Below, one piece after another: positions 1 to 64,000 of a DNA stretch of 64,000 nt. Position 1 is the first letter of the stretch; each line of letters starts with the position of its first letter. The translations under genes and the position numbers were made by a program. Source of the stretch: Bacteroidota bacterium (GTDB lineage Bacteria > Bacteroidota > Bacteroidia > UBA7662 > CANHCV01); the NCBI GenBank assembly GCA_947501265.1, contig CANMVY010000004.1, forward strand, positions 62,001 to 126,000, written 5' to 3'. The notes beneath the pieces are model-generated. The model did no database searches and was not told where the DNA came from. It saw nothing but the letters and a program-made list of their open reading frames with translations.

Positions 1-1215
1 ATGCGCTTAGGCTCGCCCGGTGGTTGCAGCCCACACGGCAAATGGGGAAATTACCTCGACCCATCTGCCAAAGTAGCCCTGGCCAAAAAATACGGTGCGA
101 TTGGGGTAATCTTCCTCAAAGATTCCTGCGATGAACCTACCTCACGATTTGAAACCAAATTGGTGAGCAACGAAATTCCTGTGCTATACCTCTCTGAAAC
201 AGGTCGTAAAAAATGTGCACCCAATCTCGATTGGAGCCAAGGAAAAGCAAGCATTTCGGTGGTATTGAAGAGGAATACAGTCCCAACCCAAAATGTAGTG
301 GCCTATTTGAACAACGATGCTCCATTTACCATTGTTCTCGGTGCACATTACGATCATTTGGGTCATGGAGAAATGGGTGGTTCCTTGTATCGCGGACCCA
401 AGGCCGTGCACTACGGAGCCGACGATAATGCATCGGGGACAGCGGCATTGATTGAATTGGCCAGAATTTTAAAGAACAAATCCGACTTCAAGAATTTCAA
501 TGTGGTTTTTGCGGCATTTTCAGGAGAAGAATTGGGATTATTGGGATCAAAAAAATACGTAGAAACCCCCATTTTTGCCGATTTGAAACAAGTTTCCTAC
601 ATGATCAACATGGATATGATTGGGCGGCTTCAGGAAAATCAATTAACCATCAGTGGGTTTGGAACATCACCTCAATGGATGCAGTGGGTTGATACTGCCT
701 TTGGAGGAATGAAATGCAAATTGGAATATTCGGGTATTGGTCCCAGCGATCACACTTCGTTCTATTTGAGAGACATCCCCGTTTTGGCGTTTTTCACCAA
801 CGCTCATGCCGATTACCACAAACCCAGCGATATAGCCGAGAAAATTAACTATGCGGGAGAAGTTACGATTATTCAAAACATCCTCAATACCATTGAAAAG
901 AGTCATGGAAAGGCTTCATTTACTAAAACAAAAGATCAATCCAACCGTACTGGCGCCCGTTTTTCGGTTTCTTTGGGAATAATTCCAGATTATGCCCATG
1001 AGGGTCCGGGTGTAAAAGTAGATGGAGTTAGCGATGGGAAAGCGGGACAAAAAGCGGGAATTAAAACGGGAGACATTGTTCTTTCTTTGGGAAAGCAACC
1101 GATTCCCGATATCCAGGTATACATGAAAATTCTATCCGGATTTAAAAAGGGAGATGCTACCGAATTGGAGGTACTTAGAGGGAAAGAAACCGTTCGATTA
1201 CAGGTTCAATTCTAA
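1..1215 (+). CDS. M28-family zinc aminopeptidase with C-terminal PDZ domain (5' end cut by window edge)
   Basis: Secreted-type metallopeptidase of family M28, expected to release N-terminal residues from peptides outside the cytoplasm. The visible 404 residues begin inside a protease-associated (PA) domain (about 20-90). The M28 core follows with its metal ligands: HYDHLG (His116, Asp118), GADDNASG, SGEELG, NMDMIG and ADYHKPSD. A PDZ domain occupies about residues 310-404 (VSDGKAGQKAGIKTGDIV). Family members normally carry a signal peptide and over 100 residues before the PA domain, so the ATG at position 1 is probably internal and the gene continues to the left. Its stop overlaps the tsaB start by one base (TAATG), suggesting cotranscription. 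Confidence 0.9.
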   Translation: MRLGSPGGCSPHGKWGNYLDPSAKVALAKKYGAIGVIFLKDSCDEPTSRFETKLVSNEIPVLYLSETGRKKCAPNLDWSQGKASISVVLKRNTVPTQNVVAYLNNDAPFTIVLGAHYDHLGHGEMGGSLYRGPKAVHYGADDNASGTAALIELARILKNKSDFKNFNVVFAAFSGEELGLLGSKKYVETPIFADLKQVSYMINMDMIGRLQENQLTISGFGTSPQWMQWVDTAFGGMKCKLEYSGIGPSDHTSFYLRDIPVLAFFTNAHADYHKPSDIAEKINYAGEVTIIQNILNTIEKSHGKASFTKTKDQSNRTGARFSVSLGIIPDYAHEGPGVKVDGVSDGKAGQKAGIKTGDIVLSLGKQPIPDIQVYMKILSGFKKGDATELEVLRGKETVRLQVQF

Positions 1216-1868
1216 TGTTTTTTTTACTGATAGAAACGAGTCATTCGAAAGGAAGCATCAGCTTGTTTGAGGATTCGGTTTGTTTGGAAGAAACGTTTTT
1301 GGAAGGTGATTTCAAGCATGCCGAACTGTTAGCCGTTGGAGTTCAAGGTTTGCTGAATCGGCATGAACTGGATGCAGAAAAGATTTCAGCCGTAGGCATT
1401 TCAGATGGCCCAGGGTCGTACACCGGTTTGAGAATTGGCGCTTCCTGGGCTAAAGGATTCTGCCTCCCCACCTCTACCCCACTCATTGCCTGCTCCGAAA
1501 CCAAAGCCCTGATGGCTGCAACGCAAAACCATCAAAACGTTTTGTGCATCATCGATGCTCGAAGAATGGAAGTCTTTGGAGAATGGATGGATGAAAATGG
1601 AAACTCAAATGGCACCCAAGCTTGGATATTGGACGAAACGTTGGTTACCGAGTGGCAAAAGAAAAATCCTAATCTTGCCGGTGACGGAGTTGACAAATTA
1701 ATGGAAAACTTCCCATTCCCATGGAAAGATTCTCTAATTAGGTATGCTGATTCAAGGCATTTATTTCATGAATTTATTCAGAAATGGGAATCGAAACAGT
1801 TTGAAAATATTTTCAGTTACGAGCCCAATTACGTAAAACCCGTTTTTTTGGCTCCCAGCAAAAAATAA
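1215..1868 (+). CDS. tsaB: TsaB, subunit of the tRNA threonylcarbamoyladenosine (t6A) synthesis complex
   Basis: TsaB partners TsaD and TsaE to place threonylcarbamoyl on A37 of ANN-decoding tRNAs. It is a cytoplasmic, catalytically inactive ASKHA-fold paralogue of TsaD. The hallmark DGPGSYTGLRIG lies at residues 64-75, and the N-terminal strand LLIETS is typical. The length of 217 aa is normal. The start codon shares an A with the stop of the upstream peptidase gene, so translation is probably coupled. No terminator follows directly; the next hairpin is about 310 bases downstream. Confidence 0.93.
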   Translation: MFFLLIETSHSKGSISLFEDSVCLEETFLEGDFKHAELLAVGVQGLLNRHELDAEKISAVGISDGPGSYTGLRIGASWAKGFCLPTSTPLIACSETKALMAATQNHQNVLCIIDARRMEVFGEWMDENGNSNGTQAWILDETLVTEWQKKNPNLAGDGVDKLMENFPFPWKDSLIRYADSRHLFHEFIQKWESKQFENIFSYEPNYVKPVFLAPSKK

Positions 1869-1870
1869 AA

Positions 1871-2214
1871 GAGGTCCACAACTGAAAAACTGCAAGAAAC
1901 AACTTAGCCAATATTCCCGGTATTAATTGGTTTTGTAAACCTAAAGGATTGACTCAGGGAACGCCGGGAAATAAAGTTAAGTGGTCGAGCAGTTTCAATC
2001 GTTGCCAATTTTCTACAAAGAAAGTTGGGTCTTCCAAATTACTAAGGGCCAGCTATTCAGCAAGCCGAAAGACACGATTCTAAAGTCAAATCGAAGGCTT
2101 GAACACCCTCGGGTAACGTCTAAATTGGGCACATTTAAATTCCCTAAAATCAAACCATAAACTGTAAACATCTCTAAAAAAAAGAAGGCCCACTTTCGTA
2201 GGCCTTCTTTTTTT
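1871..2214 (+). ncRNA. Candidate structured RNA between tsaB and a terminator
   Basis: This 340-base stretch has no plausible ORF but contains nested complementary blocks: 1914-1920 with 1964-1970 (7 bp), 1902-1906 with 1978-1982, 1887-1893 with 1989-1995 (7 bp) and 1879-1882 with 2001-2004. Together they form one long interrupted rod. A second hairpin is 2061-2066 with 2096-2101, with 2075-2079 pairing 2089-2093 inside it. The stretch ends at a strong hairpin plus T tract (2181-2214). It could be an independent small RNA or the structured 3' end of the tsaB transcript. It lacks recognisable tmRNA, RNase P or SRP RNA signatures; a 6S-like rod is possible but unproven, and the strand is inferred from the terminator and tsaB. 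Confidence 0.3.
2181..2214. terminator. Bidirectional intrinsic terminator
   Basis: Perfect 10-bp stem AAAGAAGGCC (2181-2190) / GGCCTTCTTT (2201-2210) with a 10-base loop and T runs on both strands. On the plus strand it ends the tsaB or candidate-RNA transcript. On the minus strand it ends the tRNA-Met transcript after its three degenerate tandem copies. Confidence 0.85.
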
Positions 2215-2216
2215 CG

Positions 2217-2419
2217 CAGCGAAAGCGAGAGCTGAACTCGTGTCCGACAACTGGCGGATAGGAATCCGACCAGATTATTTTAGTAGCGAGGACGAGAGTT
2301 GAACTCGTGTCCGCCAACTGGCGGATATGAATCCGACCAGATTATTTTTTTGTAGCGAGGACGAGAGTTGAACTCGTGTCCGCCAACTGGCGGATAGGAA
2401 TCCGACCAGATTATTTTAG
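2217..2419 (-). repeat. Three tandem partial copies of the tRNA-Met 3' half
   Basis: Units at 2353-2419, 2284-2352 and 2217-2283 (in minus-strand reading order; 67-69 bp each) directly follow the 3' end of the intact tRNA. Each repeats the tRNA from the anticodon arm (GTCGGATTC) and the whole T arm and 3' acceptor strand (ACGAGTTCAACTCTCGT, CCTCGCTA). Each lacks the D arm and 5' acceptor strand. The 3' anticodon stem and variable loop are replaced by the palindrome TCCGCCAGTTGGCGGA (2379-2394, 2310-2325, and with one change 2243-2258). Only the middle unit keeps a CAT anticodon; the others read CCT there. The unit nearest the terminator is the most diverged. Confidence 0.85.
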
Positions 2420-2493
2420 TAGCGAGGACGAGAGTTGAACTCGTGACCTCCGGGTTATGAATCCGACGCTCTAACCAACTGAGCTACCTCGCC
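2420..2493 (-). tRNA. tRNA-Met (anticodon CAT)
   Basis: A 74-base cloverleaf on the minus strand: acceptor stem GGCGAGG / CCTCGCT with a G-T first pair and discriminator A, D arm GCTC...GAGC, anticodon loop TTCATAA, and T arm ACGAG-TTCAACT-CTCGT. CCA is not encoded. The anticodon CAT means elongator Met or, less likely, a lysidine-modified Ile2 species. A -7 promoter element lies 10 bases upstream. Anticodon stem pair 31-39 appears mismatched (A-C). Confidence 0.92.
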
Positions 2494-2503
2494 AAAGGGA
2501 GTG

Positions 2504-2534
2504 CAAAAATAAAAATAAAAATTGGATACAACAA
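2504..2534 (-). promoter_or_regulatory. Promoter of the tRNA-Met gene
   Basis: On the minus strand TATTTTTG (2511 to 2504) fits TAnnTTTG exactly. A TTG -33 element lies at 2534-2532, 20 bases upstream. This predicts a start about 6 bases before the mature tRNA 5' end. Confidence 0.6.
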
Positions 2535-2542
2535 CACCAAAC

Positions 2543-2579
2543 AAAAAAAAGGTGGACTTTCACAAGCCCACCTTTTTTT
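2543..2579 (-). terminator. Intrinsic terminator of the giant T9SS cargo gene
   Basis: A-rich run plus GGTGG (2543-2555) pairs with CCACC plus T run (2568-2579). It sits just past the stop of the minus-strand gene ending at 2593, and the minus-strand T tract follows the stem. Confidence 0.8.
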
Positions 2580-2592
2580 ATTCAATCTATGA

Positions 2593-5500
2593 TCAATGTT
2601 GAATGATCAATTTACCTTGAACCTTACTCTGATTTTCAGTGATGGTATAGAAGTAAACCCCATCTTTCAAGAAATGAACAGGAATGGTTTGAATGGCAGA
2701 ACCATTCAACTTCTCCTTCAATACCACTTGACCAAGGGCATTATGAATTTCAAACATGGCCTGATTCATAGAATTAAACTCAAGGGTAACTGTAGATTTT
2801 GCTGGATTTGGATAAACCAATACGCTTCCTCCATTAAAGTCATTCGAACCTACATTGGAAAGAATGTTAACACAAGTTGAATCATTTCCACGAGATGCGT
2901 CGTTGAATAAGGATGTTGAAACACACATTCTTACCGCTCCAGGCGCAACCAAGTTGTAATTATTGGTGAACTGGAACAAGGTAGAATCGCCAGGAAGAAT
3001 GTTTCCAGCAAACGACTGTGTTAAGGCATTTACTCCGTTTACAGTTAAGTTAACGTCGAATACATTCGCGGTGGTTGTTCCAAAGTTTTTGATCCAAACC
3101 TGAGGACGGATGGTTGCAGTTCTTGTACCTACGGTTGGAGATACTACACGTGCAATTCCAATGTCGGTGATGCTTCCGCTTCTTCTTTTCAATTCAAAAT
3201 TGATATCATCCAAAGCAACTTCACAGGTTAAAGCTGTTCCGCGAGTGGTGATGAATCGAACCTGGATGGTTTGTCCACGGTATGCGTTTAAATTGATAGA
3301 AGTATCTTCCCAAGGAGCATTGTTTGAAAGTTGTTGTTGGCCTATAATGGTCATCAAGCTTACCCAAGAGTTAGAACCTGAAACGCGAGCTTGAACTTCC
3401 AACTGAGTGATGGCTGCACCGTACATGTGGAACCAGAAGTTCAAACGAGCGGTGTCAATTCCTGATAAGTTAATGCAAGGGGAAGTAAGAATGGTAGAAT
3501 CACCAGCGAGACCCGTAACGCCATAGGAGTAAATGTATTTTCCAAGGTTCGTTCCCAAGGTTTTATCGACAGTTGGACCAGACAATGTAGTACCAACGCT
3601 TCCGCTTGCAATTTGGAAGCCATACGTTGAACCTGAGATGCTTTGAATTCTCCAACCTTTATTGATGTTGGAAGGAACAACAGAACCCTCAAAATTCTGG
3701 GTATCGTTAGCTACAATGGTTTGATTGGTAAACGTAGCCAGAAGTGTATCGTTAGAGCGCGTTTGATCGGTAGACAAACCGGTAATAATTCTGAAATTAT
3801 ACGGACCAGAAGCTGAGGTGTTCACGGTTGAAGCAAAAGTAAACGTGGCAGTATCTCCAGAATTAATTCGTGGAATCACTCCGTTAACGATCGTTCCCGA
3901 AGGCAACAACTGATAAGATACAGGGATATTGGTTTGAAGAGTAGTTCCAAAGTTCGCAACTCGAATTCGAACAGAATCAACCCCTGAAGGACAACTTCCA
4001 GAATTTGAAGGAGATACCAATGCAACAGGTGCAACATCATTTCCAACTTGGTTAAAGAATAAGAAATCATCTACAGCCATATCGCCCGTAAAAGAAGTGC
4101 CTCGCAAAGCAACAAATCGAATTTTTGTGGTCGTCAAAGCTCCTTTATTGAAGGTATAACGACGATTCACCCAAGGATCTGCCTCTGCCGTTTGAATTTG
4201 ACCCACCAAAGAATCAATCGTTACCCAAGTTGAACCATTCAAATACTGAACATACATATTTCCAATGGTAGCTCCAAAACGGTGAGTAAAGAAAGAAATA
4301 GCAGGATTCGTGATGTTGACGATATCAAAACATGGCGATTCTATGATCGCACTGTCATTTAAAGCTCCGTAAGAAGTCTCCGTATAAATGTATTTACCAG
4401 CTGAAGTTCCAAGGGTATTATCAACCGTTGGGCCAGTTACTGTAGAACTAGTAGAACCTGAAAAAAGATACCAACCATGAATATTTGCTCCATTTGGTCT
4501 AGCAGCCCAACCGGCTGGCAAGGTTCCTGTAGAATTTCCACCTCCTGAAACTCCCGATTCAAAATTTTCCGCAAATGGGAAAGTAGATACTACAGAATTT
4601 ACAATGGAAGCTCTAGTTGTATCATTCGTTCTTAAAGTATCGGCTGGAGTATCGGTGAAAGTCACTAAATTATAGGTTCCAAATGCCGACATATTGACAC
4701 GAGTAGTAAACGTAACGTGAATCGTATCGCCCGCACGAACGGAATCCGTAACCGTTTGAGTAACGGGAGTGCCGTTATTAACAATGTACCCAGCGGTAAA
4801 GTTTCTTGCAGTTGCCGAACCTTGGTTGCGAACCACCACTTTGATTTGCTGATTGGCCGACAAAACATTGCATCCAACTCCTGTAGAAGGAGAAATAAAT
4901 CCAGCCGACTGCAAATCCGTTGGAGGTGCTTGGTAAATTTCAATATCATCAATGGCGATGTATTGGTTTCCGCCTGTACCATTTTTGGGAGCACGGAATC
5001 GAATTTTTACAGAGGAACGAGCAAACTGATTTAAACTCACCACTCGACGCGCCCAAGGCTCAGCCTTGGTTATTTGTTGCTGCCCTACAATAGAATCAAT
5101 AACAATCCAATTTCCATTTCTTTCTGCCTCAACATAGAGCGTTCCAATGTTGTTTCCAAACATGTGGTACCAAAAGGCCAAACGTGGTGCAGCTACGTTG
5201 GTGAAATCGAAACAAGGAGAAGCAACAATGGCATCTGTCCCAGTTCCTGCACCGTAAGTTACCAAATAGTTTCCTCCACCCGCAATTCCTGTTGTATGGT
5301 CAAAACCAGGACCGGAATTGGTGGTATAATTGCCATTGAAAGCAAACCATCTCCAAACAAAACCATTGTCAGGAATAACGTTCCAACCCAACACTGAGGT
5401 TCGAGCACCTGGACCTGTAGCCTGTCCAACAAATGCTTGAACGTAAGGGAAGGTGGTTACAATGGGATTGAAATAGCTGCGAGATGCGGTGTCATTGATA

Positions 5501-8079
5501 AAATTGGTATCGCCATTACGGATGGACCAAACACGCAACGTGTAGTTTCCACCCAATGCCATGTTTGCACGGGCATTCAACATGGTGTACTGAATAACTG
5601 TTCCACTTGGAATGATGGTACGAATGGTATCACGACCAATCAATGTTCCATTCAATTCAGCAACAATGATGATATTATTTACAGCGTTGGTTCCAAAACT
5701 TCCAACAGAAATACGAATGGGCTCAGCGTTTGAAAATCCACAAGCTGCAGATCCTGTCGTTGGGGTATCGATACTAACAACACCAGCATCATTCGAAATG
5801 GGAGTAAATTCATAAGCACCAATATCCGGAGTAACGGCATTGCGGCCAACCCCTAAAATATCATCGGTAACATAAGAAGGTGAACCCAAGTTATTGAACG
5901 ATGAGATGGTAGGAATAGGATTCGATAATGAGATGATTTGTGGGTTTACAGTAAGTGAAGCATTATCCTGATTGTAGGTTCCTCTCCAGTTTAGGAAGGT
6001 AGGATAATCGGTTGTTCCAACACGGAATAACTGATTGGTTCCACCATTGATCCAATAATTGTTATTGTCTGAAATCAATGACTTTACAGCGAAGGTATCG
6101 TTGAAAACCATTGCACGGTAGGTTCCATCCAAAGTAAATCCAGAACCAGCTTTCACCACAATGTTGTTATTGATGAATTCCAAACCGCTTAATGCAAACG
6201 CCCGTTGACCAAAGGTTGAACGATTGAAATAGAAAACAGCTACACCGTTATTTGCAGTATTGTTACTGTTGGTTGTAACATTGATGGTATTGTGAACAAA
6301 AGATAGAAAATCGGGAAGAGTATCCACCGTTGCCGTAGAATCTTGACGAATATTGGTGTAAACTACAATGGGATTTGAAGTAGTGTTGAAGTTACAAGAG
6401 AAAACGTTGTTGTAAAACTTGTTTGGCGTAGATGCATCACCGTCCATCGCATTCAAATACAAGGCATAGTTTCCTTGTTGACCCAAAAACTTGTTGTTGT
6501 AAAAATTAACGTTATCGCAACTAATCATGTAACCACCGTATGAAAATGTAGAATAACCTGTAAAATTGTCTTCAAAACGATTTCCAAACATGGTTAGATT
6601 CGATTGGTACAAAATGTACGCCCCGTAATAAGCTGAGTTCTTGATGGTATTATTCGAAATTTCGTTGGTGTTATCGCGTGAAGAAACACTAGAACCCGAA
6701 ACATACAAACCGTAGTAACCATTTTCAATGGTATTGTTGGTAATAACACTGTTACCAGTTCGCTCGATGTTCAACGTTCGATTGAACGTGTTTCCTCCAT
6801 TTAAATTGTGAATGAAGCGACATCCTTCCACACGAATATCGGTACATCCCGTAATATTCAAAGGATAATCACCCGTGGCAAAAGTTGTTCCCGTACGAGA
6901 AATCGTTAAGTCATTCAAATGCACATTCTGAACGTTATCCAATCGGAAAACGCATCCCGTAGGATTGGTAATCACCACATCTTGGGCACGACCCGTAGCC
7001 GATTCAAAGTTCAAAATGTACGAATTCAATCCTGCGATTGGTCCACGCAAGGTGTGGGTACCGGTATACGTGCCCGAATCAATTCGAAACGTTACGTTTC
7101 CTGCAATACCACCGCACTGAACCGCAGCAATGGCATCAGCCACCGTTCTAAAATTCGTTCCAACTCGGTTACCAACCGTATAAGTTCCTCCATTCATCGC
7201 AAAACAGATGGTGGTGTACAAGGTGTCGTTGAATGGATTCAAATCGGGATTCACGTTATTCGGCCCCTTCACCCAAGTTTTCAAAACGTGTTGACCCGTT
7301 GTAGGCAAAGAAAGTGTACCAGGGAAATTGTGGGTGGCTGTTTGTAAGGTAGAAATATTACCCGACCAAGAGCCCGTTATGGGGGTATTGTTGTTGAATT
7401 GATATCCAACCGATGCCGTAGTGATGTTATTGGAAGCGTTGTTGCGAATTTCTAGAGCAACAGGAACATTCTGCCCGCCAATAAACGGAGCTACTGGAGC
7501 AATTAAACGTGAAACACCTGCATCCGTTCCATTTGCAAAGCGATAAGAAATCGCACCGTTGAATTGGCGAGGATGGTTCACAGGCGTTGGCATGTTACCA
7601 CCATATCCAATGGTTTGACCCGTACGGATCACCAAGTCGTTGTTGGCAAATGTGTCTTGGTTGGATGCATTCCACGTGGTGTAGGTTACCCCAACGTTTC
7701 CACTGGTTGGAGAACCAATGTAAAAACCGTAGGTCTGTCCACCAGAAAGCAGGGGCGACATTGCACCGGAAACGGGAACACCGATGAAACCAGCTCCAGA
7801 AATTGAATAACTTGGAACCAACTCCACCCAGTTGGGCGCCTGAATAGGAAAACTAGAGGTACCATTGATCGGAGTGGGAGAATACCAAACCGAAGCGGTT
7901 CCAGATCCACTAAACTGACACCAAACAGTATCTACATACAACCCAACTTTTGGCGATAGGTTGAACGTAATACCACCAGCACCATTCCCCCCTGTTAAAG
8001 GCGGAACAGTTGATAAATATTGCCCTTTTGAAGCAAAAACGACAAAGAACAATGTGAAAACAAGGAATAGTTTTTTCAT
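2593..8079 (-). CDS. Giant secreted T9SS cargo protein with beta-helix and repeated jelly-roll domains
   Basis: Protein of 1828 aa starting MKKLFLVFTLFFVVFASKG, a clear signal peptide. A longer in-frame start 24 codons upstream would precede it and is unlikely. About residues 330-700 are Asn-rich right-handed beta-helix repeats (NNTIENGYYGLYV, SNNTIKNSAYYG). Three MAM / choice-of-anchor-like units follow, each with SPCFD...FW(Y/F)HM(F/Y)G...VDDI-type signatures, separated by CARDB-like adhesion domains (VSPSTGVGC...VRNQG). The C terminus (VYPNPAKSTVTLEF to GVYFYTITENQ...KLIIQH) is a T9SS type A sorting domain, so it is predicted to cross the outer membrane and be attached or released. Function is probably surface adhesion or polysaccharide contact; no catalytic motif is recognised. 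It is monocistronic with its own terminator. Confidence 0.88.
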   Translation of the reverse strand: MKKLFLVFTLFFVVFASKGQYLSTVPPLTGGNGAGGITFNLSPKVGLYVDTVWCQFSGSGTASVWYSPTPINGTSSFPIQAPNWVELVPSYSISGAGFIGVPVSGAMSPLLSGGQTYGFYIGSPTSGNVGVTYTTWNASNQDTFANNDLVIRTGQTIGYGGNMPTPVNHPRQFNGAISYRFANGTDAGVSRLIAPVAPFIGGQNVPVALEIRNNASNNITTASVGYQFNNNTPITGSWSGNISTLQTATHNFPGTLSLPTTGQHVLKTWVKGPNNVNPDLNPFNDTLYTTICFAMNGGTYTVGNRVGTNFRTVADAIAAVQCGGIAGNVTFRIDSGTYTGTHTLRGPIAGLNSYILNFESATGRAQDVVITNPTGCVFRLDNVQNVHLNDLTISRTGTTFATGDYPLNITGCTDIRVEGCRFIHNLNGGNTFNRTLNIERTGNSVITNNTIENGYYGLYVSGSSVSSRDNTNEISNNTIKNSAYYGAYILYQSNLTMFGNRFEDNFTGYSTFSYGGYMISCDNVNFYNNKFLGQQGNYALYLNAMDGDASTPNKFYNNVFSCNFNTTSNPIVVYTNIRQDSTATVDTLPDFLSFVHNTINVTTNSNNTANNGVAVFYFNRSTFGQRAFALSGLEFINNNIVVKAGSGFTLDGTYRAMVFNDTFAVKSLISDNNNYWINGGTNQLFRVGTTDYPTFLNWRGTYNQDNASLTVNPQIISLSNPIPTISSFNNLGSPSYVTDDILGVGRNAVTPDIGAYEFTPISNDAGVVSIDTPTTGSAACGFSNAEPIRISVGSFGTNAVNNIIIVAELNGTLIGRDTIRTIIPSGTVIQYTMLNARANMALGGNYTLRVWSIRNGDTNFINDTASRSYFNPIVTTFPYVQAFVGQATGPGARTSVLGWNVIPDNGFVWRWFAFNGNYTTNSGPGFDHTTGIAGGGNYLVTYGAGTGTDAIVASPCFDFTNVAAPRLAFWYHMFGNNIGTLYVEAERNGNWIVIDSIVGQQQITKAEPWARRVVSLNQFARSSVKIRFRAPKNGTGGNQYIAIDDIEIYQAPPTDLQSAGFISPSTGVGCNVLSANQQIKVVVRNQGSATARNFTAGYIVNNGTPVTQTVTDSVRAGDTIHVTFTTRVNMSAFGTYNLVTFTDTPADTLRTNDTTRASIVNSVVSTFPFAENFESGVSGGGNSTGTLPAGWAARPNGANIHGWYLFSGSTSSTVTGPTVDNTLGTSAGKYIYTETSYGALNDSAIIESPCFDIVNITNPAISFFTHRFGATIGNMYVQYLNGSTWVTIDSLVGQIQTAEADPWVNRRYTFNKGALTTTKIRFVALRGTSFTGDMAVDDFLFFNQVGNDVAPVALVSPSNSGSCPSGVDSVRIRVANFGTTLQTNIPVSYQLLPSGTIVNGVIPRINSGDTATFTFASTVNTSASGPYNFRIITGLSTDQTRSNDTLLATFTNQTIVANDTQNFEGSVVPSNINKGWRIQSISGSTYGFQIASGSVGTTLSGPTVDKTLGTNLGKYIYSYGVTGLAGDSTILTSPCINLSGIDTARLNFWFHMYGAAITQLEVQARVSGSNSWVSLMTIIGQQQLSNNAPWEDTSINLNAYRGQTIQVRFITTRGTALTCEVALDDINFELKRRSGSITDIGIARVVSPTVGTRTATIRPQVWIKNFGTTTANVFDVNLTVNGVNALTQSFAGNILPGDSTLFQFTNNYNLVAPGAVRMCVSTSLFNDASRGNDSTCVNILSNVGSNDFNGGSVLVYPNPAKSTVTLEFNSMNQAMFEIHNALGQVVLKEKLNGSAIQTIPVHFLKDGVYFYTITENQSKVQGKLIIQH

Positions 8080-8159
8080 GTATGGTAGATTTTGTGGTGA
8101 AATTACGAAAGAAATGTGTATTTCACTCCACCACATTTCCATAAATTCCAAAAAAATGT

Positions 8160-8167
8160 TTCCTTTG
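8160..8167 (+). promoter_or_regulatory. -7 element abutting murB
   Basis: TTCCTTTG (one mismatch to TAnnTTTG) is followed by four bases (CGGT) and then the murB ATG. This predicts a leaderless transcript. Confidence 0.45.
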
Positions 8168-8171
8168 CGGT

Positions 8172-9164
8172 ATGCATCATCTGCCTAATTCTTTTCAAAT
8201 TTCTGCATTGTGCAAAGATTTTATATCCTTAACAACCATAAATCAGATTCCATCCATCTTTAAATCTACATCTCCTCCCATTCTCATATTGGGAGGAGGC
8301 TCTAACATCCTACCCATGGATCATTTTGAAGGCACCGTTGTACATAATGAAATTTCAGGCATCACTATTCTTGAAGAAGACCTTAATTCGATTGTTATTG
8401 AGGTAGGAGCTGGAATGAATTGGCACGAATTGGTCATGACCTGTGTAGATCAAAATTGGGGCGGCCTTGAAAATCTCGCTCTTATCCCAGGTACCGTTGG
8501 GGCCGCTCCCATGCAAAACATCGGTGCTTATGGTGTTGAAGCGAAAGACAGCATTCAAACCGTTCACTATTACCGCATCTCAACCAAAGAATTTCAATCG
8601 ATCTCGAATGCTGAGGCCAATTTCGGCTACCGAACTTCCATCTTCAAAACCCAACTAAAAAACGATTGCCTTATTACATCGGTCGTTTTTAAATTGTCGA
8701 AAAACCACCATCAACTGCATCTTTCTTATGGAAGCATTGGGGAAGTTCTCCAAAAAAAGAAAATCACCGATCCAACCATTTCTGATGTTGCCCAAGCTGT
8801 TATCGAAATTCGGCAATCGAAACTCCCCGATCCTGCTAAAATCGGAAATGCCGGAAGCTTTTTTAAAAATCCGTTGATTTCAAAAACCACTGCACAAGAA
8901 CTTCATAAGAATTTTCCCGAAATTAGTGTTTTTGAAGTTGATGATCACACCTCAAAAATTTCAGCAGCCTCCCTCATCGAGGGATGCGGTTGGAAAGGAA
9001 AAATCATTGGAAACACCGGAACTTACAAATTCCATAGTTTGGTTCTCGTTAACCATGGAAATGCCACCGGAGCAGAAATTATTCAACTTTCAAAAGACAT
9101 CCAAGCCTCTGTTTTCGCCAAATATGGTGTAAAAATTGAGCCGGAAGTCAACATCATTTCCTAA
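8172..9164 (+). CDS. murB: UDP-N-acetylenolpyruvoylglucosamine reductase
   Basis: NADPH- and FAD-dependent reduction of UDP-GlcNAc-enolpyruvate to UDP-MurNAc in cytoplasmic peptidoglycan precursor synthesis. The FAD-binding motif GGGSN is at residues 41-45 and LALIPGTVGAAPMQNIGAYG at about 102-121. The catalytic Ser229 is in GNAGSFFKNP and the C-terminal Glu325 in EPEVNI. At 330 aa with a YRTSIFK segment it matches the type I (E. coli-like) enzyme. It is a single gene transcribed towards rplT, with a shared terminator between them. The start at 8172 is supported by the adjacent -7 element and by the absence of another ATG before the FAD domain. Confidence 0.95.
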   Translation: MHHLPNSFQISALCKDFISLTTINQIPSIFKSTSPPILILGGGSNILPMDHFEGTVVHNEISGITILEEDLNSIVIEVGAGMNWHELVMTCVDQNWGGLENLALIPGTVGAAPMQNIGAYGVEAKDSIQTVHYYRISTKEFQSISNAEANFGYRTSIFKTQLKNDCLITSVVFKLSKNHHQLHLSYGSIGEVLQKKKITDPTISDVAQAVIEIRQSKLPDPAKIGNAGSFFKNPLISKTTAQELHKNFPEISVFEVDDHTSKISAASLIEGCGWKGKIIGNTGTYKFHSLVLVNHGNATGAEIIQLSKDIQASVFAKYGVKIEPEVNIIS

Positions 9165-9176
9165 ATCACTCCAATA

Positions 9177-9209
9177 AAAAAAGCCCCGATTTTCCATCGG
9201 GGCTTTTTT
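9177..9209. terminator. Bidirectional terminator between murB and rplT
   Basis: AAAAAAGCCCCGAT (9177-9190) and ATCGGGGCTTTTTT (9196-9209) form a 14-bp stem with a 5-base loop between two convergent stops. It serves both murB and the ribosomal protein operon. Confidence 0.9.
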
Positions 9210-9226
9210 GTAAGTTTCGTTTGAGA

Positions 9227-9571
9227 TTACTTTACTGAACCGATAACGGCTTTGAAAGCATCAGGGTGGTTCATTGCTAGGTCAGCTAAAACCTTACGGT
9301 TCAAACCAACATTAGCTGCGTGAACTTTTCCCATGAATTGGCTGTAGCTTAATCCCTCGATACGAGCACCGGCATTGATACGCGCAATCCACAAAGAGCG
9401 GAAATTGCGTTTTTTGGTGCGGCGATCGCGGTAGGCATACTTTAAACCTTTTTCAACCGCATTCTTTGCTACGGTGTACACAGAATGACGGGCTAAGAAG
9501 TAGCCTTTCGCCATATCCATGATTTTTCTTCTCCTTCTACGAGATGCAACGGTGTTTACTGAACGTGGCAT
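9227..9571 (-). CDS. rplT: 50S ribosomal protein bL20
   Basis: Large-subunit assembly protein, 114 aa, with the typical basic N terminus ([28 protein letters not shown] is spread over residues 11-38) and a conserved ALxxHPxxFxxxV-like C terminus ([16 protein letters not shown]). It is last in the infC-rpmI-rplT order found across bacteria. L20 autoregulates this operon in other phyla; no such leader is evident here. Confidence 0.97.
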
Positions 9572-9628
9572 AATTTATCCTTTCTAAGATTTCAGTGGTT
9601 ATTTAACGCTTTGGTACTGAATCTTGGT

Positions 9629-9823
9629 TTAAATGTTTAACAATCTTTCTACACGTGGCATATCAGCGGTAGATACCAAACCATCGTGAGCCAAACGACG
9701 CTTACGCTTGGTTGACTTCTTGGTCAAAATGTGATTTTTAAACGCGTGCTTGCGCTTAATCTTGCCAGTTCCGGTAAGGCGAAACCTCTTTTTGGCACCG
9801 GAATTTGTTTTCATCTTAGGCAT
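9629..9823 (-). CDS. rpmI: 50S ribosomal protein bL35
   Basis: 64-residue basic protein beginning [20 protein letters not shown], which is diagnostic of bL35. It lies between infC (12 bases upstream) and rplT (57 bases downstream). Confidence 0.97.
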
Positions 9824-9835
9824 AACAATGAATTT

Positions 9836-10396
9836 TTATTTTTTTACGCTTTTAGGGTCAATAATTACGAACATGCGCTTTCCTTCAAGTTTAGGAAGGG
9901 CTTCAACTTTACCCAAATCCACTAACTCTTGAACAAATTTCAACAACAACAATTCACCACGATCTTTGTGAACGATGGTACGTCCGCGGAAGTGCACATA
10001 AGCACGAACTTTGGAACCTTCTTGCAAAAATTTGCGCGCATGATTGATCTTAAACTCGAAATCGTGATCGTCGGTATTCGGACCAAAACGAATTTCTTTA
10101 ACAACGGTTTTCGCCGTTTTCGCTTTCAGTTCTTTTTCTTTCTTCTTTTTTTCAAACAAGAACTTCTTGTAATCAACAATTCGGCAAACAGGTGGATTGG
10201 CGTTTTCGGTAATTAATACCAAATCCATTTCCAATTCTTGTGCTTTTGCTAAAGCTTTTTGAGTTGAAAAAATCCCATCTTCCTCCTCTCCCAAACCTAC
10301 AACACGCACCTCCGGTACACGAATTTCATCGTTGAGAGCATGTTCGTATTCAGGTTTCCGAGGTCCCCTGAAATTTCTTTGGTTTGGATACGCCAT
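9836..10396 (-). CDS. infC: Translation initiation factor IF-3
   Basis: Binds the 30S subunit and proofreads initiator tRNA and start codon choice. The 186-aa protein has the N-domain (about 15-90, NDEIRVPEVRVVG) and C-domain (IRFGPNTDDHDFEFKINHARKFL). It uses an ordinary ATG rather than the AUU start that E. coli uses for autoregulation. That ATG overlaps the thrS stop by one base (TAATG), implying coupled translation. Confidence 0.96.
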   Translation of the reverse strand: MAYPNQRNFRGPRKPEYEHALNDEIRVPEVRVVGLGEEEDGIFSTQKALAKAQELEMDLVLITENANPPVCRIVDYKKFLFEKKKKEKELKAKTAKTVVKEIRFGPNTDDHDFEFKINHARKFLQEGSKVRAYVHFRGRTIVHKDRGELLLLKFVQELVDLGKVEALPKLEGKRMFVIIDPKSVKK

Positions 10397-12336
10397 TAAT
10401 GTTGGTTCAGTTCTTTGTTGATTTCGTTTTGAAGCAATTCTTTGAATGCTTCCATCGACATCGATCCAAGATCACCTTCGCCCCGTTTGCGTACGCTAAC
10501 GGTTCCGTTTTGGGCCTCATTTTCCCCTACAATAAGCATAAAGGGCATTTTTGAAGTCTCCGCATCACGGATTTTGCGACCAATTTTCTCATCCCGATGG
10601 TCAATCGAACCGCGAAGTTCGTAAATATTTAGGAATTTTGAAACTTTTTCTGCGTAATCATTGAATTTTTCTGAAATCGGCAACAAGGTAAACTGCTGAT
10701 TGGTGAGCCAAAGTGGAAAATGACCGCCGCAATGTTCCAACAAAACCGCTACAAATCGCTCCATCGATCCGAAAGGTGCACGGTGAATCATCACGGGGCG
10801 GTGTTTCATGTTATCGCTTCCGGTATACTCCAATTCAAATCGTTCCGGCAAATTGTAATCAACCTGAATCGTTCCCAATTGCCAACGACGTCCCAGGGCA
10901 TCTTTCACCATAAAATCCAACTTGGGGCCATAAAACGCAGCCTCTCCAAGCTCGGTTACCGTGCGCAAACCTTTTTCTTGGGCGGCTTCCACAATGGCTC
11001 GTTCGGCCTGTTCCCAAAATTCATCTTTACCAATGTATTTTTCCTTGTTCTCTGGATCGCGCAATGAAATTTGAGCGGTGTAATCTTGGAAACCCAACGA
11101 TTTGAAAACGTACAACACCAAATCAATTACCTTGATGAACTCATCTTTCACCTGATCGTTGCGGCAAAACAAATGCGCATCATCTTGGGTAAATCCACGT
11201 ACTCGTGTCAATCCATGCAATTCACCGCTCTGTTCGTACCTGTAAACGGTTCCGAACTCCGCAAAGCGCAAAGGCAAATCTTTGTAACTGCGCGGACGAC
11301 TTTTATAAATTTCGCAATGGTGAGGGCAGTTCATGGGTTTAAGGAAGTACTCCTCCCCTTCTTCCGGCGTATGAATCGGTTGGAAAGAATCCTTTCCATA
11401 TTTGGCGTAGTGGCCGGAAGTTACATAAAGTTCTTTGTTTCCAATGTGTGGCGTTACCACCGGCAAATACCCCGCCGCCGTTTGCGCACGTTTTAAAAAT
11501 TGCTCCAAACGATCGCGAAGCATGGCTCCATTGGGCAACCACAACGGCAATCCTTTTCCCACTTTCTCAGAAAAAGCGAATAAATCCAACTCTTGTCCCA
11601 ATTTGCGGTGATCGCGCTTTTTCGCCTCTTCCAACAACTCCAAGTGCTGCTTCAATTCATCCTGCTTAGGAAACGTAATGGCATACAAACGGGTTAATTG
11701 CTTGTTTTTCTCGTTCCCTCTCCAATACGCTCCGGCCAAACTCAAGATTTTCACTGCTTTAATGAAGCCAGTTCTTGGAAGATGTGGACCTCGGCACAAA
11801 TCGGTGAAATGACCCTGTTCATAAAAAGTGATTTGGCCATCCGCTAAATCACGAAGCAATTCCAATTTATAGGGATCACCTTTCTCTTCGAAATAAGCGA
11901 TAGCATCTGCTTTTGAAACTTCTTTACGGATGTAAGGCGAATCATTTTTCGCCAACTCCTTCATCTTCTGCTCGATGGCTTCGAAATCATTTGAAGTCAA
12001 TACACGATCACCGAAGTCGATATCGTAGTAAAATCCGTTTTCAATGGGTGGACCAATCCCCAGTTGAATACCTGGGTACAACGCTTCCAAAGCCTCGGCC
12101 ATCAAGTGGGCCGAAGAGTGCCAGAAGGTTTGCTTCCCTTCGTTATCGTCCCATTTCAATAGGCGGATGGAAGCATTTTCATGAATAGGTCGCGTGAGAT
12201 CCCAAACGGTTCCATTGACTTCAATCGCCAGCACAACGCGTGCCAGTCCTTCGCTGATGCTCTGAGCAATTTGAAGTCCGGTAATTCCGGCTTCGTAGTT
12301 CCGTACGGAACCATCGGGTAAGGTAATGTGAATCAT
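10396..12336 (-). CDS. thrS: Threonyl-tRNA synthetase
   Basis: Class II synthetase charging tRNA-Thr. It has an N-terminal TGS domain (1-61), the editing domain with HSSAH (His73, His77) and the distal zinc-site Cys/His motif LCRGPHLPR. The class II catalytic core contains NCPHHCEIY and [20 protein letters not shown], and a C-terminal anticodon-binding domain follows. The 646 aa are full length. The start overlaps the stop of the upstream TPR lipoprotein gene by one base, and the end overlaps infC likewise, so the three genes form a translationally linked unit. Confidence 0.97.
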
Positions 12337-13418
12337 TAGTTTTGGGATTTCATTCGACCCAAGGCTTGGAGCACATCGGGTTCATTGGGGTATTGCAATA
12401 AGATTTTTCGGTAATCGCGGGCCGATTGGAATAAATCGCCCATTTCCTCGAAAGCCATGGCTCGGCCTTTCAGTGCTGGAGCATAGGTGCTGTCGAATTG
12501 AAGAATTTTGGTAAAATCTTTCTCAGAATTCTGCCAATTTTTTAGTGCGAAAAAGCAAACCGCACGGTTGTACAAGGCATCGACTTGAGTGGGGTAAACC
12601 TTCAAAATTCGATCGTAATCGATTTTTGCCCGCTCCCAATCCTGCAAATTTTGGTGCAACAATCCGCGGGCATACAAGGCTTCATCGTTAAAAGAGTCCA
12701 CCTGAATGGCATTGCTTAAATAAGAAATAGCAATTCTCTTGGCATCATCCGTTTGCAGGGTATCTTTAAAAGCACCTCCAAAAAGTTGACCTAACTGCAA
12801 GTAAGCCGAGTAATAGCTGGGATCTACTTCTATGGCCGTTTGAAAACTGGAAATAGCGAATTTGTAGTTGGTTTCTTCCAAATAAATCATTCCCTTCCAA
12901 AAATAAGCTTCTGGAAGTTGAGCATTTTTTTTCAAAGCGTCGTTGAGAAAAGAAAATGCTAACAAATGATTTTTGAAATCTGGATTACAGATGAAGGTAT
13001 TCTTGGCTTTTTTGATGAGGATTTCAGGATTTAGAGAATCCAATTTCTGGGCTTTTTGAAGAAAAAGGTTTGCATCGGCGCACGATGATTTCACGGCCAT
13101 TTTAAGGTAGATGTCGGAAAGCAACAACATATACGCAGCGTTATTGGAATCCAATTTTTGAAGCCGTTTCATGTCTTCCAGCGCCCCGATGGGGTCGCCA
13201 TAAAAAAGGCGCTTTTGAGCCCGTTGAAAAAGTGTTGAGGCCGTTGCGCCTTTTTTGTTCAACAAGGTATCCAAACGGTAAAGGGGATGGATTTTTGAAT
13301 ACACCAAATTCGAATCGGCAGCGGTGGGCAAAATGGAAGATTTTCCTTCTTTGGAACCGCTGCAACTTGAAAGAATCAAGGCAAACAAAAATGTGAACAG
13401 AAATAAACCCTTTTTCAT
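12336..13418 (-). CDS. TPR-repeat lipoprotein
   Basis: 360 aa beginning [19 protein letters not shown], a lipoprotein signal with the lipid-accepting Cys in LSSC. The rest is alpha-helical with about seven TPR-like repeats (for example [40 protein letters not shown]). It is probably a protein-interaction scaffold on the periplasmic face of a membrane; the partner is unknown. A longer in-frame start 33 codons upstream exists but would bury the signal peptide. It heads the thrS/infC/rpmI/rplT operon, with a TATCTTTG element 7 bases before the ATG. Confidence 0.85.
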
Positions 13419-13425
13419 CAGTTTG

Positions 13426-13433
13426 CAAAGATA
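13426..13433 (-). promoter_or_regulatory. -7 element of the TPR-lipoprotein/thrS operon
   Basis: Minus-strand TATCTTTG matches TAnnTTTG perfectly and sits 7 bases before the ATG at 13418, predicting a leader of only a few bases. A TTTG lies 24 bases further upstream (13461-13458), slightly long for a -33 partner. Confidence 0.6.
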
Positions 13434-13503
13434 GCCACCAATAGGAAAAGGATGGTTCAAAAATTTGGAAACGCTTCTATACGGCTCTTCGTTTTTCTCA
13501 TTC

Positions 13504-13511
13504 GAATTTTG
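13504..13511 (+). promoter_or_regulatory. -7 element abutting comF
   Basis: GAATTTTG (one mismatch) is followed by TCCC and the ATG at 13516, the same four-base spacing seen at other genes in the window. Confidence 0.4.
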
Positions 13512-13515
13512 TCCC

Positions 13516-14217
13516 ATGAAAAAGATGCTCCGAACTTGGATTCAAGACCTCGGCAATTGCCTATACCCCAAAATTTGCCCGGTTTGCAAATCGCCCATAA
13601 GAACCTGGAACCGATTTCTGTGCTACCCTTGCCACAAAAATTTGGCTTACACCCACTCTTGGAAAATGAATCAGCATCCCATGCATGCCATTTTTTGGGG
13701 CAGAGTTCCCATTCAACGCATCGATGCTTTGTTCCACTACCGAAAAAATTCACCCATTCAAACCATTTTGCATCGCATCAAATACCATCATTACCCCGAA
13801 TTGGCCGAAGAATTGGGAAGATATTACGGGAATTATTTGGCCAAATCAGGGAAGTACCAAGAGGTTGATTGGCTCGTTCCAATTCCCATGCACCCTAAGA
13901 AAGAACGGGAGCGAGGATACAACCAAGCCACTTGCTTCGCAAAAGGGCTATCGGAGTCGTTAAAGATTCCCATCCACCAAAATATCATTCATAAATCGAT
14001 GATTAGCAACTCCCAAACCAAAAAAAATCGATCGGAAAGGAACCGTGAATTGGCCCAAAGCTTTTCTTTAAATCCGCGATTTCGAAGAAAAAATCAACAT
14101 TTTATTTTGGTTGATGATGTTCTCACCACCGGCGCCACCTTGGATGCCGCTGCTTCTCAGCTACTGAAAATAAAGGGCGCTAAAGTAAGCATCGTTACTT
14201 TAGCCGTGGTAATTTGA
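13516..14217 (+). CDS. comF: ComF family phosphoribosyltransferase-like protein
   Basis: Cytoplasmic protein of 233 aa related to ComF/GntX, linked in other bacteria to handling of DNA taken up by transformation. An N-terminal zinc finger (CPVCKSP and CYPC) is followed by a PRTase fold with the PRPP-binding motif ILVDDVLTTGAT. RGYNQA, typical of the family, is also present. The start MKKMLRTW is preferred over one 17 codons upstream because of the -7 element at 13504. It is divergent from the TPR-lipoprotein operon. The biochemical activity is unproven for the family. Confidence 0.85.
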   Translation: MKKMLRTWIQDLGNCLYPKICPVCKSPIRTWNRFLCYPCHKNLAYTHSWKMNQHPMHAIFWGRVPIQRIDALFHYRKNSPIQTILHRIKYHHYPELAEELGRYYGNYLAKSGKYQEVDWLVPIPMHPKKERERGYNQATCFAKGLSESLKIPIHQNIIHKSMISNSQTKKNRSERNRELAQSFSLNPRFRRKNQHFILVDDVLTTGATLDAAASQLLKIKGAKVSIVTLAVVI

Positions 14218-14228
14218 TCGGCTACCCT

Positions 14229-14236
14229 TATTTTTG
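14229..14236 (+). promoter_or_regulatory. -7 element of the subtilase/sigma operon
   Basis: TATTTTTG is a perfect TAnnTTTG match, followed by TTTC and the ATG at 14241. It gives this three-gene unit its own promoter immediately after the comF stop at 14217. Confidence 0.6.
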
Positions 14237-14240
14237 TTTC

Positions 14241-17200
14241 ATGCTGAAGTACATCGCTCTTTTTCTTTTATTTACTTCTACCCTACTTAAGGCTCAAGAT
14301 GTTAACCCTCGACTGAATGCCTTTTTCAGCAAAACCTACCAAATTGCAGTTCTCAACCACGATTCTTCATCCAAAGTGGTGGTCTATGCTCAAGGGAATA
14401 AACAAAAAATTTTCAATCAATTGGAGAAGTGGGGAATTCCTACGGCAACTCAATACGGAAACGTTTACCGATTTGAATTGCCGGCAATTCGACTTTTGGA
14501 TTTAGCGCGAACAGATGGAATAATCGTTTTGGAGGAAGGCCGAAAAAGTGCTAGTGCCTTGGATGATTCAGCCCGATTTAACAGCCGAGTAGATTCGGTT
14601 TTTTCCGGTCAAGGAAAATTAAGTAGTTCTTACACCGGAAAAGGAGTCATCATGGGAATCGTTGATTCTGGCGTTGATTACACCCACGGAGATTTCCGCA
14701 ACCCCGGCGATTCATTAACCCGAATTCTGCGATTTTACGATTACAACGTTACCCCTCCTCGCGCCTATTCGCAATCACAAGTCAATCAGAATATCAGCAA
14801 CCCAACTATCCCCATCGATGATAGTTGGCATGGAACCCACGTGGCAGGGGTTGCGGTAGGAAACGGGAATGCCTATGCTCGATTTCGTGGGATTGCTCCG
14901 GAAGCTTCGCTGCTCGTTTCTGATTTAACGCCAGAACAATGGTTCGATGATATCATTACTTCCACCGATTCCATGTTTGCATTTGCATCTTCCCAGCAAA
15001 AGCCATGCGTCATCAATTTGTCTCTAGGTTCCAATTATGGGCCTCACGATGGAACAGACAGTTATTCGCAAGCGTTGGAGGCCTTGGTAAAAGCCGATTC
15101 CGGCAGGGCCATCGTAATCGCTGCAGGTAATTCCACCACCCTCTTCCCTCACTTGGGCTACACGCTTTCCAATGACACCAATTTTACCTATTTAACGGCT
15201 TCAACGGCCTATCCTGTTTACACCCAAACGTACATTCAGGCAACGCAAACAAATGCTCGTTTTAGAATTAGCTTGGATACGTTGGGCTCCGGATCGAAGT
15301 ACCGCCGATTTGCTTCAAGTCCTTTCCGAAGCATCAGCAACATCCCTTCCACCGGAGTAAAAGATACCTTACGACACCCCAATCAAACACCGTACTGCAT
15401 CGTTACAACTTACGCCTCGAACTATACCAACAATCGGGTTTTGATTGAACACGAAATCGCCTATTTGAATCCAACAGGATTAAAAACCCCATTGTACCGT
15501 TTCGAAGCGACTGGAAGTGGCTCATTTCATTTGTGGACGGAGGACGGAAGAATGGTTACGAACACCACCACCATTGGGCGAGCGTTTCCCGATTCTTCCA
15601 AATACCGGCGGCCCGATGATCGGCACAACATGGCAGGCTATTTCAATTGCGCTCGAGACTTAATTGCCGTAGCTAATTACACCGCACGCTCGGCTTGGAT
15701 TCCCTGTGGAACAACCGCCGATCAATCGTTGAGCCAAATTGCTGGAAGCATTTCGTTCAACAGCAGTTTTGGACCCAACGTCGACGGTTTTCAAAAGCCC
15801 GACATTGGTGGAGCCGGCGACAACACCATGGGAGCGCGTTCCAGCAATGTTCCAACTCCCGACAATCGTGCCACCATCGGTTGTTTCCACCGTCGAGCAC
15901 GAGGAACAAGCAATGCTGCAGCGGTGATCACCGGAGCGCTTTGCTTGTATTTTCAAGCGAATCCAACTGCCGGGTGGGCAGCCATCAAACAAGATTTAAT
16001 TCAAACCGCTCTGCGAGATGGATTTACAGGATCTACACCCAATTCATTGTGGGGGTATGGCAAGCTGAATGCCATGGCCTTTGTGGAAGCGGGACAAAAT
16101 CGTTCTTGCCGTAATCTTCAAGGCGTTTCGAGGTTAAAAATTCAGGTGAATTCCCTTAAGGATTCCATTTGTGCTGGCGAAAGTTTACCTATTTCCGCCG
16201 CTGCGCAAGGAAATCAACTTTCGTACCGATGGTTAAATGGAGGAAATACCACCAATTCCATTCAAGTTCAGCAAGCTGGTTCCTATCGGGTGATGGTGCA
16301 AGATGCAACGGGTTGCACCGATACCTCCACAGCAAAAGTGATCTACAGCAAACCCGGTTTTGTTGGAACGATTACCGGAACCACCAAACGAATCGGTTCT
16401 CAAATGCAATTAGCATCCTCTGCAGCAAACTGGGAATGGCAATTTTCAAATGGAAGTGCGTTTTCAACCTTAACGGGATCTGCTAACCAACGAAGTTGGA
16501 TAGCCACCCAAAACGGACAATACCTCACAGCATTATTTCACCCCAACGGTTGCACTTCCTATTCCGATACGTTCATTATTTTCGCTCCCCCATCGGGCCA
16601 ATACGATTGGGTGATGGGGTTAAATTCCAATTCAAGAGCCCGCATTACGCACCTAACTGCCTATGGCAATCAACTTTTTTGGGCGGGCGTGTACGAAGAT
16701 TCACTTTTAATAGGCTCAACGGTTTATCGATGCAAAGGTCCCCGCAAATCCAACGCTTTCCTTTTATCTACCGATTTGGCAGGCAATCATTTGTGGTTCC
16801 AAGAATTTACCGGAATTTACGATGAGGAGTTTACGGCCTTAACCGTTTCTCCAAACGGCAAAATTTGGGCCTCAGCAAAATTTAAATCGAGCTTTACTTA
16901 CGCTCAATCCACTACATCCAACCAAAGTTCTATCAACCAAAACTGTGTTTTGTTGGAAATTGATAAAACCTCTGGAATAGATCTAAAGAGATGGATTCTA
17001 CCAGGCAATTCTAACCGAAGAATCACCTCCATGGTGTGCGATAGCGCCGAGAACATTTATTTGGGAGGATGGTACAATGGACAGGTTTTCAATCACTCCA
17101 GTTTGGGAGAAATTGACCTGTTTGTTTCAAAAATTGACTCGAATTTTCAGTTGGGATGGTCCAAATCTGAAGGAGGAGTAAATCAAGATGTTTGCACCCA

Positions 17201-18335
17201 GATTTACCATCAAAACGGGAAAATTTTTGGAACCGGTTATTTTGGCGCGATGCGAACTCCGGGTGCTTTTGGCTTATCCTCATCAGGTACCTACAACGGG
17301 TTGTTTTTTGAATTAAACGCCTCAACAGGAAATGGAATTGGAGCTGAAAACATCGGTGGAAGTGGATTGGAATACGTTTGGGCCCTAACGGGGAACGGAA
17401 AGGATAAAATTTGGATTACGGGGTCGATGAGTAGGGACTTAATCCTTCGGAATCAACGATTGACCAACGCAACGGGCGAAGATTTCTTCTTGGCTGAATG
17501 GAATGAAGGAGGCCGAAATTGGAATTGGATTCGCAGAAGTTCTATGGGTGGTTTTGAACGAATGACTCACCTTCAATTCTCTCAAAATCAATTGTTTTTA
17601 GGTGGATATGTTGGAAATCAATTTCAGTTTGATCAAATTACCACCACATCGCCCAATTCCATCAACGGAATTCTAGGAAGTATCGATACCTTGGGCAATG
17701 CGCTTTGGTGGTTACGCCCAAGTCCGTCAGCGGGGAATTTAGCAACAGCGTTTTGGGCGCATCAAAATAAATTTTATTTCGGTGGGTACCAATCGGGAAG
17801 TACGCAATACGGAGTTCATTCCCTCAACCAATCCAACGGACTAACCGCCGTTATGGGAGCCACTTCTCAAACCAATAATACCGTTCAAACTCCAACGAAA
17901 GTAGAGCGGCAACGGCATCTTCCACTAGAAATTTTCCCCAATTACCTTCTCGAAAATGGAGAATTATCTTTCCTTGAATCGGCTCCACAAACCATTTCGG
18001 TTAACCAACAGCCACCGGAGGCGGGAAAGCAACGCATTCCCATTTTTTCCTCTACCCAACACGTACAAGCGAGTTGGGAAAACGGCGGTTTCTTTGAAAT
18101 TACTTGGAATGAAAACGCATCCTTGCCTAAAACCACAATTCCTTGGGATGGGAATCAATTTACTTTGGAACAACCTGCAAACTGGAGCATCATAAACATG
18201 CAAGGTCAAGTCGTTTTCACCACATTCGAATCCATGAATTTCATTCCTCCAACACTTCCAAAAGGAATTTATTGGATGGAAGCTAAAGTGAAAAATGGCG
18301 ATCGGTTCGCGTTAAAAATCTGCTTGGGAGAATGA
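14241..18335 (+). CDS. Secreted subtilisin-like (S8) serine protease with C-terminal sorting-like domain
   Basis: 1364 aa with signal peptide MLKYIALFLLFTSTLLKAQ. The catalytic triad is Asp142 (GIVDSGVDYTHGD), His197 (WHGTHVAG) and Ser557 (GTSNAAA). About 200 residues containing a beta-rich insert separate the AAGNST oxyanion region from the Ser motif. A PKD/Ig-like module (SICAGESLPISA...GCTDTS) follows, then about 600 residues of repeated beta-propeller-like blades (GSTVY, LAGNHLWF, LGWSKSEGG). The C terminus (WSIINMQGQVVF...LPKGIYWMEAKV) resembles a T9SS type A sorting domain, although the usual YPNP strand is degenerate. The last codons overlap the sigma factor start (ATGA). A start nine codons upstream (TTG) is rejected because the promoter element overlaps it. 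Confidence 0.87.
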   Translation: MLKYIALFLLFTSTLLKAQDVNPRLNAFFSKTYQIAVLNHDSSSKVVVYAQGNKQKIFNQLEKWGIPTATQYGNVYRFELPAIRLLDLARTDGIIVLEEGRKSASALDDSARFNSRVDSVFSGQGKLSSSYTGKGVIMGIVDSGVDYTHGDFRNPGDSLTRILRFYDYNVTPPRAYSQSQVNQNISNPTIPIDDSWHGTHVAGVAVGNGNAYARFRGIAPEASLLVSDLTPEQWFDDIITSTDSMFAFASSQQKPCVINLSLGSNYGPHDGTDSYSQALEALVKADSGRAIVIAAGNSTTLFPHLGYTLSNDTNFTYLTASTAYPVYTQTYIQATQTNARFRISLDTLGSGSKYRRFASSPFRSISNIPSTGVKDTLRHPNQTPYCIVTTYASNYTNNRVLIEHEIAYLNPTGLKTPLYRFEATGSGSFHLWTEDGRMVTNTTTIGRAFPDSSKYRRPDDRHNMAGYFNCARDLIAVANYTARSAWIPCGTTADQSLSQIAGSISFNSSFGPNVDGFQKPDIGGAGDNTMGARSSNVPTPDNRATIGCFHRRARGTSNAAAVITGALCLYFQANPTAGWAAIKQDLIQTALRDGFTGSTPNSLWGYGKLNAMAFVEAGQNRSCRNLQGVSRLKIQVNSLKDSICAGESLPISAAAQGNQLSYRWLNGGNTTNSIQVQQAGSYRVMVQDATGCTDTSTAKVIYSKPGFVGTITGTTKRIGSQMQLASSAANWEWQFSNGSAFSTLTGSANQRSWIATQNGQYLTALFHPNGCTSYSDTFIIFAPPSGQYDWVMGLNSNSRARITHLTAYGNQLFWAGVYEDSLLIGSTVYRCKGPRKSNAFLLSTDLAGNHLWFQEFTGIYDEEFTALTVSPNGKIWASAKFKSSFTYAQSTTSNQSSINQNCVLLEIDKTSGIDLKRWILPGNSNRRITSMVCDSAENIYLGGWYNGQVFNHSSLGEIDLFVSKIDSNFQLGWSKSEGGVNQDVCTQIYHQNGKIFGTGYFGAMRTPGAFGLSSSGTYNGLFFELNASTGNGIGAENIGGSGLEYVWALTGNGKDKIWITGSMSRDLILRNQRLTNATGEDFFLAEWNEGGRNWNWIRRSSMGGFERMTHLQFSQNQLFLGGYVGNQFQFDQITTTSPNSINGILGSIDTLGNALWWLRPSPSAGNLATAFWAHQNKFYFGGYQSGSTQYGVHSLNQSNGLTAVMGATSQTNNTVQTPTKVERQRHLPLEIFPNYLLENGELSFLESAPQTISVNQQPPEAGKQRIPIFSSTQHVQASWENGGFFEITWNENASLPKTTIPWDGNQFTLEQPANWSIINMQGQVVFTTFESMNFIPPTLPKGIYWMEAKVKNGDRFALKICLGE

Positions 18336-18883
18336 AAAGTCTTTCCCATTCCGAATTGATGAAGGCCTATTGCCAAGATCAAAATACCGATGCTTTAGCG
18401 GAATTATTTCGGCGAATTTTACACCTTTCGATGGGGATTTCCATGAAATACCTCAAAAACAAAATGGACGCAGAAGATTTGGTTTCCGACTTGTATTTAA
18501 AATTGCAGGTTGATCTCTGCCGTTTCAACATTTTGGATTTTCCGGCATGGGTAAGCATGGTGACCAAAAACATGGCATTATCTCAATTGAGAAGTAAATC
18601 AAGAAAACCACAGGAAGAATCTTTGGAGAATTTTGTGGAAATAGGCAGTACCGATCATCTGTTAGAAGTGGAAGAAAAAGAAACCTTGCTTTTGTGTTTG
18701 GAGCAATGCCTAGAACAGTTGCAAGGAAACCAAAAGCGGTGCATTTCTTTGTTCTTCCTGGAGAATAAATCGTATTCTGAGATTCAGGAAATAACCCAAT
18801 TGGATTTTAAATCGGTAAAAACCCACCTTCAAAATGGGAAGCGGATGCTTCGGTTATTGATGGAAAAACAAGGAAAATCATGA
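18332..18883 (+). CDS. Sigma-70 family (ECF-type) RNA polymerase sigma factor
   Basis: 183 aa. Region 2 is recognisable in MKYLKNKMDAEDLVSDLYLKL and region 4 helix-turn-helix in KSYSEIQEITQLDFKSVKTHLQNGKRML. It directs RNA polymerase to a specialised promoter set, unknown here. The start ATG overlaps the stop of the protease gene, and its own stop overlaps the next start (both ATGA). It is therefore translationally coupled to a secreted protease on one side and a membrane protein on the other. Confidence 0.88.
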   Translation: MKSLSHSELMKAYCQDQNTDALAELFRRILHLSMGISMKYLKNKMDAEDLVSDLYLKLQVDLCRFNILDFPAWVSMVTKNMALSQLRSKSRKPQEESLENFVEIGSTDHLLEVEEKETLLLCLEQCLEQLQGNQKRCISLFFLENKSYSEIQEITQLDFKSVKTHLQNGKRMLRLLMEKQGKS

Positions 18884-19683
18884 CCGATCGAAAATCATTT
18901 ATTCGCCGTGCCTCGCAGCAAAAACTTTCGGTTTCCTACGAAAAAGAAGCCGCTGATGGGTTGGATTATCTCGGGAACGAAGAAGAAATTGAAAACGCCT
19001 TGAACGACTTGGAAAAGAAACTGGGCATTTCGCCCAGCAATAAAAGGAAACTGACCTGGATGTGGGTTGCGGCAAGTTCGGTATTGGTGGTTTCCGCAAC
19101 AATTGTTTGGTTCTCAACCCGTCCTGTTCCTACCGAAATCGTGGCTCAAACCCAACAAAAATCGGAAGAAAAAAAGGTTCAGAATCAACTCGAATTCAGA
19201 AAAGACGCTGCACCGTCCGTTCCTTTGAAAAACATCGATCCTCCAAAGATTGCGAGTTACGAGGATGACATCGTTCCGACCGAAAATACAACCTTCAAAG
19301 AAGAAAGTCCCACAACCGAAAGCGTAGCCATGGGCCAAGTTCCTCCAACTCAAGGTTCACAACGTGAGATGATAACGGACGCTGATGATCAGGACAAAAG
19401 CTTAGCGGCAAGTGACGTTACGATGCCGAAAACACTGTCGGCTCCCAGAAAAATAGGGAAAGGAACGTGGGAAGATCAACTTCTGAAATGCGGTGTTTGG
19501 GACGGAAAGGAAAATTTGTTTCCTACAAGAATTCCAGCAACGGTGGTTGATGGCAAACTAAAAATAACGCGCACGAATCGGTTTTCGGAATCCAAGTGGA
19601 ACTCCCTCGATTCGTTAATTCAGAATTATTCAGAAAACGAACTGCGCAAAGGCAGCATCGAATTACTTCTTCCCTTGCGATAA
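18880..19683 (+). CDS. Single-pass membrane protein, putative anti-sigma factor
   Basis: 267 aa. About 58 charged cytoplasmic residues (NEEEIENALNDLEKKLG) precede one transmembrane helix at about 59-80 (WMWVAASSVLVVSATIVWF). A roughly 190-residue extracytoplasmic part follows, rich in Glu, Pro and Ser before a globular end (TWEDQLLKCGVWDG...). The topology and position right after a sigma gene are those of an anti-sigma factor. No HxxxCxxC zinc anti-sigma motif is present, so the assignment rests on context. Its 3' end overlaps the convergent small membrane protein gene by 21 bases. Confidence 0.55.
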   Translation: MTDRKSFIRRASQQKLSVSYEKEAADGLDYLGNEEEIENALNDLEKKLGISPSNKRKLTWMWVAASSVLVVSATIVWFSTRPVPTEIVAQTQQKSEEKKVQNQLEFRKDAAPSVPLKNIDPPKIASYEDDIVPTENTTFKEESPTTESVAMGQVPPTQGSQREMITDADDQDKSLAASDVTMPKTLSAPRKIGKGTWEDQLLKCGVWDGKENLFPTRIPATVVDGKLKITRTNRFSESKWNSLDSLIQNYSENELRKGSIELLLPLR

Positions 19684-19875
19684 TTTATTCAGGCGTTTGC
19701 TCATCCAAAAGTGGATTCCGAGGAGTACCAAAAAAATGCAAGCAAACATCAAGTTGTTGGAGGCACTTCCTCCTAAGTAAAGCTTTTCAATCTTTCCCAA
19801 GTAAACCACGGCATTGAACAATGCCAACGACCCGTATAAAATGGGACGAACGATCGTGCTGTATTTGTTCATCAT
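19663..19875 (-). CDS. Small two-helix membrane protein of unknown function
   Basis: 70 aa (MMNKYSTIVRP...) with two hydrophobic helices (about 11-32 and 43-62) and a basic C-terminal tail (KRLNKLSQGKK). I do not recognise the family. That it is real is supported by a perfect -7 element TACCTTTG exactly four bases upstream of the first ATG, the arrangement seen at many genes in this window. The final 21 bases overlap the 3' end of the putative anti-sigma gene on the other strand. Confidence 0.65.
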   Translation of the reverse strand: MMNKYSTIVRPILYGSLALFNAVVYLGKIEKLYLGGSASNNLMFACIFLVLLGIHFWMSKRLNKLSQGKK

Positions 19876-19879
19876 GAAA

Positions 19880-19887
19880 CAAAGGTA
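19880..19887 (-). promoter_or_regulatory. -7 element abutting the small membrane protein gene
   Basis: Minus-strand TACCTTTG, then TTTC, then ATG at 19875. It is a perfect TAnnTTTG match. Confidence 0.55.
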
Positions 19888-20152
19888 ATTCAACAAAATT
19901 ATTGAACAACCTCTATCAGCATTACAACCCCGTGAAAGATGTAGGATATTTTTTCGAACTCAACTATTTTTTTTATTTGATCCCCAAAGAGCGAAGAAAT
20001 TCAATCGAATATTATCTCAAAAACTTCCTGAAAATAAAGAAATTAAGGTTTTTTTCAAAAATTCTATTCTAATGAAGAACAAACGAGTTCGTGAAAAATC
20101 AGAGAAAACCGAGGAAAGAAAAAAAACAAATATGATTTTTTTTAATTAAAGG
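19888..20152. other. AT-rich intergenic spacer
   Basis: About 265 bases of strongly AT-rich sequence between the divergent small membrane protein and the M43 protease promoter. No ORF, tRNA or convincing terminator hairpin is seen. It may hold regulatory sites for the protease, but none is identifiable by motif. Confidence 0.6.
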
Positions 20153-20183
20153 TTTGGATGTTTGGATTTTTTTGTTAACTTTG
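20153..20183 (+). promoter_or_regulatory. Promoter of the M43 protease gene
   Basis: TTTG (20153-20156), 19 bases, TAACTTTG (20176-20183): both elements and the spacing fit the Bacteroidota housekeeping consensus. The start is expected near 20188, giving a leader of about 37 bases. It is the clearest two-element promoter in the window. Confidence 0.75.
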
Positions 20184-20224
20184 AACCATAACCTTACAGA
20201 GAAAGGTTTTTAAAAGTAGGATTT

Positions 20225-22162
20225 ATGAAAAAGTTGTTCATCGTTTTCGCCGCCATCATCGCCGTATTAGGAGCTCAAGCTCAACGCAATTGTGGATCCA
20301 TGGAAGTTTTGGATCGTCTTAAAATGGAAGATCCTACCTACGCAGCTAAAATGGGGGAAATTGAAGAACATACCGCCGAATTCGTTCGCAATCACCAAGG
20401 TTCAACCGAAGCGGTAGTTAACATCCCCGTTGTCATCCACGTTTTGTACAATACTGCTGTTCAAAACATCACCGATGCTCAAATCCTTTCTCAAATCGCT
20501 GTTTTAAACGAAGATTTTCGTCTTTTAAATGCCGATAACGTGAATACTCCTTCGGTTTTCGCTGGTTTGAAGGCAGATTGTGAGATTAACTTCGTTCTTG
20601 CTAAGCGCGATCCAAACGGAAACGCTACCACTGGAATCATTCGTAAGTCTACAACCGTTACTTCATGGTCTTCCAACGATAACGTTAAATACTCTTCTCG
20701 CGGTGGCGACGATGCTTGGCCTGCTGGTTCATACCTTAATATTTGGGTATGCAACTTGGGCGGTGGTTTATTGGGTTATGCTCAATTCCCTGGCGGCCCT
20801 GCAATTACAGATGGTGTTGTTGTTGGATACCAATATTTTGGTCGCACAGGAACTCTTTCTGCTCCTTTCAACAAAGGAAGAACAGCTACCCACGAGGTTG
20901 GTCACTGGTTGAACCTACGTCATATTTGGGGAGACGCAAATTGTGGTAACGATCTTGTAGACGATACCCCAACTCAACAAACCTCTAATTACGGCTGTCC
21001 ATCTCACCCAAAAGTTACTTGCTCCAATGTGAATGGTGATTTATTCATGAACTACATGGATTATTCCGATGACGCATGCATGTACATGTTCACGGCAAAA
21101 CAAAAATTGCGCATGCAAGCAGTTTTAGCTGCTGGAGGTTCTCGTGCTACGTTGGCCACTTCTTTAGGGGGAACAGCTCCAACCGGAGGAACAACATGTT
21201 CAGCACCCAATGGATTAACTTCCTCAAATGTGGCTAATACCACCGCTACTTTGAATTGGAACGGAACCGGTGCTGCATCTTACAATGTTCAATACAAATT
21301 GGCTTCAGCAACAACCTGGACTACAACTTCTACAACCTCCACCTCTTTGGCACTTACCGGTTTAACTGCAGGAACTTCTTATCAGTTTCAAGTTCAATCC
21401 GTTTGCACCGGTGGTACAACAAGTGCTTATTCTGCTACCGTTACCTTCTCTACCCTTTCTTCAACAGGTTGCGGAGTTGATGCGTTTGAATCGAACAACA
21501 CGGCTGCGACTGCAAAAACTGTAACGGTTTCTTCAACCGTTGCAGGAACTCGAAATGGATTGATTTGCCCCGCTGGCGATATCGACTGGTTTAAGTTCAA
21601 TAACCTTTCAACTGCTAAAAATATCAAGGTTACTTTAACCAACCTTGCTGCTGATTATGACATTTATTTGTACCGCTCAACCAACACAACTTCATCGGTA
21701 AAATCCTCTGTAAAAACTGGAACAACTTCAGAGTCAATGACCTTGAACAACGGAACCGTAGGAACTTATTTGGTTAAGATTCAAGGTTACAACAATGCCA
21801 CTAATGCATCTGGTCAATATACCTTGACCATTCAAATTGGATCTACTACCTTCCGCATGAACCAAGATGGTACTCAACAAACCATCTCTGGATCTACCGA
21901 AGAAAGCCTTTCCAACATCAACATCTATCCTAACCCTGCCAACAGCATGGTGAACCTAGAATTCAATGCAACTCAGTCTGGCCAAGCTCAAATTCGCTTT
22001 ATCGACCAAATGGGACGTGTAGCTCAAACCTATTACCAAACTACCACCGCTGGAAATAACTTGATGAACTTGGATATCAATTCAGTTCCTGCTGGAGTGT
22101 ACTTTGTTCAAATGATTTCCAATGAACAAACCATCACCAAACGCCTTGTAATTAGTCACTAA
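20225..22162 (+). CDS. Secreted pappalysin-like zinc metalloprotease (M43) with T9SS sorting domain
   Basis: 645 aa with signal peptide MKKLFIVFAAIIAVLGAQAQ. The catalytic domain carries HEVGHWLNLRH (His223, Glu224, His227, His233) and a Met-turn in MNYMDYSDDACMYMF, diagnostic of M43 cytophagalysins. Downstream are a fibronectin type III domain (about 320-412), a pre-peptidase C-terminal domain (AGDIDWFKF...YDIYLYR) and a type A sorting domain (IYPNPANSMVNLEF to GVYFVQMISNEQ). It is predicted to be exported by Sec and then T9SS and to digest external protein. Monocistronic, with a textbook promoter and terminator. Confidence 0.93.
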   Translation: MKKLFIVFAAIIAVLGAQAQRNCGSMEVLDRLKMEDPTYAAKMGEIEEHTAEFVRNHQGSTEAVVNIPVVIHVLYNTAVQNITDAQILSQIAVLNEDFRLLNADNVNTPSVFAGLKADCEINFVLAKRDPNGNATTGIIRKSTTVTSWSSNDNVKYSSRGGDDAWPAGSYLNIWVCNLGGGLLGYAQFPGGPAITDGVVVGYQYFGRTGTLSAPFNKGRTATHEVGHWLNLRHIWGDANCGNDLVDDTPTQQTSNYGCPSHPKVTCSNVNGDLFMNYMDYSDDACMYMFTAKQKLRMQAVLAAGGSRATLATSLGGTAPTGGTTCSAPNGLTSSNVANTTATLNWNGTGAASYNVQYKLASATTWTTTSTTSTSLALTGLTAGTSYQFQVQSVCTGGTTSAYSATVTFSTLSSTGCGVDAFESNNTAATAKTVTVSSTVAGTRNGLICPAGDIDWFKFNNLSTAKNIKVTLTNLAADYDIYLYRSTNTTSSVKSSVKTGTTSESMTLNNGTVGTYLVKIQGYNNATNASGQYTLTIQIGSTTFRMNQDGTQQTISGSTEESLSNINIYPNPANSMVNLEFNATQSGQAQIRFIDQMGRVAQTYYQTTTAGNNLMNLDINSVPAGVYFVQMISNEQTITKRLVISH

Positions 22163-22186
22163 GTTCGCAGCTTAGATTATATCACA

Positions 22187-22218
22187 GCCGGTTCTGTCGC
22201 AGGAACCGGCTTTTTTTT
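22187..22218 (+). terminator. Intrinsic terminator of the M43 protease gene
   Basis: GCCGGTTC (22187-22194) / GAACCGGC (22203-22210), 8-base loop, followed by eight T. Confidence 0.9.
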
Positions 22219-22280
22219 GTCAATTTGTCAGCAAAATCCAACTGGCAAAAAACTTGTAGAAACCTGGAAAAAGCAATCTT

Positions 22281-24137
22281 ATGAAAGGTAACATTTCAGT
22301 CAATACGGAAAACATTTTTCCAATCATTAAAAAATCCCTCTATTCCAATCAAGAAGTTTTTTTAAGAGAGCTCGTTTCCAATGCGGTAGATGCCTCTCAA
22401 AAAATTAGAGCATTGGCAAACATGGGGCAATTCTCCAAAGAATTGGGCGAATTATTCATCGATGTAAAAATTGATCACGATGCCAAAACCCTAACGATCA
22501 TGGATCGTGGATTGGGAATGACCGCCGATGAAATCAACAAATACATCAACCAAGTAGCGTTTTCTGGGGCAACTGAATTCATGGAAACTTACAAGGACAA
22601 ACTGAAGGAAGAAACGATGATCGGCGCCTTCGGACTCGGTTTTTATTCGGCTTTCATGGTTGCCTCCAAAGTCACCATCGATTCTTTGAGTTACCAAGAC
22701 GAAGCACAACCCGCCTTTTGGAGCTGCGATGGAAGCACCGAATTCGAAATCTCAGAAGGAACCAGAACCGAACGCGGAACTACCATTACGCTACACATCT
22801 CTGAAGATGCTGAAGAGTATTTGCAAGAATCACGCATCAACGAAATCCTTCAAAAATATTGCTTGTTTCTTCCAGTTCCCATTCATTTTGGCACCGAAAC
22901 ACGTAAAGAAGGCGAGGGCGATGAAGCCGTAGAAATTACAGAGCCGGTCATCATCAATCAAACCAAGCCCATTTGGTCCCAAAAACCCAGCGAATTAACC
23001 GATGAAGATTACTTAAACTTCTACGAAGTACTGTTTCCCTTCCACGAAAAACCGCTTTTCTGGATTCATTTAAACGTTGATTTTCCGTTTAACTTAACCG
23101 GGGTTCTTTACTTCCCGAAATTCAAAGCCGATTTCGATCCGAATAAAAATAAAATCCGTTTATTCAGCAATCAGGTATTCATTACCGATTCGGTGGAAGA
23201 GATTGTTCCCGACTTTATGCGCTTGCTGCACGGAGTAATCGATTCTCCCGATATCCCCTTGAACGTTTCCCGCTCCTTCTTGCAAACCGATGGAAACGTA
23301 AAGAAAATTACGGCCCACATCACCAAGAAAATTTCCGATAAATTGGCTGAGTTGTTCAAAAACGACCGCGCTGGATTTGAAGAAAAATGGGCGGATCTGG
23401 ATTTGTTCGTGAAATACGGCATGTTAACCGAGGAGAAATTTTCTGAAAAAGCCAAAGATTTCTTTTTGGTGAAAGACCAAGATGGAAAGTTGTACGATTG
23501 GACCGCTTACGAAAACCTGATTTCTGCCAACCAGACCGATAAAGATGGCAACAAAATCGTGTTGTATTTCGCAAATCGAGATCAACAAACGGCAGCGATT
23601 GAACAAGCCATTGCTCGCTCCTACTCCATTTTGGAATTGGGCCATGCCATTGATCCGCACTGGATTGGCAACTTAGAGCAAAAGCTAGAGAAGGTGAGAT
23701 TCAAGCGAATTGACTCCGAACCCATCGACAAAATCATTGGCAAAGACGAGGTAATTCCAAGTTTAATTGGGGAAGAAGAAGCAAAAACGGTCAAAGAAAA
23801 GGTTGAAAAACTTTTGGAAGAAGATAAAAGCTTGGTGGTTAAAACCGAAGCTTGCGGCTTAGACGTTCACCCCATTACCATCACCATGAACGAGTTCATG
23901 CGTCGCATGCACGACATGGAAGCATTGGGAGGGAAATCCATGTTTGGGAACATGCCCATGATGCACGACGTGGTGATCAACACCGCACATCCTTTGATAA
24001 AAAAGATCATGGAAATGCCTGAAGAAAATCAAAACGAATCGTGGAAATATTTGGTAGATGTAGCGAAATTATCGCAAGGCATGCTTCGAGGAAAAGAATT
24101 GAATCAGTTCATTCAGCATGCCTTGAATAAGATTTAA
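22281..24137 (+). CDS. htpG: Molecular chaperone HtpG (Hsp90)
   Basis: Cytoplasmic ATP-dependent chaperone, 618 aa. The GHKL ATPase domain shows LRELVSNAVDAS, MDRGLGM and GAFGLGFYSAFMV. The middle domain and a C-terminal dimerisation domain follow. The C-terminal MEEVD of eukaryotic Hsp90 is absent, as expected. It is monocistronic and its stop overlaps by 4 bases the stop of the convergent glycosyltransferase gene. A weak -7-like TCAATTTG lies at 22220-22227. Confidence 0.95.
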   Translation: MKGNISVNTENIFPIIKKSLYSNQEVFLRELVSNAVDASQKIRALANMGQFSKELGELFIDVKIDHDAKTLTIMDRGLGMTADEINKYINQVAFSGATEFMETYKDKLKEETMIGAFGLGFYSAFMVASKVTIDSLSYQDEAQPAFWSCDGSTEFEISEGTRTERGTTITLHISEDAEEYLQESRINEILQKYCLFLPVPIHFGTETRKEGEGDEAVEITEPVIINQTKPIWSQKPSELTDEDYLNFYEVLFPFHEKPLFWIHLNVDFPFNLTGVLYFPKFKADFDPNKNKIRLFSNQVFITDSVEEIVPDFMRLLHGVIDSPDIPLNVSRSFLQTDGNVKKITAHITKKISDKLAELFKNDRAGFEEKWADLDLFVKYGMLTEEKFSEKAKDFFLVKDQDGKLYDWTAYENLISANQTDKDGNKIVLYFANRDQQTAAIEQAIARSYSILELGHAIDPHWIGNLEQKLEKVRFKRIDSEPIDKIIGKDEVIPSLIGEEEAKTVKEKVEKLLEEDKSLVVKTEACGLDVHPITITMNEFMRRMHDMEALGGKSMFGNMPMMHDVVINTAHPLIKKIMEMPEENQNESWKYLVDVAKLSQGMLRGKELNQFIQHALNKI

Positions 24138-25117
24138 TCTTTTCGATACCAGTTCATCAACCGATCCATCTGTTGGTGAATGTTGTGGTGGGTTTCAACA
24201 AAAGTCCTGGCCTCCTCGGCTAGGGCTTTTTTCTTTTCGTTCGGCCAGGACAGGTAATCGACTAATTTCTCGGTCAAATTCGTTGCATTAGCCGAGATGA
24301 CTGGAACTTCACGAATCGTGTCAGGCAAATATTCCGATTGAATGTGAACAACCACCGGAATCCCCATGGCCATCATTTCTACAGCAACTTTTCCATACCA
24401 ACCGATGATCAATTGATCGAATCCGAGGTTTCCTCGGTTCATGGCTTGCATGGGTGTTGCATTTCCTTCAATCATCTCCAAAGGAATTTGAATTTGTTGA
24501 GCGGCCTCTTCAAAAAACCGAGTCCCCTTCAAATTTCTTCGGGTTGGAGCATGAATGGCCAATGTGGTTGAGAAATCGCGATGCACAAAAGGCCATTCAG
24601 AGGCATCTATCACTTGGGGCATCCAAATTGAACGAGGAGAAACACCCAACAAATCGGGCGTGGAAACCAAAATAACATCGGCGTATTTCTCCCATGCTTG
24701 AGCCCATTTTTTTCGCTTCGCAGCAAGATGATCCGGTTCTTTTTCGAACTTTTTTTCGCCCGATAAATGCTGATAATGTTCGGGATTGACCAATTCTGAA
24801 CCACGAAAATGAACCACGACTTTTTTCCCGAGTAATTTTAACAACCACAAATCCAAGTGGTGGAACCTCCAAATGGACACCAAGGAAACTCCGTAGAAAA
24901 AATGAAAAACGTCGAAGTGAAAAACGGCATAAAAGGCAAACCAAAGTCGTCGAAAATCTAGGCAAATTCCCTTTTGTTGGAAATTGTATTCATTGGAAAA
25001 AAAACGGACATCCTTTCCAATGTTCACTGAAATGGCCTCGTGACCACGGCTTCTGGCTTCCTGAGCGTACAAGGCCATTTGATTGCCCACCTCGTGTCCG
25101 AAATACAAAATTTTCAT
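24134..25117 (-). CDS. Glycosyltransferase, group 1 (GT4-like) family
   Basis: 327 aa, GT-B fold. The N terminus (LYFGHEVGNQMALYAQEARSRGHEA) is typical of acceptor-binding domains, and the C-terminal donor half has IIGWYGKVAVEMMAMGIPVV in place of the usual EGFGxxxxEAMAxGxPV. It probably adds a sugar to a surface polysaccharide or glycan; the substrate is unknown. Its start overlaps the stop of the upstream secreted-protein gene by 4 bases (ATGA), placing it last in the aroQ/TonB receptor operon. Confidence 0.75.
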   Translation of the reverse strand: MKILYFGHEVGNQMALYAQEARSRGHEAISVNIGKDVRFFSNEYNFQQKGICLDFRRLWFAFYAVFHFDVFHFFYGVSLVSIWRFHHLDLWLLKLLGKKVVVHFRGSELVNPEHYQHLSGEKKFEKEPDHLAAKRKKWAQAWEKYADVILVSTPDLLGVSPRSIWMPQVIDASEWPFVHRDFSTTLAIHAPTRRNLKGTRFFEEAAQQIQIPLEMIEGNATPMQAMNRGNLGFDQLIIGWYGKVAVEMMAMGIPVVVHIQSEYLPDTIREVPVISANATNLTEKLVDYLSWPNEKKKALAEEARTFVETHHNIHQQMDRLMNWYRKD

Positions 25118-27018
25118 TTCTTTTTGGCAGGAAACGTTAAAAGTTCGAAACTTTCATTTTGCAAACGGGAGCCTCCGAAAAACAGCGCTTCTTTCTTTCC
25201 ATTCATGGAAAAAGGTCTTGGTTGCTCCCAACTGTCCTTCAAAACTACGTTCTTCTTTCTCTTCCAATTCACGAGTTGAACTTCTCCTTTTTTCTTTTTT
25301 TCATTCCAACCAGAAATCAACAACTGATCGGATTGAACAAAGGCAAGGACCGATTTGTTGGGTGCGTTTTTGTCTTTTTGCACGGTACCAACAAAACATT
25401 TGCCCAAATCTTTTCCTTCTTTCAATTCACCAATCAAAATGGAATCCTTGTACCAAGCTCCAATTAAACCGGATTCAGGATGAATCGCAACCGAAAAATC
25501 TCCCGATAAACTTCGAATTCCCCTTGGTAAATCAACGGTTTCAACCCCATTGGCAGAGAGTTCGAAGGCGTTGAGCTTTTCTTCGGCCTTTGTTCGACCC
25601 AAAAGGAAGATTTTTTTTCCGCTCATCACCAGTCCTTCTCCTTTTACCATTTTAAAAACAGAATCCAGTTCCACTTTCCAGGGTTGATCAAGAACTTTTG
25701 TTTGGGAATGGAACCGCCATACCTCGAACCCGGTTCGATCTCGGTCATTTTTTCCCAAGAAATAAACGAATGGGGCTGATTCTGTAATCGAAATAAAATA
25801 CTTTGGGAAGGAGTTTTTGGAAACAATAAAATTCAAAGAATCACCATCTAAAAGGGCAATTTTTGATGGGTAACCGGCAATGATGAGCTGTTCCGTTCCG
25901 CCAAGGGCATAGGTAGAAATGGCATCGTTTTGAAAAGAAAACTTGGTGGATTCTGCGGTAGAATCGAGAAAAAAAACATCTTGATATTTTCCAGTGGTTC
26001 CTACCCACCCCCATTTTGGGTGATGAACTACCCATTCCATTTTTTGAAGATCTACGGGAAGGTTAAAGGTAAATTCCCCAGGTTTTCCAAGAACCGAATA
26101 AGAACAGCTTCCCTTCTCTCGATTCAACGTGACTTTTTTTAGGAGGGTAGATTTCGAAACGACAGGAATTTCTTGCTGTTCAAAATCTTCAGTGAAACGA
26201 ACAGAAGCATCACTTATTTGGTTTCCTTGTTCGTCAAAAAACTTCCATTCTATTTTTTTCTGGGTATTTTTCACCCGAACCGCGATGGTTTCGCTCCCAT
26301 TTTTAGAAACGAGAATGGGCGATGGCGTTAATTCTTTCCCAAGAAAAACCGTGTATTTCTGGCTGCCTTCTCGGTTTTGATAATACACGTAAAAACCTCC
26401 GCTTTTATCATCGCGGTAATTCATGGCCCAACCCTTGGGAGTAACTACCGAATAAAAACTGGTTCTTCGAACATTTTTTGCTCCATTTAAAAACTCGGCT
26501 TGCCCCAAATTTTCAATTTTCCCCGATGGAAGGTGAAAACGAAAAAATCGTCCTTTTGGGGTAGATGTGCCGTAATACCAACCGTCTTTTTCTTTTCTCC
26601 AATGAAAACTCATGTTATCCAACACCCTGTTTTCTCCTTTTGTCAGGAATTCAAGGGTTGCAGAATCTTTCCCAGAGGTTAGCTTCCAAATCAGCATGGG
26701 TTGCCGATTCATCCCAACAAAAGCGTCAACGGCAGAATCGTATTTCGGTGGGTCCAAAACCCCTTCAACCATATCAAAAATCTGAAGTTTTTTGCTTTCT
26801 ACTTGGTAGTAAACCATCGGATTATTCTTTCCAACGGTTGAATTCCCTCGACGATATCCGATGAAAATATGGTTCTTTCCCCATTTATCGGTTAAGATTA
26901 CTTGGTATTGGGGTGTAATTCCAAAAGTACGGTTTGGAATGGTTTTCCAAGTTTGACCATGAACACTTCCCGAGAACCCGAAAATGAAAAAGAGAAGAAG
27001 TTTACTTAACCAATTCAT
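25114..27018 (-). CDS. Secreted protein of unknown function, probably beta-propeller-like
   Basis: 634 aa beginning MNWLSKLLLFFIFGFSGSVHGQ, a signal peptide ending in the Bacteroidota-typical Gln after the cleavage site. The rest is beta-rich with repeated short strand-turn units (HPKWGWVGTTGKYQDVFFLD, NDRDRTGFEVWRF), suggesting a propeller. There is no catalytic motif and no sorting domain, so it is probably periplasmic. I do not recognise the family. Its start overlaps the end of the DUF4249 gene by 17 bases and its stop overlaps the glycosyltransferase start by 4. A start eight codons upstream is possible but adds charge before the signal. Confidence 0.7.
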   Translation of the reverse strand: MNWLSKLLLFFIFGFSGSVHGQTWKTIPNRTFGITPQYQVILTDKWGKNHIFIGYRRGNSTVGKNNPMVYYQVESKKLQIFDMVEGVLDPPKYDSAVDAFVGMNRQPMLIWKLTSGKDSATLEFLTKGENRVLDNMSFHWRKEKDGWYYGTSTPKGRFFRFHLPSGKIENLGQAEFLNGAKNVRRTSFYSVVTPKGWAMNYRDDKSGGFYVYYQNREGSQKYTVFLGKELTPSPILVSKNGSETIAVRVKNTQKKIEWKFFDEQGNQISDASVRFTEDFEQQEIPVVSKSTLLKKVTLNREKGSCSYSVLGKPGEFTFNLPVDLQKMEWVVHHPKWGWVGTTGKYQDVFFLDSTAESTKFSFQNDAISTYALGGTEQLIIAGYPSKIALLDGDSLNFIVSKNSFPKYFISITESAPFVYFLGKNDRDRTGFEVWRFHSQTKVLDQPWKVELDSVFKMVKGEGLVMSGKKIFLLGRTKAEEKLNAFELSANGVETVDLPRGIRSLSGDFSVAIHPESGLIGAWYKDSILIGELKEGKDLGKCFVGTVQKDKNAPNKSVLAFVQSDQLLISGWNEKKKKGEVQLVNWKRKKNVVLKDSWEQPRPFSMNGKKEALFFGGSRLQNESFELLTFPAKKK

Positions 27019-27931
27019 GCGAACTCGTTGCTTTCGAACCAAACACCCCTAGTCCGCCTTGAATGTTTGAGATGATTCTTACCGGTTCAGAAAATGGATT
27101 ATTTCCTACTTCCTCTTGCATTCTCAAACTGCGCTCGTGGGTAAACAATACTTTGGAATAACGAACCAAAACCAAACTGACCTGACTTGAAGTTAAGTGA
27201 TAAAAGCTCGGGTAATGAATTTTAAACGACCTGGTTTGTCCATCAAAGAATGCATCCGAGAAAAACGGTTGATCCAAATTGAATCCCAAAGAAGTTTTAT
27301 TAGGACCAAACGCTCCTTTATCGGTAAATTCATTGATGATCAAATCATTGGAATAAAAGGATTGTGAAATTGGAAAAGGTACAAACGAGTCATTAACAAT
27401 CAGTTGGAGCTGGTAATAATCATTGCTTCCTGCTGGGTCGGAAATTTGAAAGGTGCACTCATTGAAGTAATCCTGATCCATAAATGCCGTTGAATCGGTT
27501 CTTACAATATTGTTCAAGGAAACCGGAGTTACGCATTGAGCCGTTGCCGAAACAGCCTCGATGTTGGGCGCTGTAATATCCAGTTGATACACGGTTCCTG
27601 CCGATGGTTTTTGCCCAGGTAACGTAAAGAAAAACAGGGTATCGGCAGTAGGATTCCAGCCCCCGCCAAACGACAATTCCTTTTCAATAACCCAACCGGA
27701 AAGCGGGGTACCATTCGCTTTAAGGGATACCGATGCATTGGAAATGGACGATACTGGAGTGACTACCCCAACGGAAGGCCCTGATTTACCAACCAAAATT
27801 TTCCAACTTGAATCGGGAGTGAAGGGTGCGTTAACCACCAACTTTGGTGCTTCATTGGGAATGTTCAAATCGATGACTTTGGTGCACGAAAAAGCTTGAA
27901 ACAAGACTAAAATTGCGATAATTCTTTTCAT
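27002..27931 (-). CDS. DUF4249 lipoprotein, partner of the TonB-dependent receptor
   Basis: 309 aa starting MKRIIAILVLFQAFSC with lipobox Cys16. The segment after it (NIPNEAPKLVVNAPFTPDSSW) and the beta-sandwich pattern fit DUF4249, which is commonly encoded directly after a TonB-dependent receptor in Bacteroidota and presumed to be its outer-surface substrate-capture partner. It lies 3 bases after the receptor stop. The substrate is not evident from sequence. Confidence 0.82.
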   Translation of the reverse strand: MKRIIAILVLFQAFSCTKVIDLNIPNEAPKLVVNAPFTPDSSWKILVGKSGPSVGVVTPVSSISNASVSLKANGTPLSGWVIEKELSFGGGWNPTADTLFFFTLPGQKPSAGTVYQLDITAPNIEAVSATAQCVTPVSLNNIVRTDSTAFMDQDYFNECTFQISDPAGSNDYYQLQLIVNDSFVPFPISQSFYSNDLIINEFTDKGAFGPNKTSLGFNLDQPFFSDAFFDGQTRSFKIHYPSFYHLTSSQVSLVLVRYSKVLFTHERSLRMQEEVGNNPFSEPVRIISNIQGGLGVFGSKATSSHELVK

Positions 27932-27934
27932 GAC

Positions 27935-30274
27935 TTAAAATTTAAATCCGTAGGAAATGGACGGAATGATGGGGAATAAGCTCACTTGATTTACCGTTCG
28001 CGATGGATTTCCCCAGCGATCAAAATTGGAAATGTAAATGAAGTAAGGATTGAGACGACTATAGGCATTGTAAATGCTGATGTTGATCGTTTCTTCACCC
28101 CATTTGCGCTTCTTCGTTTTATTCATGCCCAAATCCATGCGGTGGTAGGGCGGCATGCGATAACTGTTGCGTTGCCCGTAATCGTAATACCCATTCACTC
28201 CACCCCATTGTCCGGGCAAGTTGAAGGAATTACGAGGGAAAGACATGGCGTTTCCAGTACCGTACACCCATGTAAAGGAAACGGTTAGGTTCTCCCGTAA
28301 CTCGTAGCTCGCCACCACCGACATATCGTGCCTACGGTCGTAACGAAATGGGTACTTCAAACCATCATTCAATTGTTCAAACTGCCTCCAGGTCCAACTC
28401 AAGGTGTAACCAACCCAACCGGAAAGTTTTCCAGTTTTCTTCTGCAAGAAAAGTTCCGAGCCGTAGCTCCAACCTCTTCCTCCTGTTTCAACTTTGTTTT
28501 GCCAATCGGAACTGCCTAAAAAACTCTCTCCTTCTTTGTACTCGATGAGGTTCGACATGGTTTTGTAATACCCTTCCAAGCTCAATTCGTATTCGTTGTT
28601 TTTCAACCCTTTCGCAAATCCCGTTGCCCATTGGTTCGAAATCATAGGGGCGACTTTATCGGTAGCCGGCAACCACAAATCGGTGGGGAGAGAAATGCCA
28701 GAATTGCTCAACAAGTGGATGTACTGTTGCATTTTCGCGTACGAAGCCTTCCAAGCTATGCTTCCGGGCAACAGGTAGCGCATGGAAACCCTTGGCTGTA
28801 AGCTGTGGTACATTTTTTCATTCACGAAAAAAGTGGAAAAATGAAGGCCATAGGCTACATTGAGTTTTGAATTCACCTTCCATTCGTCTTCTCCATAAAC
28901 AAATGATTCAATGCCATTGATGGGAGCTGAAGGCGAAAGAGTTGTATCGAATTGATTGACACCGTTGTTGAATTTTTGCGTGATGGCATCGGGCGTAAAG
29001 CGATGGTGAATGGAATTCAAACCAAACTTCACGCTGTGATCGGGATGAGGCGCATAATCAAAATCCATTTTTACAGCGAAATCTCGAATTCCTGAAAAGT
29101 AACGCAAATCGTATTCCTCGGTGATGACCTGTTGGCCATTGAACCTTTTGGAGTAACTGTTTGCCGACACTTCGTAGCGATAACGGCTGTAGGTGGCGGT
29201 AACATTGGAAAACAACTTGGGGGAAAACTGGTGGTTCCACCGAACGGCCGACATGGAATTTCCCCAAGCCAATCCAAATTTAAAACGCTCTTCGTATTGA
29301 AAACTTTGGGTTTTAGAAGAAGCGTAGAATTTATCGTCTCCGTTGTAAGTGCTCAAATAAATGCGATCCTTTGGCGAAATTTCCCAATTCACTTTCGCAT
29401 TTAAATCGTAAAAATAATATCCCCCCGTTCCTTGTCCTTGAGAAGCAATGGCAATGATGGGTGCAGCCAAAACATCGATGTAAGTCCTTCGGGCTGAAAC
29501 AATGTAAGAAGCTTTATTTTTCAAAATAGGACCTTCCAAGGTTAATTTGGAAGAAACCAATCCAATGCTTCCCTCTCCGTGAAATTCTTTGTTGTTCCCT
29601 TCTTTCATTTGAATGTCCAACACCGAACTCAAACGGCCACCGTAACGAGCTGGATATCCGCCTTTGGTTAGTTGAACGCTTTTCAATGCATCGGCATTGA
29701 ACACGCTAAAGAAGCCAAACAGGTGGCTAACGTTGTACAAGGGAACACCATCCAAAAGAATTAGATTTTGATCAGGTCCGCCACCACGAACGTACATGCC
29801 GGTAGAACCTTCTCCTCCGCTGTGAACACCGGGCGTTAGTTGCAACACTTTGATGACATCCACCTCTCCCATAAACGCCGGGATCTTTTTGATTTGAGCA
29901 ATGGGAATATCGATGGTGCTCATTTGGGTTCGTTGTTCAATGGCAGCATCAGCCGTGATATCAACGCCACTAAGGTTTTCCCCTACGCCCAATTCAACAT
30001 TCCACACCTCGGTTTTTCCAGCTGAAAAGCTTCGAATTTCTGACTTAAACCCAATGCAAGAAACCTTAAGTACTGCCTTTCCAGCAGGAAGGGTTAATGA
30101 GAAGAAACCGAAATTGTTGGTGTAAATCCCTTTTTTACTCACCGTATCATAGACCGAGACGAAAGGCAATCGTTCCCCCGATTTTTGGTCGGAAACGTAC
30201 CCTGAAAGGGTCATTTTTTGTTGAGAAAAGAGAAAAAAAGGAAGGAAGCAAAAAAGAACAACAAGTTTATTCAT
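27935..30274 (-). CDS. TonB-dependent outer membrane receptor with N-terminal CarboxypepD_reg-like domain
   Basis: 780 aa starting [20 protein letters not shown] carboxypeptidase-regulatory-like domain (about 20-100, GYVSDQKSGERLPFVSVYDT) precedes the plug (VDVIKVLQLTPGVHSGGEGSTGMYVRGGGPDQNLILLDGVP is spread over about 140-185) and a beta barrel ending in SYGFKF with a terminal Phe. It imports an unknown ligand using TonB energy. Paired with the DUF4249 lipoprotein. The start overlaps aroQ by 8 bases; the longer start 10 codons upstream lies within aroQ and would spoil the signal peptide. Confidence 0.93.
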   Translation of the reverse strand: MNKLVVLFCFLPFFLFSQQKMTLSGYVSDQKSGERLPFVSVYDTVSKKGIYTNNFGFFSLTLPAGKAVLKVSCIGFKSEIRSFSAGKTEVWNVELGVGENLSGVDITADAAIEQRTQMSTIDIPIAQIKKIPAFMGEVDVIKVLQLTPGVHSGGEGSTGMYVRGGGPDQNLILLDGVPLYNVSHLFGFFSVFNADALKSVQLTKGGYPARYGGRLSSVLDIQMKEGNNKEFHGEGSIGLVSSKLTLEGPILKNKASYIVSARRTYIDVLAAPIIAIASQGQGTGGYYFYDLNAKVNWEISPKDRIYLSTYNGDDKFYASSKTQSFQYEERFKFGLAWGNSMSAVRWNHQFSPKLFSNVTATYSRYRYEVSANSYSKRFNGQQVITEEYDLRYFSGIRDFAVKMDFDYAPHPDHSVKFGLNSIHHRFTPDAITQKFNNGVNQFDTTLSPSAPINGIESFVYGEDEWKVNSKLNVAYGLHFSTFFVNEKMYHSLQPRVSMRYLLPGSIAWKASYAKMQQYIHLLSNSGISLPTDLWLPATDKVAPMISNQWATGFAKGLKNNEYELSLEGYYKTMSNLIEYKEGESFLGSSDWQNKVETGGRGWSYGSELFLQKKTGKLSGWVGYTLSWTWRQFEQLNDGLKYPFRYDRRHDMSVVASYELRENLTVSFTWVYGTGNAMSFPRNSFNLPGQWGGVNGYYDYGQRNSYRMPPYHRMDLGMNKTKKRKWGEETINISIYNAYSRLNPYFIYISNFDRWGNPSRTVNQVSLFPIIPSISYGFKF

Positions 30275-30695
30275 GTGCGTTTTTTTCAAGGGTTTGAATG
30301 GCAAAATGATATCCCGCGAATCCTAATCCGGAAATACATCCGATGCAGGAGGAGGCGGTGATGAGGGAATGTCGGAAGGACTCCCGTTGGAAAACGTTCG
30401 AAAGGTGAACTTCGATGGCCGGCCCTTGCATGATGCGAAGGGCATCCGCCAAAGCAACGCTGCTGTGGGCCAATCCACCTGGATTGATGACCCATGCCTG
30501 AACGCTGGTGCGATTCTCGTGAAGGAAATCGATCAATTCCCCTTCGTGGTTACTTTGAAAAAACGTAAACGTGTGATTGGGAAAGGCGATTCTGATTTCA
30601 TTCTCTAAATCGAGAAGGGTTTTCGACCCGTAAATCTCGGGCTCGCGAATGCCCAACCACTGAAGGTTTGGGCCATGGAGAATTCCAAAATGCAT
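30267..30695 (-). CDS. aroQ: 3-dehydroquinate dehydratase, type II
   Basis: Third step of the shikimate pathway, cytoplasmic dodecamer in known members. 142 aa from [15 protein letters not shown]. Catalytic Tyr22 is in EIYG, and His97 and Arg104 in [32 protein letters not shown] is the substrate-binding loop. A start 33 codons upstream would overrun the promoter and is rejected. It heads an operon with a TonB receptor, an unusual companion for a shikimate enzyme. Confidence 0.93.
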
Positions 30696-30699
30696 GGTA

Positions 30700-30707
30700 C
30701 AAAGATA
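30700..30707 (-). promoter_or_regulatory. -7 element abutting aroQ
   Basis: Minus-strand TATCTTTG (perfect), four bases (TACC), then ATG at 30695. It predicts a leaderless aroQ mRNA and decides the start codon. Confidence 0.6.
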
Positions 30708-30811
30708 GGATGAAACCACGGGCGATTGTTTGCCAAAAAATGAACGGCAGACGGGAAAAAATTCGTATCTTGCGCCCGATTTTTTTGGTATCATTTACCC
30801 TCCATTCTTTT

Positions 30812-31858
30812 ATGAAACTTGTTGAATACAAATTTGAATTACCCGAACATTTGATCGCATCTGAACCGGTTTCCCGTGGGGAAGGCAGGATGATGGTGAT
30901 TGATCGGAAGACGAAAACCATTACCCACAAAAAAGTGAAAGACATTTTGGAGTATTTCGAAGAGGGCGATGCATTTGTTTTTAACAACACCAAAGTTTTT
31001 CCAGCTCGTATGTACGGAAACAAGGAAAAAACCGGTGCCATGATTGAGGTTTTCCTTCTTCGTGAATTGAATAAAAAAATGCGTCTTTGGGACGTTTTGG
31101 TAGATCCGGCGCGCAAAATTCGAGTTGGAAATAAACTGTATTTTGGTGAAGAAAACGAATTGGTTGCCGAAGTCATTGATAATACCACCAGCCGCGGACG
31201 AACCATTCGCTTCATTTTCGAAGGCACCGACGAAGAACTTCGCGATGTGTTGTACACCATGGGCGAAACTCCAGTTCCTCCCGTAATCGGTCGTGGTACC
31301 AACGAAAACGACGAAGAGGATTATCAAACCGTTTTTGCCAAGCACGTTGGAGCCGTTGCAGCTCCTTCTGCAGGACTGCATTTCGACAAACCGCTCTTGA
31401 AAAGATTGGAATTGAAAGGCATCGAAGTGGGAGAAATTACCCTTCATGCTGGCTTGGGCGGACTTCGCATGGTGGAGGTAGAAGACCTCACCAAACATAA
31501 ACCGGAATCGGAGAGCTACGAAATTAATCCAGCCACGTGTGATTTGGTGAACCACGCTTTGGAAGGCAAGAAACGCATTTTGGCCGTTGGCGGAACTGTT
31601 TTGCGCACGCTTGAATCGTCTGTTTCGGCCAACAACCGCTTAAAACCTGCTCAAGGCTGGACCGACAAATACATCATTCCACCTTACAATTTCCAAATTG
31701 CAAATGCTTTCTTTACCGGATTCCATTTGCCTCAAACCACCTTATTGATGATGGCCACTGCTTTTGGTAGTTATGATTTGGTGATGGAAGCTTACAAAAT
31801 AGCCATTAAAGAGGAATACCGTTTCTCCGTTTACGGCGATTCCATGTTAATTATTTAA
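30812..31858 (+). CDS. queA: S-adenosylmethionine:tRNA ribosyltransferase-isomerase
   Basis: Adds the ribosyl part of SAM to preQ1-modified tRNA to form epoxyqueuosine. 348 aa from [17 protein letters not shown], with conserved [14 protein letters not shown] and AAPSAGLHF. The sequence upstream of this ATG in the same frame, up to 48 codons, lacks family similarity. TATCTTG at 30766-30772 may be its -7 element. gcvT follows after 2 bases. Confidence 0.94.
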
Positions 31859-31860
31859 CC

Positions 31861-32943
31861 ATGAAGAATACTGCACTAACATCCGTTCACACTGCATTGG
31901 GAGCCAAAATGGTTCCTTTCGCAGGTTACAATATGCCCGTTTCCTACGAGGGAATTATTCAGGAACACCACACCGTTCGAAATGACGTTGGCGTTTTTGA
32001 TGTTTCTCACATGGGCGAATTTTTGTTGGAAGGCGAAGGAGCTTTGGATTTGATCCAAAAAGTCACCTCCAACGATGCATCGGTTTTGATCGATGGAAAA
32101 GTTCAATACTCTTGCTTGCCCAACGGCAAAGGCGGAATCGTTGATGATCTTTTGGTTTACCGCATGTCGGAAAACAAATACTTGTTGGTGGTAAATGCTT
32201 CCAACATCGAAAAAGATTGGAACTGGATTTCTTCCCACAATTCATTTGGAGTGAAGATGACCAATTTGAGCGATGACACTTCGTTGTTAGCCGTTCAGGG
32301 TCCGAAAGCTGCCCAAGCACTGCAAGCCCTTACCCAAATTGATTTGGGCAGCATGGAATACTACACTTTTCAAGTGGGAACGTTTGCCGGTGTGAACGAC
32401 ATCATTGTGTCGGCAACCGGGTACACCGGCGCTGGCGGATTCGAAATTTACTTTCCAAATGCTGTTGCAGAGCAAATGTGGAATGCCATTTTCGAAGCAG
32501 GTAAGGACTTCGGCATCAAGCCGATTGGCTTGGGAGCCCGAGATACCTTGCGTTTGGAAATGGGATTTTGCCTGTACGGAAACGACATCAACGACGAAAC
32601 TTCTCCGCTGGAAGCGGGGCTGGGTTGGATCACCAAATTCACCAAAGATTTCATCGACAAAGATTATTTGTTGAAGCAAAAAGAAGCCGGACTAACGCGC
32701 AAACTCGTTGGTTTTGAGATGATCGATCGCGGGATTGCTCGTCAACATTGCATCGTGAAAGACGAAAACGGGATTGAAATGGGTGAAGTTACTTCAGGAA
32801 CCCAAAGTCCTACATCTGGAAAAATCATCGGAATGGCCTACGTTGCTACTCCTTTTTCGAAGGCAGGAACAGAAATTTACATGGATATTCGCGGGAAATT
32901 GATGAAAGCAGTTGTAACAAAAGCTCCTTTCATTCAAAAGTAA
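31861..32943 (+). CDS. gcvT: Aminomethyltransferase (glycine cleavage system T protein)
   Basis: Tetrahydrofolate-dependent T protein that takes the aminomethyl group from lipoylated H protein, releasing ammonia. 360 aa with [32 protein letters not shown] and [12 protein letters not shown], all family signatures. No glycine riboswitch is possible directly in front, since only 2 bases separate it from queA. Confidence 0.95.
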
Positions 32944-32952
32944 ATCCATGGT

Positions 32953-33366
32953 ATGGCCAAGAAATCTGAATTCGACTACGATTTCCAAGAGTCGACCCTT
33001 TGGGGGGTAAGCTCGGCCTTAGAGGCGTTCCAAGTTTGCATTGAGATCAACCAACACTTGGGATGGGAATTGCATCGACTTTCTGATTTTGAGGTTGAGA
33101 ACATTGCTTTTAAGCGGTTTGGCTGGGTTGATCGGGAAACGAGTTATTTCCAGTTTTTGGTTAAGAATAAACAGGTAACCGATTATTTTTTGCCTGAGTT
33201 AAAGCAGTTTGATTATTTGCTTTACCTCGAAGCCGATCCAGATTTGGTTCCATTGAAAGAAATCCATGGGCAACTGAAACAACTGAAAAACATTTTTTTC
33301 AGTTTAATGGATGTAGATTCATTGAAACAAAAACAAAAATTAAGTTACTTGCATGCAAACGAATAG
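32953..33366 (+). CDS. IPExxxVDY family protein
   Basis: 137-aa uncharacterised Bacteroidota family, recognised by the LPELKQFDYLLYLEAD segment (family motif IPExxxVDY) and by its usual position before pyruvate kinase. No membrane segment or catalytic motif. The 3' end overlaps pyk by 14 bases. Function unknown. Confidence 0.8.
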   Translation: MAKKSEFDYDFQESTLWGVSSALEAFQVCIEINQHLGWELHRLSDFEVENIAFKRFGWVDRETSYFQFLVKNKQVTDYFLPELKQFDYLLYLEADPDLVPLKEIHGQLKQLKNIFFSLMDVDSLKQKQKLSYLHANE

Positions 33367-34789
33367 AACCAAAATCATCGCCACCCTTGGGCCGGCCTCC
33401 TTCGCTCCGGCGGTTTTGCGTGAACTCGTTCAGGCCGGCACCAACGTTTTTCGCATTAATTTCTCTCACGTGGATTATTCCATGTTGCAAGAACTCATCC
33501 AAAACATTCGAACCATCGAAGCAGAAGAGAAAAAGCACATCTCCATTTTGGGCGATCTTCAAGGACCAAAAATACGAGTTGGCGTGGTGGAAGGAGAGGG
33601 CGCTTTCCTCGAAGACGGTGCCATTACAACGGTAACCACCGAACCTTGTACCTCCAATAAAGATCGTATTTTCATCAATTACGAGCCGCTTGCGCGCGAG
33701 GCTTCTCCCTTGGAAGAATTTCTGATTGATGACGGAAAAATTAAATTGCAGGTGGTTCAACGCCTCTCCCCTACCGAACTTGAAATGAAGGTCGTTCACG
33801 GTGGAATATTGAAATCGAAAAAAGGCGTTAACCTTCCAAATACCCCCATTTCTTTGCCCGCTCTCACCGAAAAAGACCGAAAAGATTTGGATTTTATCTT
33901 ATCCAACGATTTCAATTGGGTAGCCTTGTCGTTCGTTCGTTCCGTGAACGATATGCTAGAATTGAAGCGAATCATTCGAGATCGCGGGGTTGACATTGGG
34001 GTTATGGCGAAAATTGAAAAACCTGCAGCTCTCAAACAATTGGAAGCCATCATTTCTGAATCGGATGCGGTGATGGTAGCTCGTGGCGACCTCGGGGTAG
34101 AAATGCCCATTGAGGAATTGCCCATGATTCAGCGTAGAATTGTAAAATGTTGCATAGCTGCCGCGAAACCGGTGGTGATTGCCACGCAGATGATGGAAAG
34201 CATGACCACCGCTTTTCTTCCCACCCGTGCCGAAGCCAGCGACGTAGCCCACGGAGTTTTGGAAGGCGCAGATGCTCTGATGTTATCGGGCGAAACTTCG
34301 GTGGGTGCGCACCCTGCTCGGGTTGTTGACTACATGCGGAAAATTATTGCTCAAGTAGAATTGGCCGATAGCATTTATTACAAAAACTTTGACATTCCGA
34401 ATGCGGAACTCACCTTTCACAGTGACCTCATTTGCGAAACAGCCGTTAAAATGGCAAAAAAAGTAGAAGCAAAAGGTTTGATTACCATGACGTTTAGTGG
34501 CTACACTGCTCTTCGAGCAGCCAGTTATCGTCCGAAAACACCGGTTTACTGCTTTACTTCCAACGAAAAACTACTGAAACGAATCCCGCTTTTTTGGGGT
34601 GTGCGCGGATTCCGTTTCGAAAATATGGAATCGACCGACGCGGGGATTCAACTTTCTCATGAAATTTTGACCCGAAAAGGGTATCTTAACGCCGGAGACG
34701 TTGTAATCAACTTGGCGAGCATGCCGATTCAAGACCGCCAAAGAACCAACACTCTCAAAATTTCTCAAATAAAGGATCATGATCAATAA
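33353..34789 (+). CDS. pyk: Pyruvate kinase
   Basis: Final glycolytic step, phosphoenolpyruvate plus ADP to pyruvate plus ATP. 478 aa with TKIIATLGPAS, RINFSH, the catalytic signature region VMAKIEKPAAL, VARGDLGVEMP, and ATQMMESM. No extra C-terminal domain. It overlaps the genes on both sides. Confidence 0.97.
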   Translation: MQTNRTKIIATLGPASFAPAVLRELVQAGTNVFRINFSHVDYSMLQELIQNIRTIEAEEKKHISILGDLQGPKIRVGVVEGEGAFLEDGAITTVTTEPCTSNKDRIFINYEPLAREASPLEEFLIDDGKIKLQVVQRLSPTELEMKVVHGGILKSKKGVNLPNTPISLPALTEKDRKDLDFILSNDFNWVALSFVRSVNDMLELKRIIRDRGVDIGVMAKIEKPAALKQLEAIISESDAVMVARGDLGVEMPIEELPMIQRRIVKCCIAAAKPVVIATQMMESMTTAFLPTRAEASDVAHGVLEGADALMLSGETSVGAHPARVVDYMRKIIAQVELADSIYYKNFDIPNAELTFHSDLICETAVKMAKKVEAKGLITMTFSGYTALRAASYRPKTPVYCFTSNEKLLKRIPLFWGVRGFRFENMESTDAGIQLSHEILTRKGYLNAGDVVINLASMPIQDRQRTNTLKISQIKDHDQ

Positions 34790-35090
34790 CGAAGAAAATA
34801 ACGAACAACAAATCAGCATCGAGTTGAGCGAAGAAATGGCAACCGGGTCATATACCAACTTGGCCATCATTTCACATTCTCCAACCGAGTTTGTTTTTGA
34901 TTTCATTCAAATGATGCCAGGTGCTCCCAAAGCGAAGGTGAGAAGCCGCGTATTGATGCACCCCATGCACGCCAAACGATTACTCATGGCTTTGAACGAA
35001 AACATTCAAAAATTTGAAGAGCAATTGGGCGAAATTGATATCCATCAAGGTGCAGTTCCCGTGAATTTCGGTCCAACTGGAATGGCTTAA
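34779..35090 (+). CDS. DUF3467 family protein
   Basis: 103 aa with the family pattern YTNLAIISHSPTEFVFDF, GAPKAKVRSRVLMHP and HAKRLLMALNENI. Small soluble protein of unknown role. It overlaps the end of pyk by 11 bases and precedes the ricT-like gene by 22. Confidence 0.85.
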   Translation: MINNEENNEQQISIELSEEMATGSYTNLAIISHSPTEFVFDFIQMMPGAPKAKVRSRVLMHPMHAKRLLMALNENIQKFEEQLGEIDIHQGAVPVNFGPTGMA

Positions 35091-35112
35091 TCTCAACCTG
35101 AAATAAGAAAAT

Positions 35113-36801
35113 ATGGGTTGTGGATCTTGCAGTACAGGAAGCTGTTCTCCCGCTGGATGCGGAAGTTCAGGCAGTTGTGGAACGGGCGGTTGCAACCGCT
35201 TGAATACCCACGATTGGCTTTCCGAAATCATGTTGCCTCAAGGGGCCAACATTTACCCTTACGCCGAAGTGCGATTCAAGGGATCGAGAAAAGAATTTTT
35301 TAAATACGACCCACAAGAACTCGATTTGTATACGGGCGACTGGGTAATTTGCGAATCAAAATCAGGATACGACGTCGGCCGCATCAGCCTAAAAGGGGAA
35401 TTGGTGCGCCTTCAAATGCTGAAGAAAAAAGTAAAAGAATCGTCGGAAGACGTTCGCGTTATTACCAAAAAAGCAGAAGATGCCGATTTGGAAAAGCTCA
35501 AAGATATCAGAGCAAAAGAACCCGAATTGTTAACCCGAACCCGAGCCATCATCCAAACCGAAGGAATGGACATGAAACTTTCAGAATTGGAGTTTCAAGG
35601 AGATGGTTCAAAAGTGTTTTTCTATTACACCGCCGAGGAACGAGTAGATTTCCGAAATCTAATTCGAATCCTCGCCAACGAATTCAAAGTTCGGGTAGAA
35701 ATGCGCCAAATCGGCGCCCGACAAGAAGCCGCTGTTTTGGGTGGAATAGGCATTTGTGGACGTGAATTGTGCTGCTCTACGTGGTTAACCGACTTTAAAA
35801 GTGTTCCCACCTCGGCAGCCCGTTACCAAAACCTATCCCTTAACCCAGTAAAATTGGCCGGACAGTGCGGCCGATTGAAATGCTGTTTAAATTACGAACT
35901 CGACACTTACCTTGATGCACTCAAGGCGTTTCCTGATAAAGCCGATTATTTGTACACCGACTCTGGAAAAGCAGAATTGTTCAAAACCGATGTGTTCAAA
36001 CAAATCATGTGGTACGTGTACAAAGAAGGAAGTAACCATACCCCCTACCCCGTAGATGTGGAAACGGTGAAAGAAATATTGGCCATGAATGCCAACCAAC
36101 AAAAACCCGAAAGCCTTGAAAGTATGGCTATTCAGGAAGAAGAGTTGGCACCCAACGAAGATTTCTTGGATGATGTAACATCCGACATGAGTTTGAACCG
36201 ATTTGATCGGAGCAAAAAGAAGAAAAAGAAAAAACCTCAAGGAAATCAACGTCCTGCAGGAGTTGCCGGTACGGGCGAAAAGGCGGCGTCCGCCCCCCCC
36301 AACCAAGGAGGCCAACGCCCGAGAAACGAAGGACAAAACCAGAATCGAAATCAACCACGTCCACCCCGAGGCGAAGGTCAAGACCGCACCCCTCAAGGAG
36401 AACGTCGCCCCAATCAACCGGGCGAACGCCGTCCGAACCCGAATCAGCAACGGAATCCCGGTGAAAACGGTGGAAATAGAGGTCCGCAAAACCTAAATCA
36501 ACAAGGGAATCCCGGAGAAAACGGTGGAGATAAAGGTCCACAAAACCAAAATCCGAATCAGCAACGGGAACGTCGTCCGAACCCGAATCAACGGAAGCCA
36601 GGAGAAAACAGAGGTCCGCAAAACCCGAATCCCAAGGCAGAACCATCGGCATCAGCCGGCGGTGAAGGCTCTGTTGGGGCTGAGGGCAACAGCGGAAACA
36701 AATCCGAAAATCCGAATCAGGGCAAGAATAACTTCCGCCGCAACAACCGTAATCGCCCGCCCCGAAATCCGAACAATCCCAATTCCGGAGGTGAATCATG
36801 A
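35113..36801 (+). CDS. RicT-like PSP1-domain protein with a Cys-rich N terminus and long low-complexity tail
   Basis: 562 aa. The N-terminal 30 residues hold seven Cys among Gly and Ser (MGCGSCSTGSCSPAGCG). The PSP1 domain (about 45-300) includes the Cys cluster GICGRELCCSTWL and GQCGRLKCCLNYE. In Bacillus the homologue is part of an iron-sulfur Y-complex affecting RNA processing; the role here is inferred. The last 190 residues are disordered, Asn/Gln/Pro/Arg/Gly-rich and repetitive (NQQRNPGENGG), preceded by a Lys run. In Bacteroidota a PSP1 gene often sits beside gldH, as here, with which it overlaps by ATGA. Confidence 0.87.
   Translation: MGCGSCSTGSCSPAGCGSSGSCGTGGCNRLNTHDWLSEIMLPQGANIYPYAEVRFKGSRKEFFKYDPQELDLYTGDWVICESKSGYDVGRISLKGELVRLQMLKKKVKESSEDVRVITKKAEDADLEKLKDIRAKEPELLTRTRAIIQTEGMDMKLSELEFQGDGSKVFFYYTAEERVDFRNLIRILANEFKVRVEMRQIGARQEAAVLGGIGICGRELCCSTWLTDFKSVPTSAARYQNLSLNPVKLAGQCGRLKCCLNYELDTYLDALKAFPDKADYLYTDSGKAELFKTDVFKQIMWYVYKEGSNHTPYPVDVETVKEILAMNANQQKPESLESMAIQEEELAPNEDFLDDVTSDMSLNRFDRSKKKKKKKPQGNQRPAGVAGTGEKAASAPPNQGGQRPRNEGQNQNRNQPRPPRGEGQDRTPQGERRPNQPGERRPNPNQQRNPGENGGNRGPQNLNQQGNPGENGGDKGPQNQNPNQQRERRPNPNQRKPGENRGPQNPNPKAEPSASAGGEGSVGAEGNSGNKSENPNQGKNNFRRNNRNRPPRNPNNPNSGGES
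36420..36640 (+). repeat. Imperfect coding repeats in the ricT-like tail
   Basis: Short units encoding NPGENGGxxGPQN and RRPNPNQ recur two to three times with near-identical codons (for example around 36455-36490, 36505-36540 and 36600-36625). This looks like slippage-driven length variation of a disordered tail. Confidence 0.6.
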
Positions 36802-37283
36802 CGCGTTGGTTGTTCGGCATCTTCCTTCTTCTTTTCCTCGTTTCTTGTGAAGGAACCGCCTTGTTGAACGATTTCACCTCCATTAACGGTGGTGAATGGA
36901 AATACGGTGAAAAGGTAAGCAGCCAAGTAGAAATTAAAGATACAACTCAGGCCTTTCAACTTTCGGTGAACGTGCGTCACGATGTTGAATACGAGTGGGC
37001 GAATCTTTTCTGCATCCTTCACATTCAACATCCCGACGGTAAAAAATTTGAGCAACGCATCAATTTGATTCTTGCCGAACCCGACGGTCAATGGAAAGGA
37101 AAAGGAATGGGCTCCATAAAAGAGGTACGCATTCCTGTAGCACTGGTTAAATTCCCTAAAAAAGGAAAATACACTTTTCAATTGGAACAAAACATGCGTT
37201 TAAATCCTTTGAAAGGCATTGAAGACATTGGTTGTTATCTAGGAAAAGAAGAAATTGTAACCGATTCTGCTTCGGTAGAATAA
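36798..37283 (+). CDS. gldH: GldH-type gliding motility lipoprotein
   Basis: 161 aa starting MTRWLFGIFLLLFLVSC with lipobox Cys17. The pattern INGGEWKYGEKV...LSVNVRHDVEYEWANLF fits GldH, required for gliding in Flavobacterium and found next to PSP1 genes. Together with the T9SS cargo genes it supports a secretion or gliding machinery in this organism. The start overlaps the ricT-like stop. Confidence 0.8.
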   Translation: MTRWLFGIFLLLFLVSCEGTALLNDFTSINGGEWKYGEKVSSQVEIKDTTQAFQLSVNVRHDVEYEWANLFCILHIQHPDGKKFEQRINLILAEPDGQWKGKGMGSIKEVRIPVALVKFPKKGKYTFQLEQNMRLNPLKGIEDIGCYLGKEEIVTDSASVE

Positions 37284-37284
37284 T

Positions 37285-38733
37285 TTGTGGATAGGAATTC
37301 ATAAATGCCAATTAACTTGTCAAAAAAAGCTCTCGGTGGGAAAAAATAAAGAAAATCAAGAAATTCTGCTTCTGGTGAATCGTTTTCAAGCGTTCATCCA
37401 GGAAGGAACGCCTGGATTTTTCAGTACGGAAGAGTTGGAAGACCTATTTTGGCACTACTTCAGCAGCTTGGATTTGGACTGGGCTTTGGAGGTGGTTCAG
37501 TACGGACTTCAGACTTATCCATATCACGGATTTTTTTTAATTCGAAAAGCGCAAATCAGTTTGGCCGATACCCAATGGGAAGAGTGTTTGAATTTGTTGG
37601 AACAAGCGGAAGTGTTGGAACCCAACAACCACGAAGTTTTTCTTTTAAGAGGTACCGCTTACGATTTGCAGGGAAAAACCAGGGAGGCGTTAAAAGCATT
37701 TCGCAAGGCCGAGGAAATGGCCCACGAAGATAAAATGCAAGTACACGCAGCCCTCGGCCATTTCTATCAAAACCGAGAAAAATACGCGACCGCCCTTCAC
37801 TATTACAAATCGGCCCTTCCCCTTGCAGAAGAAAATCCTGAGATTCTCTACGAATTAGGATTCAGCTATTTTCAATTGGGAGAAGACGAGGAAGGATTCA
37901 AAGTTTTTCAGCAGTATTGCGATGACTATCCGTTTAACGATGCCGGTTGGTACAATTTAGGAACCATTTGCAACCGATCAAATCGTTTCGAAAAAGCGAA
38001 AGAAGCCTTCGAGTTTGCCTTGGCCTTGGACGAGCAAAACATTACGTTTGAATTCAGTTTGGGAAATACTTTATTGAATTTAAATCAACCTGCCGACGCT
38101 TTGACTCATTTCTTGGAGGCCTTTCGTCAGGAAGATGGCAATGCCATGTTCGCTACCAGTGTCGCCGTTTGCCACGAGAAGCTCAACGAGTTGGATGTAG
38201 CACTTTATTGGTACCGGAAAGCCGCCGAATTGGATCCGAATTTGCCCGACCCTCAATTGGGCATTGGTTATTGTTTTTTGCTCAAAAACGAATTGGAGCC
38301 CGCCCACCAATATTTGTCGAAAGCGGTAAGCATGGAGCCCACCAATGCCGATTTTCGCTACCATTTGGCCGAAACCTTAGCTCGGTTGAACCGAGAAGAA
38401 GAAGCCATTGAACAATACCGCGCTTCCCTGAATTTAGATTCCGAATTTGTTGAAGCGAGGGTAGAATTGGGCAATCTCTTAACCGATATGGGTTACGAAC
38501 AAGAAGGAATTCAATTGTTTAGAGATGGAAAAAAAATCCATTTCGATGATCCTTATTTCATGTACCGTTTTTCAGGTTTCTTGTTGGAACATGGCATGAA
38601 TGAAGAAGGCCTGAATAATTTACAGGAATCCTTGCACAACAATTTGAACGACCTTTCTATTTTTGAAGAATACCACGGAGATCTTCTCCTTATTCCAAGT
38701 GTTAAAGCAATTATTGATCAATTCAGATGTTAA
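37285..38733 (+). CDS. Tetratricopeptide repeat protein, cytoplasmic
   Basis: About 465-482 aa with roughly 11 TPR units (for example AWYNLGTICNRSNRFEKAKEAFEFAL-type repeats through residues 80-450). No signal peptide. No ATG precedes the conserved part: candidates are TTG at 37285, one base after the gldH stop, or GTG at 37336, just before GKNKENQEIL. I favour GTG, since the residues before it look like noise, but cannot settle it. Protein scaffold of unknown partner. It overlaps the next gene by 7 bases. Confidence 0.8.
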   Translation: MWIGIHKCQLTCQKKLSVGKNKENQEILLLVNRFQAFIQEGTPGFFSTEELEDLFWHYFSSLDLDWALEVVQYGLQTYPYHGFFLIRKAQISLADTQWEECLNLLEQAEVLEPNNHEVFLLRGTAYDLQGKTREALKAFRKAEEMAHEDKMQVHAALGHFYQNREKYATALHYYKSALPLAEENPEILYELGFSYFQLGEDEEGFKVFQQYCDDYPFNDAGWYNLGTICNRSNRFEKAKEAFEFALALDEQNITFEFSLGNTLLNLNQPADALTHFLEAFRQEDGNAMFATSVAVCHEKLNELDVALYWYRKAAELDPNLPDPQLGIGYCFLLKNELEPAHQYLSKAVSMEPTNADFRYHLAETLARLNREEEAIEQYRASLNLDSEFVEARVELGNLLTDMGYEQEGIQLFRDGKKIHFDDPYFMYRFSGFLLEHGMNEEGLNNLQESLHNNLNDLSIFEEYHGDLLLIPSVKAIIDQFRC

Positions 38734-39491
38734 ATTACCATTTAGATTTTTTACCTGAACGTCCATTAAAGCCACGCAATACCGGCTTCACCATGGTGAT
38801 GGACAAAGGACTTTCTGTTCGACAAGCCGAAGATTTCATGGAATCTGGTGCAGAATATACCGATATCATTAAATTGGGTTGGGCCACCTCGTTGGTTACC
38901 CCAAAACTGGAAGAAAAACTTCAAGTTTACCGTTCTTACGGAATTCCGTTTTATCTCGGAGGAACCTTGTTCGAGTGTTTTTTGGTTCGAAATGCATTGG
39001 ACGATTATAAAAAATTGTTGAATCGTTTCGACATCGAGCACGTTGAGATTTCCGATGGAAGCATTGAAATCAATCACCAGAAAAAATGTGAAATCATTAC
39101 CGATTTTGCTAAAGATTTTCGGGTACTATCCGAAGTGGGAAGCAAAGATGCTGAAAAAATCATTGCACCCTACAAGTGGATTCAGATGATGCTGGATGAA
39201 ATTTCTGCAGGATCTGAACGCGTGATTGCTGAAGCGAGAGAAAGCGGAAATGTTGGAATTTTTAGAGGAACGGGAGAGGTAAGATCGGGTCTTGTAGACG
39301 AAATTCTAACCAAAGTTCCCAATGACAAAATTATTTGGGAGGCCCCTAATAAAGCACAACAAACGTGGTTCATCAAATTTGCTGGCCCAAATGTGAATTT
39401 AGGAAACATTGCTCCTTCGGAAATCATTCCTTTAGAAACCTTAAGAATTGGGGTTCGAAGCGATACTTTCCACGAATTTTTACCAAAATGA
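38727..39491 (+). CDS. Phosphosulfolactate synthase-like (ComA family) protein
   Basis: 254-aa TIM-barrel protein similar to ComA, which adds sulfite to phosphoenolpyruvate in coenzyme M synthesis. Matching segments are RPLKPRNTGFTMVMDKG, YTDIIKLGWATS, YLGGTLFE, VEISDGSIEI and LGNIAPSEIIPLETLR. Bacteroidota do not make coenzyme M as far as known. A role in making a sulfonate precursor, for example of sulfonolipids, or in another PEP reaction is inference. Overlaps the next gene by ATGA. Confidence 0.8.
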   Translation: MLNYHLDFLPERPLKPRNTGFTMVMDKGLSVRQAEDFMESGAEYTDIIKLGWATSLVTPKLEEKLQVYRSYGIPFYLGGTLFECFLVRNALDDYKKLLNRFDIEHVEISDGSIEINHQKKCEIITDFAKDFRVLSEVGSKDAEKIIAPYKWIQMMLDEISAGSERVIAEARESGNVGIFRGTGEVRSGLVDEILTKVPNDKIIWEAPNKAQQTWFIKFAGPNVNLGNIAPSEIIPLETLRIGVRSDTFHEFLPK

Positions 39492-39901
39492 GTGCCTCTA
39501 ATTCCTTTTTAAGCAGAGCATTGAAAGCTTCCCTGGTCAGTGTTGCTTTCAATGCTATCGTTTTTCAAGTCTCAAAAATGATGGGATTTTTTCCGGAAGG
39601 CATGTCGTTTGAAACTCCAGAAGGACATCTTCAAGGATTTCATGCGCCCCTCGTCATCGGAGCTACATTAACTTTTTGTATTTTCGGCGCCTTGGTTTTT
39701 TTCGTGTTGGATCGTTTGATGGAACACGGTGCGCCCTGGTTTTTAGGACTTTCCCTCATCATTTTAATGACTTCTTTGCTCACGCCCTTTACCATTGAAG
39801 GTGCTCCTTGGAGCATGATTGTCACCCTCGAAATCATGCACATTTCCACCGCTATGATTTTGCTTTATTTTTTCATTCCGAATTCCTTCAAGAAAATTTG
39901 A
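39488..39901 (+). CDS. Four-helix membrane protein, DUF6069-like
   Basis: 137 aa with four predicted transmembrane helices (SVAFNAIVFQV, APLVIGATLTFCIFGALVFFV, PWFLGLSLIILMTSLLTPF, LEIMHISTAMILLYFFI). It resembles small DUF6069-type membrane proteins, function unknown. It starts within the ComA-like stop (ATGA) and its 3' end overlaps the convergent reductase gene by 37 bases. Confidence 0.65.
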   Translation: MSASNSFLSRALKASLVSVAFNAIVFQVSKMMGFFPEGMSFETPEGHLQGFHAPLVIGATLTFCIFGALVFFVLDRLMEHGAPWFLGLSLIILMTSLLTPFTIEGAPWSMIVTLEIMHISTAMILLYFFIPNSFKKI

Positions 39902-40887
39902 CCGGTTTTACCAATCGCTGTTTCTAAGGATTCATAATTAATACCACTCATTCGGTTGAATTTTGAGCCATCGTAATGGGTTGTTGAGTAGGCAGATCTT
40001 ACCGTAGATTGGGTAATCAGTGGTTCAGATTTTGTGATTTTTGATTTCCATTCAATGAACCGCCAAGCCAGTTCGGAAAGCCAACGGGGCGGACACCATT
40101 TGGGTGGTGAAACGTTAAGCGCTTGGGCAACCGAACCGAAAAAATTGGCGAAACTGCGATTCTCGGCAACCAACACAAATCGTTCACCCGACACCTCTGT
40201 TTCCAATCCCCAAACTGCGGCCCGAGCAACGTCCCACACCGAAACGTATCCGGTCGTTCCCGGCGAGAAAAATGGAAGACCTCGTTGCACCGTTTGAAAC
40301 AAACGAGCTGAACTATCGTTCCAAAATCCCGGACCAACAATCACACCCGGATTGAGAATTAAAGTGGAAAGTCCTTCCTCTTGTCCTCTCCAAACTTCCA
40401 TTTCCGACTTGAATTTACTGATGGAATAATCGCTTACTTCTGCTGCTGGATCCCAGGGAAAAGTTTCATCTACTTTGGTGAGGTTCCCTGGCGATGCACC
40501 CAAAAAAGGAACTTTCCCAAGGGAAGCAATGCTTGAAATATGAATGAGTTTTTCAATTCCAAGCGAAGCACAGCAATTCACCACATTAGCCGTTCCTTCG
40601 ATGTTGATGCGAAACATTTCAGCAGATTTAGGTGGCCAATAACTCACCACAGCGGCGGCATGAATAACGTGGGTTACCCCTTCAAGAGCATTTTCCAAAT
40701 CATTGAGTTCGGTAATATCTCCTTCAAACCATTCCAAATTTTCGTGATATACCCAAGTTTTTAAGGTTGGATGATCTTTTGCGCGGCCGGGGCGTCGGCA
40801 GAAAGCTCTCACGTTCTTCCCCAACTCCAACAACTGAACCACTGTAGCAGCTCCAACCAATCCTGTAGCACCCGTAACTAAAATCAC
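39865..40887 (-). CDS. NAD(P)-dependent epimerase/dehydratase (extended SDR)
   Basis: 340 aa with N-terminal Rossmann motif TGATGLVG and catalytic YSISK (Tyr-x3-Lys), plus SSIASLG. It resembles dihydroflavonol-4-reductase-like SDRs; the substrate is unknown. The start is taken as GTG at 40887 directly before ILVTGATG, with TATCTTG four bases upstream. A TTG ten codons further upstream would lie beyond that promoter-like element. Confidence 0.83.
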   Translation of the reverse strand: MILVTGATGLVGAATVVQLLELGKNVRAFCRRPGRAKDHPTLKTWVYHENLEWFEGDITELNDLENALEGVTHVIHAAAVVSYWPPKSAEMFRINIEGTANVVNCCASLGIEKLIHISSIASLGKVPFLGASPGNLTKVDETFPWDPAAEVSDYSISKFKSEMEVWRGQEEGLSTLILNPGVIVGPGFWNDSSARLFQTVQRGLPFFSPGTTGYVSVWDVARAAVWGLETEVSGERFVLVAENRSFANFFGSVAQALNVSPPKWCPPRWLSELAWRFIEWKSKITKSEPLITQSTVRSAYSTTHYDGSKFNRMSGINYESLETAIGKTGQIFLKEFGMKK

Positions 40888-40891
40888 GCTG

Positions 40892-40898
40892 CAAGATA
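40892..40898 (-). promoter_or_regulatory. -7-like element abutting the SDR gene
   Basis: Minus-strand TATCTTG, one T short of TAnnTTTG, then CAGC and GTG at 40887. It supports the GTG start. Confidence 0.35.
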
Positions 40899-40928
40899 GT
40901 ACGAAACCGCGTTTCAAAGAAAATGTCC

Positions 40929-40936
40929 TAACTTCG
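40929..40936 (+). promoter_or_regulatory. -7 element abutting dtd
   Basis: TAACTTCG (one mismatch), four bases (AATC), then ATG at 40941. Confidence 0.45.
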
Positions 40937-40940
40937 AATC

Positions 40941-41393
40941 ATGAAAGTGGTTGTACAACGAGTAACCCATGCTGAAGTTGAAGTAGCCGGCCAAAAAACG
41001 GGTAGAATTGGGATTGGACTGCTGGTATTGGCCGGATTTGTTTCAACCGATACCCCAGACGATTTGAGCTGGATGGCTCAAAAACTGGTAGGATTGCGCA
41101 TTTTTAACGATGATGACGGTGTTATGAATCGTTCCATCCTCGAAGTGCAAGGGGACATGCTATTGGTTAGTCAATTCACTCTTCACGCATCAACCAAAAA
41201 AGGAAATCGCCCCAGTTACATCAAGGCCGCAAAACCCGAGGTCGCCATTAACTTGTACCAACAATTTCATCAAATAATGGAAATTAAATTAGGGAAATCC
41301 ATCCCTACAGGCATTTTTGGGGCAGATATGAAAGTATCCCTATTAAATGATGGACCAGTAACCATTGTAATTGATACCGAAAACAAAGAATAA
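40941..41393 (+). CDS. dtd: D-aminoacyl-tRNA deacylase
   Basis: Removes D-amino acids and glycine mischarged on tRNA. 150 aa with the active-site motif SQFTLHA, GNRPSY and the cross-subunit GPVT (NDGPVTIVID). Followed after 3 bases by a MazG-like gene, both being housecleaning enzymes. Confidence 0.95.
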   Translation: MKVVVQRVTHAEVEVAGQKTGRIGIGLLVLAGFVSTDTPDDLSWMAQKLVGLRIFNDDDGVMNRSILEVQGDMLLVSQFTLHASTKKGNRPSYIKAAKPEVAINLYQQFHQIMEIKLGKSIPTGIFGADMKVSLLNDGPVTIVIDTENKE

Positions 41394-41396
41394 TTC

Positions 41397-41729
41397 ATGG
41401 AAAAAAGTTTATCAAACCTGCAGAATGAGGTAGATCATTGGATCAAAACCGTTGGGGTTCGCTATTTCAATGAACTCACCAATACAGCAATATTGATGGA
41501 GGAAGTGGGCGAATTGGCGCGACTTATGGCAAGAACCTACGGAGAGCAATCGTTCAAATCCAGCGATCAAGACCGCGATTTGGGAGAAGAAATGGTGGAT
41601 GTGCTTTGGGTATTGCTGTGTTTGGCCAACCAAACGGGCGTGAATTTGGAAGATGCTTGGACCAAAAAAATGGAGAAGCGTACCCAGCGAGATTTACATC
41701 GTCATCAAAACAACGAAAAATTAAAATAG
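41397..41729 (+). CDS. MazG-like nucleotide pyrophosphohydrolase
   Basis: 110-aa all-alpha NTP pyrophosphatase with the metal-binding pattern EEVGE (helix 1) and EEMVD (helix 2), typical of the dUTPase/MazG superfamily. Expected to hydrolyse non-canonical NTPs to NMP and PPi. It is probably cotranscribed with dtd. Confidence 0.85.
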   Translation: MEKSLSNLQNEVDHWIKTVGVRYFNELTNTAILMEEVGELARLMARTYGEQSFKSSDQDRDLGEEMVDVLWVLLCLANQTGVNLEDAWTKKMEKRTQRDLHRHQNNEKLK

Positions 41730-41776
41730 TCGTTTGAAATTCGAATAAAATGGGTTAAATTAGGTACCCCAATTAA

Positions 41777-41784
41777 AAATTTTG
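41777..41784 (+). promoter_or_regulatory. -7 element abutting the LOG-family gene
   Basis: AAATTTTG (one mismatch), four bases (TGTT), then ATG at 41789. Confidence 0.4.
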
Positions 41785-41788
41785 TGTT

Positions 41789-42517
41789 ATGGCAGGAATC
41801 AATAAGTATTCAGAGGAGGAAATTACCAAGCGATTTGTTCCCAAAAACTGGACCGAAAAACAGGCCAGTAGTTCGTGGATGTTATTTAAAATTATGGCCG
41901 AATTCGTTGACGGATTTGAAACGTTGAACGCCATCGGCCCCTGTGTTTCGATTTTCGGATCGGCCAGAACGCAGCCAGATAATTTGTATTACCAACTGGC
42001 CGAAGAAATCGCCGCCAAAATGGTGGAAAAAGGGTACGGAGTCGTTACAGGCGGCGGTCCGGGAATCATGGAAGCGGCCAACAAAGGAGCTCAAAAAGCT
42101 GGTGGAAAATCGGTAGGATTAGGCATTGAGCTCCCTTTCGAAACCGAACCCAATCCCTACATCGACCATGATAAATACCTCAATCACCGCTTCTTTTTCG
42201 TTCGAAAAGTAATGTTCGTTAAGTATTCCCAAGGATTTGTGGTCATGCCCGGGGGATTTGGCACCATGGACGAACTTTTTGAAGCACTTACCCTCATCCA
42301 AACCGGTAAAATCGGCAGATTCCCCATTGTGTTGGTTGGAACTTCTTATTGGAAAGGATTGATGGATTGGTTGATCGAAACCATGGGAAAAGATGAGAAA
42401 AACATTCATTTGGAAGACATGGATTTGATGAAAATTGTAGATACAGCTGAAGATGCCGTTCAATACATCGACGATTTCTATTCCAAATACATGCACCAAT
42501 TGTCACCCAACTTTTGA
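41789..42517 (+). CDS. LOG-family Rossmann-fold protein (TIGR00730)
   Basis: 242 aa with GGGPGIMEAANKGA and PGGFGTMDELFE, the lysine-decarboxylase-like / LOG signature. Family members hydrolyse nucleoside monophosphates or cytokinin ribotides at the N-glycosidic bond; the substrate here is unknown. The stop overlaps the start of the M23 fusion gene (TGATG). Confidence 0.87.
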   Translation: MAGINKYSEEEITKRFVPKNWTEKQASSSWMLFKIMAEFVDGFETLNAIGPCVSIFGSARTQPDNLYYQLAEEIAAKMVEKGYGVVTGGGPGIMEAANKGAQKAGGKSVGLGIELPFETEPNPYIDHDKYLNHRFFFVRKVMFVKYSQGFVVMPGGFGTMDELFEALTLIQTGKIGRFPIVLVGTSYWKGLMDWLIETMGKDEKNIHLEDMDLMKIVDTAEDAVQYIDDFYSKYMHQLSPNF

Positions 42518-44613
42518 TGAAATTCCTTCTCTCCTTCGCATTTTTTCTTTTTGCAATCCTCGTTTTTGCTCAATCTTCCTTTTCACCCGTTCTGCCGGTT
42601 GATAGCCCCGTTTACCTATCGGGTACTTTTGGAGAAATTCGAAGCCATCACTTTCATTCAGGAATAGATATTCGAACGGGAGGTGTAGAGGGTTGGAACG
42701 TGCGTTCTATTGAAAAAGGTGTTGTTCGGAGAATAAAAATTTCCAGTTACGGAAACGGAAAAGCGCTCTATGTGGAGCATCCGCAAGGCTACACCTCGGT
42801 GTACTGCCATTTAAGGGTTTTCTCTAAAAAAATACAAGACTTGGTCGATTCCATCCAACGAAAACAGGAATTTTTCGAGTTGGATACGGTTTTTACGGGA
42901 GCGGGAATTCCGGTTGAAAAATCGGAAATGATTGCGCTTTCAGGAAACAGTGGAGGATCGGAAGGACCTCACCTTCATTTTGAAATTCGCGATTCCAAAA
43001 ACGAGGAACCCTTGAACCCTGAGATTTTTTATCGGGGAAAAATTGTAGATTCCATTTCTCCGGTGATGGGAGTGATTCGGTTGTTTGTTCCTTCTGGTTT
43101 GGACGGCACATTCCGTGCTTCACCTGGCCGAGATACGATTGAAATGGAAGCTTCTCGGAGTTGTTTCTATTGGACCATTCAATTTTCTGATGATCAAACC
43201 CGGAATGGGAATCAGAATTTTCCTTATGAAATTGAAATGAAGGAAAATCAGGTGTCGTGGTTTCATTTGAAGAACGATCGGTTTGCTTTTTGGCAATCAC
43301 GATGGGTGGATGGCACCGTTCAATATCCGAAAAGTGAATTTCAAGCAATACGAATTCCTGCCTTACCTGGCAACCGCATGCCCTTGCTAAAAACATCCAA
43401 CAGGGCAGAATACATCTGTCAGCTCGATACGCAATGGAAACATTACTCCATTCGGGTTTCGGATTCCCGGGGAAATGAAACGAAAAAAGTTTTAACGATT
43501 CGAACCCCGGGAAAAGAACACCCCGCTGATACAATCGCCCTTATCAGTTCACCCATTTCCGATAAATCCTTGAAAAATGAAGGATTTGAAGCATTTATTC
43601 CAAAGGAAGCGCAATATGAAACAAGGGAAGAGATCGCCATTTATCCCGGGAAAAACATATCCAAAGCGGTGGTGGCCATCATGCCTTTGGGAATTCCCTT
43701 TGCTTTACCCATCACCGTTCGGGTTCCTAAAAACCAAGTCCCAACCGAATTAAGTCGAAAATTGATGTTCATGGTTTCCGATCATCAAGGGAAAAGAACC
43801 ATTGTTATTCCCAAAATAACTGAAACTGATTATGTTTTTTCATTGCGGGAAACGGGAATGATTTATTGGGATATCGATACCGTATCGCCAGAATTAAAAA
43901 GTTTATTCGACGAAACTCGTGTGATTTATGGAGGCGATACCTTGAAAGTTCAGGTGAAGGAAATGTTGAGCGGAATAGGTTCCTACCGAGCTAGCATCGA
44001 CAACAAGTGGGTTTTATCGGAATACGAACCCAGAAGCAATCAATTCTGGATTTTCATTCCCAAAAACATTGGCATGGGAAATCGTGTTATTCAACTGAAA
44101 GCTTGGGACACCAAGGGCAATGCATCCGAAATAAAAATTAAATTAAGAACCATGAATCATCCAGAAATTGGAAAATCAGCTCCCGCTTTTAACGGGAAAA
44201 ATCAAAAAGGAGAGGACATCTCTTTGGAACAATTCAAAGGCAAAAAGGTCTTGTTGTACTTCTACCCAAAAGACGATACTCCGGGTTGTACTGCGGAAGC
44301 CTGCAATTTACGCGACAATTATTCAACGTTAACAGCCACAGGTTGGGAAGTAGTTGGAGTGAGTACCGATTCGGTGAAAAGCCATGATAAGTTTGCTGCG
44401 AAGTTCGAACTGCCTTTTCATTTGTTGGCCGATGAAGAGAAAAAAACGGTTGAAGCTTACGGCGTTTGGGTTGAAAAAAGCATGTACGGTAGAAAATACA
44501 TGGGAACCGATCGCAAATCCTTCATCATCGATGAAAATGGCGTATTGATTAAAATTATTGAAAAGGTAGATACGAAAAACCACACCCAACAGGTGTTGGA
44601 CGCATTAAAATAA
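42517..44613 (+). CDS. Exported M23 endopeptidase fused in frame to a Bcp-type peroxiredoxin
   Basis: 698 aa. Signal peptide MKFLLSFAFFLFAILVFAQ; M23/lysostaphin-type domain (about 35-170) with metal ligands in HHFHSGIDI and HLHFEI; then beta-rich domains to about residue 545. From residue 546 (MNHPEIGKSAPAF) runs a complete 2-Cys-like peroxiredoxin with catalytic FYPKDDTPGCTAEAC, ending normally. Peroxiredoxins of this type are usually separate cytoplasmic proteins. Either a true fusion exports it, or an internal start at 44152 yields it alone, or a stop was lost by mutation or sequencing error. Start ATG at 42517 rather than TTG one codon earlier. Confidence 0.88.
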   Translation: MKFLLSFAFFLFAILVFAQSSFSPVLPVDSPVYLSGTFGEIRSHHFHSGIDIRTGGVEGWNVRSIEKGVVRRIKISSYGNGKALYVEHPQGYTSVYCHLRVFSKKIQDLVDSIQRKQEFFELDTVFTGAGIPVEKSEMIALSGNSGGSEGPHLHFEIRDSKNEEPLNPEIFYRGKIVDSISPVMGVIRLFVPSGLDGTFRASPGRDTIEMEASRSCFYWTIQFSDDQTRNGNQNFPYEIEMKENQVSWFHLKNDRFAFWQSRWVDGTVQYPKSEFQAIRIPALPGNRMPLLKTSNRAEYICQLDTQWKHYSIRVSDSRGNETKKVLTIRTPGKEHPADTIALISSPISDKSLKNEGFEAFIPKEAQYETREEIAIYPGKNISKAVVAIMPLGIPFALPITVRVPKNQVPTELSRKLMFMVSDHQGKRTIVIPKITETDYVFSLRETGMIYWDIDTVSPELKSLFDETRVIYGGDTLKVQVKEMLSGIGSYRASIDNKWVLSEYEPRSNQFWIFIPKNIGMGNRVIQLKAWDTKGNASEIKIKLRTMNHPEIGKSAPAFNGKNQKGEDISLEQFKGKKVLLYFYPKDDTPGCTAEACNLRDNYSTLTATGWEVVGVSTDSVKSHDKFAAKFELPFHLLADEEKKTVEAYGVWVEKSMYGRKYMGTDRKSFIIDENGVLIKIIEKVDTKNHTQQVLDALK
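44152..44613 (+). other. bcp: Possible internally initiated bcp (thioredoxin-dependent peroxiredoxin)
   Basis: The in-frame ATG at 44152 begins exactly where Bcp homologues begin (MNHPEIGKSAPAF), and the 153 codons to the stop match the length of a free-standing Bcp. No Shine-Dalgarno-like sequence or clear -7 element precedes it. The alternative is that it is translated only as the tail of the M23 fusion. Confidence 0.4.
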
Positions 44614-44618
44614 TCACT

Positions 44619-44638
44619 GGGGCTTCGGCCCCTTTTTT
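44619..44638 (+). terminator. Intrinsic terminator with UUCG tetraloop
   Basis: GGGGC-TTCG-GCCCC (44619-44632) followed by six T, just after the fusion gene stop. Confidence 0.9.
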
Positions 44639-44709
44639 ATTCAAAATTCTACCAAATTCCCAAAATGGGATTAAATTTCATTTATGGAAAAAATCAGGGT
44701 AAAATAACA

Positions 44710-44717
44710 TACCTTTG
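44710..44717 (+). promoter_or_regulatory. -7 element of the FIST gene
   Basis: TACCTTTG, perfect, 16 bases before the ATG at 44734. No strong -33 partner is seen. Confidence 0.5.
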
Positions 44718-44733
44718 AAAACACTGATTATCG

Positions 44734-45873
44734 ATGAAATACGCTCAACATATTTTCCAAGGAGACTTAAACCAATTCAGGTTAAGTGATTTCTTTCAAG
44801 AGAATTACGATTGGGTATTGGTTTTCGGCAATCGTTTTTTATTGGAGAATCCCGAAAATCAGGCAATTCTTGCCGATCAATTTCAAGGGAGCATCATTTC
44901 CGGATGTTCTACTTCGGGAGAATTCAGTGGAAGTGATGTAGGCGAACAAACCATTTCCATCACAGCGATATCCTTTGAAAAAACCAACCTTCTACAAAAA
45001 TCTGTGCAAATCTCTAGCTTCTCTTCCTCAAAAGATGCTGGTAAACACCTCATTTCTTCTTTTGAGGAAGAAAACCTGAAACACGTATTCATCATTTCCG
45101 ATGGAACGTTGGTGAATGGTTCACAATTGGTAGAAGGGATGAATCATGTATTAGGCGACTCCATCACATTAAGTGGCGGGTTGGCCGGAGACGCTGGTTT
45201 GTTTGAAAAAACCTTGGTATTGAGTGAACAAGGAAAATGGGAACAAGGCATCATCAGCGCCACTGGCTTTTACGGAGACGTAGAGGTGAGTTGTGGATCG
45301 GCGGGCGGATGGACCAGTTTTGGAATGGAGAAAACCATCACCCAATCCAAGGCCAACGTGTTGTATGAAATCGACGGGCAACCGGCCTTGGAAATGTACA
45401 AAAATCTCCTGGGCGATCGTTCCAAAGAACTGCCAGGAGCAGCACTGCTTTTCCCCCTCCTTCTTACCGCACAAAACGAAAACGAACCCGTTGTTCGAAC
45501 CATTTTAGGGATCAACGAGGCCGATCAAAGCCTCACTTTTGCAGGAGACATGCCGGTGGGATCCATCGTTCGTCTCATGAAATCCAACAACGAAAACCTG
45601 GTGATGGGTGCCCACGAAGCCTGTGTGGCAGCCACACAACATCTTTCAGAAGCCCCACATTTAGCCATTTTGGTGAGTTGCGTCGGACGAAAATTGGTTT
45701 TAAAGGATCAGGTTTATCGGGAAGTTGATGCCGTTCGCAACTATTTCGATAAACAAAATAACGTTGTGGTTGCTGGATTTTATTCCTACGGTGAAATGGC
45801 GCCTTACTACCGTACCATGGATTGCAAATTGCACAACCAAACCATGACCATTACCCTTATTCGAGAATTATAA
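44734..45873 (+). CDS. Stand-alone FIST-domain protein
   Basis: 379 aa covering FIST N and FIST C domains only (GCSTSGEFSG, SGGLAGDAG, CVGRKLVL, GFYSYGEMAPY). FIST is a predicted small-ligand sensory domain, usually fused to signalling outputs; here no output domain is attached, and no signal peptide or membrane segment is present. It has its own promoter, is preceded by a terminator, and ends overlapping by 6 bases the convergent GH3-family gene. Confidence 0.87.
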   Translation: MKYAQHIFQGDLNQFRLSDFFQENYDWVLVFGNRFLLENPENQAILADQFQGSIISGCSTSGEFSGSDVGEQTISITAISFEKTNLLQKSVQISSFSSSKDAGKHLISSFEEENLKHVFIISDGTLVNGSQLVEGMNHVLGDSITLSGGLAGDAGLFEKTLVLSEQGKWEQGIISATGFYGDVEVSCGSAGGWTSFGMEKTITQSKANVLYEIDGQPALEMYKNLLGDRSKELPGAALLFPLLLTAQNENEPVVRTILGINEADQSLTFAGDMPVGSIVRLMKSNNENLVMGAHEACVAATQHLSEAPHLAILVSCVGRKLVLKDQVYREVDAVRNYFDKQNNVVVAGFYSYGEMAPYYRTMDCKLHNQTMTITLIREL

Positions 45874-47376
45874 TTTAGGAAGAATCGCCTCCAAAATTTC
45901 TCGGTCGTTGCACAATCTTGGCACCTTATTTTGGCCACCCAATTTCCCTTTTTCCTTCAACCAATTGTAAAAGGTATCGGCAGAAGCAGCATGCACCAAA
46001 GGAGGGTTCATCCCCATGTTTTCCTTCCGTTTTGCAGCATAATCCGAATTAGCCAACTGCAACTGCTCATCCAAAATCGCAGTAAACTCTCTCAAATTTT
46101 CAGGATGCTTTTCAAAAGCAATGATCCACTCGTGCCCCCCACCCTTTCCATCTTTCATGTAAACAGGTCCAGCTGTGTAATCAGCCAAAACCGAATGGGT
46201 CTTTAAACAAGCTTTCTCGATTGCAAAATCAGCATTCTCTATCATCAATTCTTCACCGAAAACGTTGATAAAAAGCTTAGTACGTCCAACAATAACAAAT
46301 CGATGAGGGAAAGTAGATGTAAACCGAATCGTATCGCCAATGAGGTAACGCCAAAGTCCGCCATTGGTGCTGATGACCATGGCATACGCTTTTCCCACCT
46401 CCACCTCACCGATGGTTTTGGTTAAGGGAAAGGGCTGCCCCAATTCCGACAGAGGCACGAACTCGTAAAAGATTCCATAGTCGAGCATCAGCAGCATTTC
46501 GTTTTTGGTAGGATCATCTTGAATCCCAAAAAATCCTTCGCTGGCGTTATAAATTTCTACCGTTTTTGGCATGTTTCCACCAAAGATCGATTGGATGGAA
46601 TCGCGATAAGGCCCAAATCCAACACCTCCATGAAACAACACTTCGAAATTGGGCCACACTTCGCGCACGTCTTGTACCCCTTTCCGCTGCATCACCCAAT
46701 GAAACAACACCATCATCCACGTTGGAACACCCGAAACACTGATGACATTTTCGATGATGGTATTTTCTCCAATCTTCACAATTTTCGACTCCCAGTCTTC
46801 CATCAAAGCGATTGACAAATCGGGCGTTCGGATGAACTGGGCCCAAAAGGGCAAGTTTTGCATGATAACGGCCGACAAATCGCCGTAAAACGTATCCGGA
46901 TTCCAGTGATTTTGTTGGTGACTTCCACCGAGCGACAAATTTTTTCCGGAAAAGAGTTGGGTATTTTCAGACGATTGGCAATAAAGGGCCAACATGTCTT
47001 TTCCACCTTTAAAATGGCAATCTTCCAATGCTGCCTGGGTAACCGGAATGAATTTAGATCGTGCATTGGTGGTTCCCGATGATTTGGCGAACCAACGAAT
47101 TTCGGTAGGCCACAACACGTTGGGTTCGCCTTTTAACGTTCGCTCGATGTAGGGATAAAGGCCTTCGTAATTTACAACCGGCACCCGCTCCTGGAATTCA
47201 CGAACCCCTCCCATGGAGGAATACTGATACTTACGTCCAAAAACGGTGTCTTTGGATTGGCCGATGATTCTTTTTAGGTTTTCTTGCTGAACTTCCTCCG
47301 GGTATTTCATGAAAAGCTCCATCTGATGAATTCGCTTTTTCATGATCCAACTCATGATGGAATTGATGACCCTCAT
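45868..47376 (-). CDS. GH3 auxin-responsive-promoter family (acyl-adenylate) protein
   Basis: 502 aa of the ANL superfamily with [16 protein letters not shown] (P-loop), [11 protein letters not shown] and [12 protein letters not shown]. Plant GH3 enzymes conjugate amino acids to acyl acids; bacterial substrates are unknown. Start ATG at 47376 overlaps the lptB stop (ATGA), making it last in a recJ-lptB-GH3 operon. The TTG two codons earlier is less likely. Confidence 0.88.
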
Positions 47377-48110
47377 TCCCAAACTTTTTCGTGAAAAATA
47401 AATCCTTTGCCGATGTATTTTTCCCTTACTTCTGGGTCTTCAACCAACTCTGCAGGGCGACCTTGTTTCAAAATTCTTCCTTCGTACAACAAGTACACCC
47501 GATCGGTGATGTTCAACGTTTCTTGAACATTGTGATCGGTAATTAAAATCCCAATGTTCTTCTTTTTCAATTGATAAATGATGGATTGGATATCTTCAAC
47601 TGCAATGGGATCGACCCCAGCGAAAGGCTCATCCAATAAAATAAAATTGGGAGATGTAGCCAAGCATCGGGCGATTTCGGTTCTTCGGCGTTCACCTCCC
47701 GACAACACTTCGCCTTTGCTTTTCCGAATTTTGGTAAGGGAAAACTCCTCCAGCAGTTGTTCCAACTTTTGCGATTGCTCTTGTTTGGAAAGCGAGGTCA
47801 TTTCTAAGATCGCTTGAATGTTTTCTTCCACCGTTAGTTTTCGAAAAACCGAAGCCTCTTGCGGCAAGTAGCCAACCCCCTTTTGGGCTCTTTCGTACAT
47901 GGGAAGATGGGTAATGTCTTCCTGATCGAGGAAAACTTTTCCTTCATCGGGTTTCACCAAACCGGTAATGATGTAAAAACTGGTGGTTTTTCCCGCTCCG
48001 TTGGGACCCAATAACCCCACGATTTCACCTTGATTCACTTCGATGGAAACCCGGTTTACCACCGTGCGTTTTTTGTACACTTTCAGCAGTTCCTCGGATC
48101 GAAGTTTCAT
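47373..48110 (-). CDS. lptB: LPS export ABC transporter ATP-binding protein
   Basis: 245 aa. Walker A GPNGAGKT at 35-42, signature LSGGERRR, Walker [13 protein letters not shown] and switch His in ITDHNV. The [16 protein letters not shown] stretch is typical of LptB, which powers lipopolysaccharide extraction by LptFG. No other lpt gene is nearby. It starts 2 bases after the recJ stop. Confidence 0.93.
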
Positions 48111-48112
48111 AA

Positions 48113-49828
48113 TCAGTATTTGATGTCTTTGATGGTTAATTTGATGGAAGATTTTCCCTTCCAGATGTTCTCTTCTACGGTGTACACCATATCGAAAGGA
48201 ATTCCTTTAGCAATTTTCTCGAAGTGATCGCCTTGATTGAAGGCAATGGCTGCGAAGGAATTCGACATTTCTTGTTTTACAAACAATTGCAAGTGATTAT
48301 TTCCAACCACTCGAATATTTCCGGTGGCGTAAACGCCTTTTGAAACGAAAACCGGCTCTGGGTTTCCAGGTCCAAAAGGTGCAAACTGTTTCAAGGTACG
48401 AACAAATTTAAGCGTGATTTCGCTCATGTTCAACACCTCATCGATTTCAATTTTTGGAACCAATTGGTCATCGGAAATGGTGGAGGCCACAATTTCTTCA
48501 AATCGGGTTCGAAAGGTATGGAAATGCTCTTCCAAAATGGTTAACCCTGCGGCGTATTTATGACCGCCGAATTGTTCTACCAAATCACCACAATCTGCAA
48601 TAGCTTGGTAAATGTTGAAGTCCTTGACCGAACGTGCCGAGCCCGTGAGTTTATTATCTTCCGTTTTGGTAAAAACGATGGTGGGTTTGTAGTGCTTCTC
48701 AATTAAACGGGAAGCCACAATGCCAATGACTCCTTTGTGCCAAGATTCTCGATACAAAACCGTTGATTTTCGACCGGCCATTTTATCGTTTCCGTCCATG
48801 TAATCCAACGCCTGTTCGGTAATGGAGGAATCGATATCCCGACGTTCTTGGTTGGTATTGTTGATGAGAATAGCGGCCTCTTCGGCTTGAGCGCGCTCGT
48901 TCGCGAGGAGCAAACGCACGGCCGCTTTGGCATCGCCCAAACGGCCAGCAGCATTGATGCGTGGACCAATGGAATGAACGATATCGGAAATACTTACCTC
49001 TTCGTTCTTTACAAAATTATCAATCAGTACTTTTAATCCTAAACATGGATTGGTGTTCAATTTCTTCAATCCAAAATAGGCCAAAATGCGATTTTCACCG
49101 GTAATGGGAACCAAATCGGCGGCGATACTTACCACCACTAAATCGATCAATTGATTGATTTTAGCTAATTCAAAATGGTTTTTGAGACAGATGGCTTGCG
49201 CCAATTTAAACCCAATTCCGCAACCGGAGAGGTGGGAATACGGATACGTACAATCTTCGCGTTTGGGATTGAGAATAGCAACGGCCGGAGGAAGATCTCC
49301 ATTAGGAAGATGGTGATCGGAAATGATGACTTGAATGCCGTTCACGTTGGCATACTCCACTTCATGAAATGCCGTAATGCCACAATCCAAGGTAATGATC
49401 AGTTTGTAACCGTTTTCAACGGCATAATCGATAGCTTGATTGGATAAACCGTATCCTTCGTGGTAGCGATCGGGAATGTAGTAGCCTACTTTGTTGTAGA
49501 AACTGCCCAAAAAAGAAACCATGAGCGCGACGGAAGTCGTCCCATCCACGTCGTAATCGCCGAAAACCAAAATGGGCTCGTTGGCCAAAATGGTTTCGTT
49601 GATGCAATCGACTGCACGATCCATGTCTTTCAACAAATACGGATCGTGGAGGTAGGAAAGTTTTGGTCGGAAGTAGAAGTTGGCCGCTTCAGCGTCGGCG
49701 ATTCCCCTTTGGGTGAGGAGTTCGGATAAAGCGGGATGGATTTGTAGGGTTTGGCTTAAAACAGCAATTTCTTCTAAGGGAGCAGCTGCTTTAATCACCC
49801 AATTTCGATCCAATCCTCTACTTTGCAT
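48113..49828 (-). CDS. recJ: Single-stranded-DNA-specific exonuclease RecJ
   Basis: 5' to 3' ssDNA exonuclease in recombination and mismatch repair. 571 aa with DHH-family motifs DYDVDG (91-96), LDCGIT, ISDHHLP and, in the DHHA1 part, GPRINAAGR and FGGHKYAAG. First gene of a three-gene operon with a -7-like element four bases before the ATG. Confidence 0.95.
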
Positions 49829-49832
49829 AATT

Positions 49833-49841
49833 CAAAAAATA
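49833..49841 (-). promoter_or_regulatory. -7-like element abutting recJ
   Basis: Minus-strand TATTTTTTG (one extra T relative to TAnnTTTG), AATT, then ATG at 49828. Confidence 0.4.
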
Positions 49842-49880
49842 AACCTCAAATTTACGGAATAAAATCCATCGACCCGAAGA

Positions 49881-52589
49881 TCATTTGCCTTTTTTGGATT
49901 TCTTGGTAGGCACGAATCGAATTTCTTCCAACTTTTCTAAAATGATGGGAAAAATCTGTTCATAATCTTTCAATCCTGCATTTTGTTGAAGATCTCGAAC
50001 ATCGGCTTGAAGCCTGCCGATCATCAAATTCCACTCTCCGGCAACCTCGTTATTAACTTGGTTTTTGAAGGCATTTGCTAAGATTCCGTACACTCCAGCA
50101 TGTTTTCCAAGGAATACATCTTTCATATTGGATTCCGTTGTTTCTCGCATTAGCTTTCCGAACCAAACCATCCCTTCTTCCCATTCCAGCATGTTGTTGA
50201 TGCGTTCGAGGTAACTCAAATATTCATCCAAAACCCCTTTTCGAAATTTAAATGTTTCTGGATTTTTGAATTGATTTTGAAAGATGGACGATGAATTCTC
50301 GGGAAGCGTGGAGGAGTAAATGGAGAAATAAGCTGGGAAGAGATCGGGATCTTTCGACCAATCGGAGAGGAAAGGTGCTGTTTTGGCCGAATCAACTTCC
50401 CACATGGCTTGCATGGCCGCTTTCTTCACGGCCAAGGATGAATCCCGATCAAAGGCTTCTTTGAGGAAGGGCCAACAGGTTTCATCGGTAATGGCAAGTG
50501 CTTGAACGGCCCAATACCGCTGATCAATCACCTTGCTGTTTTGGATTGTATTTCTAAAAAACTTGGTAAGTTCGGGATAGATTTCCTCCAAAGGATCCAC
50601 CAATCCGAAAACCTTTTTTACCACGTTCTCGTACAAGGAGGCACTTTTTGATTGTTCTGCTTCGGTTAACAGTTGAAGCACTTCCGCCATTTTGGGCGCA
50701 AAAAATCGGGTGGTATCTTCTTCATTTTCTAACAATTCAGATTTCCCCTTCCATTGTTTGATGAAAATAGACCGATCGATGATTCCGGTTGAAGCGTGGA
50801 ACAATTGAAGCCACTCTTGTTGGGATTGGGTCCATCCGTAAGTGACCAACATTTCTTTTCCTGGATCGAAATTGACCAAAACACTGTCGTAATCGACATC
50901 AAATTCAAAATATTCCTCAGCTTCATCCACCAAAATGGATTTTTGTTGCACCACTTTTCCTTGATGGATGATGTCAATTTTCATAGGCAAACGGTAAAAA
51001 CCAAATCGTTCATTTTGGTCAATTTGAATTTCCAGCTTGCGTTTTACGGTTTGGTAGCTCACCTCCAAGGTAGGATGTCCCTCTTTCTTGAACCATTGAT
51101 TGAAAAACCAAGACCAATCTTCCCCGGTGATTTCCTCGAAAGATTGACGCAAATCATCAATTTCAGCGGTTTTGTAGGCGTGGGTCGTAAGGTAATGCTT
51201 CAATCCGGCATAAAATGCTTCGTCGCCCATGTGTCGGCGCAACATGTTCAAGACCACTCCACCACGGGCATAGGAATGCGAATCAAATAAATCGTCGGGA
51301 TCTTGGTAGTAATGTCGAATGGGCACTACCCGTTTGTTTTCAATTTCGTTGAAGTAGCTCGATTTCTTTTGCAAAAGTTCCTGATGCAAACCGGTTTCGC
51401 CTTCCGTGTGTTCCGCCCACATCAACTCGCCGAAAGTGGCGAAGCTTTCGTTCAAGGGTAAATTGCTCCAGCTTTCGCACGTTACCAAATCTCCAAACCA
51501 ATGGTGAAACAGCTCGTGAGCAATGGTCATGTCAGCGTTCCCGTCCACCATTTCTCGTTTGGTTCGTTGCGCAAAGGTGCCAAACGTTACCGCCGTAGTA
51601 TTTTCCATGGCTCCCGAAACGAAATCTTGGAGTACCACCTGACTGTATTTCTGCCATGGAAAGGGAACGCCCAACTTTTCGGAATAGAATGAAATCATGC
51701 TGGGCGTTTTTCCGAAAATATCTTTGGCCGCAGGCAAATAAGCCGAATCGACGTAATATTCCAGCTCTTTTTCTTTCCACTCGTCGCGAACGATTGCCCA
51801 AGGACCGGCTGCTACCATCACCAAATACGGAGCATGGGGTTGTTTCATCGACCAATGATCGGTTCGGTGGGTAGCCGAAGATTGCTCCGAAAAGTCCAAT
51901 TCGCCATTGGAAAGCGACACCCAATTTTTGGGAACAGAAATGGCGATGTTGTGGGTAAGTTTTTGATTGGGTTGATCGATGGTTGGAAACCAGCACCGAT
52001 TTCCTTGGGTTTCCCCTTGGCTCCACACTTGCTCAATGGTTTTTCCGAATTCGTCTTTCTTTTTGATAAAGAAAAAGCCTTTTTCATCTTTGGGCGCATC
52101 GGCAATGTTCCCTTTTGCTTTTCCGGGTTTTACCGAATAATCGACCACCACGGTCACGGGTTTTTGAGACGTACTTGCTTCGGGGAAATAGAGGGTAATG
52201 ATGCTATCGTTGTAGGAATACTTGAGGGGTCGGTAGGTGTCTTTTGATTTCCATTCTACCGAGTTTAACACAAATCCGCGCGCATCCAAACACACCGAAT
52301 CTTGGGGATGAAAATGGGCTTTCATTTGAATGCTAGCTCGACCAGTTACTTCCTCTTTTTCCATGTTGAAAGAAAGTTGGAGGTCCATATGGATCAATTC
52401 CATCCGTTTGGATTCAGAACCGCGGTAATCGGCCACGGGACGAAAGTTATCTTTTTGAAAATAGGGAGGTGGGGGTTCAATCGATGTAGTGTCGGACACG
52501 ACTGATTGGGCTGAATCTTTTTTCTTGAAGGAGGAACAATGGGTTAATGCCAATCCAAATAGCAAGAAACTGATGGGGTACAATTTCAT
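49881..52589 (-). CDS. M1-family aminopeptidase lipoprotein
   Basis: 902 aa starting MKLYPISFLLFGLALTHC with lipobox Cys18. Gluzincin motifs are GAMEN (substrate N-terminus binding) and HELFHHW (His358, Glu359, His362) with the distal Glu in NESFATFGE. A long helical C-terminal region follows. Membrane-anchored on the periplasmic side or at the surface, it would trim peptides produced by the secreted proteases of this organism. Monocistronic. Confidence 0.93.
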   Translation of the reverse strand: MKLYPISFLLFGLALTHCSSFKKKDSAQSVVSDTTSIEPPPPYFQKDNFRPVADYRGSESKRMELIHMDLQLSFNMEKEEVTGRASIQMKAHFHPQDSVCLDARGFVLNSVEWKSKDTYRPLKYSYNDSIITLYFPEASTSQKPVTVVVDYSVKPGKAKGNIADAPKDEKGFFFIKKKDEFGKTIEQVWSQGETQGNRCWFPTIDQPNQKLTHNIAISVPKNWVSLSNGELDFSEQSSATHRTDHWSMKQPHAPYLVMVAAGPWAIVRDEWKEKELEYYVDSAYLPAAKDIFGKTPSMISFYSEKLGVPFPWQKYSQVVLQDFVSGAMENTTAVTFGTFAQRTKREMVDGNADMTIAHELFHHWFGDLVTCESWSNLPLNESFATFGELMWAEHTEGETGLHQELLQKKSSYFNEIENKRVVPIRHYYQDPDDLFDSHSYARGGVVLNMLRRHMGDEAFYAGLKHYLTTHAYKTAEIDDLRQSFEEITGEDWSWFFNQWFKKEGHPTLEVSYQTVKRKLEIQIDQNERFGFYRLPMKIDIIHQGKVVQQKSILVDEAEEYFEFDVDYDSVLVNFDPGKEMLVTYGWTQSQQEWLQLFHASTGIIDRSIFIKQWKGKSELLENEEDTTRFFAPKMAEVLQLLTEAEQSKSASLYENVVKKVFGLVDPLEEIYPELTKFFRNTIQNSKVIDQRYWAVQALAITDETCWPFLKEAFDRDSSLAVKKAAMQAMWEVDSAKTAPFLSDWSKDPDLFPAYFSIYSSTLPENSSSIFQNQFKNPETFKFRKGVLDEYLSYLERINNMLEWEEGMVWFGKLMRETTESNMKDVFLGKHAGVYGILANAFKNQVNNEVAGEWNLMIGRLQADVRDLQQNAGLKDYEQIFPIILEKLEEIRFVPTKKSKKGK

Positions 52590-52631
52590 GGAGAAGTGAT
52601 GAAGAACGAAAATAAGCAGAATTTAGACAAT

Positions 52632-52663
52632 AAAAAAGTCCCGACGCATGTCGGGACTTTTTT
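52632..52663 (-). terminator. Terminator of the rplS-rplU-rpmA operon
   Basis: AAAAAAGTCCCGAC (52632-52645) / GTCGGGACTTTTTT (52650-52663), 4-base loop, T tracts on both strands. It lies after the rpmA stop and also before the divergent side of the M1 gene. The core GTCCCGAC-N4-GTCGGGA recurs at 58797-58815. Confidence 0.88.
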
Positions 52664-52680
52664 ATTGTGTTTTGGGAAAA

Positions 52681-52938
52681 TTACGCGTTCGGACGAATTG
52701 ATACGTAGGATTTGTTGTTGGTTTTCTTACGAAAAACAACAGTACCATCGATCAATGCGAACAAGGTGTGGTCTTTACCTAAGCCCACGTTTTCACCTGG
52801 GTTGTGAACGGTGCCGCGCTGACGAACGATGATGTTCCCAGCGATGACAGATTGTCCACCATAAATTTTTACACCTAATCTTTTGCTGTGAGATTCACGG
52901 CCGTTCTTGGAACTACCTACTCCTTTTTTGTGTGCCAT
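52681..52938 (-). CDS. rpmA: 50S ribosomal protein bL27
   Basis: 85 aa, N terminus [16 protein letters not shown] with the signature [19 protein letters not shown] core. It has no cleavable N-terminal extension of the Firmicutes kind. Follows rplU by 13 bases. Confidence 0.97.
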
Positions 52939-52951
52939 GGAATGTTACGAT

Positions 52952-53257
52952 TTATCCGAGGGACTCGATTTGGATTTGGGTTAAATACTGACGGTGACCG
53001 ATGGAGCGCTTGTAACCTTTACGGCGCTTTTTGCGGAAAACCAATACTTTCTCTCCTCTCAAGTGAGCAACTACCTTAGCTGTCACTTGAGCGCCAATGT
53101 AAGGTGTACCTACCTTAACGTTTCCACCTTCGGCGGTCAAAAGAACTTTGTCGAAAGTGACAGATGTTCCTTCTTCAGCGCCGAGACGGTGAACGTACAA
53201 GGTTTGGTCCTTAGCTACCTTGAACTGTTGGCCTGCGATGTCTACGATTGCAAACAT
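52952..53257 (-). CDS. rplU: 50S ribosomal protein bL21
   Basis: 101 aa with MFAIVDIAGQQFKV and the basic FRKKRRKGYKRSIGHRQ signature. It sits between rplS and rpmA; the rplU-rpmA pair is conserved in most bacteria. Confidence 0.97.
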   Translation of the reverse strand: MFAIVDIAGQQFKVAKDQTLYVHRLGAEEGTSVTFDKVLLTAEGGNVKVGTPYIGAQVTAKVVAHLRGEKVLVFRKKRRKGYKRSIGHRQYLTQIQIESLG

Positions 53258-53267
53258 GTTTCTCTAA

Positions 53268-53612
53268 TTAAATTTTTGCGGCTTTAACTCTTGCTTTTTT
53301 ACCCTTCGCTGTACGTAGGTAGAACAAACGGGCTCGGCGAACTTTACCAACCACGTTAACTACCACCCTCTCAATGAAGGGGGAAGTTAAGGGGTAGATA
53401 CGTTCCACTCCTACTCCATTCGAAATCTTACGCACGGTAAAGGTTTCGGTTGTACCGGTTCCGCGACGTTGAATCACTACTCCGGTGAAAATTTGTTTAC
53501 GTTCTTTGTCGCCCTCCACAATGCGGTAGTGTACACTTACTGTATCACCGGCTTTAAAATTGGGGAGTTCAACGCGCTGAACCTGCGACTGTACAAATGA
53601 CAATGCGTCCAT
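53268..53612 (-). CDS. rplS: 50S ribosomal protein bL19
   Basis: 114 aa from [19 protein letters not shown] with the [11 protein letters not shown] and [19 protein letters not shown] signatures. The start is chosen by family length; an upstream in-frame start 15 codons away overlaps the promoter element at 53635. First gene of the rplS-rplU-rpmA operon. Confidence 0.96.
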
Positions 53613-53634
53613 AACTCTATCTAATACGGAAGCG

Positions 53635-53642
53635 CAAAGATA
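53635..53642 (-). promoter_or_regulatory. -7 element of the rplS operon
   Basis: Minus-strand TATCTTTG, perfect, 22 bases before the rplS ATG. Confidence 0.6.
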
Positions 53643-53745
53643 TAGGAATCTTCCCAACGGAGCAACCCCTTTCCCAAAAAAGATGCAAATAATTTGAAAT
53701 GCCTAAAATTCAAACTTTTGCACCCGAAATTTGTTCACCAAAGTT

Positions 53746-54486
53746 ATGGGAAACGTCCAATTGATTCGCCGATGGGGTCTGCCAATGGCCCTTTTTATCC
53801 TTCTATCCTGGGGAATTTCCACAGGACTCTTGCTAAGCTCTCCCCTTTCTGCCCTGCCACTCATCATTCTTTTCATTTTTTTGCAGACCCATTTGTACAC
53901 GGGTTTGTTCATCACTGCCCACGATGCTATGCACGGAACGGTGTCGTTGAACAAGCGCTGGAACAATGTAATCGGGCGAATCTGCCTTACCTTATTTATG
54001 TTCAACCGATGGAGTAAACTATTGCCGGCCCATCACCGTCACCACGATTTTGTCGCCACCGAGAACGATCCCGATTATTACCCACCGCATCCGGTGGTTT
54101 GGTACATCAAATTTTTATGGGGGTATTTGTCGTGGCAGCAATTGGTGGCCATCGCTTTGCTGTTCAATTTCTTTCAGTATGTTCTTCATGTGGAGGTGAT
54201 CAACCTCATCTTGTTTTGGATTGTTCCTTCCTTCTTAAGCACCTTTCAACTCTTTTATTTCGGAACGTACTTGCCGCATCGCGGGGAGCATGAAAACGCC
54301 CATCATTCGAGCAGTCAGAAAAGAAATCACGTTTGGGCGTTCTTCAGCTGTTATTTTTTTGGGTATCATTACGAACACCACGATCAACCGGCTTGCCCTT
54401 GGTGGCTTTTATGGCGAGCCAAAGACCAATCCATCCTCCCAAACAATTCGCCACATGATCGAAAGGATCAGCCGATCGTTGGATAA
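53746..54486 (+). CDS. crtW: Beta-carotene ketolase-like membrane di-iron enzyme (CrtW type)
   Basis: 246 aa with several transmembrane helices and the His clusters of the fatty-acid desaturase/CrtW family: HDAMH, HHRHH and FGYHYEHHDQP..PWW, plus the ketolase-like FGTYLPHR. Expected to introduce keto groups on carotenoid rings, a step to orange-red pigments. A hydroxylase or another desaturase-type substrate cannot be excluded. No other carotenoid gene is in the window. Start ATG at 53746 rather than the TTG 5 codons upstream. Its last 143 bases overlap the convergent vanZ-like gene. Confidence 0.75.
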   Translation: MGNVQLIRRWGLPMALFILLSWGISTGLLLSSPLSALPLIILFIFLQTHLYTGLFITAHDAMHGTVSLNKRWNNVIGRICLTLFMFNRWSKLLPAHHRHHDFVATENDPDYYPPHPVVWYIKFLWGYLSWQQLVAIALLFNFFQYVLHVEVINLILFWIVPSFLSTFQLFYFGTYLPHRGEHENAHHSSSQKRNHVWAFFSCYFFGYHYEHHDQPACPWWLLWRAKDQSILPNNSPHDRKDQPIVG

Positions 54487-54727
54487 AAAGAAAAGCTTGG
54501 GCTAATTCTGTAGTGCCGGAGTAGAGAACGACCAAAATACCAATGACAAAACGTGAAAAGTTTGCTCGAACCAAAATAAACGACCAAATTCCGAATAATG
54601 CAGCGTGAACCAACTTATCTAATCCCGGCAACGCAAGTGGAATAGACGGAAAACGATAGCCGGGTAACCCCACCAACACCAGCATGAACGCGGCCCAAAT
54701 CCACGGAAAAATGTATTTCCATTTCAT
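54344..54727 (-). CDS. VanZ-like membrane protein
   Basis: 127 aa with about four hydrophobic helices and the VanZ pattern GLDKLVHAALFGIWSF and SADPFDHVANCLGGWIGLW. Function is unclear in most bacteria. Overlaps the AlbA_2 gene stop by 4 bases (ATGA), so cotranscribed. The 3' 143 bases lie antisense to the conserved His-rich end of the crtW-like gene. Confidence 0.8.
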   Translation of the reverse strand: MKWKYIFPWIWAAFMLVLVGLPGYRFPSIPLALPGLDKLVHAALFGIWSFILVRANFSRFVIGILVVLYSGTTELAQAFLFIQRSADPFDHVANCLGGWIGLWLAIKATKGKPVDRGVRNDTQKNNS

Positions 54728-55359
54728 CGGCAGTAATATTCTTCTTTGTCTTTGTATTTCACCCGAATAAGGCCGGCTGCCAATAAATCTACCACGATTC
54801 TCCTTGCTCGGCGCAATCCTAAATTCATCAAATCGCTGTATTCTTTTAGGGTAATGTGCGGATGCTCTTTGAGGTAATCCAACAAAAATTGCTCTTTTGA
54901 TCCCAGTTCAATGGTGATGGGCTCTTCGGAACTTTGGCGCTGCAGCACTTCAACCATGGTTTTGGTGGCCAACATGCTTTCGTCTTTCACCCGAATGTAC
55001 ACCATCCATTGATCGTCGTCGCGCAACGAATAAACGGGTTTATGAAGGGATTCTGGCACAGTTACCTCCAAAATTCGATACGTACCGATGCGGTGCACCT
55101 TGAATTCGAGTTCCAGCGGGGGATCGCAAAAATGCTCGGCGGCTTGTTCGAGGCGGTATTGCTCGCCCAAGGGATCGATGCTGCGGAACGTGCGATTGTC
55201 CCTCACCCCTACCCAAATGGTCCCGCCCTTGGTGTTCGCCAATGAACCCATGGTTTTCGCAATTTTTCGCTCCGATGAAATGGTTTCCTTGAAATCTTGG
55301 AACTCGGTTTCACCCAAAGCAAGGCGATCAGAAAAAGGTAAAGAAGAATTTGAATCCAC
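54724..55359 (-). CDS. AlbA_2 (Schlafen-like) ATP-binding domain protein with winged helix
   Basis: 211 aa. The N-terminal AlbA_2 domain (about 15-135) has ETEFQDFKETIS and LANTKGGTIWVGVRDN. The C-terminal winged helix (about 155-211) has TLKEYSDLMNLGLRRARRIVVDL. It is probably a DNA- or nucleic-acid-binding regulator. The start is GTG at 55359, supported by a -7-like element four bases upstream. Confidence 0.82.
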   Translation of the reverse strand: MDSNSSLPFSDRLALGETEFQDFKETISSERKIAKTMGSLANTKGGTIWVGVRDNRTFRSIDPLGEQYRLEQAAEHFCDPPLELEFKVHRIGTYRILEVTVPESLHKPVYSLRDDDQWMVYIRVKDESMLATKTMVEVLQRQSSEEPITIELGSKEQFLLDYLKEHPHITLKEYSDLMNLGLRRARRIVVDLLAAGLIRVKYKDKEEYYCR

Positions 55360-55363
55360 ACGT

Positions 55364-55371
55364 CAAAGATG
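55364..55371 (-). promoter_or_regulatory. -7 element abutting the AlbA_2 gene
   Basis: Minus-strand CATCTTTG (one mismatch), ACGT, then GTG at 55359. Confidence 0.4.
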
Positions 55372-55413
55372 CAAAACCAACCTCAATATTCTCCATTTTT
55401 TTCCTTTTTTCCC

Positions 55414-55421
55414 TACCTTTG
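55414..55421 (+). promoter_or_regulatory. -7 element of holB
   Basis: TACCTTTG, perfect, 7 bases before the ATG at 55429, so the predicted leader is at most a few bases. Confidence 0.55.
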
Positions 55422-55428
55422 AATTTCC

Positions 55429-56547
55429 ATGCAATTCAAACAAGTCGTTGGTCAAATTGAGCTCAAAAAGCAATTAATTGGCAAGGTAAAGTCCGAAAAA
55501 ATTCCGCACGCCCTGCTCTTTTTGGGTCAGGAAGGTGTAGGAACCCTTCCGTTGGCCATCGCTTTCGCCCAATATGTGAATTGTTTGGAGCCGTCTGACA
55601 CCGATTCGTGCGGACAGTGCAGCTCCTGCCGAAAAATGGAAAAACTGATCCACCCCGATCTTCATTTCTCCTTTCCATTTATCAAAACCAACGATATCAA
55701 AACCACCGATCCCTTGCTTCCGCTGTGGCGTGAATTTTTGGAAAAGAATTCATACGGAACCTATCGAAGTTGGTTGGATGTGATTGCGGCGGAAAATAAA
55801 CAAGGGAATATCCCCAACGAAGAATGCAAAAACTTCCTCTCCAAGCTCACCCTCATGAGCTTCGAAGCAAAGTACAAAGTGTTGATCTTGTGGATGCCCG
55901 AATTTTTGGGGCAATCGGGCAATATTTTGCTAAAAATGATTGAGGAACCACCAGCAGGAACGTTGTTTTTCCTGGTTGGGCGTGAATCAGATAGCATTCT
56001 TCCCACCATTTTAAGTCGGGTACAAACCATCAAAGTTCCAGGGATTGAAACCGAACACCTCTCCTATTATTTGGAACATATTTTAGGGGTTCCATCCAAC
56101 AATAGCGTAAGTTTAGTCAACGTAGCCGAAGGAAATTTGAATGAAGCCGTTCGTTTATTTGAAAACGAAGCCTCAAACAACGAAGAGCTTTTCAAACGCT
56201 GGATGCGCTTGTGTTATGCCTTACCGCAGGGAGCCGACGAGTTGGTTCAGTGGATTTTGTCGGTTTCGGTATTGGGACGGGAAGCGCAAAAGGGGCTGCT
56301 TCACTACGGCTTGTTTCTGATTCGTGAAGCCTTTTTATTTAAATTTGGTGCCAGCAAAAAAGAGCGGTTAAACCCCTCAGAGCAAGATTTTGTCTCAAAA
56401 TTTTCCAATTTGGTCAACGAGAAAAATGTGCCCATGTTTAGTCAGATTTTAAGCGACGGACAGAGTTACATCGAACGAAACGGGAATCCAAAAATCATCT
56501 TCCATGCATTGAGTTTAGAGATCAATGCCGCTTTTCGTAAGGCATGA
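55429..56547 (+). CDS. holB: DNA polymerase III delta' subunit
   Basis: Clamp-loader AAA+ subunit, 372 aa. The P-loop position reads GQEGVGTL, lacking the Lys needed for ATP hydrolysis, as in known delta' subunits. A zinc module is formed by Cys52, Cys61, Cys64 and Cys67. The sensor region MIEEPPAGTLFFLV is typical. Overlaps the next gene by ATGA. Confidence 0.9.
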   Translation: MQFKQVVGQIELKKQLIGKVKSEKIPHALLFLGQEGVGTLPLAIAFAQYVNCLEPSDTDSCGQCSSCRKMEKLIHPDLHFSFPFIKTNDIKTTDPLLPLWREFLEKNSYGTYRSWLDVIAAENKQGNIPNEECKNFLSKLTLMSFEAKYKVLILWMPEFLGQSGNILLKMIEEPPAGTLFFLVGRESDSILPTILSRVQTIKVPGIETEHLSYYLEHILGVPSNNSVSLVNVAEGNLNEAVRLFENEASNNEELFKRWMRLCYALPQGADELVQWILSVSVLGREAQKGLLHYGLFLIREAFLFKFGASKKERLNPSEQDFVSKFSNLVNEKNVPMFSQILSDGQSYIERNGNPKIIFHALSLEINAAFRKA

Positions 56548-57293
56548 TTTCGGTGGCCATCATTACGCTCAACGAAGAGAAAAACATCGAAAGATGCCTT
56601 CAATCCTTGTGCTTTGGTCCAAAAGGCTGGAACGAGCTGATTGATGAAATCGTGATTTTGGACAGTGGAAGTACCGACCGAACGGAAGCGCTGGCCAAGG
56701 CTTTTCCCAAAGTTCGATGGGAGGTTCAAGTTCCTTTTTTGGGACACATTCAGCAGAAACAACGGGCGGCGGAATTGGCAAACAACGACTGGATTTTAAG
56801 CCTCGACGCCGATGAAGCCTTAACGGAAACCCTTCAACATGCTCTTTTAAATGCTTCCTTGGAACCGGGGAACGCTTTTTTGTGGAACCGATTGAATCAT
56901 TTCGCAGGAAAACCCATTCGCCATGGGCGCTGGTACCCCGATGCGAAAGTGCGGTTGTGGAATCGGAAAGAAGGGAAATGGGGCGGAATGAATCCGCACG
57001 ACAAGGTGATTTTGTCTTCGAACGTCAAAGTGAGTTGGTTGAAGGGAGACATGCTTCATTTCACCTGCAGGGACGAGGCTCATTTCCGGGAAACCATGGT
57101 GAAATATGCCGTATTGGGGAATCGGGCGAGGCGGGAAAAGAACAAGCGCAGCTTTCCCCTACAGGGGTGGCTAGGTGGCGTCTTTCACTTTTTGGCCGAC
57201 TACGTTTTCCGCCGTGGGTTTATGGATGGAAAAGAAGGATGGATCATTGCTCGGGAGCAGTTTTGGTACACGGTGAGGAAGTATGGTGGATGA
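56544..57293 (+). CDS. Glycosyltransferase family 2 (WaaE/KdtX-like)
   Basis: 249 aa, GT-A fold with SVAIITLNEEKNIERCL, LDSGSTDRTE and the metal-binding SLDADEAL (DxD). The RHGRWYPDAKVRLWNR and HFTCRDEAHF segments match the WaaE/KdtX group, which adds glucose to the LPS inner core. Cotranscribed with holB. Convergent with tyrS, 17 bases apart. Confidence 0.87.
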   Translation: MISVAIITLNEEKNIERCLQSLCFGPKGWNELIDEIVILDSGSTDRTEALAKAFPKVRWEVQVPFLGHIQQKQRAAELANNDWILSLDADEALTETLQHALLNASLEPGNAFLWNRLNHFAGKPIRHGRWYPDAKVRLWNRKEGKWGGMNPHDKVILSSNVKVSWLKGDMLHFTCRDEAHFRETMVKYAVLGNRARREKNKRSFPLQGWLGGVFHFLADYVFRRGFMDGKEGWIIAREQFWYTVRKYGG

Positions 57294-57310
57294 GGTTCCA
57301 ACCTTCCCCT

Positions 57311-58585
57311 TTACCCAAAAATCACCAAAAAATAATTCTTCTTTCCTTTTTGCACCAACAGGTATTTTCCATTCAGCACTTGTTCCGAAGAAAACAATTG
57401 ATCGGGAGATTCCACTTTTTTGCGATTGATGGCCACGCCTCCGGCTTGGATCATTTTTCGAGCTTCGCCCTTGGAGGGGAAAAACTGGGTGTGTTCGGTC
57501 AACAAATCAAGGGCGGAAACGCCTTGAGCCAACAAGGTGGGCGAAAGGTGAGCTTGGGGCACCCCTTCGAAAACGGAAAGCAACATGGACTCGGAAAGGG
57601 TACCCAAGCGGTCTTCCGTTTCCTTGCCGAAAAGGATTTCGGTGGCTTCTTGCACCTGTTTTACAGCGTCTTCACCGTGAACGCGAGCGGTAATGTCCTC
57701 GGCTAAGGCCCGCTGAAGCGATCGCAAATGCGGTGCCTGACGGTGTTCGGCTACCAAAATTTCGATGGTTGCCTGGTCCTTCAAGGTGAAAATTTTGATG
57801 TACTTTTCCGCATCTTCATCGGCGGCATTAATCCAGTACTGGTAAAAAGCGTACGGACTGGTTTTGGCGGGATCCAGCCACACGTTTCCGCTTTCGGTTT
57901 TTCCGAACTTACTGCCATCGGCTTTGGTGATGAGTGGCGTTGTTGCTGCGAAAGCCTCGCCCCCTTCCATCCGGCGAATCAATTCGGTTCCCGTGGTGAT
58001 ATTTCCCCACTGATCGGAACCACCCATTTGCAAACGGATGTTGTGGTTCTTCCACAAATGGTAGAAATCGTATCCTTGAATGAGTTGATACGAAAATTCG
58101 GTGAAGCTGATGCCGGTTTCGATGCGCTTTTTCACCGAATCTTTGTGCGACATGTAATTGACGGTGATGTGTTTTCCCACCTGACGTAGGAAATCCAACA
58201 GCTGGAAATTTTTAAACCAATCGTAGTTATTCACGATTACGGCTGCATTCGAACCCGAGAAATCGAGGAATTTAGCGAGTTGCTGCTGAACGCAAGATTG
58301 GTTGTGCAACAAGGTTTCTTCGTCGAGGAATTTGCGTTCTTCCGATTTTCCGGAAGGATCGCCCACCATTCCGGTGGCACCGCCCACCAACGCAAACGGG
58401 GTATGCCCGCCGCGCTGAAAGTGAACTAAAATCATGATTTGCACCAAGTTACCGATGTGAAGAGAATCGGCGGTGGGATCGAAACCGATGTATCCGGCAA
58501 TTTTTTCTTTGGTAAGGAGTTCTTCGGTTCCGGGCATGACATCGTGAAGCATGCCGCGCCAGCGCAATTCATCTAAAAAATTCAT
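57311..58585 (-). CDS. tyrS: Tyrosyl-tRNA synthetase
   Basis: 424 aa class I synthetase. HIGH motif HIGN at 43-46, KMSKS-equivalent KFGKT near residue 230, GSDQWGNI binding loop, and a C-terminal S4 RNA-binding domain (about 355-420). Monocistronic with a perfect -7 element four bases before the ATG. Confidence 0.97.
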
Positions 58586-58589
58586 GGTT

Positions 58590-58597
58590 CAAAAATA
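58590..58597 (-). promoter_or_regulatory. -7 element abutting tyrS
   Basis: Minus-strand TATTTTTG (perfect), AACC, then ATG at 58585. Confidence 0.55.
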
Positions 58598-58765
58598 CAC
58601 ACCAAGGGCCGAACAAAAAAAGCCAAGGTAGGATGTTGTGTGTTTGGGGAACAGATGATTTTTTAATTGTAGAGGAGGAAGTGGGAGATTGGGTAAGGAA
58701 ATGGCGGATTGAATTCTTCGATGAAGCTTAGGGAAAAGCGCGGTGGTCGAGTGTATCAACGCGTT
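58598..58765. other. Non-coding spacer upstream of tyrS
   Basis: No convincing gene on either strand. A GGTCGAG motif at 58745-58751 recurs at 58766-58772, marking the edge of the repeat cluster that fills the rest of this gap. Confidence 0.5.
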
Positions 58766-58920
58766 GGTCGAGCCCTTCGACAGGCTCAGGGACCATGTCC
58801 CGACGAATGTCGGGATTATTATCGAGACCTCGCTTACGTTGGGGGTTGGGTTTTTGGGTAGGGATCAACACGGGTTGGGATCAACACGGGTTGGGATCAA
58901 CCTGCGTGTTGATCCTACCC
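58766..58920. repeat. Cluster of palindromic and tandem intergenic repeats
   Basis: Three distinct repeat types lie side by side. The first is a REP-like palindromic motif centred on CCCTTCGACAGGCTCAGGG (58766-58794), of a kind dispersed in many bacterial genomes. The second is TCCCGAC-N4-GTCGGGA (58798-58815), matching the stem of the rplS-operon terminator. The third is a 16-bp unit GGGATCAACACGGGTT repeated 2.6 times (58861-58902). The flanks of the third, GGGTA at 58856 and the arm 58901-58920, form an inverted repeat. No ORF is credible here. Confidence 0.75.
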
Positions 58921-58996
58921 GTGGATTTATCCAACAAAAAAATCGATCGCCGCTTTTTTATTCGATAGGGAATCGATTTGATGAATGCCTCCATGG

Positions 58997-59230
58997 TTAC
59001 AAGTTACTCATCCAACCGCCGGCATTGTTGCAATCAATTCCTTGAGCGCGAAGGTAGGCGGTGGCCTGTCCGCTTCGACCGCCACTTAGGCAACAAAGGT
59101 CAATGGGGCCTTGGATGGCACGAATTTCTTCGATTCGATGAGGAATTTCATTCAAAGGAATGTTGATGCTTCCAGGAACATTCCCTGCCTGAAACTCGGC
59201 TGGAGTACGAACGTCGATGAGTGTTTTCAT
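58997..59230 (-). CDS. Rhodanese-like domain protein
   Basis: 77 aa, a minimal single rhodanese domain. LIDVRTPAEFQAGNVPGSINIPL matches the N-terminal signature in pieces, and the active-site loop CLSGGRSG has catalytic Cys47. Expected to carry sulfane sulfur. It is shorter than the usual 100 aa and has no signal peptide, though the core looks complete. No -7 element is obvious. Confidence 0.87.
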   Translation of the reverse strand: MKTLIDVRTPAEFQAGNVPGSINIPLNEIPHRIEEIRAIQGPIDLCCLSGGRSGQATAYLRAQGIDCNNAGGWMSNL

Positions 59231-59325
59231 TATTTAAGCGTGTTAATTTCAATATGCCAAGCTAACTTTCGCGAATTTAGTTTAGTTCCTCCAATTACGA
59301 TTTTTTTCCTTCATCTCTCCGAACA

Positions 59326-59347
59326 AAAAAGGGAGCCAATTCGGCCC
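59326..59347 (-). terminator. Terminator of the adhesin gene
   Basis: GGGAGCC (59331-59337) / GGCCCCC (59343-59349) with one mismatch. On the minus strand it is followed by six T, shortly after the adhesin stop at 59356. Confidence 0.6.
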
Positions 59348-59355
59348 CCTTCTCT

Positions 59356-62300
59356 TTATCGTTGAATAATAAACTTTTGCGTTTCCGTATGATGGATATC
59401 CGAATATCGAATCCAATACATTCCCGGCTTCAAATGTTCTAAGTTAAAGGTCGACTGTGATTCATTGGATCGCACTTTCGATGCCACTTTTCGGCCTGAG
59501 CCATCAAATACTTCCAATAATCCAACGGCTACTTCACCTCTCCAAAGAACGTTCAATTGACCGTTGGTAGGATTAGGATAAACCGAGAATTTAAATTCAC
59601 CGTTGAAAGTCTTTTCTGTAGGCAATAACTCCTTATCGATATCCACATCACTCAAAACAGCATCTTTTACAACAATTGGCGTTGAATAGGCCCAGCAATT
59701 GAATCCATTTCTAACTCCGCAAGTATAAATACCATTCAGTTGAATGGTGAACTTGTTGTTGGTTGCGCCCGGAATTGGAGAACCGTTCAAAAACCATTGA
59801 ACTTGTGAAGAATCTGAAACGAGCGTGTACGCATACTTCTTGACTTGTGGTGCCGCAGGAACGGGATGAACCGTGGCATTTACAGGAGAAGAAAAGGCAC
59901 TGCTACATCCGAAAGCATTGGTTGATTTTACGTAGTAAGGCAAATTATTACGAATAACAATGCTTGATGAAGTATCACCCGTATTCCATGTATTTCCAAA
60001 TAAAGAGGAAGACGTAATTACCATGGAATCGCCTTGGCAGAAGGTTAGAGCTGATCCCGTGGGTGTAATGGTGGGAGGAAGTGGTCTCGGATTTACCGTA
60101 ATAACAATGGCATTCGAAACGGTTGAAGTACATCCCAAAGCAACACGAACAGCGGAATAAATCCCTGTATTCTTAACAAAAATAGATGAATTGGTAGAAC
60201 CCGTATTCCAAATAGAACCTTGGCTAGGCGTAATGCTTAATTGTACTGAATCGCCCTGGCAGAAGGAAGTATCCCTTCCAGCAACCACTGGAGCCGATGG
60301 AATGGGATTAACCAAAACTTGAATGGAATTGGATGGATCTGAATAACAACCCTGATTCTGATTTCGTGCTGTAAATGTTCCTGAATTTCGCACAACGATG
60401 GAAATCGTCGAATCTCCGGTACTCCAAACCGAAACCGAATTCGAAGTCACTCGAACCGAATCGCCTTGGCAGAACGTGGTGTTGCCTGAAGCAACGATCG
60501 TTGGCGCCAACGGACTTGTAATAACGGTTGGTTGAAGGATATTCGAAAATACAGAAGCACAGCCGTTTTGAAGAACATATCCATAAACTGGATTGTTGCT
60601 TCGAACATAAATCTGACTAGAAGTAGCTCCCGTACTCCAAACCATACCTTGGGAAACGTTTGAAGAAATCAGCAAACTATCATTAGAACAGAAGGAAACT
60701 GAAGATGAAGAAATGATGGGAGCTGTTGGGACCGGACTAACCAAAACCGAAGTTGGCAAGGAAACCGAGGAAGTACAAGAACCTAAAATGGATTGAACCG
60801 TGAGCACTTGAGATTGATAAATCCAAACGGATGTTTGGGTTGAACCATTGCTCCACAAGGGAGATCCATTTCCATTGAACGATAACTGAACACTATCGCC
60901 CAAACAAAACTGTGGATTTCTGCTGCTCGTGATCGTTGGAGCCGATGGCGTTGGATTCACCGTTACAGTCACCGCGTTGGAAACCGAAGAAGAACATCCG
61001 TTCGCTACCACGTATCCGCTAATCGTGCCGCTATTGCGAACCACAATGCTCGAAACGTTGGTAGCTCCCGTGCTCCAGTTCATGCCCGTGCCTGTGCTCG
61101 ACGTAATGCGCAAGCTATCGCCCGAACAGAACGTAGTAGCTGTAGAAACCGTTAATGTAGGCGTTACGGGAATGGAATTGACCAATACTGAAATCGGATT
61201 CGACACCGTGGACGTACAGCCTAACGCATAGGCTCGAACTAAATATACTCCGTTAGATTTGGCAACGATACTGGTTCCAACAGCACCGTTGGACCAGATT
61301 TTGTTCTCGGTTCCCGTGCTAGAAATCACCACCGAATCGCCTTGGCAGAACGTGGTAGGGCGGTTAACTGTAATCGTTGGAGCCGATGGCGTTGGATTTA
61401 CCGTTACCGCCACCGCGTTGGAAACCGAAGAAGAACATCCGTTCGCTACCACATATCCAGTAATAGTACCGCTTGCGCGAACCACAATGCTCGAAACGTT
61501 GGCGGCTCCCGTGCTCCAGTTCATGCCCGTGCCTGTGCTCGACGTAATGCGCAAGCTATCGCCTGAACAGAACGTGGTAGCTGTGGAAGCCGTTAGTGTA
61601 GGCGTTGCGGGAATTGAATTAACCAATACTGAAATCGGATTCGACACGGTGGATGTACAGCCTACTGCGAAGGCGCGAACCGAATAAACTCCGTTAGATT
61701 TAGCAACGATACTGTTACCAACAGCACCGTTGGACCAGATTTTGTTTTCTGTTCCCGTACTGGAAATCACCACCGAATCGCCTTGGCAGAACGTGGTGGG
61801 GCGGTTAGCCGTAATCGTTGGAGCCGATGGCGTTGGATTCACCGTTACCGCCACCGCGTTGGAAACAGCTGAAGAACATCCGTTCGCAACCACGTATCCG
61901 CTAATCGTGCCGCTATTGCGAACCACAATGCTCGAAACGTTGGCGGCTCCCGTGCTCCAGTTCATGCCAGTGCCCGCGCTCGACGTAATCTGCAAGCTAT
62001 CGCCCGAACAGAACGTGGTAGCTGTAGAAGCCGTTAATGTGGGCGTTGCGGGAATAGAATTGACCAATACTGAAATCGGATTCGACACTGTGGACGTACA
62101 GCCCAAAGCGAAGGCGCGAACCGAATAAACTCCGTTAGATTTGGCAACGATACTGTTACCAACGGCACCGTTCGACCAGATTTTGTTTTCTGTTCCCGTG
62201 CTGGAAATCACCACCGAATCGCCTTGGCAGAACGTGGTGGGGCGGTTAGCCGTGATCGTTGGAGCCGATGGCGTTGGATTCACCGTTACAGCCACTGCGT

Positions 62301-64000
62301 TGGAAACCGAAGAAGAACATCCGTTCGCTACCACATATCCAGTAATAGTACCGCTTGCGCGAACCACAATGCTCGAAACGTTGGCGGCTCCCGTGCTCCA
62401 GTTCATGCCCGTGCCTGTGCTCGAGGTGATGCGCAAGCTATCACCCGAACAGAACGTGGTAGCTGTGGAAGCCGTTAATGTGGGGGTTGCGGGAATGGAA
62501 TTAACCAATACTGAAATCGGATTCGACACCGTAGAGGTACAGCCCAAAGCGAAGGCGCGAACCGAATAAACTCCGCTAGATTTGGCAACGATACTGTTAC
62601 CAACAGCACCGTTCGACCAGATTTTGTTTTCTGTTCCCGTACTCGATATCACCACTGAATCGCCTTGGCAGAACGTGGTGGGGCGGTTAGCCGTGATCGT
62701 TGGAGCCGATGGCGTTGGATTCACCGTTACCGCCACCGCGTTGGAAACAGCAGAAGAACATCCGTTTGCTACTACGTATCCGGTAATCGTACCGCTTGCG
62801 CGAACAACAATGCTCGAAACGTTGGTGGCTCCTGTGCTCCAGTTCATGCCCGTGCCCGTGCTCGACGTAATCTGCAAGCTATCGCCCGAACAGAACGTAG
62901 TGGCTGTGGAAGCCGTTAATGTGGGTGCTGTAGGAGACTGAGTAACTTGAACAGCAACTGAAGTTGAACCACTGGAACATCCGGTTCCTTGAACGAGTAC
63001 CGAATAAGTTCCTGAAGTTTTAACAACAATGCTTCGACTGTTAGACCCTGTGCTCCAAACGTTTCCGGCCAAAGCAGATGAGGTAAGGATTACGCTATCT
63101 CCAGAACAGAAATTAAGCGATCTTGAATTGGTGATGCTGGGTGTTGCGGGACGAGGTTGAACCGATACATTGATGGATGCCGATGAAGCTGAGCATCCGT
63201 TTACTGTACTTCGAACAGAATAAGTGCCCGTATTTTTGGCGTAAAAAACGCTTTGATTGGCACCATTTATCGCATTCCCTGCTAAAAACCATTGATTTCC
63301 GGTGGCTGCAGAGCTATTCAATAACACACTATCACCTGAACAGAAGGTTAATGCTCCAACATTAGAAATGATGGGGTTAGCAGGAATTGGGTTCACCGTT
63401 ACCACTACACTTTCAGTATCAGAACAGCCATTGGTTGTTCCGATGACTTGGTAGGTTGTTGTGGTGATTGGATTAGCAATAGGAGACGATGAAGATGCAT
63501 TGGATAAACCTGCGGAAGGAGTCCAAGTGTAGGTATTTGCTCCTGTTGCTGAAATGGTGGAAGATGTTCCCACACAAATCGTTGCTCCAGTTACTTGCAA
63601 AGCGGGTTTACCTTGAACGGTAACTGTTGTAGAGGAAGAAGCGGTACATCCATAAACGTTGGTTACGGTTAATTGATACGTTGTTGTTTGAATGGGTTTT
63701 GCCCATGGTGATGCCGAATTGGTTTGACTCAATCCATTTCCAGTCCAAGCAAAAGATCCATTTCCTGTTCCATCCAATCGAACGGAATCTCCGGAACAAA
63801 TGAGTTTCGAAGAACCGGCATTGGCTTGGGTAGCCACCAATCGAAGGGTTCCGTTGCAAATGTCGTAAATCTGTGAATTGGAGATATCTCTTACTCGAAT
63901 AAGGTAATTATTGGAATTGAGGTTGGGAACGGTCCAATTGTACGAGCCAACATTGGGTTGATTGGTTGCTAATGCAACCCAGGATGTTCCTGCATTGGCT
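59356..64000 (-). CDS. Giant repeat adhesin with Ig-like modules and T9SS sorting domain (5' part beyond window)
   Basis: The frame is open without a stop from the right edge (64000) to 59356, at least 1547 aa. The upstream part encodes a Kre9/KNH-like sandwich (YNWTVPNLNSNNYLIRVRD). About 17 Ig-like modules of 70-80 aa follow, each with a Cys pair (TFCSGDS ... NGCSS) and SW/WSTG core. Nine of them form a near-identical alternating A/B array. The C terminus (YPNPTNGQLNVLW to GMYWIRYSDIHH) is a type A T9SS sorting domain. Probably a surface adhesin. A TTG at 63840 is not the start, since similarity and frame continue upstream. Confidence 0.88.
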   Translation of the reverse strand, partial: ANAGTSWVALATNQPNVGSYNWTVPNLNSNNYLIRVRDISNSQIYDICNGTLRLVATQANAGSSKLICSGDSVRLDGTGNGSFAWTGNGLSQTNSASPWAKPIQTTTYQLTVTNVYGCTASSSTTVTVQGKPALQVTGATICVGTSSTISATGANTYTWTPSAGLSNASSSSPIANPITTTTYQVIGTTNGCSDTESVVVTVNPIPANPIISNVGALTFCSGDSVLLNSSAATGNQWFLAGNAINGANQSVFYAKNTGTYSVRSTVNGCSASSASINVSVQPRPATPSITNSRSLNFCSGDSVILTSSALAGNVWSTGSNSRSIVVKTSGTYSVLVQGTGCSSGSTSVAVQVTQSPTAPTLTASTATTFCSGDSLQITSSTGTGMNWSTGATNVSSIVVRASGTITGYVVANGCSSAVSNAVAVTVNPTPSAPTITANRPTTFCQGDSVVISSTGTENKIWSNGAVGNSIVAKSSGVYSVRAFALGCTSTVSNPISVLVNSIPATPTLTASTATTFCSGDSLRITSSTGTGMNWSTGAANVSSIVVRASGTITGYVVANGCSSSVSNAVAVTVNPTPSAPTITANRPTTFCQGDSVVISSTGTENKIWSNGAVGNSIVAKSNGVYSVRAFALGCTSTVSNPISVLVNSIPATPTLTASTATTFCSGDSLQITSSAGTGMNWSTGAANVSSIVVRNSGTISGYVVANGCSSAVSNAVAVTVNPTPSAPTITANRPTTFCQGDSVVISSTGTENKIWSNGAVGNSIVAKSNGVYSVRAFAVGCTSTVSNPISVLVNSIPATPTLTASTATTFCSGDSLRITSSTGTGMNWSTGAANVSSIVVRASGTITGYVVANGCSSSVSNAVAVTVNPTPSAPTITVNRPTTFCQGDSVVISSTGTENKIWSNGAVGTSIVAKSNGVYLVRAYALGCTSTVSNPISVLVNSIPVTPTLTVSTATTFCSGDSLRITSSTGTGMNWSTGATNVSSIVVRNSGTISGYVVANGCSSSVSNAVTVTVNPTPSAPTITSSRNPQFCLGDSVQLSFNGNGSPLWSNGSTQTSVWIYQSQVLTVQSILGSCTSSVSLPTSVLVSPVPTAPIISSSSVSFCSNDSLLISSNVSQGMVWSTGATSSQIYVRSNNPVYGYVLQNGCASVFSNILQPTVITSPLAPTIVASGNTTFCQGDSVRVTSNSVSVWSTGDSTISIVVRNSGTFTARNQNQGCYSDPSNSIQVLVNPIPSAPVVAGRDTSFCQGDSVQLSITPSQGSIWNTGSTNSSIFVKNTGIYSAVRVALGCTSTVSNAIVITVNPRPLPPTITPTGSALTFCQGDSMVITSSSLFGNTWNTGDTSSSIVIRNNLPYYVKSTNAFGCSSAFSSPVNATVHPVPAAPQVKKYAYTLVSDSSQVQWFLNGSPIPGATNNKFTIQLNGIYTCGVRNGFNCWAYSTPIVVKDAVLSDVDIDKELLPTEKTFNGEFKFSVYPNPTNGQLNVLWRGEVAVGLLEVFDGSGRKVASKVRSNESQSTFNLEHLKPGMYWIRYSDIHHTETQKFIIQR
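60930..62940 (-). repeat. 441-bp tandem repeat array inside the adhesin gene
   Basis: A 441-bp unit (147 codons, two Ig-like modules A and B) recurs with near-identical DNA at 62582, 62141, 61700 and 61259 (equivalent points on the plus strand). The module order is A-B-A-B-A-B-A-B-A. Units differ at scattered synonymous and a few coding positions (for example SAV/SSV, AFA/AYA). Confidence 0.9.

Follow-up and report, generated by a model that had tools for sequence, protein, structure and literature searches.

A tandem array of tRNA-Met 3′ ends in a Bacteroidota genome as a probable relic of a tRNA-linked GIY-YIG nuclease element

Introduction

Mobile DNA is well known for inserting at tRNA genes. 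The locus described here raises the question of what kind of event leaves an intact tRNA-Met gene followed by three tandem copies of its own 3′ half, each with a short palindrome at the same internal position. It lies in a stretch of 64,000 nucleotides of a Bacteroidota bacterium (assembly GCA_947501265.1, contig CANMVY010000004.1, positions 62,001 to 126,000), which we refer to as the window. An initial annotation, made from the letters of the window, had offered three ideas: a tRNA-derived decoy or small RNA array, debris of repeated integration at a tRNA 3′ end, or a mobile palindrome that spread together with the tRNA tail.

Structure of the tRNA-Met locus

On the minus strand, the locus runs from a single intact tRNA-Met(CAT) through three units of 67/69/67 nt and a terminator-like hairpin to a 26-nt remnant of a nuclease gene. 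Its features are as follows.

2544..2579, minus strand: terminator-like hairpin 5′ of the tRNA, probably belonging to the preceding gene
2419..2493, minus strand: tRNA-Met(CAT), intact, head of the array (ARAGORN and Rfam; Rfam score 67.6 bits)
2352..2418, minus strand: unit 1 (67 nt), made up of spacer, TGGTCGGATTCCTA, palindrome and T arm/acceptor 3′ strand
2379..2394, minus strand: unit 1 palindrome, TCCGCCAGTTGGCGGA
2283..2351, minus strand: unit 2 (69 nt), 94% identical to unit 1
2310..2325, minus strand: unit 2 palindrome, TCCGCCAGTTGGCGGA
2216..2282, minus strand: unit 3 (67 nt), decayed, with 5 changes in T arm/acceptor and a damaged palindrome
2243..2258, minus strand: unit 3 palindrome, TCCGCCAGTTGTCGGA, one mismatch
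2177..2214, minus strand: terminator-like hairpin after unit 3, with 17-nt arms that are 94% complementary, then a T run
2146..2171, minus strand: remnant of the 5′ end of a Met-type GIY-YIG gene, 26 nt, ATGTTTACAGTTTATGGTTTGATTTT, which aligns with ATGTTTACGGTTTATGCGTTGTTTTC of the sister species G002

The tRNA-Met and its three tandem 3′-half copies with a palindrome are real. ARAGORN and Rfam both find the tRNA; a repeat search gives the same spacing as the unit borders (2418-2352, 2351-2283 and 2282-2216 on the minus strand), and the tRNA was the only significant Rfam match over the locus. Each unit consists of an A-rich spacer followed by TCTGGTCGGATTCMTA + TCCGCCAGTTGGCGGA + CACGAGTTCAACTCTCGTCCTCGCTAC and keeps the 5′ side of the anticodon stem with the loop (TCGGATTCMTA), the 16-nt palindrome, the T arm and the 3′ strand of the acceptor. 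The palindrome follows CATA and stands in for 10 tRNA nucleotides (ACCCGGAGGT). It replaces the same tRNA segment in all three copies, as initially annotated, but the statement that every copy carries the same palindrome has to be softened for unit 3, where it is damaged. Within the window, the palindrome with up to 3 mismatches occurs at 3 places, all in the array, with 0.36 expected by chance.

It is plausible from this layout that the tRNA and the units are carried on a single transcript, with the array bounded by the hairpins at 2579-2544 and 2214-2177. A promoter scan of the region before the tRNA returned no sigma-70-type site, the consensus used being of the sigma-70 type, from which Bacteroidota promoters differ. 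An alternative hairpin can be drawn at 2336-2418 (minus strand) and in the matching part of each unit, in which the tRNA piece pairs with the left arm of the palindrome. It competes with the palindrome hairpin in the window units, and formation of one excludes the other. Beside the array, a frame of 1852 aa (2593-8151, minus strand) encodes a very long secreted repeat-rich protein, the tail of which resembles a type IX secretion sorting domain.

Traces of a nuclease gene in the same genus

A sister species of the same genus (G002) has the same tRNA-Met followed by three 69-nt units, with 90% identity over the whole stretch. All of its copies carry the palindrome TCCGCCGGCTGGCGGA where the window has TCCGCCAGTTGGCGGA; the copies have therefore been homogenised within each genome. 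Intragenomic copies are more alike than copies from different species, with the decayed unit 3 being the least similar throughout. The initial annotation had seen T-arm conservation beyond what neutral decay would leave, and this claim fails: between units 1 and 3 there are five differences in the T arm and acceptor, and in G002 the T arm is broken in one of the three copies.

In G002, the same terminator-like hairpin separates the array from a small GIY-YIG gene, the reading frame of which starts MFTVYALFSDRCDRLYID; the G002 copy has YID in place of YIG. On a second G002 contig, two further units directly follow the 3′ end of a GIY-YIG gene; this piece may be an ectopic copy or the far side of an assembly gap. 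The end of the gene (TTGAAATAGTTGGTCGG) and the start of the unit (GAAAAAAATAGTTGGTCGG) have AAATAGTTGG in common, which suggests that the units were born by internal deletion at an A-run. It is through this sister species and the short 26-nt remnant that the window units can be joined to the nuclease. No intact Met-type nuclease is left in the genome to which the window belongs (G000), and we therefore regard the window array as a relic.

The same genome contains a second tRNA-tail array, located at tRNA-Ala(GGC) on contigs C4 (1-330, minus strand) and C3 (1-671) and comprising loci L110 and L270-L273. Its units of ~100 bp each carry a hairpin, TCCCGAAATGCWTCGGGA, and their own terminator, and are followed by an intact GIY-YIG gene (C3, 423-671). 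Both contigs end in this array, and the assembly is broken there. Comparison of the Ala-type GIY-YIG gene between G000 and G002 gave a dS of 0.38 and a dN of 0.05; this nuclease gene is under purifying selection in the genome studied here. Gene-less units like those of the window are also found at tRNA-Met in another genome (G145, 67-nt spacing) and, at ~100 bp, at tRNA-Ala in this genus.

Nuclease genes behind tRNA genes across the phylum

Small GIY-YIG genes were gathered from relatives by protein similarity alone, which yielded 147 loci, 110 of them outside and 37 inside a generic clade. A tRNA 3′ end lies at most 200 nt upstream on the same strand at 72 of the 110 loci outside the generic clade and at 0 of the 37 inside it (Fisher p = 5e-14; ~0.15 expected by chance). 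Most nuclease genes outside the generic clade are situated 15-130 nt behind a same-strand tRNA, often with a displaced 3′ piece of that tRNA on the far side of the gene; such a piece of the same tRNA was found downstream at 48 loci, which cover 12 amino-acid types. The other 38 of the 110 loci are without a tRNA within 200 nt, some being at contig ends, and some tRNA-adjacent loci are without a displaced 3′ piece. Among the best matches of a phylum-wide search, 19 of 25 loci were positioned behind a tRNA, and a search with one protein led to 8 named loci, including a Ferruginibacter MAG carrying the same palindrome. The nuclease tree clusters by target tRNA, with 42 label changes compared to 69.3 in shuffles (0 of 200 as low).

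A complete element (~330-460 bp) reads tRNA, terminator, GIY-YIG gene (~85 codons), tRNA piece (7-25 nt), hairpin and 3′ part of the same tRNA. These units encode only the GIY-YIG protein, and no integrase was found within them. PF01541 (GIY-YIG) scores above the cut-off at complete-element loci, the window itself having only the 26-nt remnant, and the active-site residues Y5, Y16, G18, R26 and E63 are invariant in an alignment of ten diverse members. UPF0213 and SLX1 are the nearest solved chains to the protein. PHROGs has no family for the nuclease, and its sole match in NCBIfam, to group I intron endonucleases, is below the cut-off. Phage collections gave two weak partial matches and no convincing phage copy, and plasmid collections gave weak matches only; the elements studied are chromosomal.

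The hairpin at the junction is a general property of these loci: 42 of the 47 that could be scored have a perfect inverted repeat there whose arms measure 6 nt or more, compared with 3.2% of shuffles and 2 of 47 nearby control windows. Its position depends on the tRNA and on the nuclease clade. In Met and fMet it comes after CATA, and for Val, Arg, Lys, Pro and Ala it has mostly taken the place of the anticodon arm. The main Asn clade has it where the 5′ side of this arm would be, whereas at some loci for Val, Asp and Thr it sits in the T arm. Without exception, the tRNA piece that leads into the hairpin agrees with the sequence immediately upstream of the site. Loop length varies from 0 to 6 nt across junctions, and at 20 Met-site junctions changes on both sides were seen in 5 of 6 stem pairs, a count that is partly circular as these junctions were chosen for palindromes (arms of at least 5), the test at 47 loci being the unselected one. 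This variation would point to a folded strand, either single-stranded DNA or RNA, over a fixed double-stranded site.

Complete elements, some of them amplified, stand at many different tRNA genes of the Bacteroidota. The palindrome is a part of the unit at every tRNA site, which agrees with one half of the idea of a mobile palindrome, but it is not dispersed in this genome. Outside the array, CCGCCANNTGGCGG has one exact occurrence in the 2.3 Mb genome, inside an intrinsic terminator, and a dispersed REP-like palindrome was rejected on these grounds.

L127, L128 and L132 form a separate supported GIY-YIG clade behind tRNA-Asp, tRNA-Ala and tmRNA, with no displaced 3′ piece detected. At L093 and L111, near tRNA-Arg and tRNA-Leu, displaced tRNA tails are accompanied by a different junction repeat of the GGCAGGCAGG type.

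Gain, loss and multiplication at tRNA sites

Within one genus, a single tRNA-Met locus with matching flanks is met in three states: G112 has it empty, G076 occupied and G033 decayed. In the occupied allele, the host terminator comes after the displaced 3′ piece and the element's own terminator after the head tRNA. A second genus offers 30 species for comparison at the fMet site, which is occupied in G269, G323 and G332 and holds a damaged or partial element in two more, while the rest are without the GIY-YIG gene. This pattern of gain, decay and loss is as expected of a selfish element. Given complete elements in relatives and the empty, occupied and decayed sites of one genus, debris of repeated integration at a tRNA 3′ end comes closest of the three ideas first put forward.

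The head tRNA is identical at the site between occupied and empty alleles of congeners. A recoded head tRNA, for which the element would supply a cut-resistant 3′ half, is not supported by this comparison.

Tandem arrays are common in the family. G003 has an array of three ~369-bp units with nuclease genes, and ten tandem 457-bp tRNA-fMet/GIY-YIG repeats are found in G125 (L176, G125:C9:904500-912500); in a comparison of nine of them, eight were identical and one was 99.6% identical. Every 457-bp repeat of L176 also has a second, diverged tRNA tail.

Discussion

Among systems studied by experiment, SegB of T-even phages comes closest (PMC13096335). This free-standing GIY-YIG homing endonuclease is reported to cleave within tRNA genes, to occur widely beside them and to bring about tandem amplification of the tRNA-segB segment in a recombination-dependent manner. 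Like SegB, the genes described here lie beside tRNA genes of many isotypes, and their loci are amplified in tandem, with the nuclease as a putative cause by analogy; the insertion site inside the tRNA would be consistent with SegB-type cleavage within tRNA genes. Unlike SegB, they reside in bacterial chromosomes and encode a protein of only ~85 aa, each unit has a hairpin and a displaced tRNA 3′ piece, and the tRNA is not amplified whole. The second-best parallel is the Ssn/NTS pair of Neisseria, in which a small GIY-YIG nuclease, Ssn, is paired with the NTS repeat, which is dispersed in hundreds of copies and not known to be linked to tRNA genes. The two systems may have in common a small GIY-YIG nuclease that goes with a palindromic repeat of the TCCC..GGGA kind, but the hairpin here is confined to a single position in a single tRNA and adjoins the nuclease gene. 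Because carriage by phages, as in SegB, was not found here and the other decisive properties, such as cleavage inside tRNA genes or sequence-specific cleavage of single-stranded DNA, are at most predicted for our loci, we describe the family as free-standing GIY-YIG elements linked to tRNA genes and do not assign it to SegB or Ssn.

Other systems share single traits. In the tyrT operon of E. coli, the rtT repeats measure ~178 bp, 19 bp of which come from the tRNA, and are not known to have a hairpin replacement or a nuclease; like the window units, they are tandem repeats 3′ of a tRNA that each include a tRNA 3′ end within the tRNA transcription unit, but the units here have the hairpin replacement and a link to a nuclease, and the Rfam RtT family did not match the locus even at an E-value of 10. 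Group I introns with homing endonucleases reside in tRNA anticodon loops and so likewise represent a selfish nuclease aimed at the anticodon region without destruction of the gene. In our case nothing interrupts the head tRNA, a further 3′ part lies displaced from it, and no group I intron was matched by Rfam at the locus. IS200/IS605 and REP/RAYT systems have subterminal hairpins and short target sequences beside the hairpin, and their gene-less derivatives spread. All three traits recur here, but without a Y1 transposase and with the hairpin strictly at the tRNA site. Prophages and genomic islands that insert at the 3′ end of a tRNA gene restore the tRNA and leave a repeated 3′ end, as do the elements here, but the latter have no integrase, are 10-100 times smaller, and their repeat starts at the hairpin inside the tRNA.

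We consider it highly probable that the array in the window is what remains of a selfish element that was built on a small free-standing GIY-YIG nuclease, behaved in a homing-like manner and was amplified by nuclease-provoked recombination. The anatomy, the tie of each clade to one tRNA site, precise insertion with the tRNA restored, tandem amplification and decay can be read from the genomes compared. Relative to an empty site, insertion interrupts the tRNA at a fixed place and restores it at once, because a 3′ part flanks the insert on both sides. For cutting, homing and nuclease-driven amplification, we infer from the anatomy and the SegB parallel that the nuclease most likely cuts or nicks at or near the tRNA site or the hairpin, that repair by homologous recombination would copy the element into empty tRNA alleles, and that the repeated 3′ parts would let recombination multiply it in tandem. 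A hairpin that replaces the site would shield the displaced copy from being a target; alternatively, it may be the nuclease's own binding structure. Some observations count against this proposal: occupied alleles retain an intact site in the head tRNA, so that a nuclease that simply cuts this site would turn on its host as well; some loci are without a displaced 3′ piece or a tRNA within 200 nt; and the remnant that joins the window units to the nuclease is short. The Met-type copy of this species has lost its nuclease. As the sister species suggests, a deletion from the A-run after the tRNA to the last codons of the nuclease gene would have produced the gene-less 67-69-nt units, which would then have drifted while being homogenised as tandem repeats. 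The array is probably without benefit to the host. By itself the feature in the window is ordinary debris, yet debris of an element family for which we found no description: searches of a largely openly available literature gave no account of GIY-YIG/tRNA-tail arrays in bacterial chromosomes.

One alternative, which we hold to be somewhat doubtful, concerns the mechanism and not the nature of the relic. Recognition of the hairpin by the nuclease could take place on single-stranded DNA, much as with Ssn and NTS, and the element could move or amplify via single-stranded DNA with the tRNA piece marking the target, somewhat like IS200/IS605 and REP. The shape of the hairpin is kept while its sequence and loop length vary, with paired changes at the selected Met-site junctions and the hairpin itself recovered in the unselected test, and the tRNA piece that precedes it is always equal to the sequence just upstream of the site. 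The dRS3 repeat class of Neisseria, ATTCCC(N8)GGGAAT, is alike in shape (PMC3898611). Against this stands that no HUH/Y1 transposase is found within the ~330-460-bp units.

The remaining explanations concern the nature of the array, and we give little credence to any of them. A tRNA-derived regulatory or decoy RNA array, co-transcribed with the tRNA and kept for an RNA function, would fit the position of the units between one tRNA and one terminator with none in between, as well as the folding of the transcript, which is better than that of shuffles (z -4.6, in a sequence that includes the real tRNA and perfect hairpins). Such a function is nevertheless very improbable: T arms are decayed or broken in unit 3 and in one G002 unit, the greater similarity within genomes than between species fits tandem homogenisation rather than selection, and joint transcription is not a conserved feature because in most relatives each unit has a protein gene and its own terminator. 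Repeats of a tRNA 3′ end are established as the usual trace of prophage or island integration by a tyrosine integrase, but ordinary debris of this sort is a most unlikely source for tandem identical units with a repeat that begins inside the tRNA at a hairpin, for complete units with a GIY-YIG gene alone and no integrase, and for a family that found only weak matches in phage and plasmid collections. Replication slippage is known to make tandem repeats grow and shrink, and the homogenised window units probably did so; as a full account, with plain duplications of the tRNA tail and unrelated nucleases nearby, it has hardly any probability, as it leaves unexplained why many families have the hairpin at one and the same tRNA position, the match between clade and target, and the series of empty, occupied and decayed sites.

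The broader reading of the family as a phylum-wide class of minimal chromosomal selfish elements is tentative, and we place it just short of probable. Such elements, made up of a ~85-aa nuclease, a hairpin and a tRNA 3′ piece, would invade and repair essential tRNA genes in one step, with one lineage per tRNA and site, multiply in tandem and shed gene-less mini-units. If true, they would be nature's counterpart to a 'home and rescue' drive. Known elements of tRNA genes use large integrases or introns, whereas here one tiny nuclease gene appears to be enough, and almost any tRNA gene in the phylum could apparently be occupied without killing the host. They would then offer a simple system for studying how an essential target survives a selfish nuclease, what sets off tandem amplification and which role a conserved hairpin plays. 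They would further account for many proteins annotated as 'GIY-YIG nuclease family proteins' in genomes of Bacteroidota and for stray tRNA fragments there, as well as for assembly breaks at some tRNA genes.

A further set of loci from one genus (L243, L244, L256 and L267) consists of pieces without a GIY-YIG gene, located ~150 nt behind tRNA-fMet. In these pieces the acceptor end follows a T-arm hairpin of the GGATYAGC..GCTAATCC kind, and they are perhaps another miniature element.
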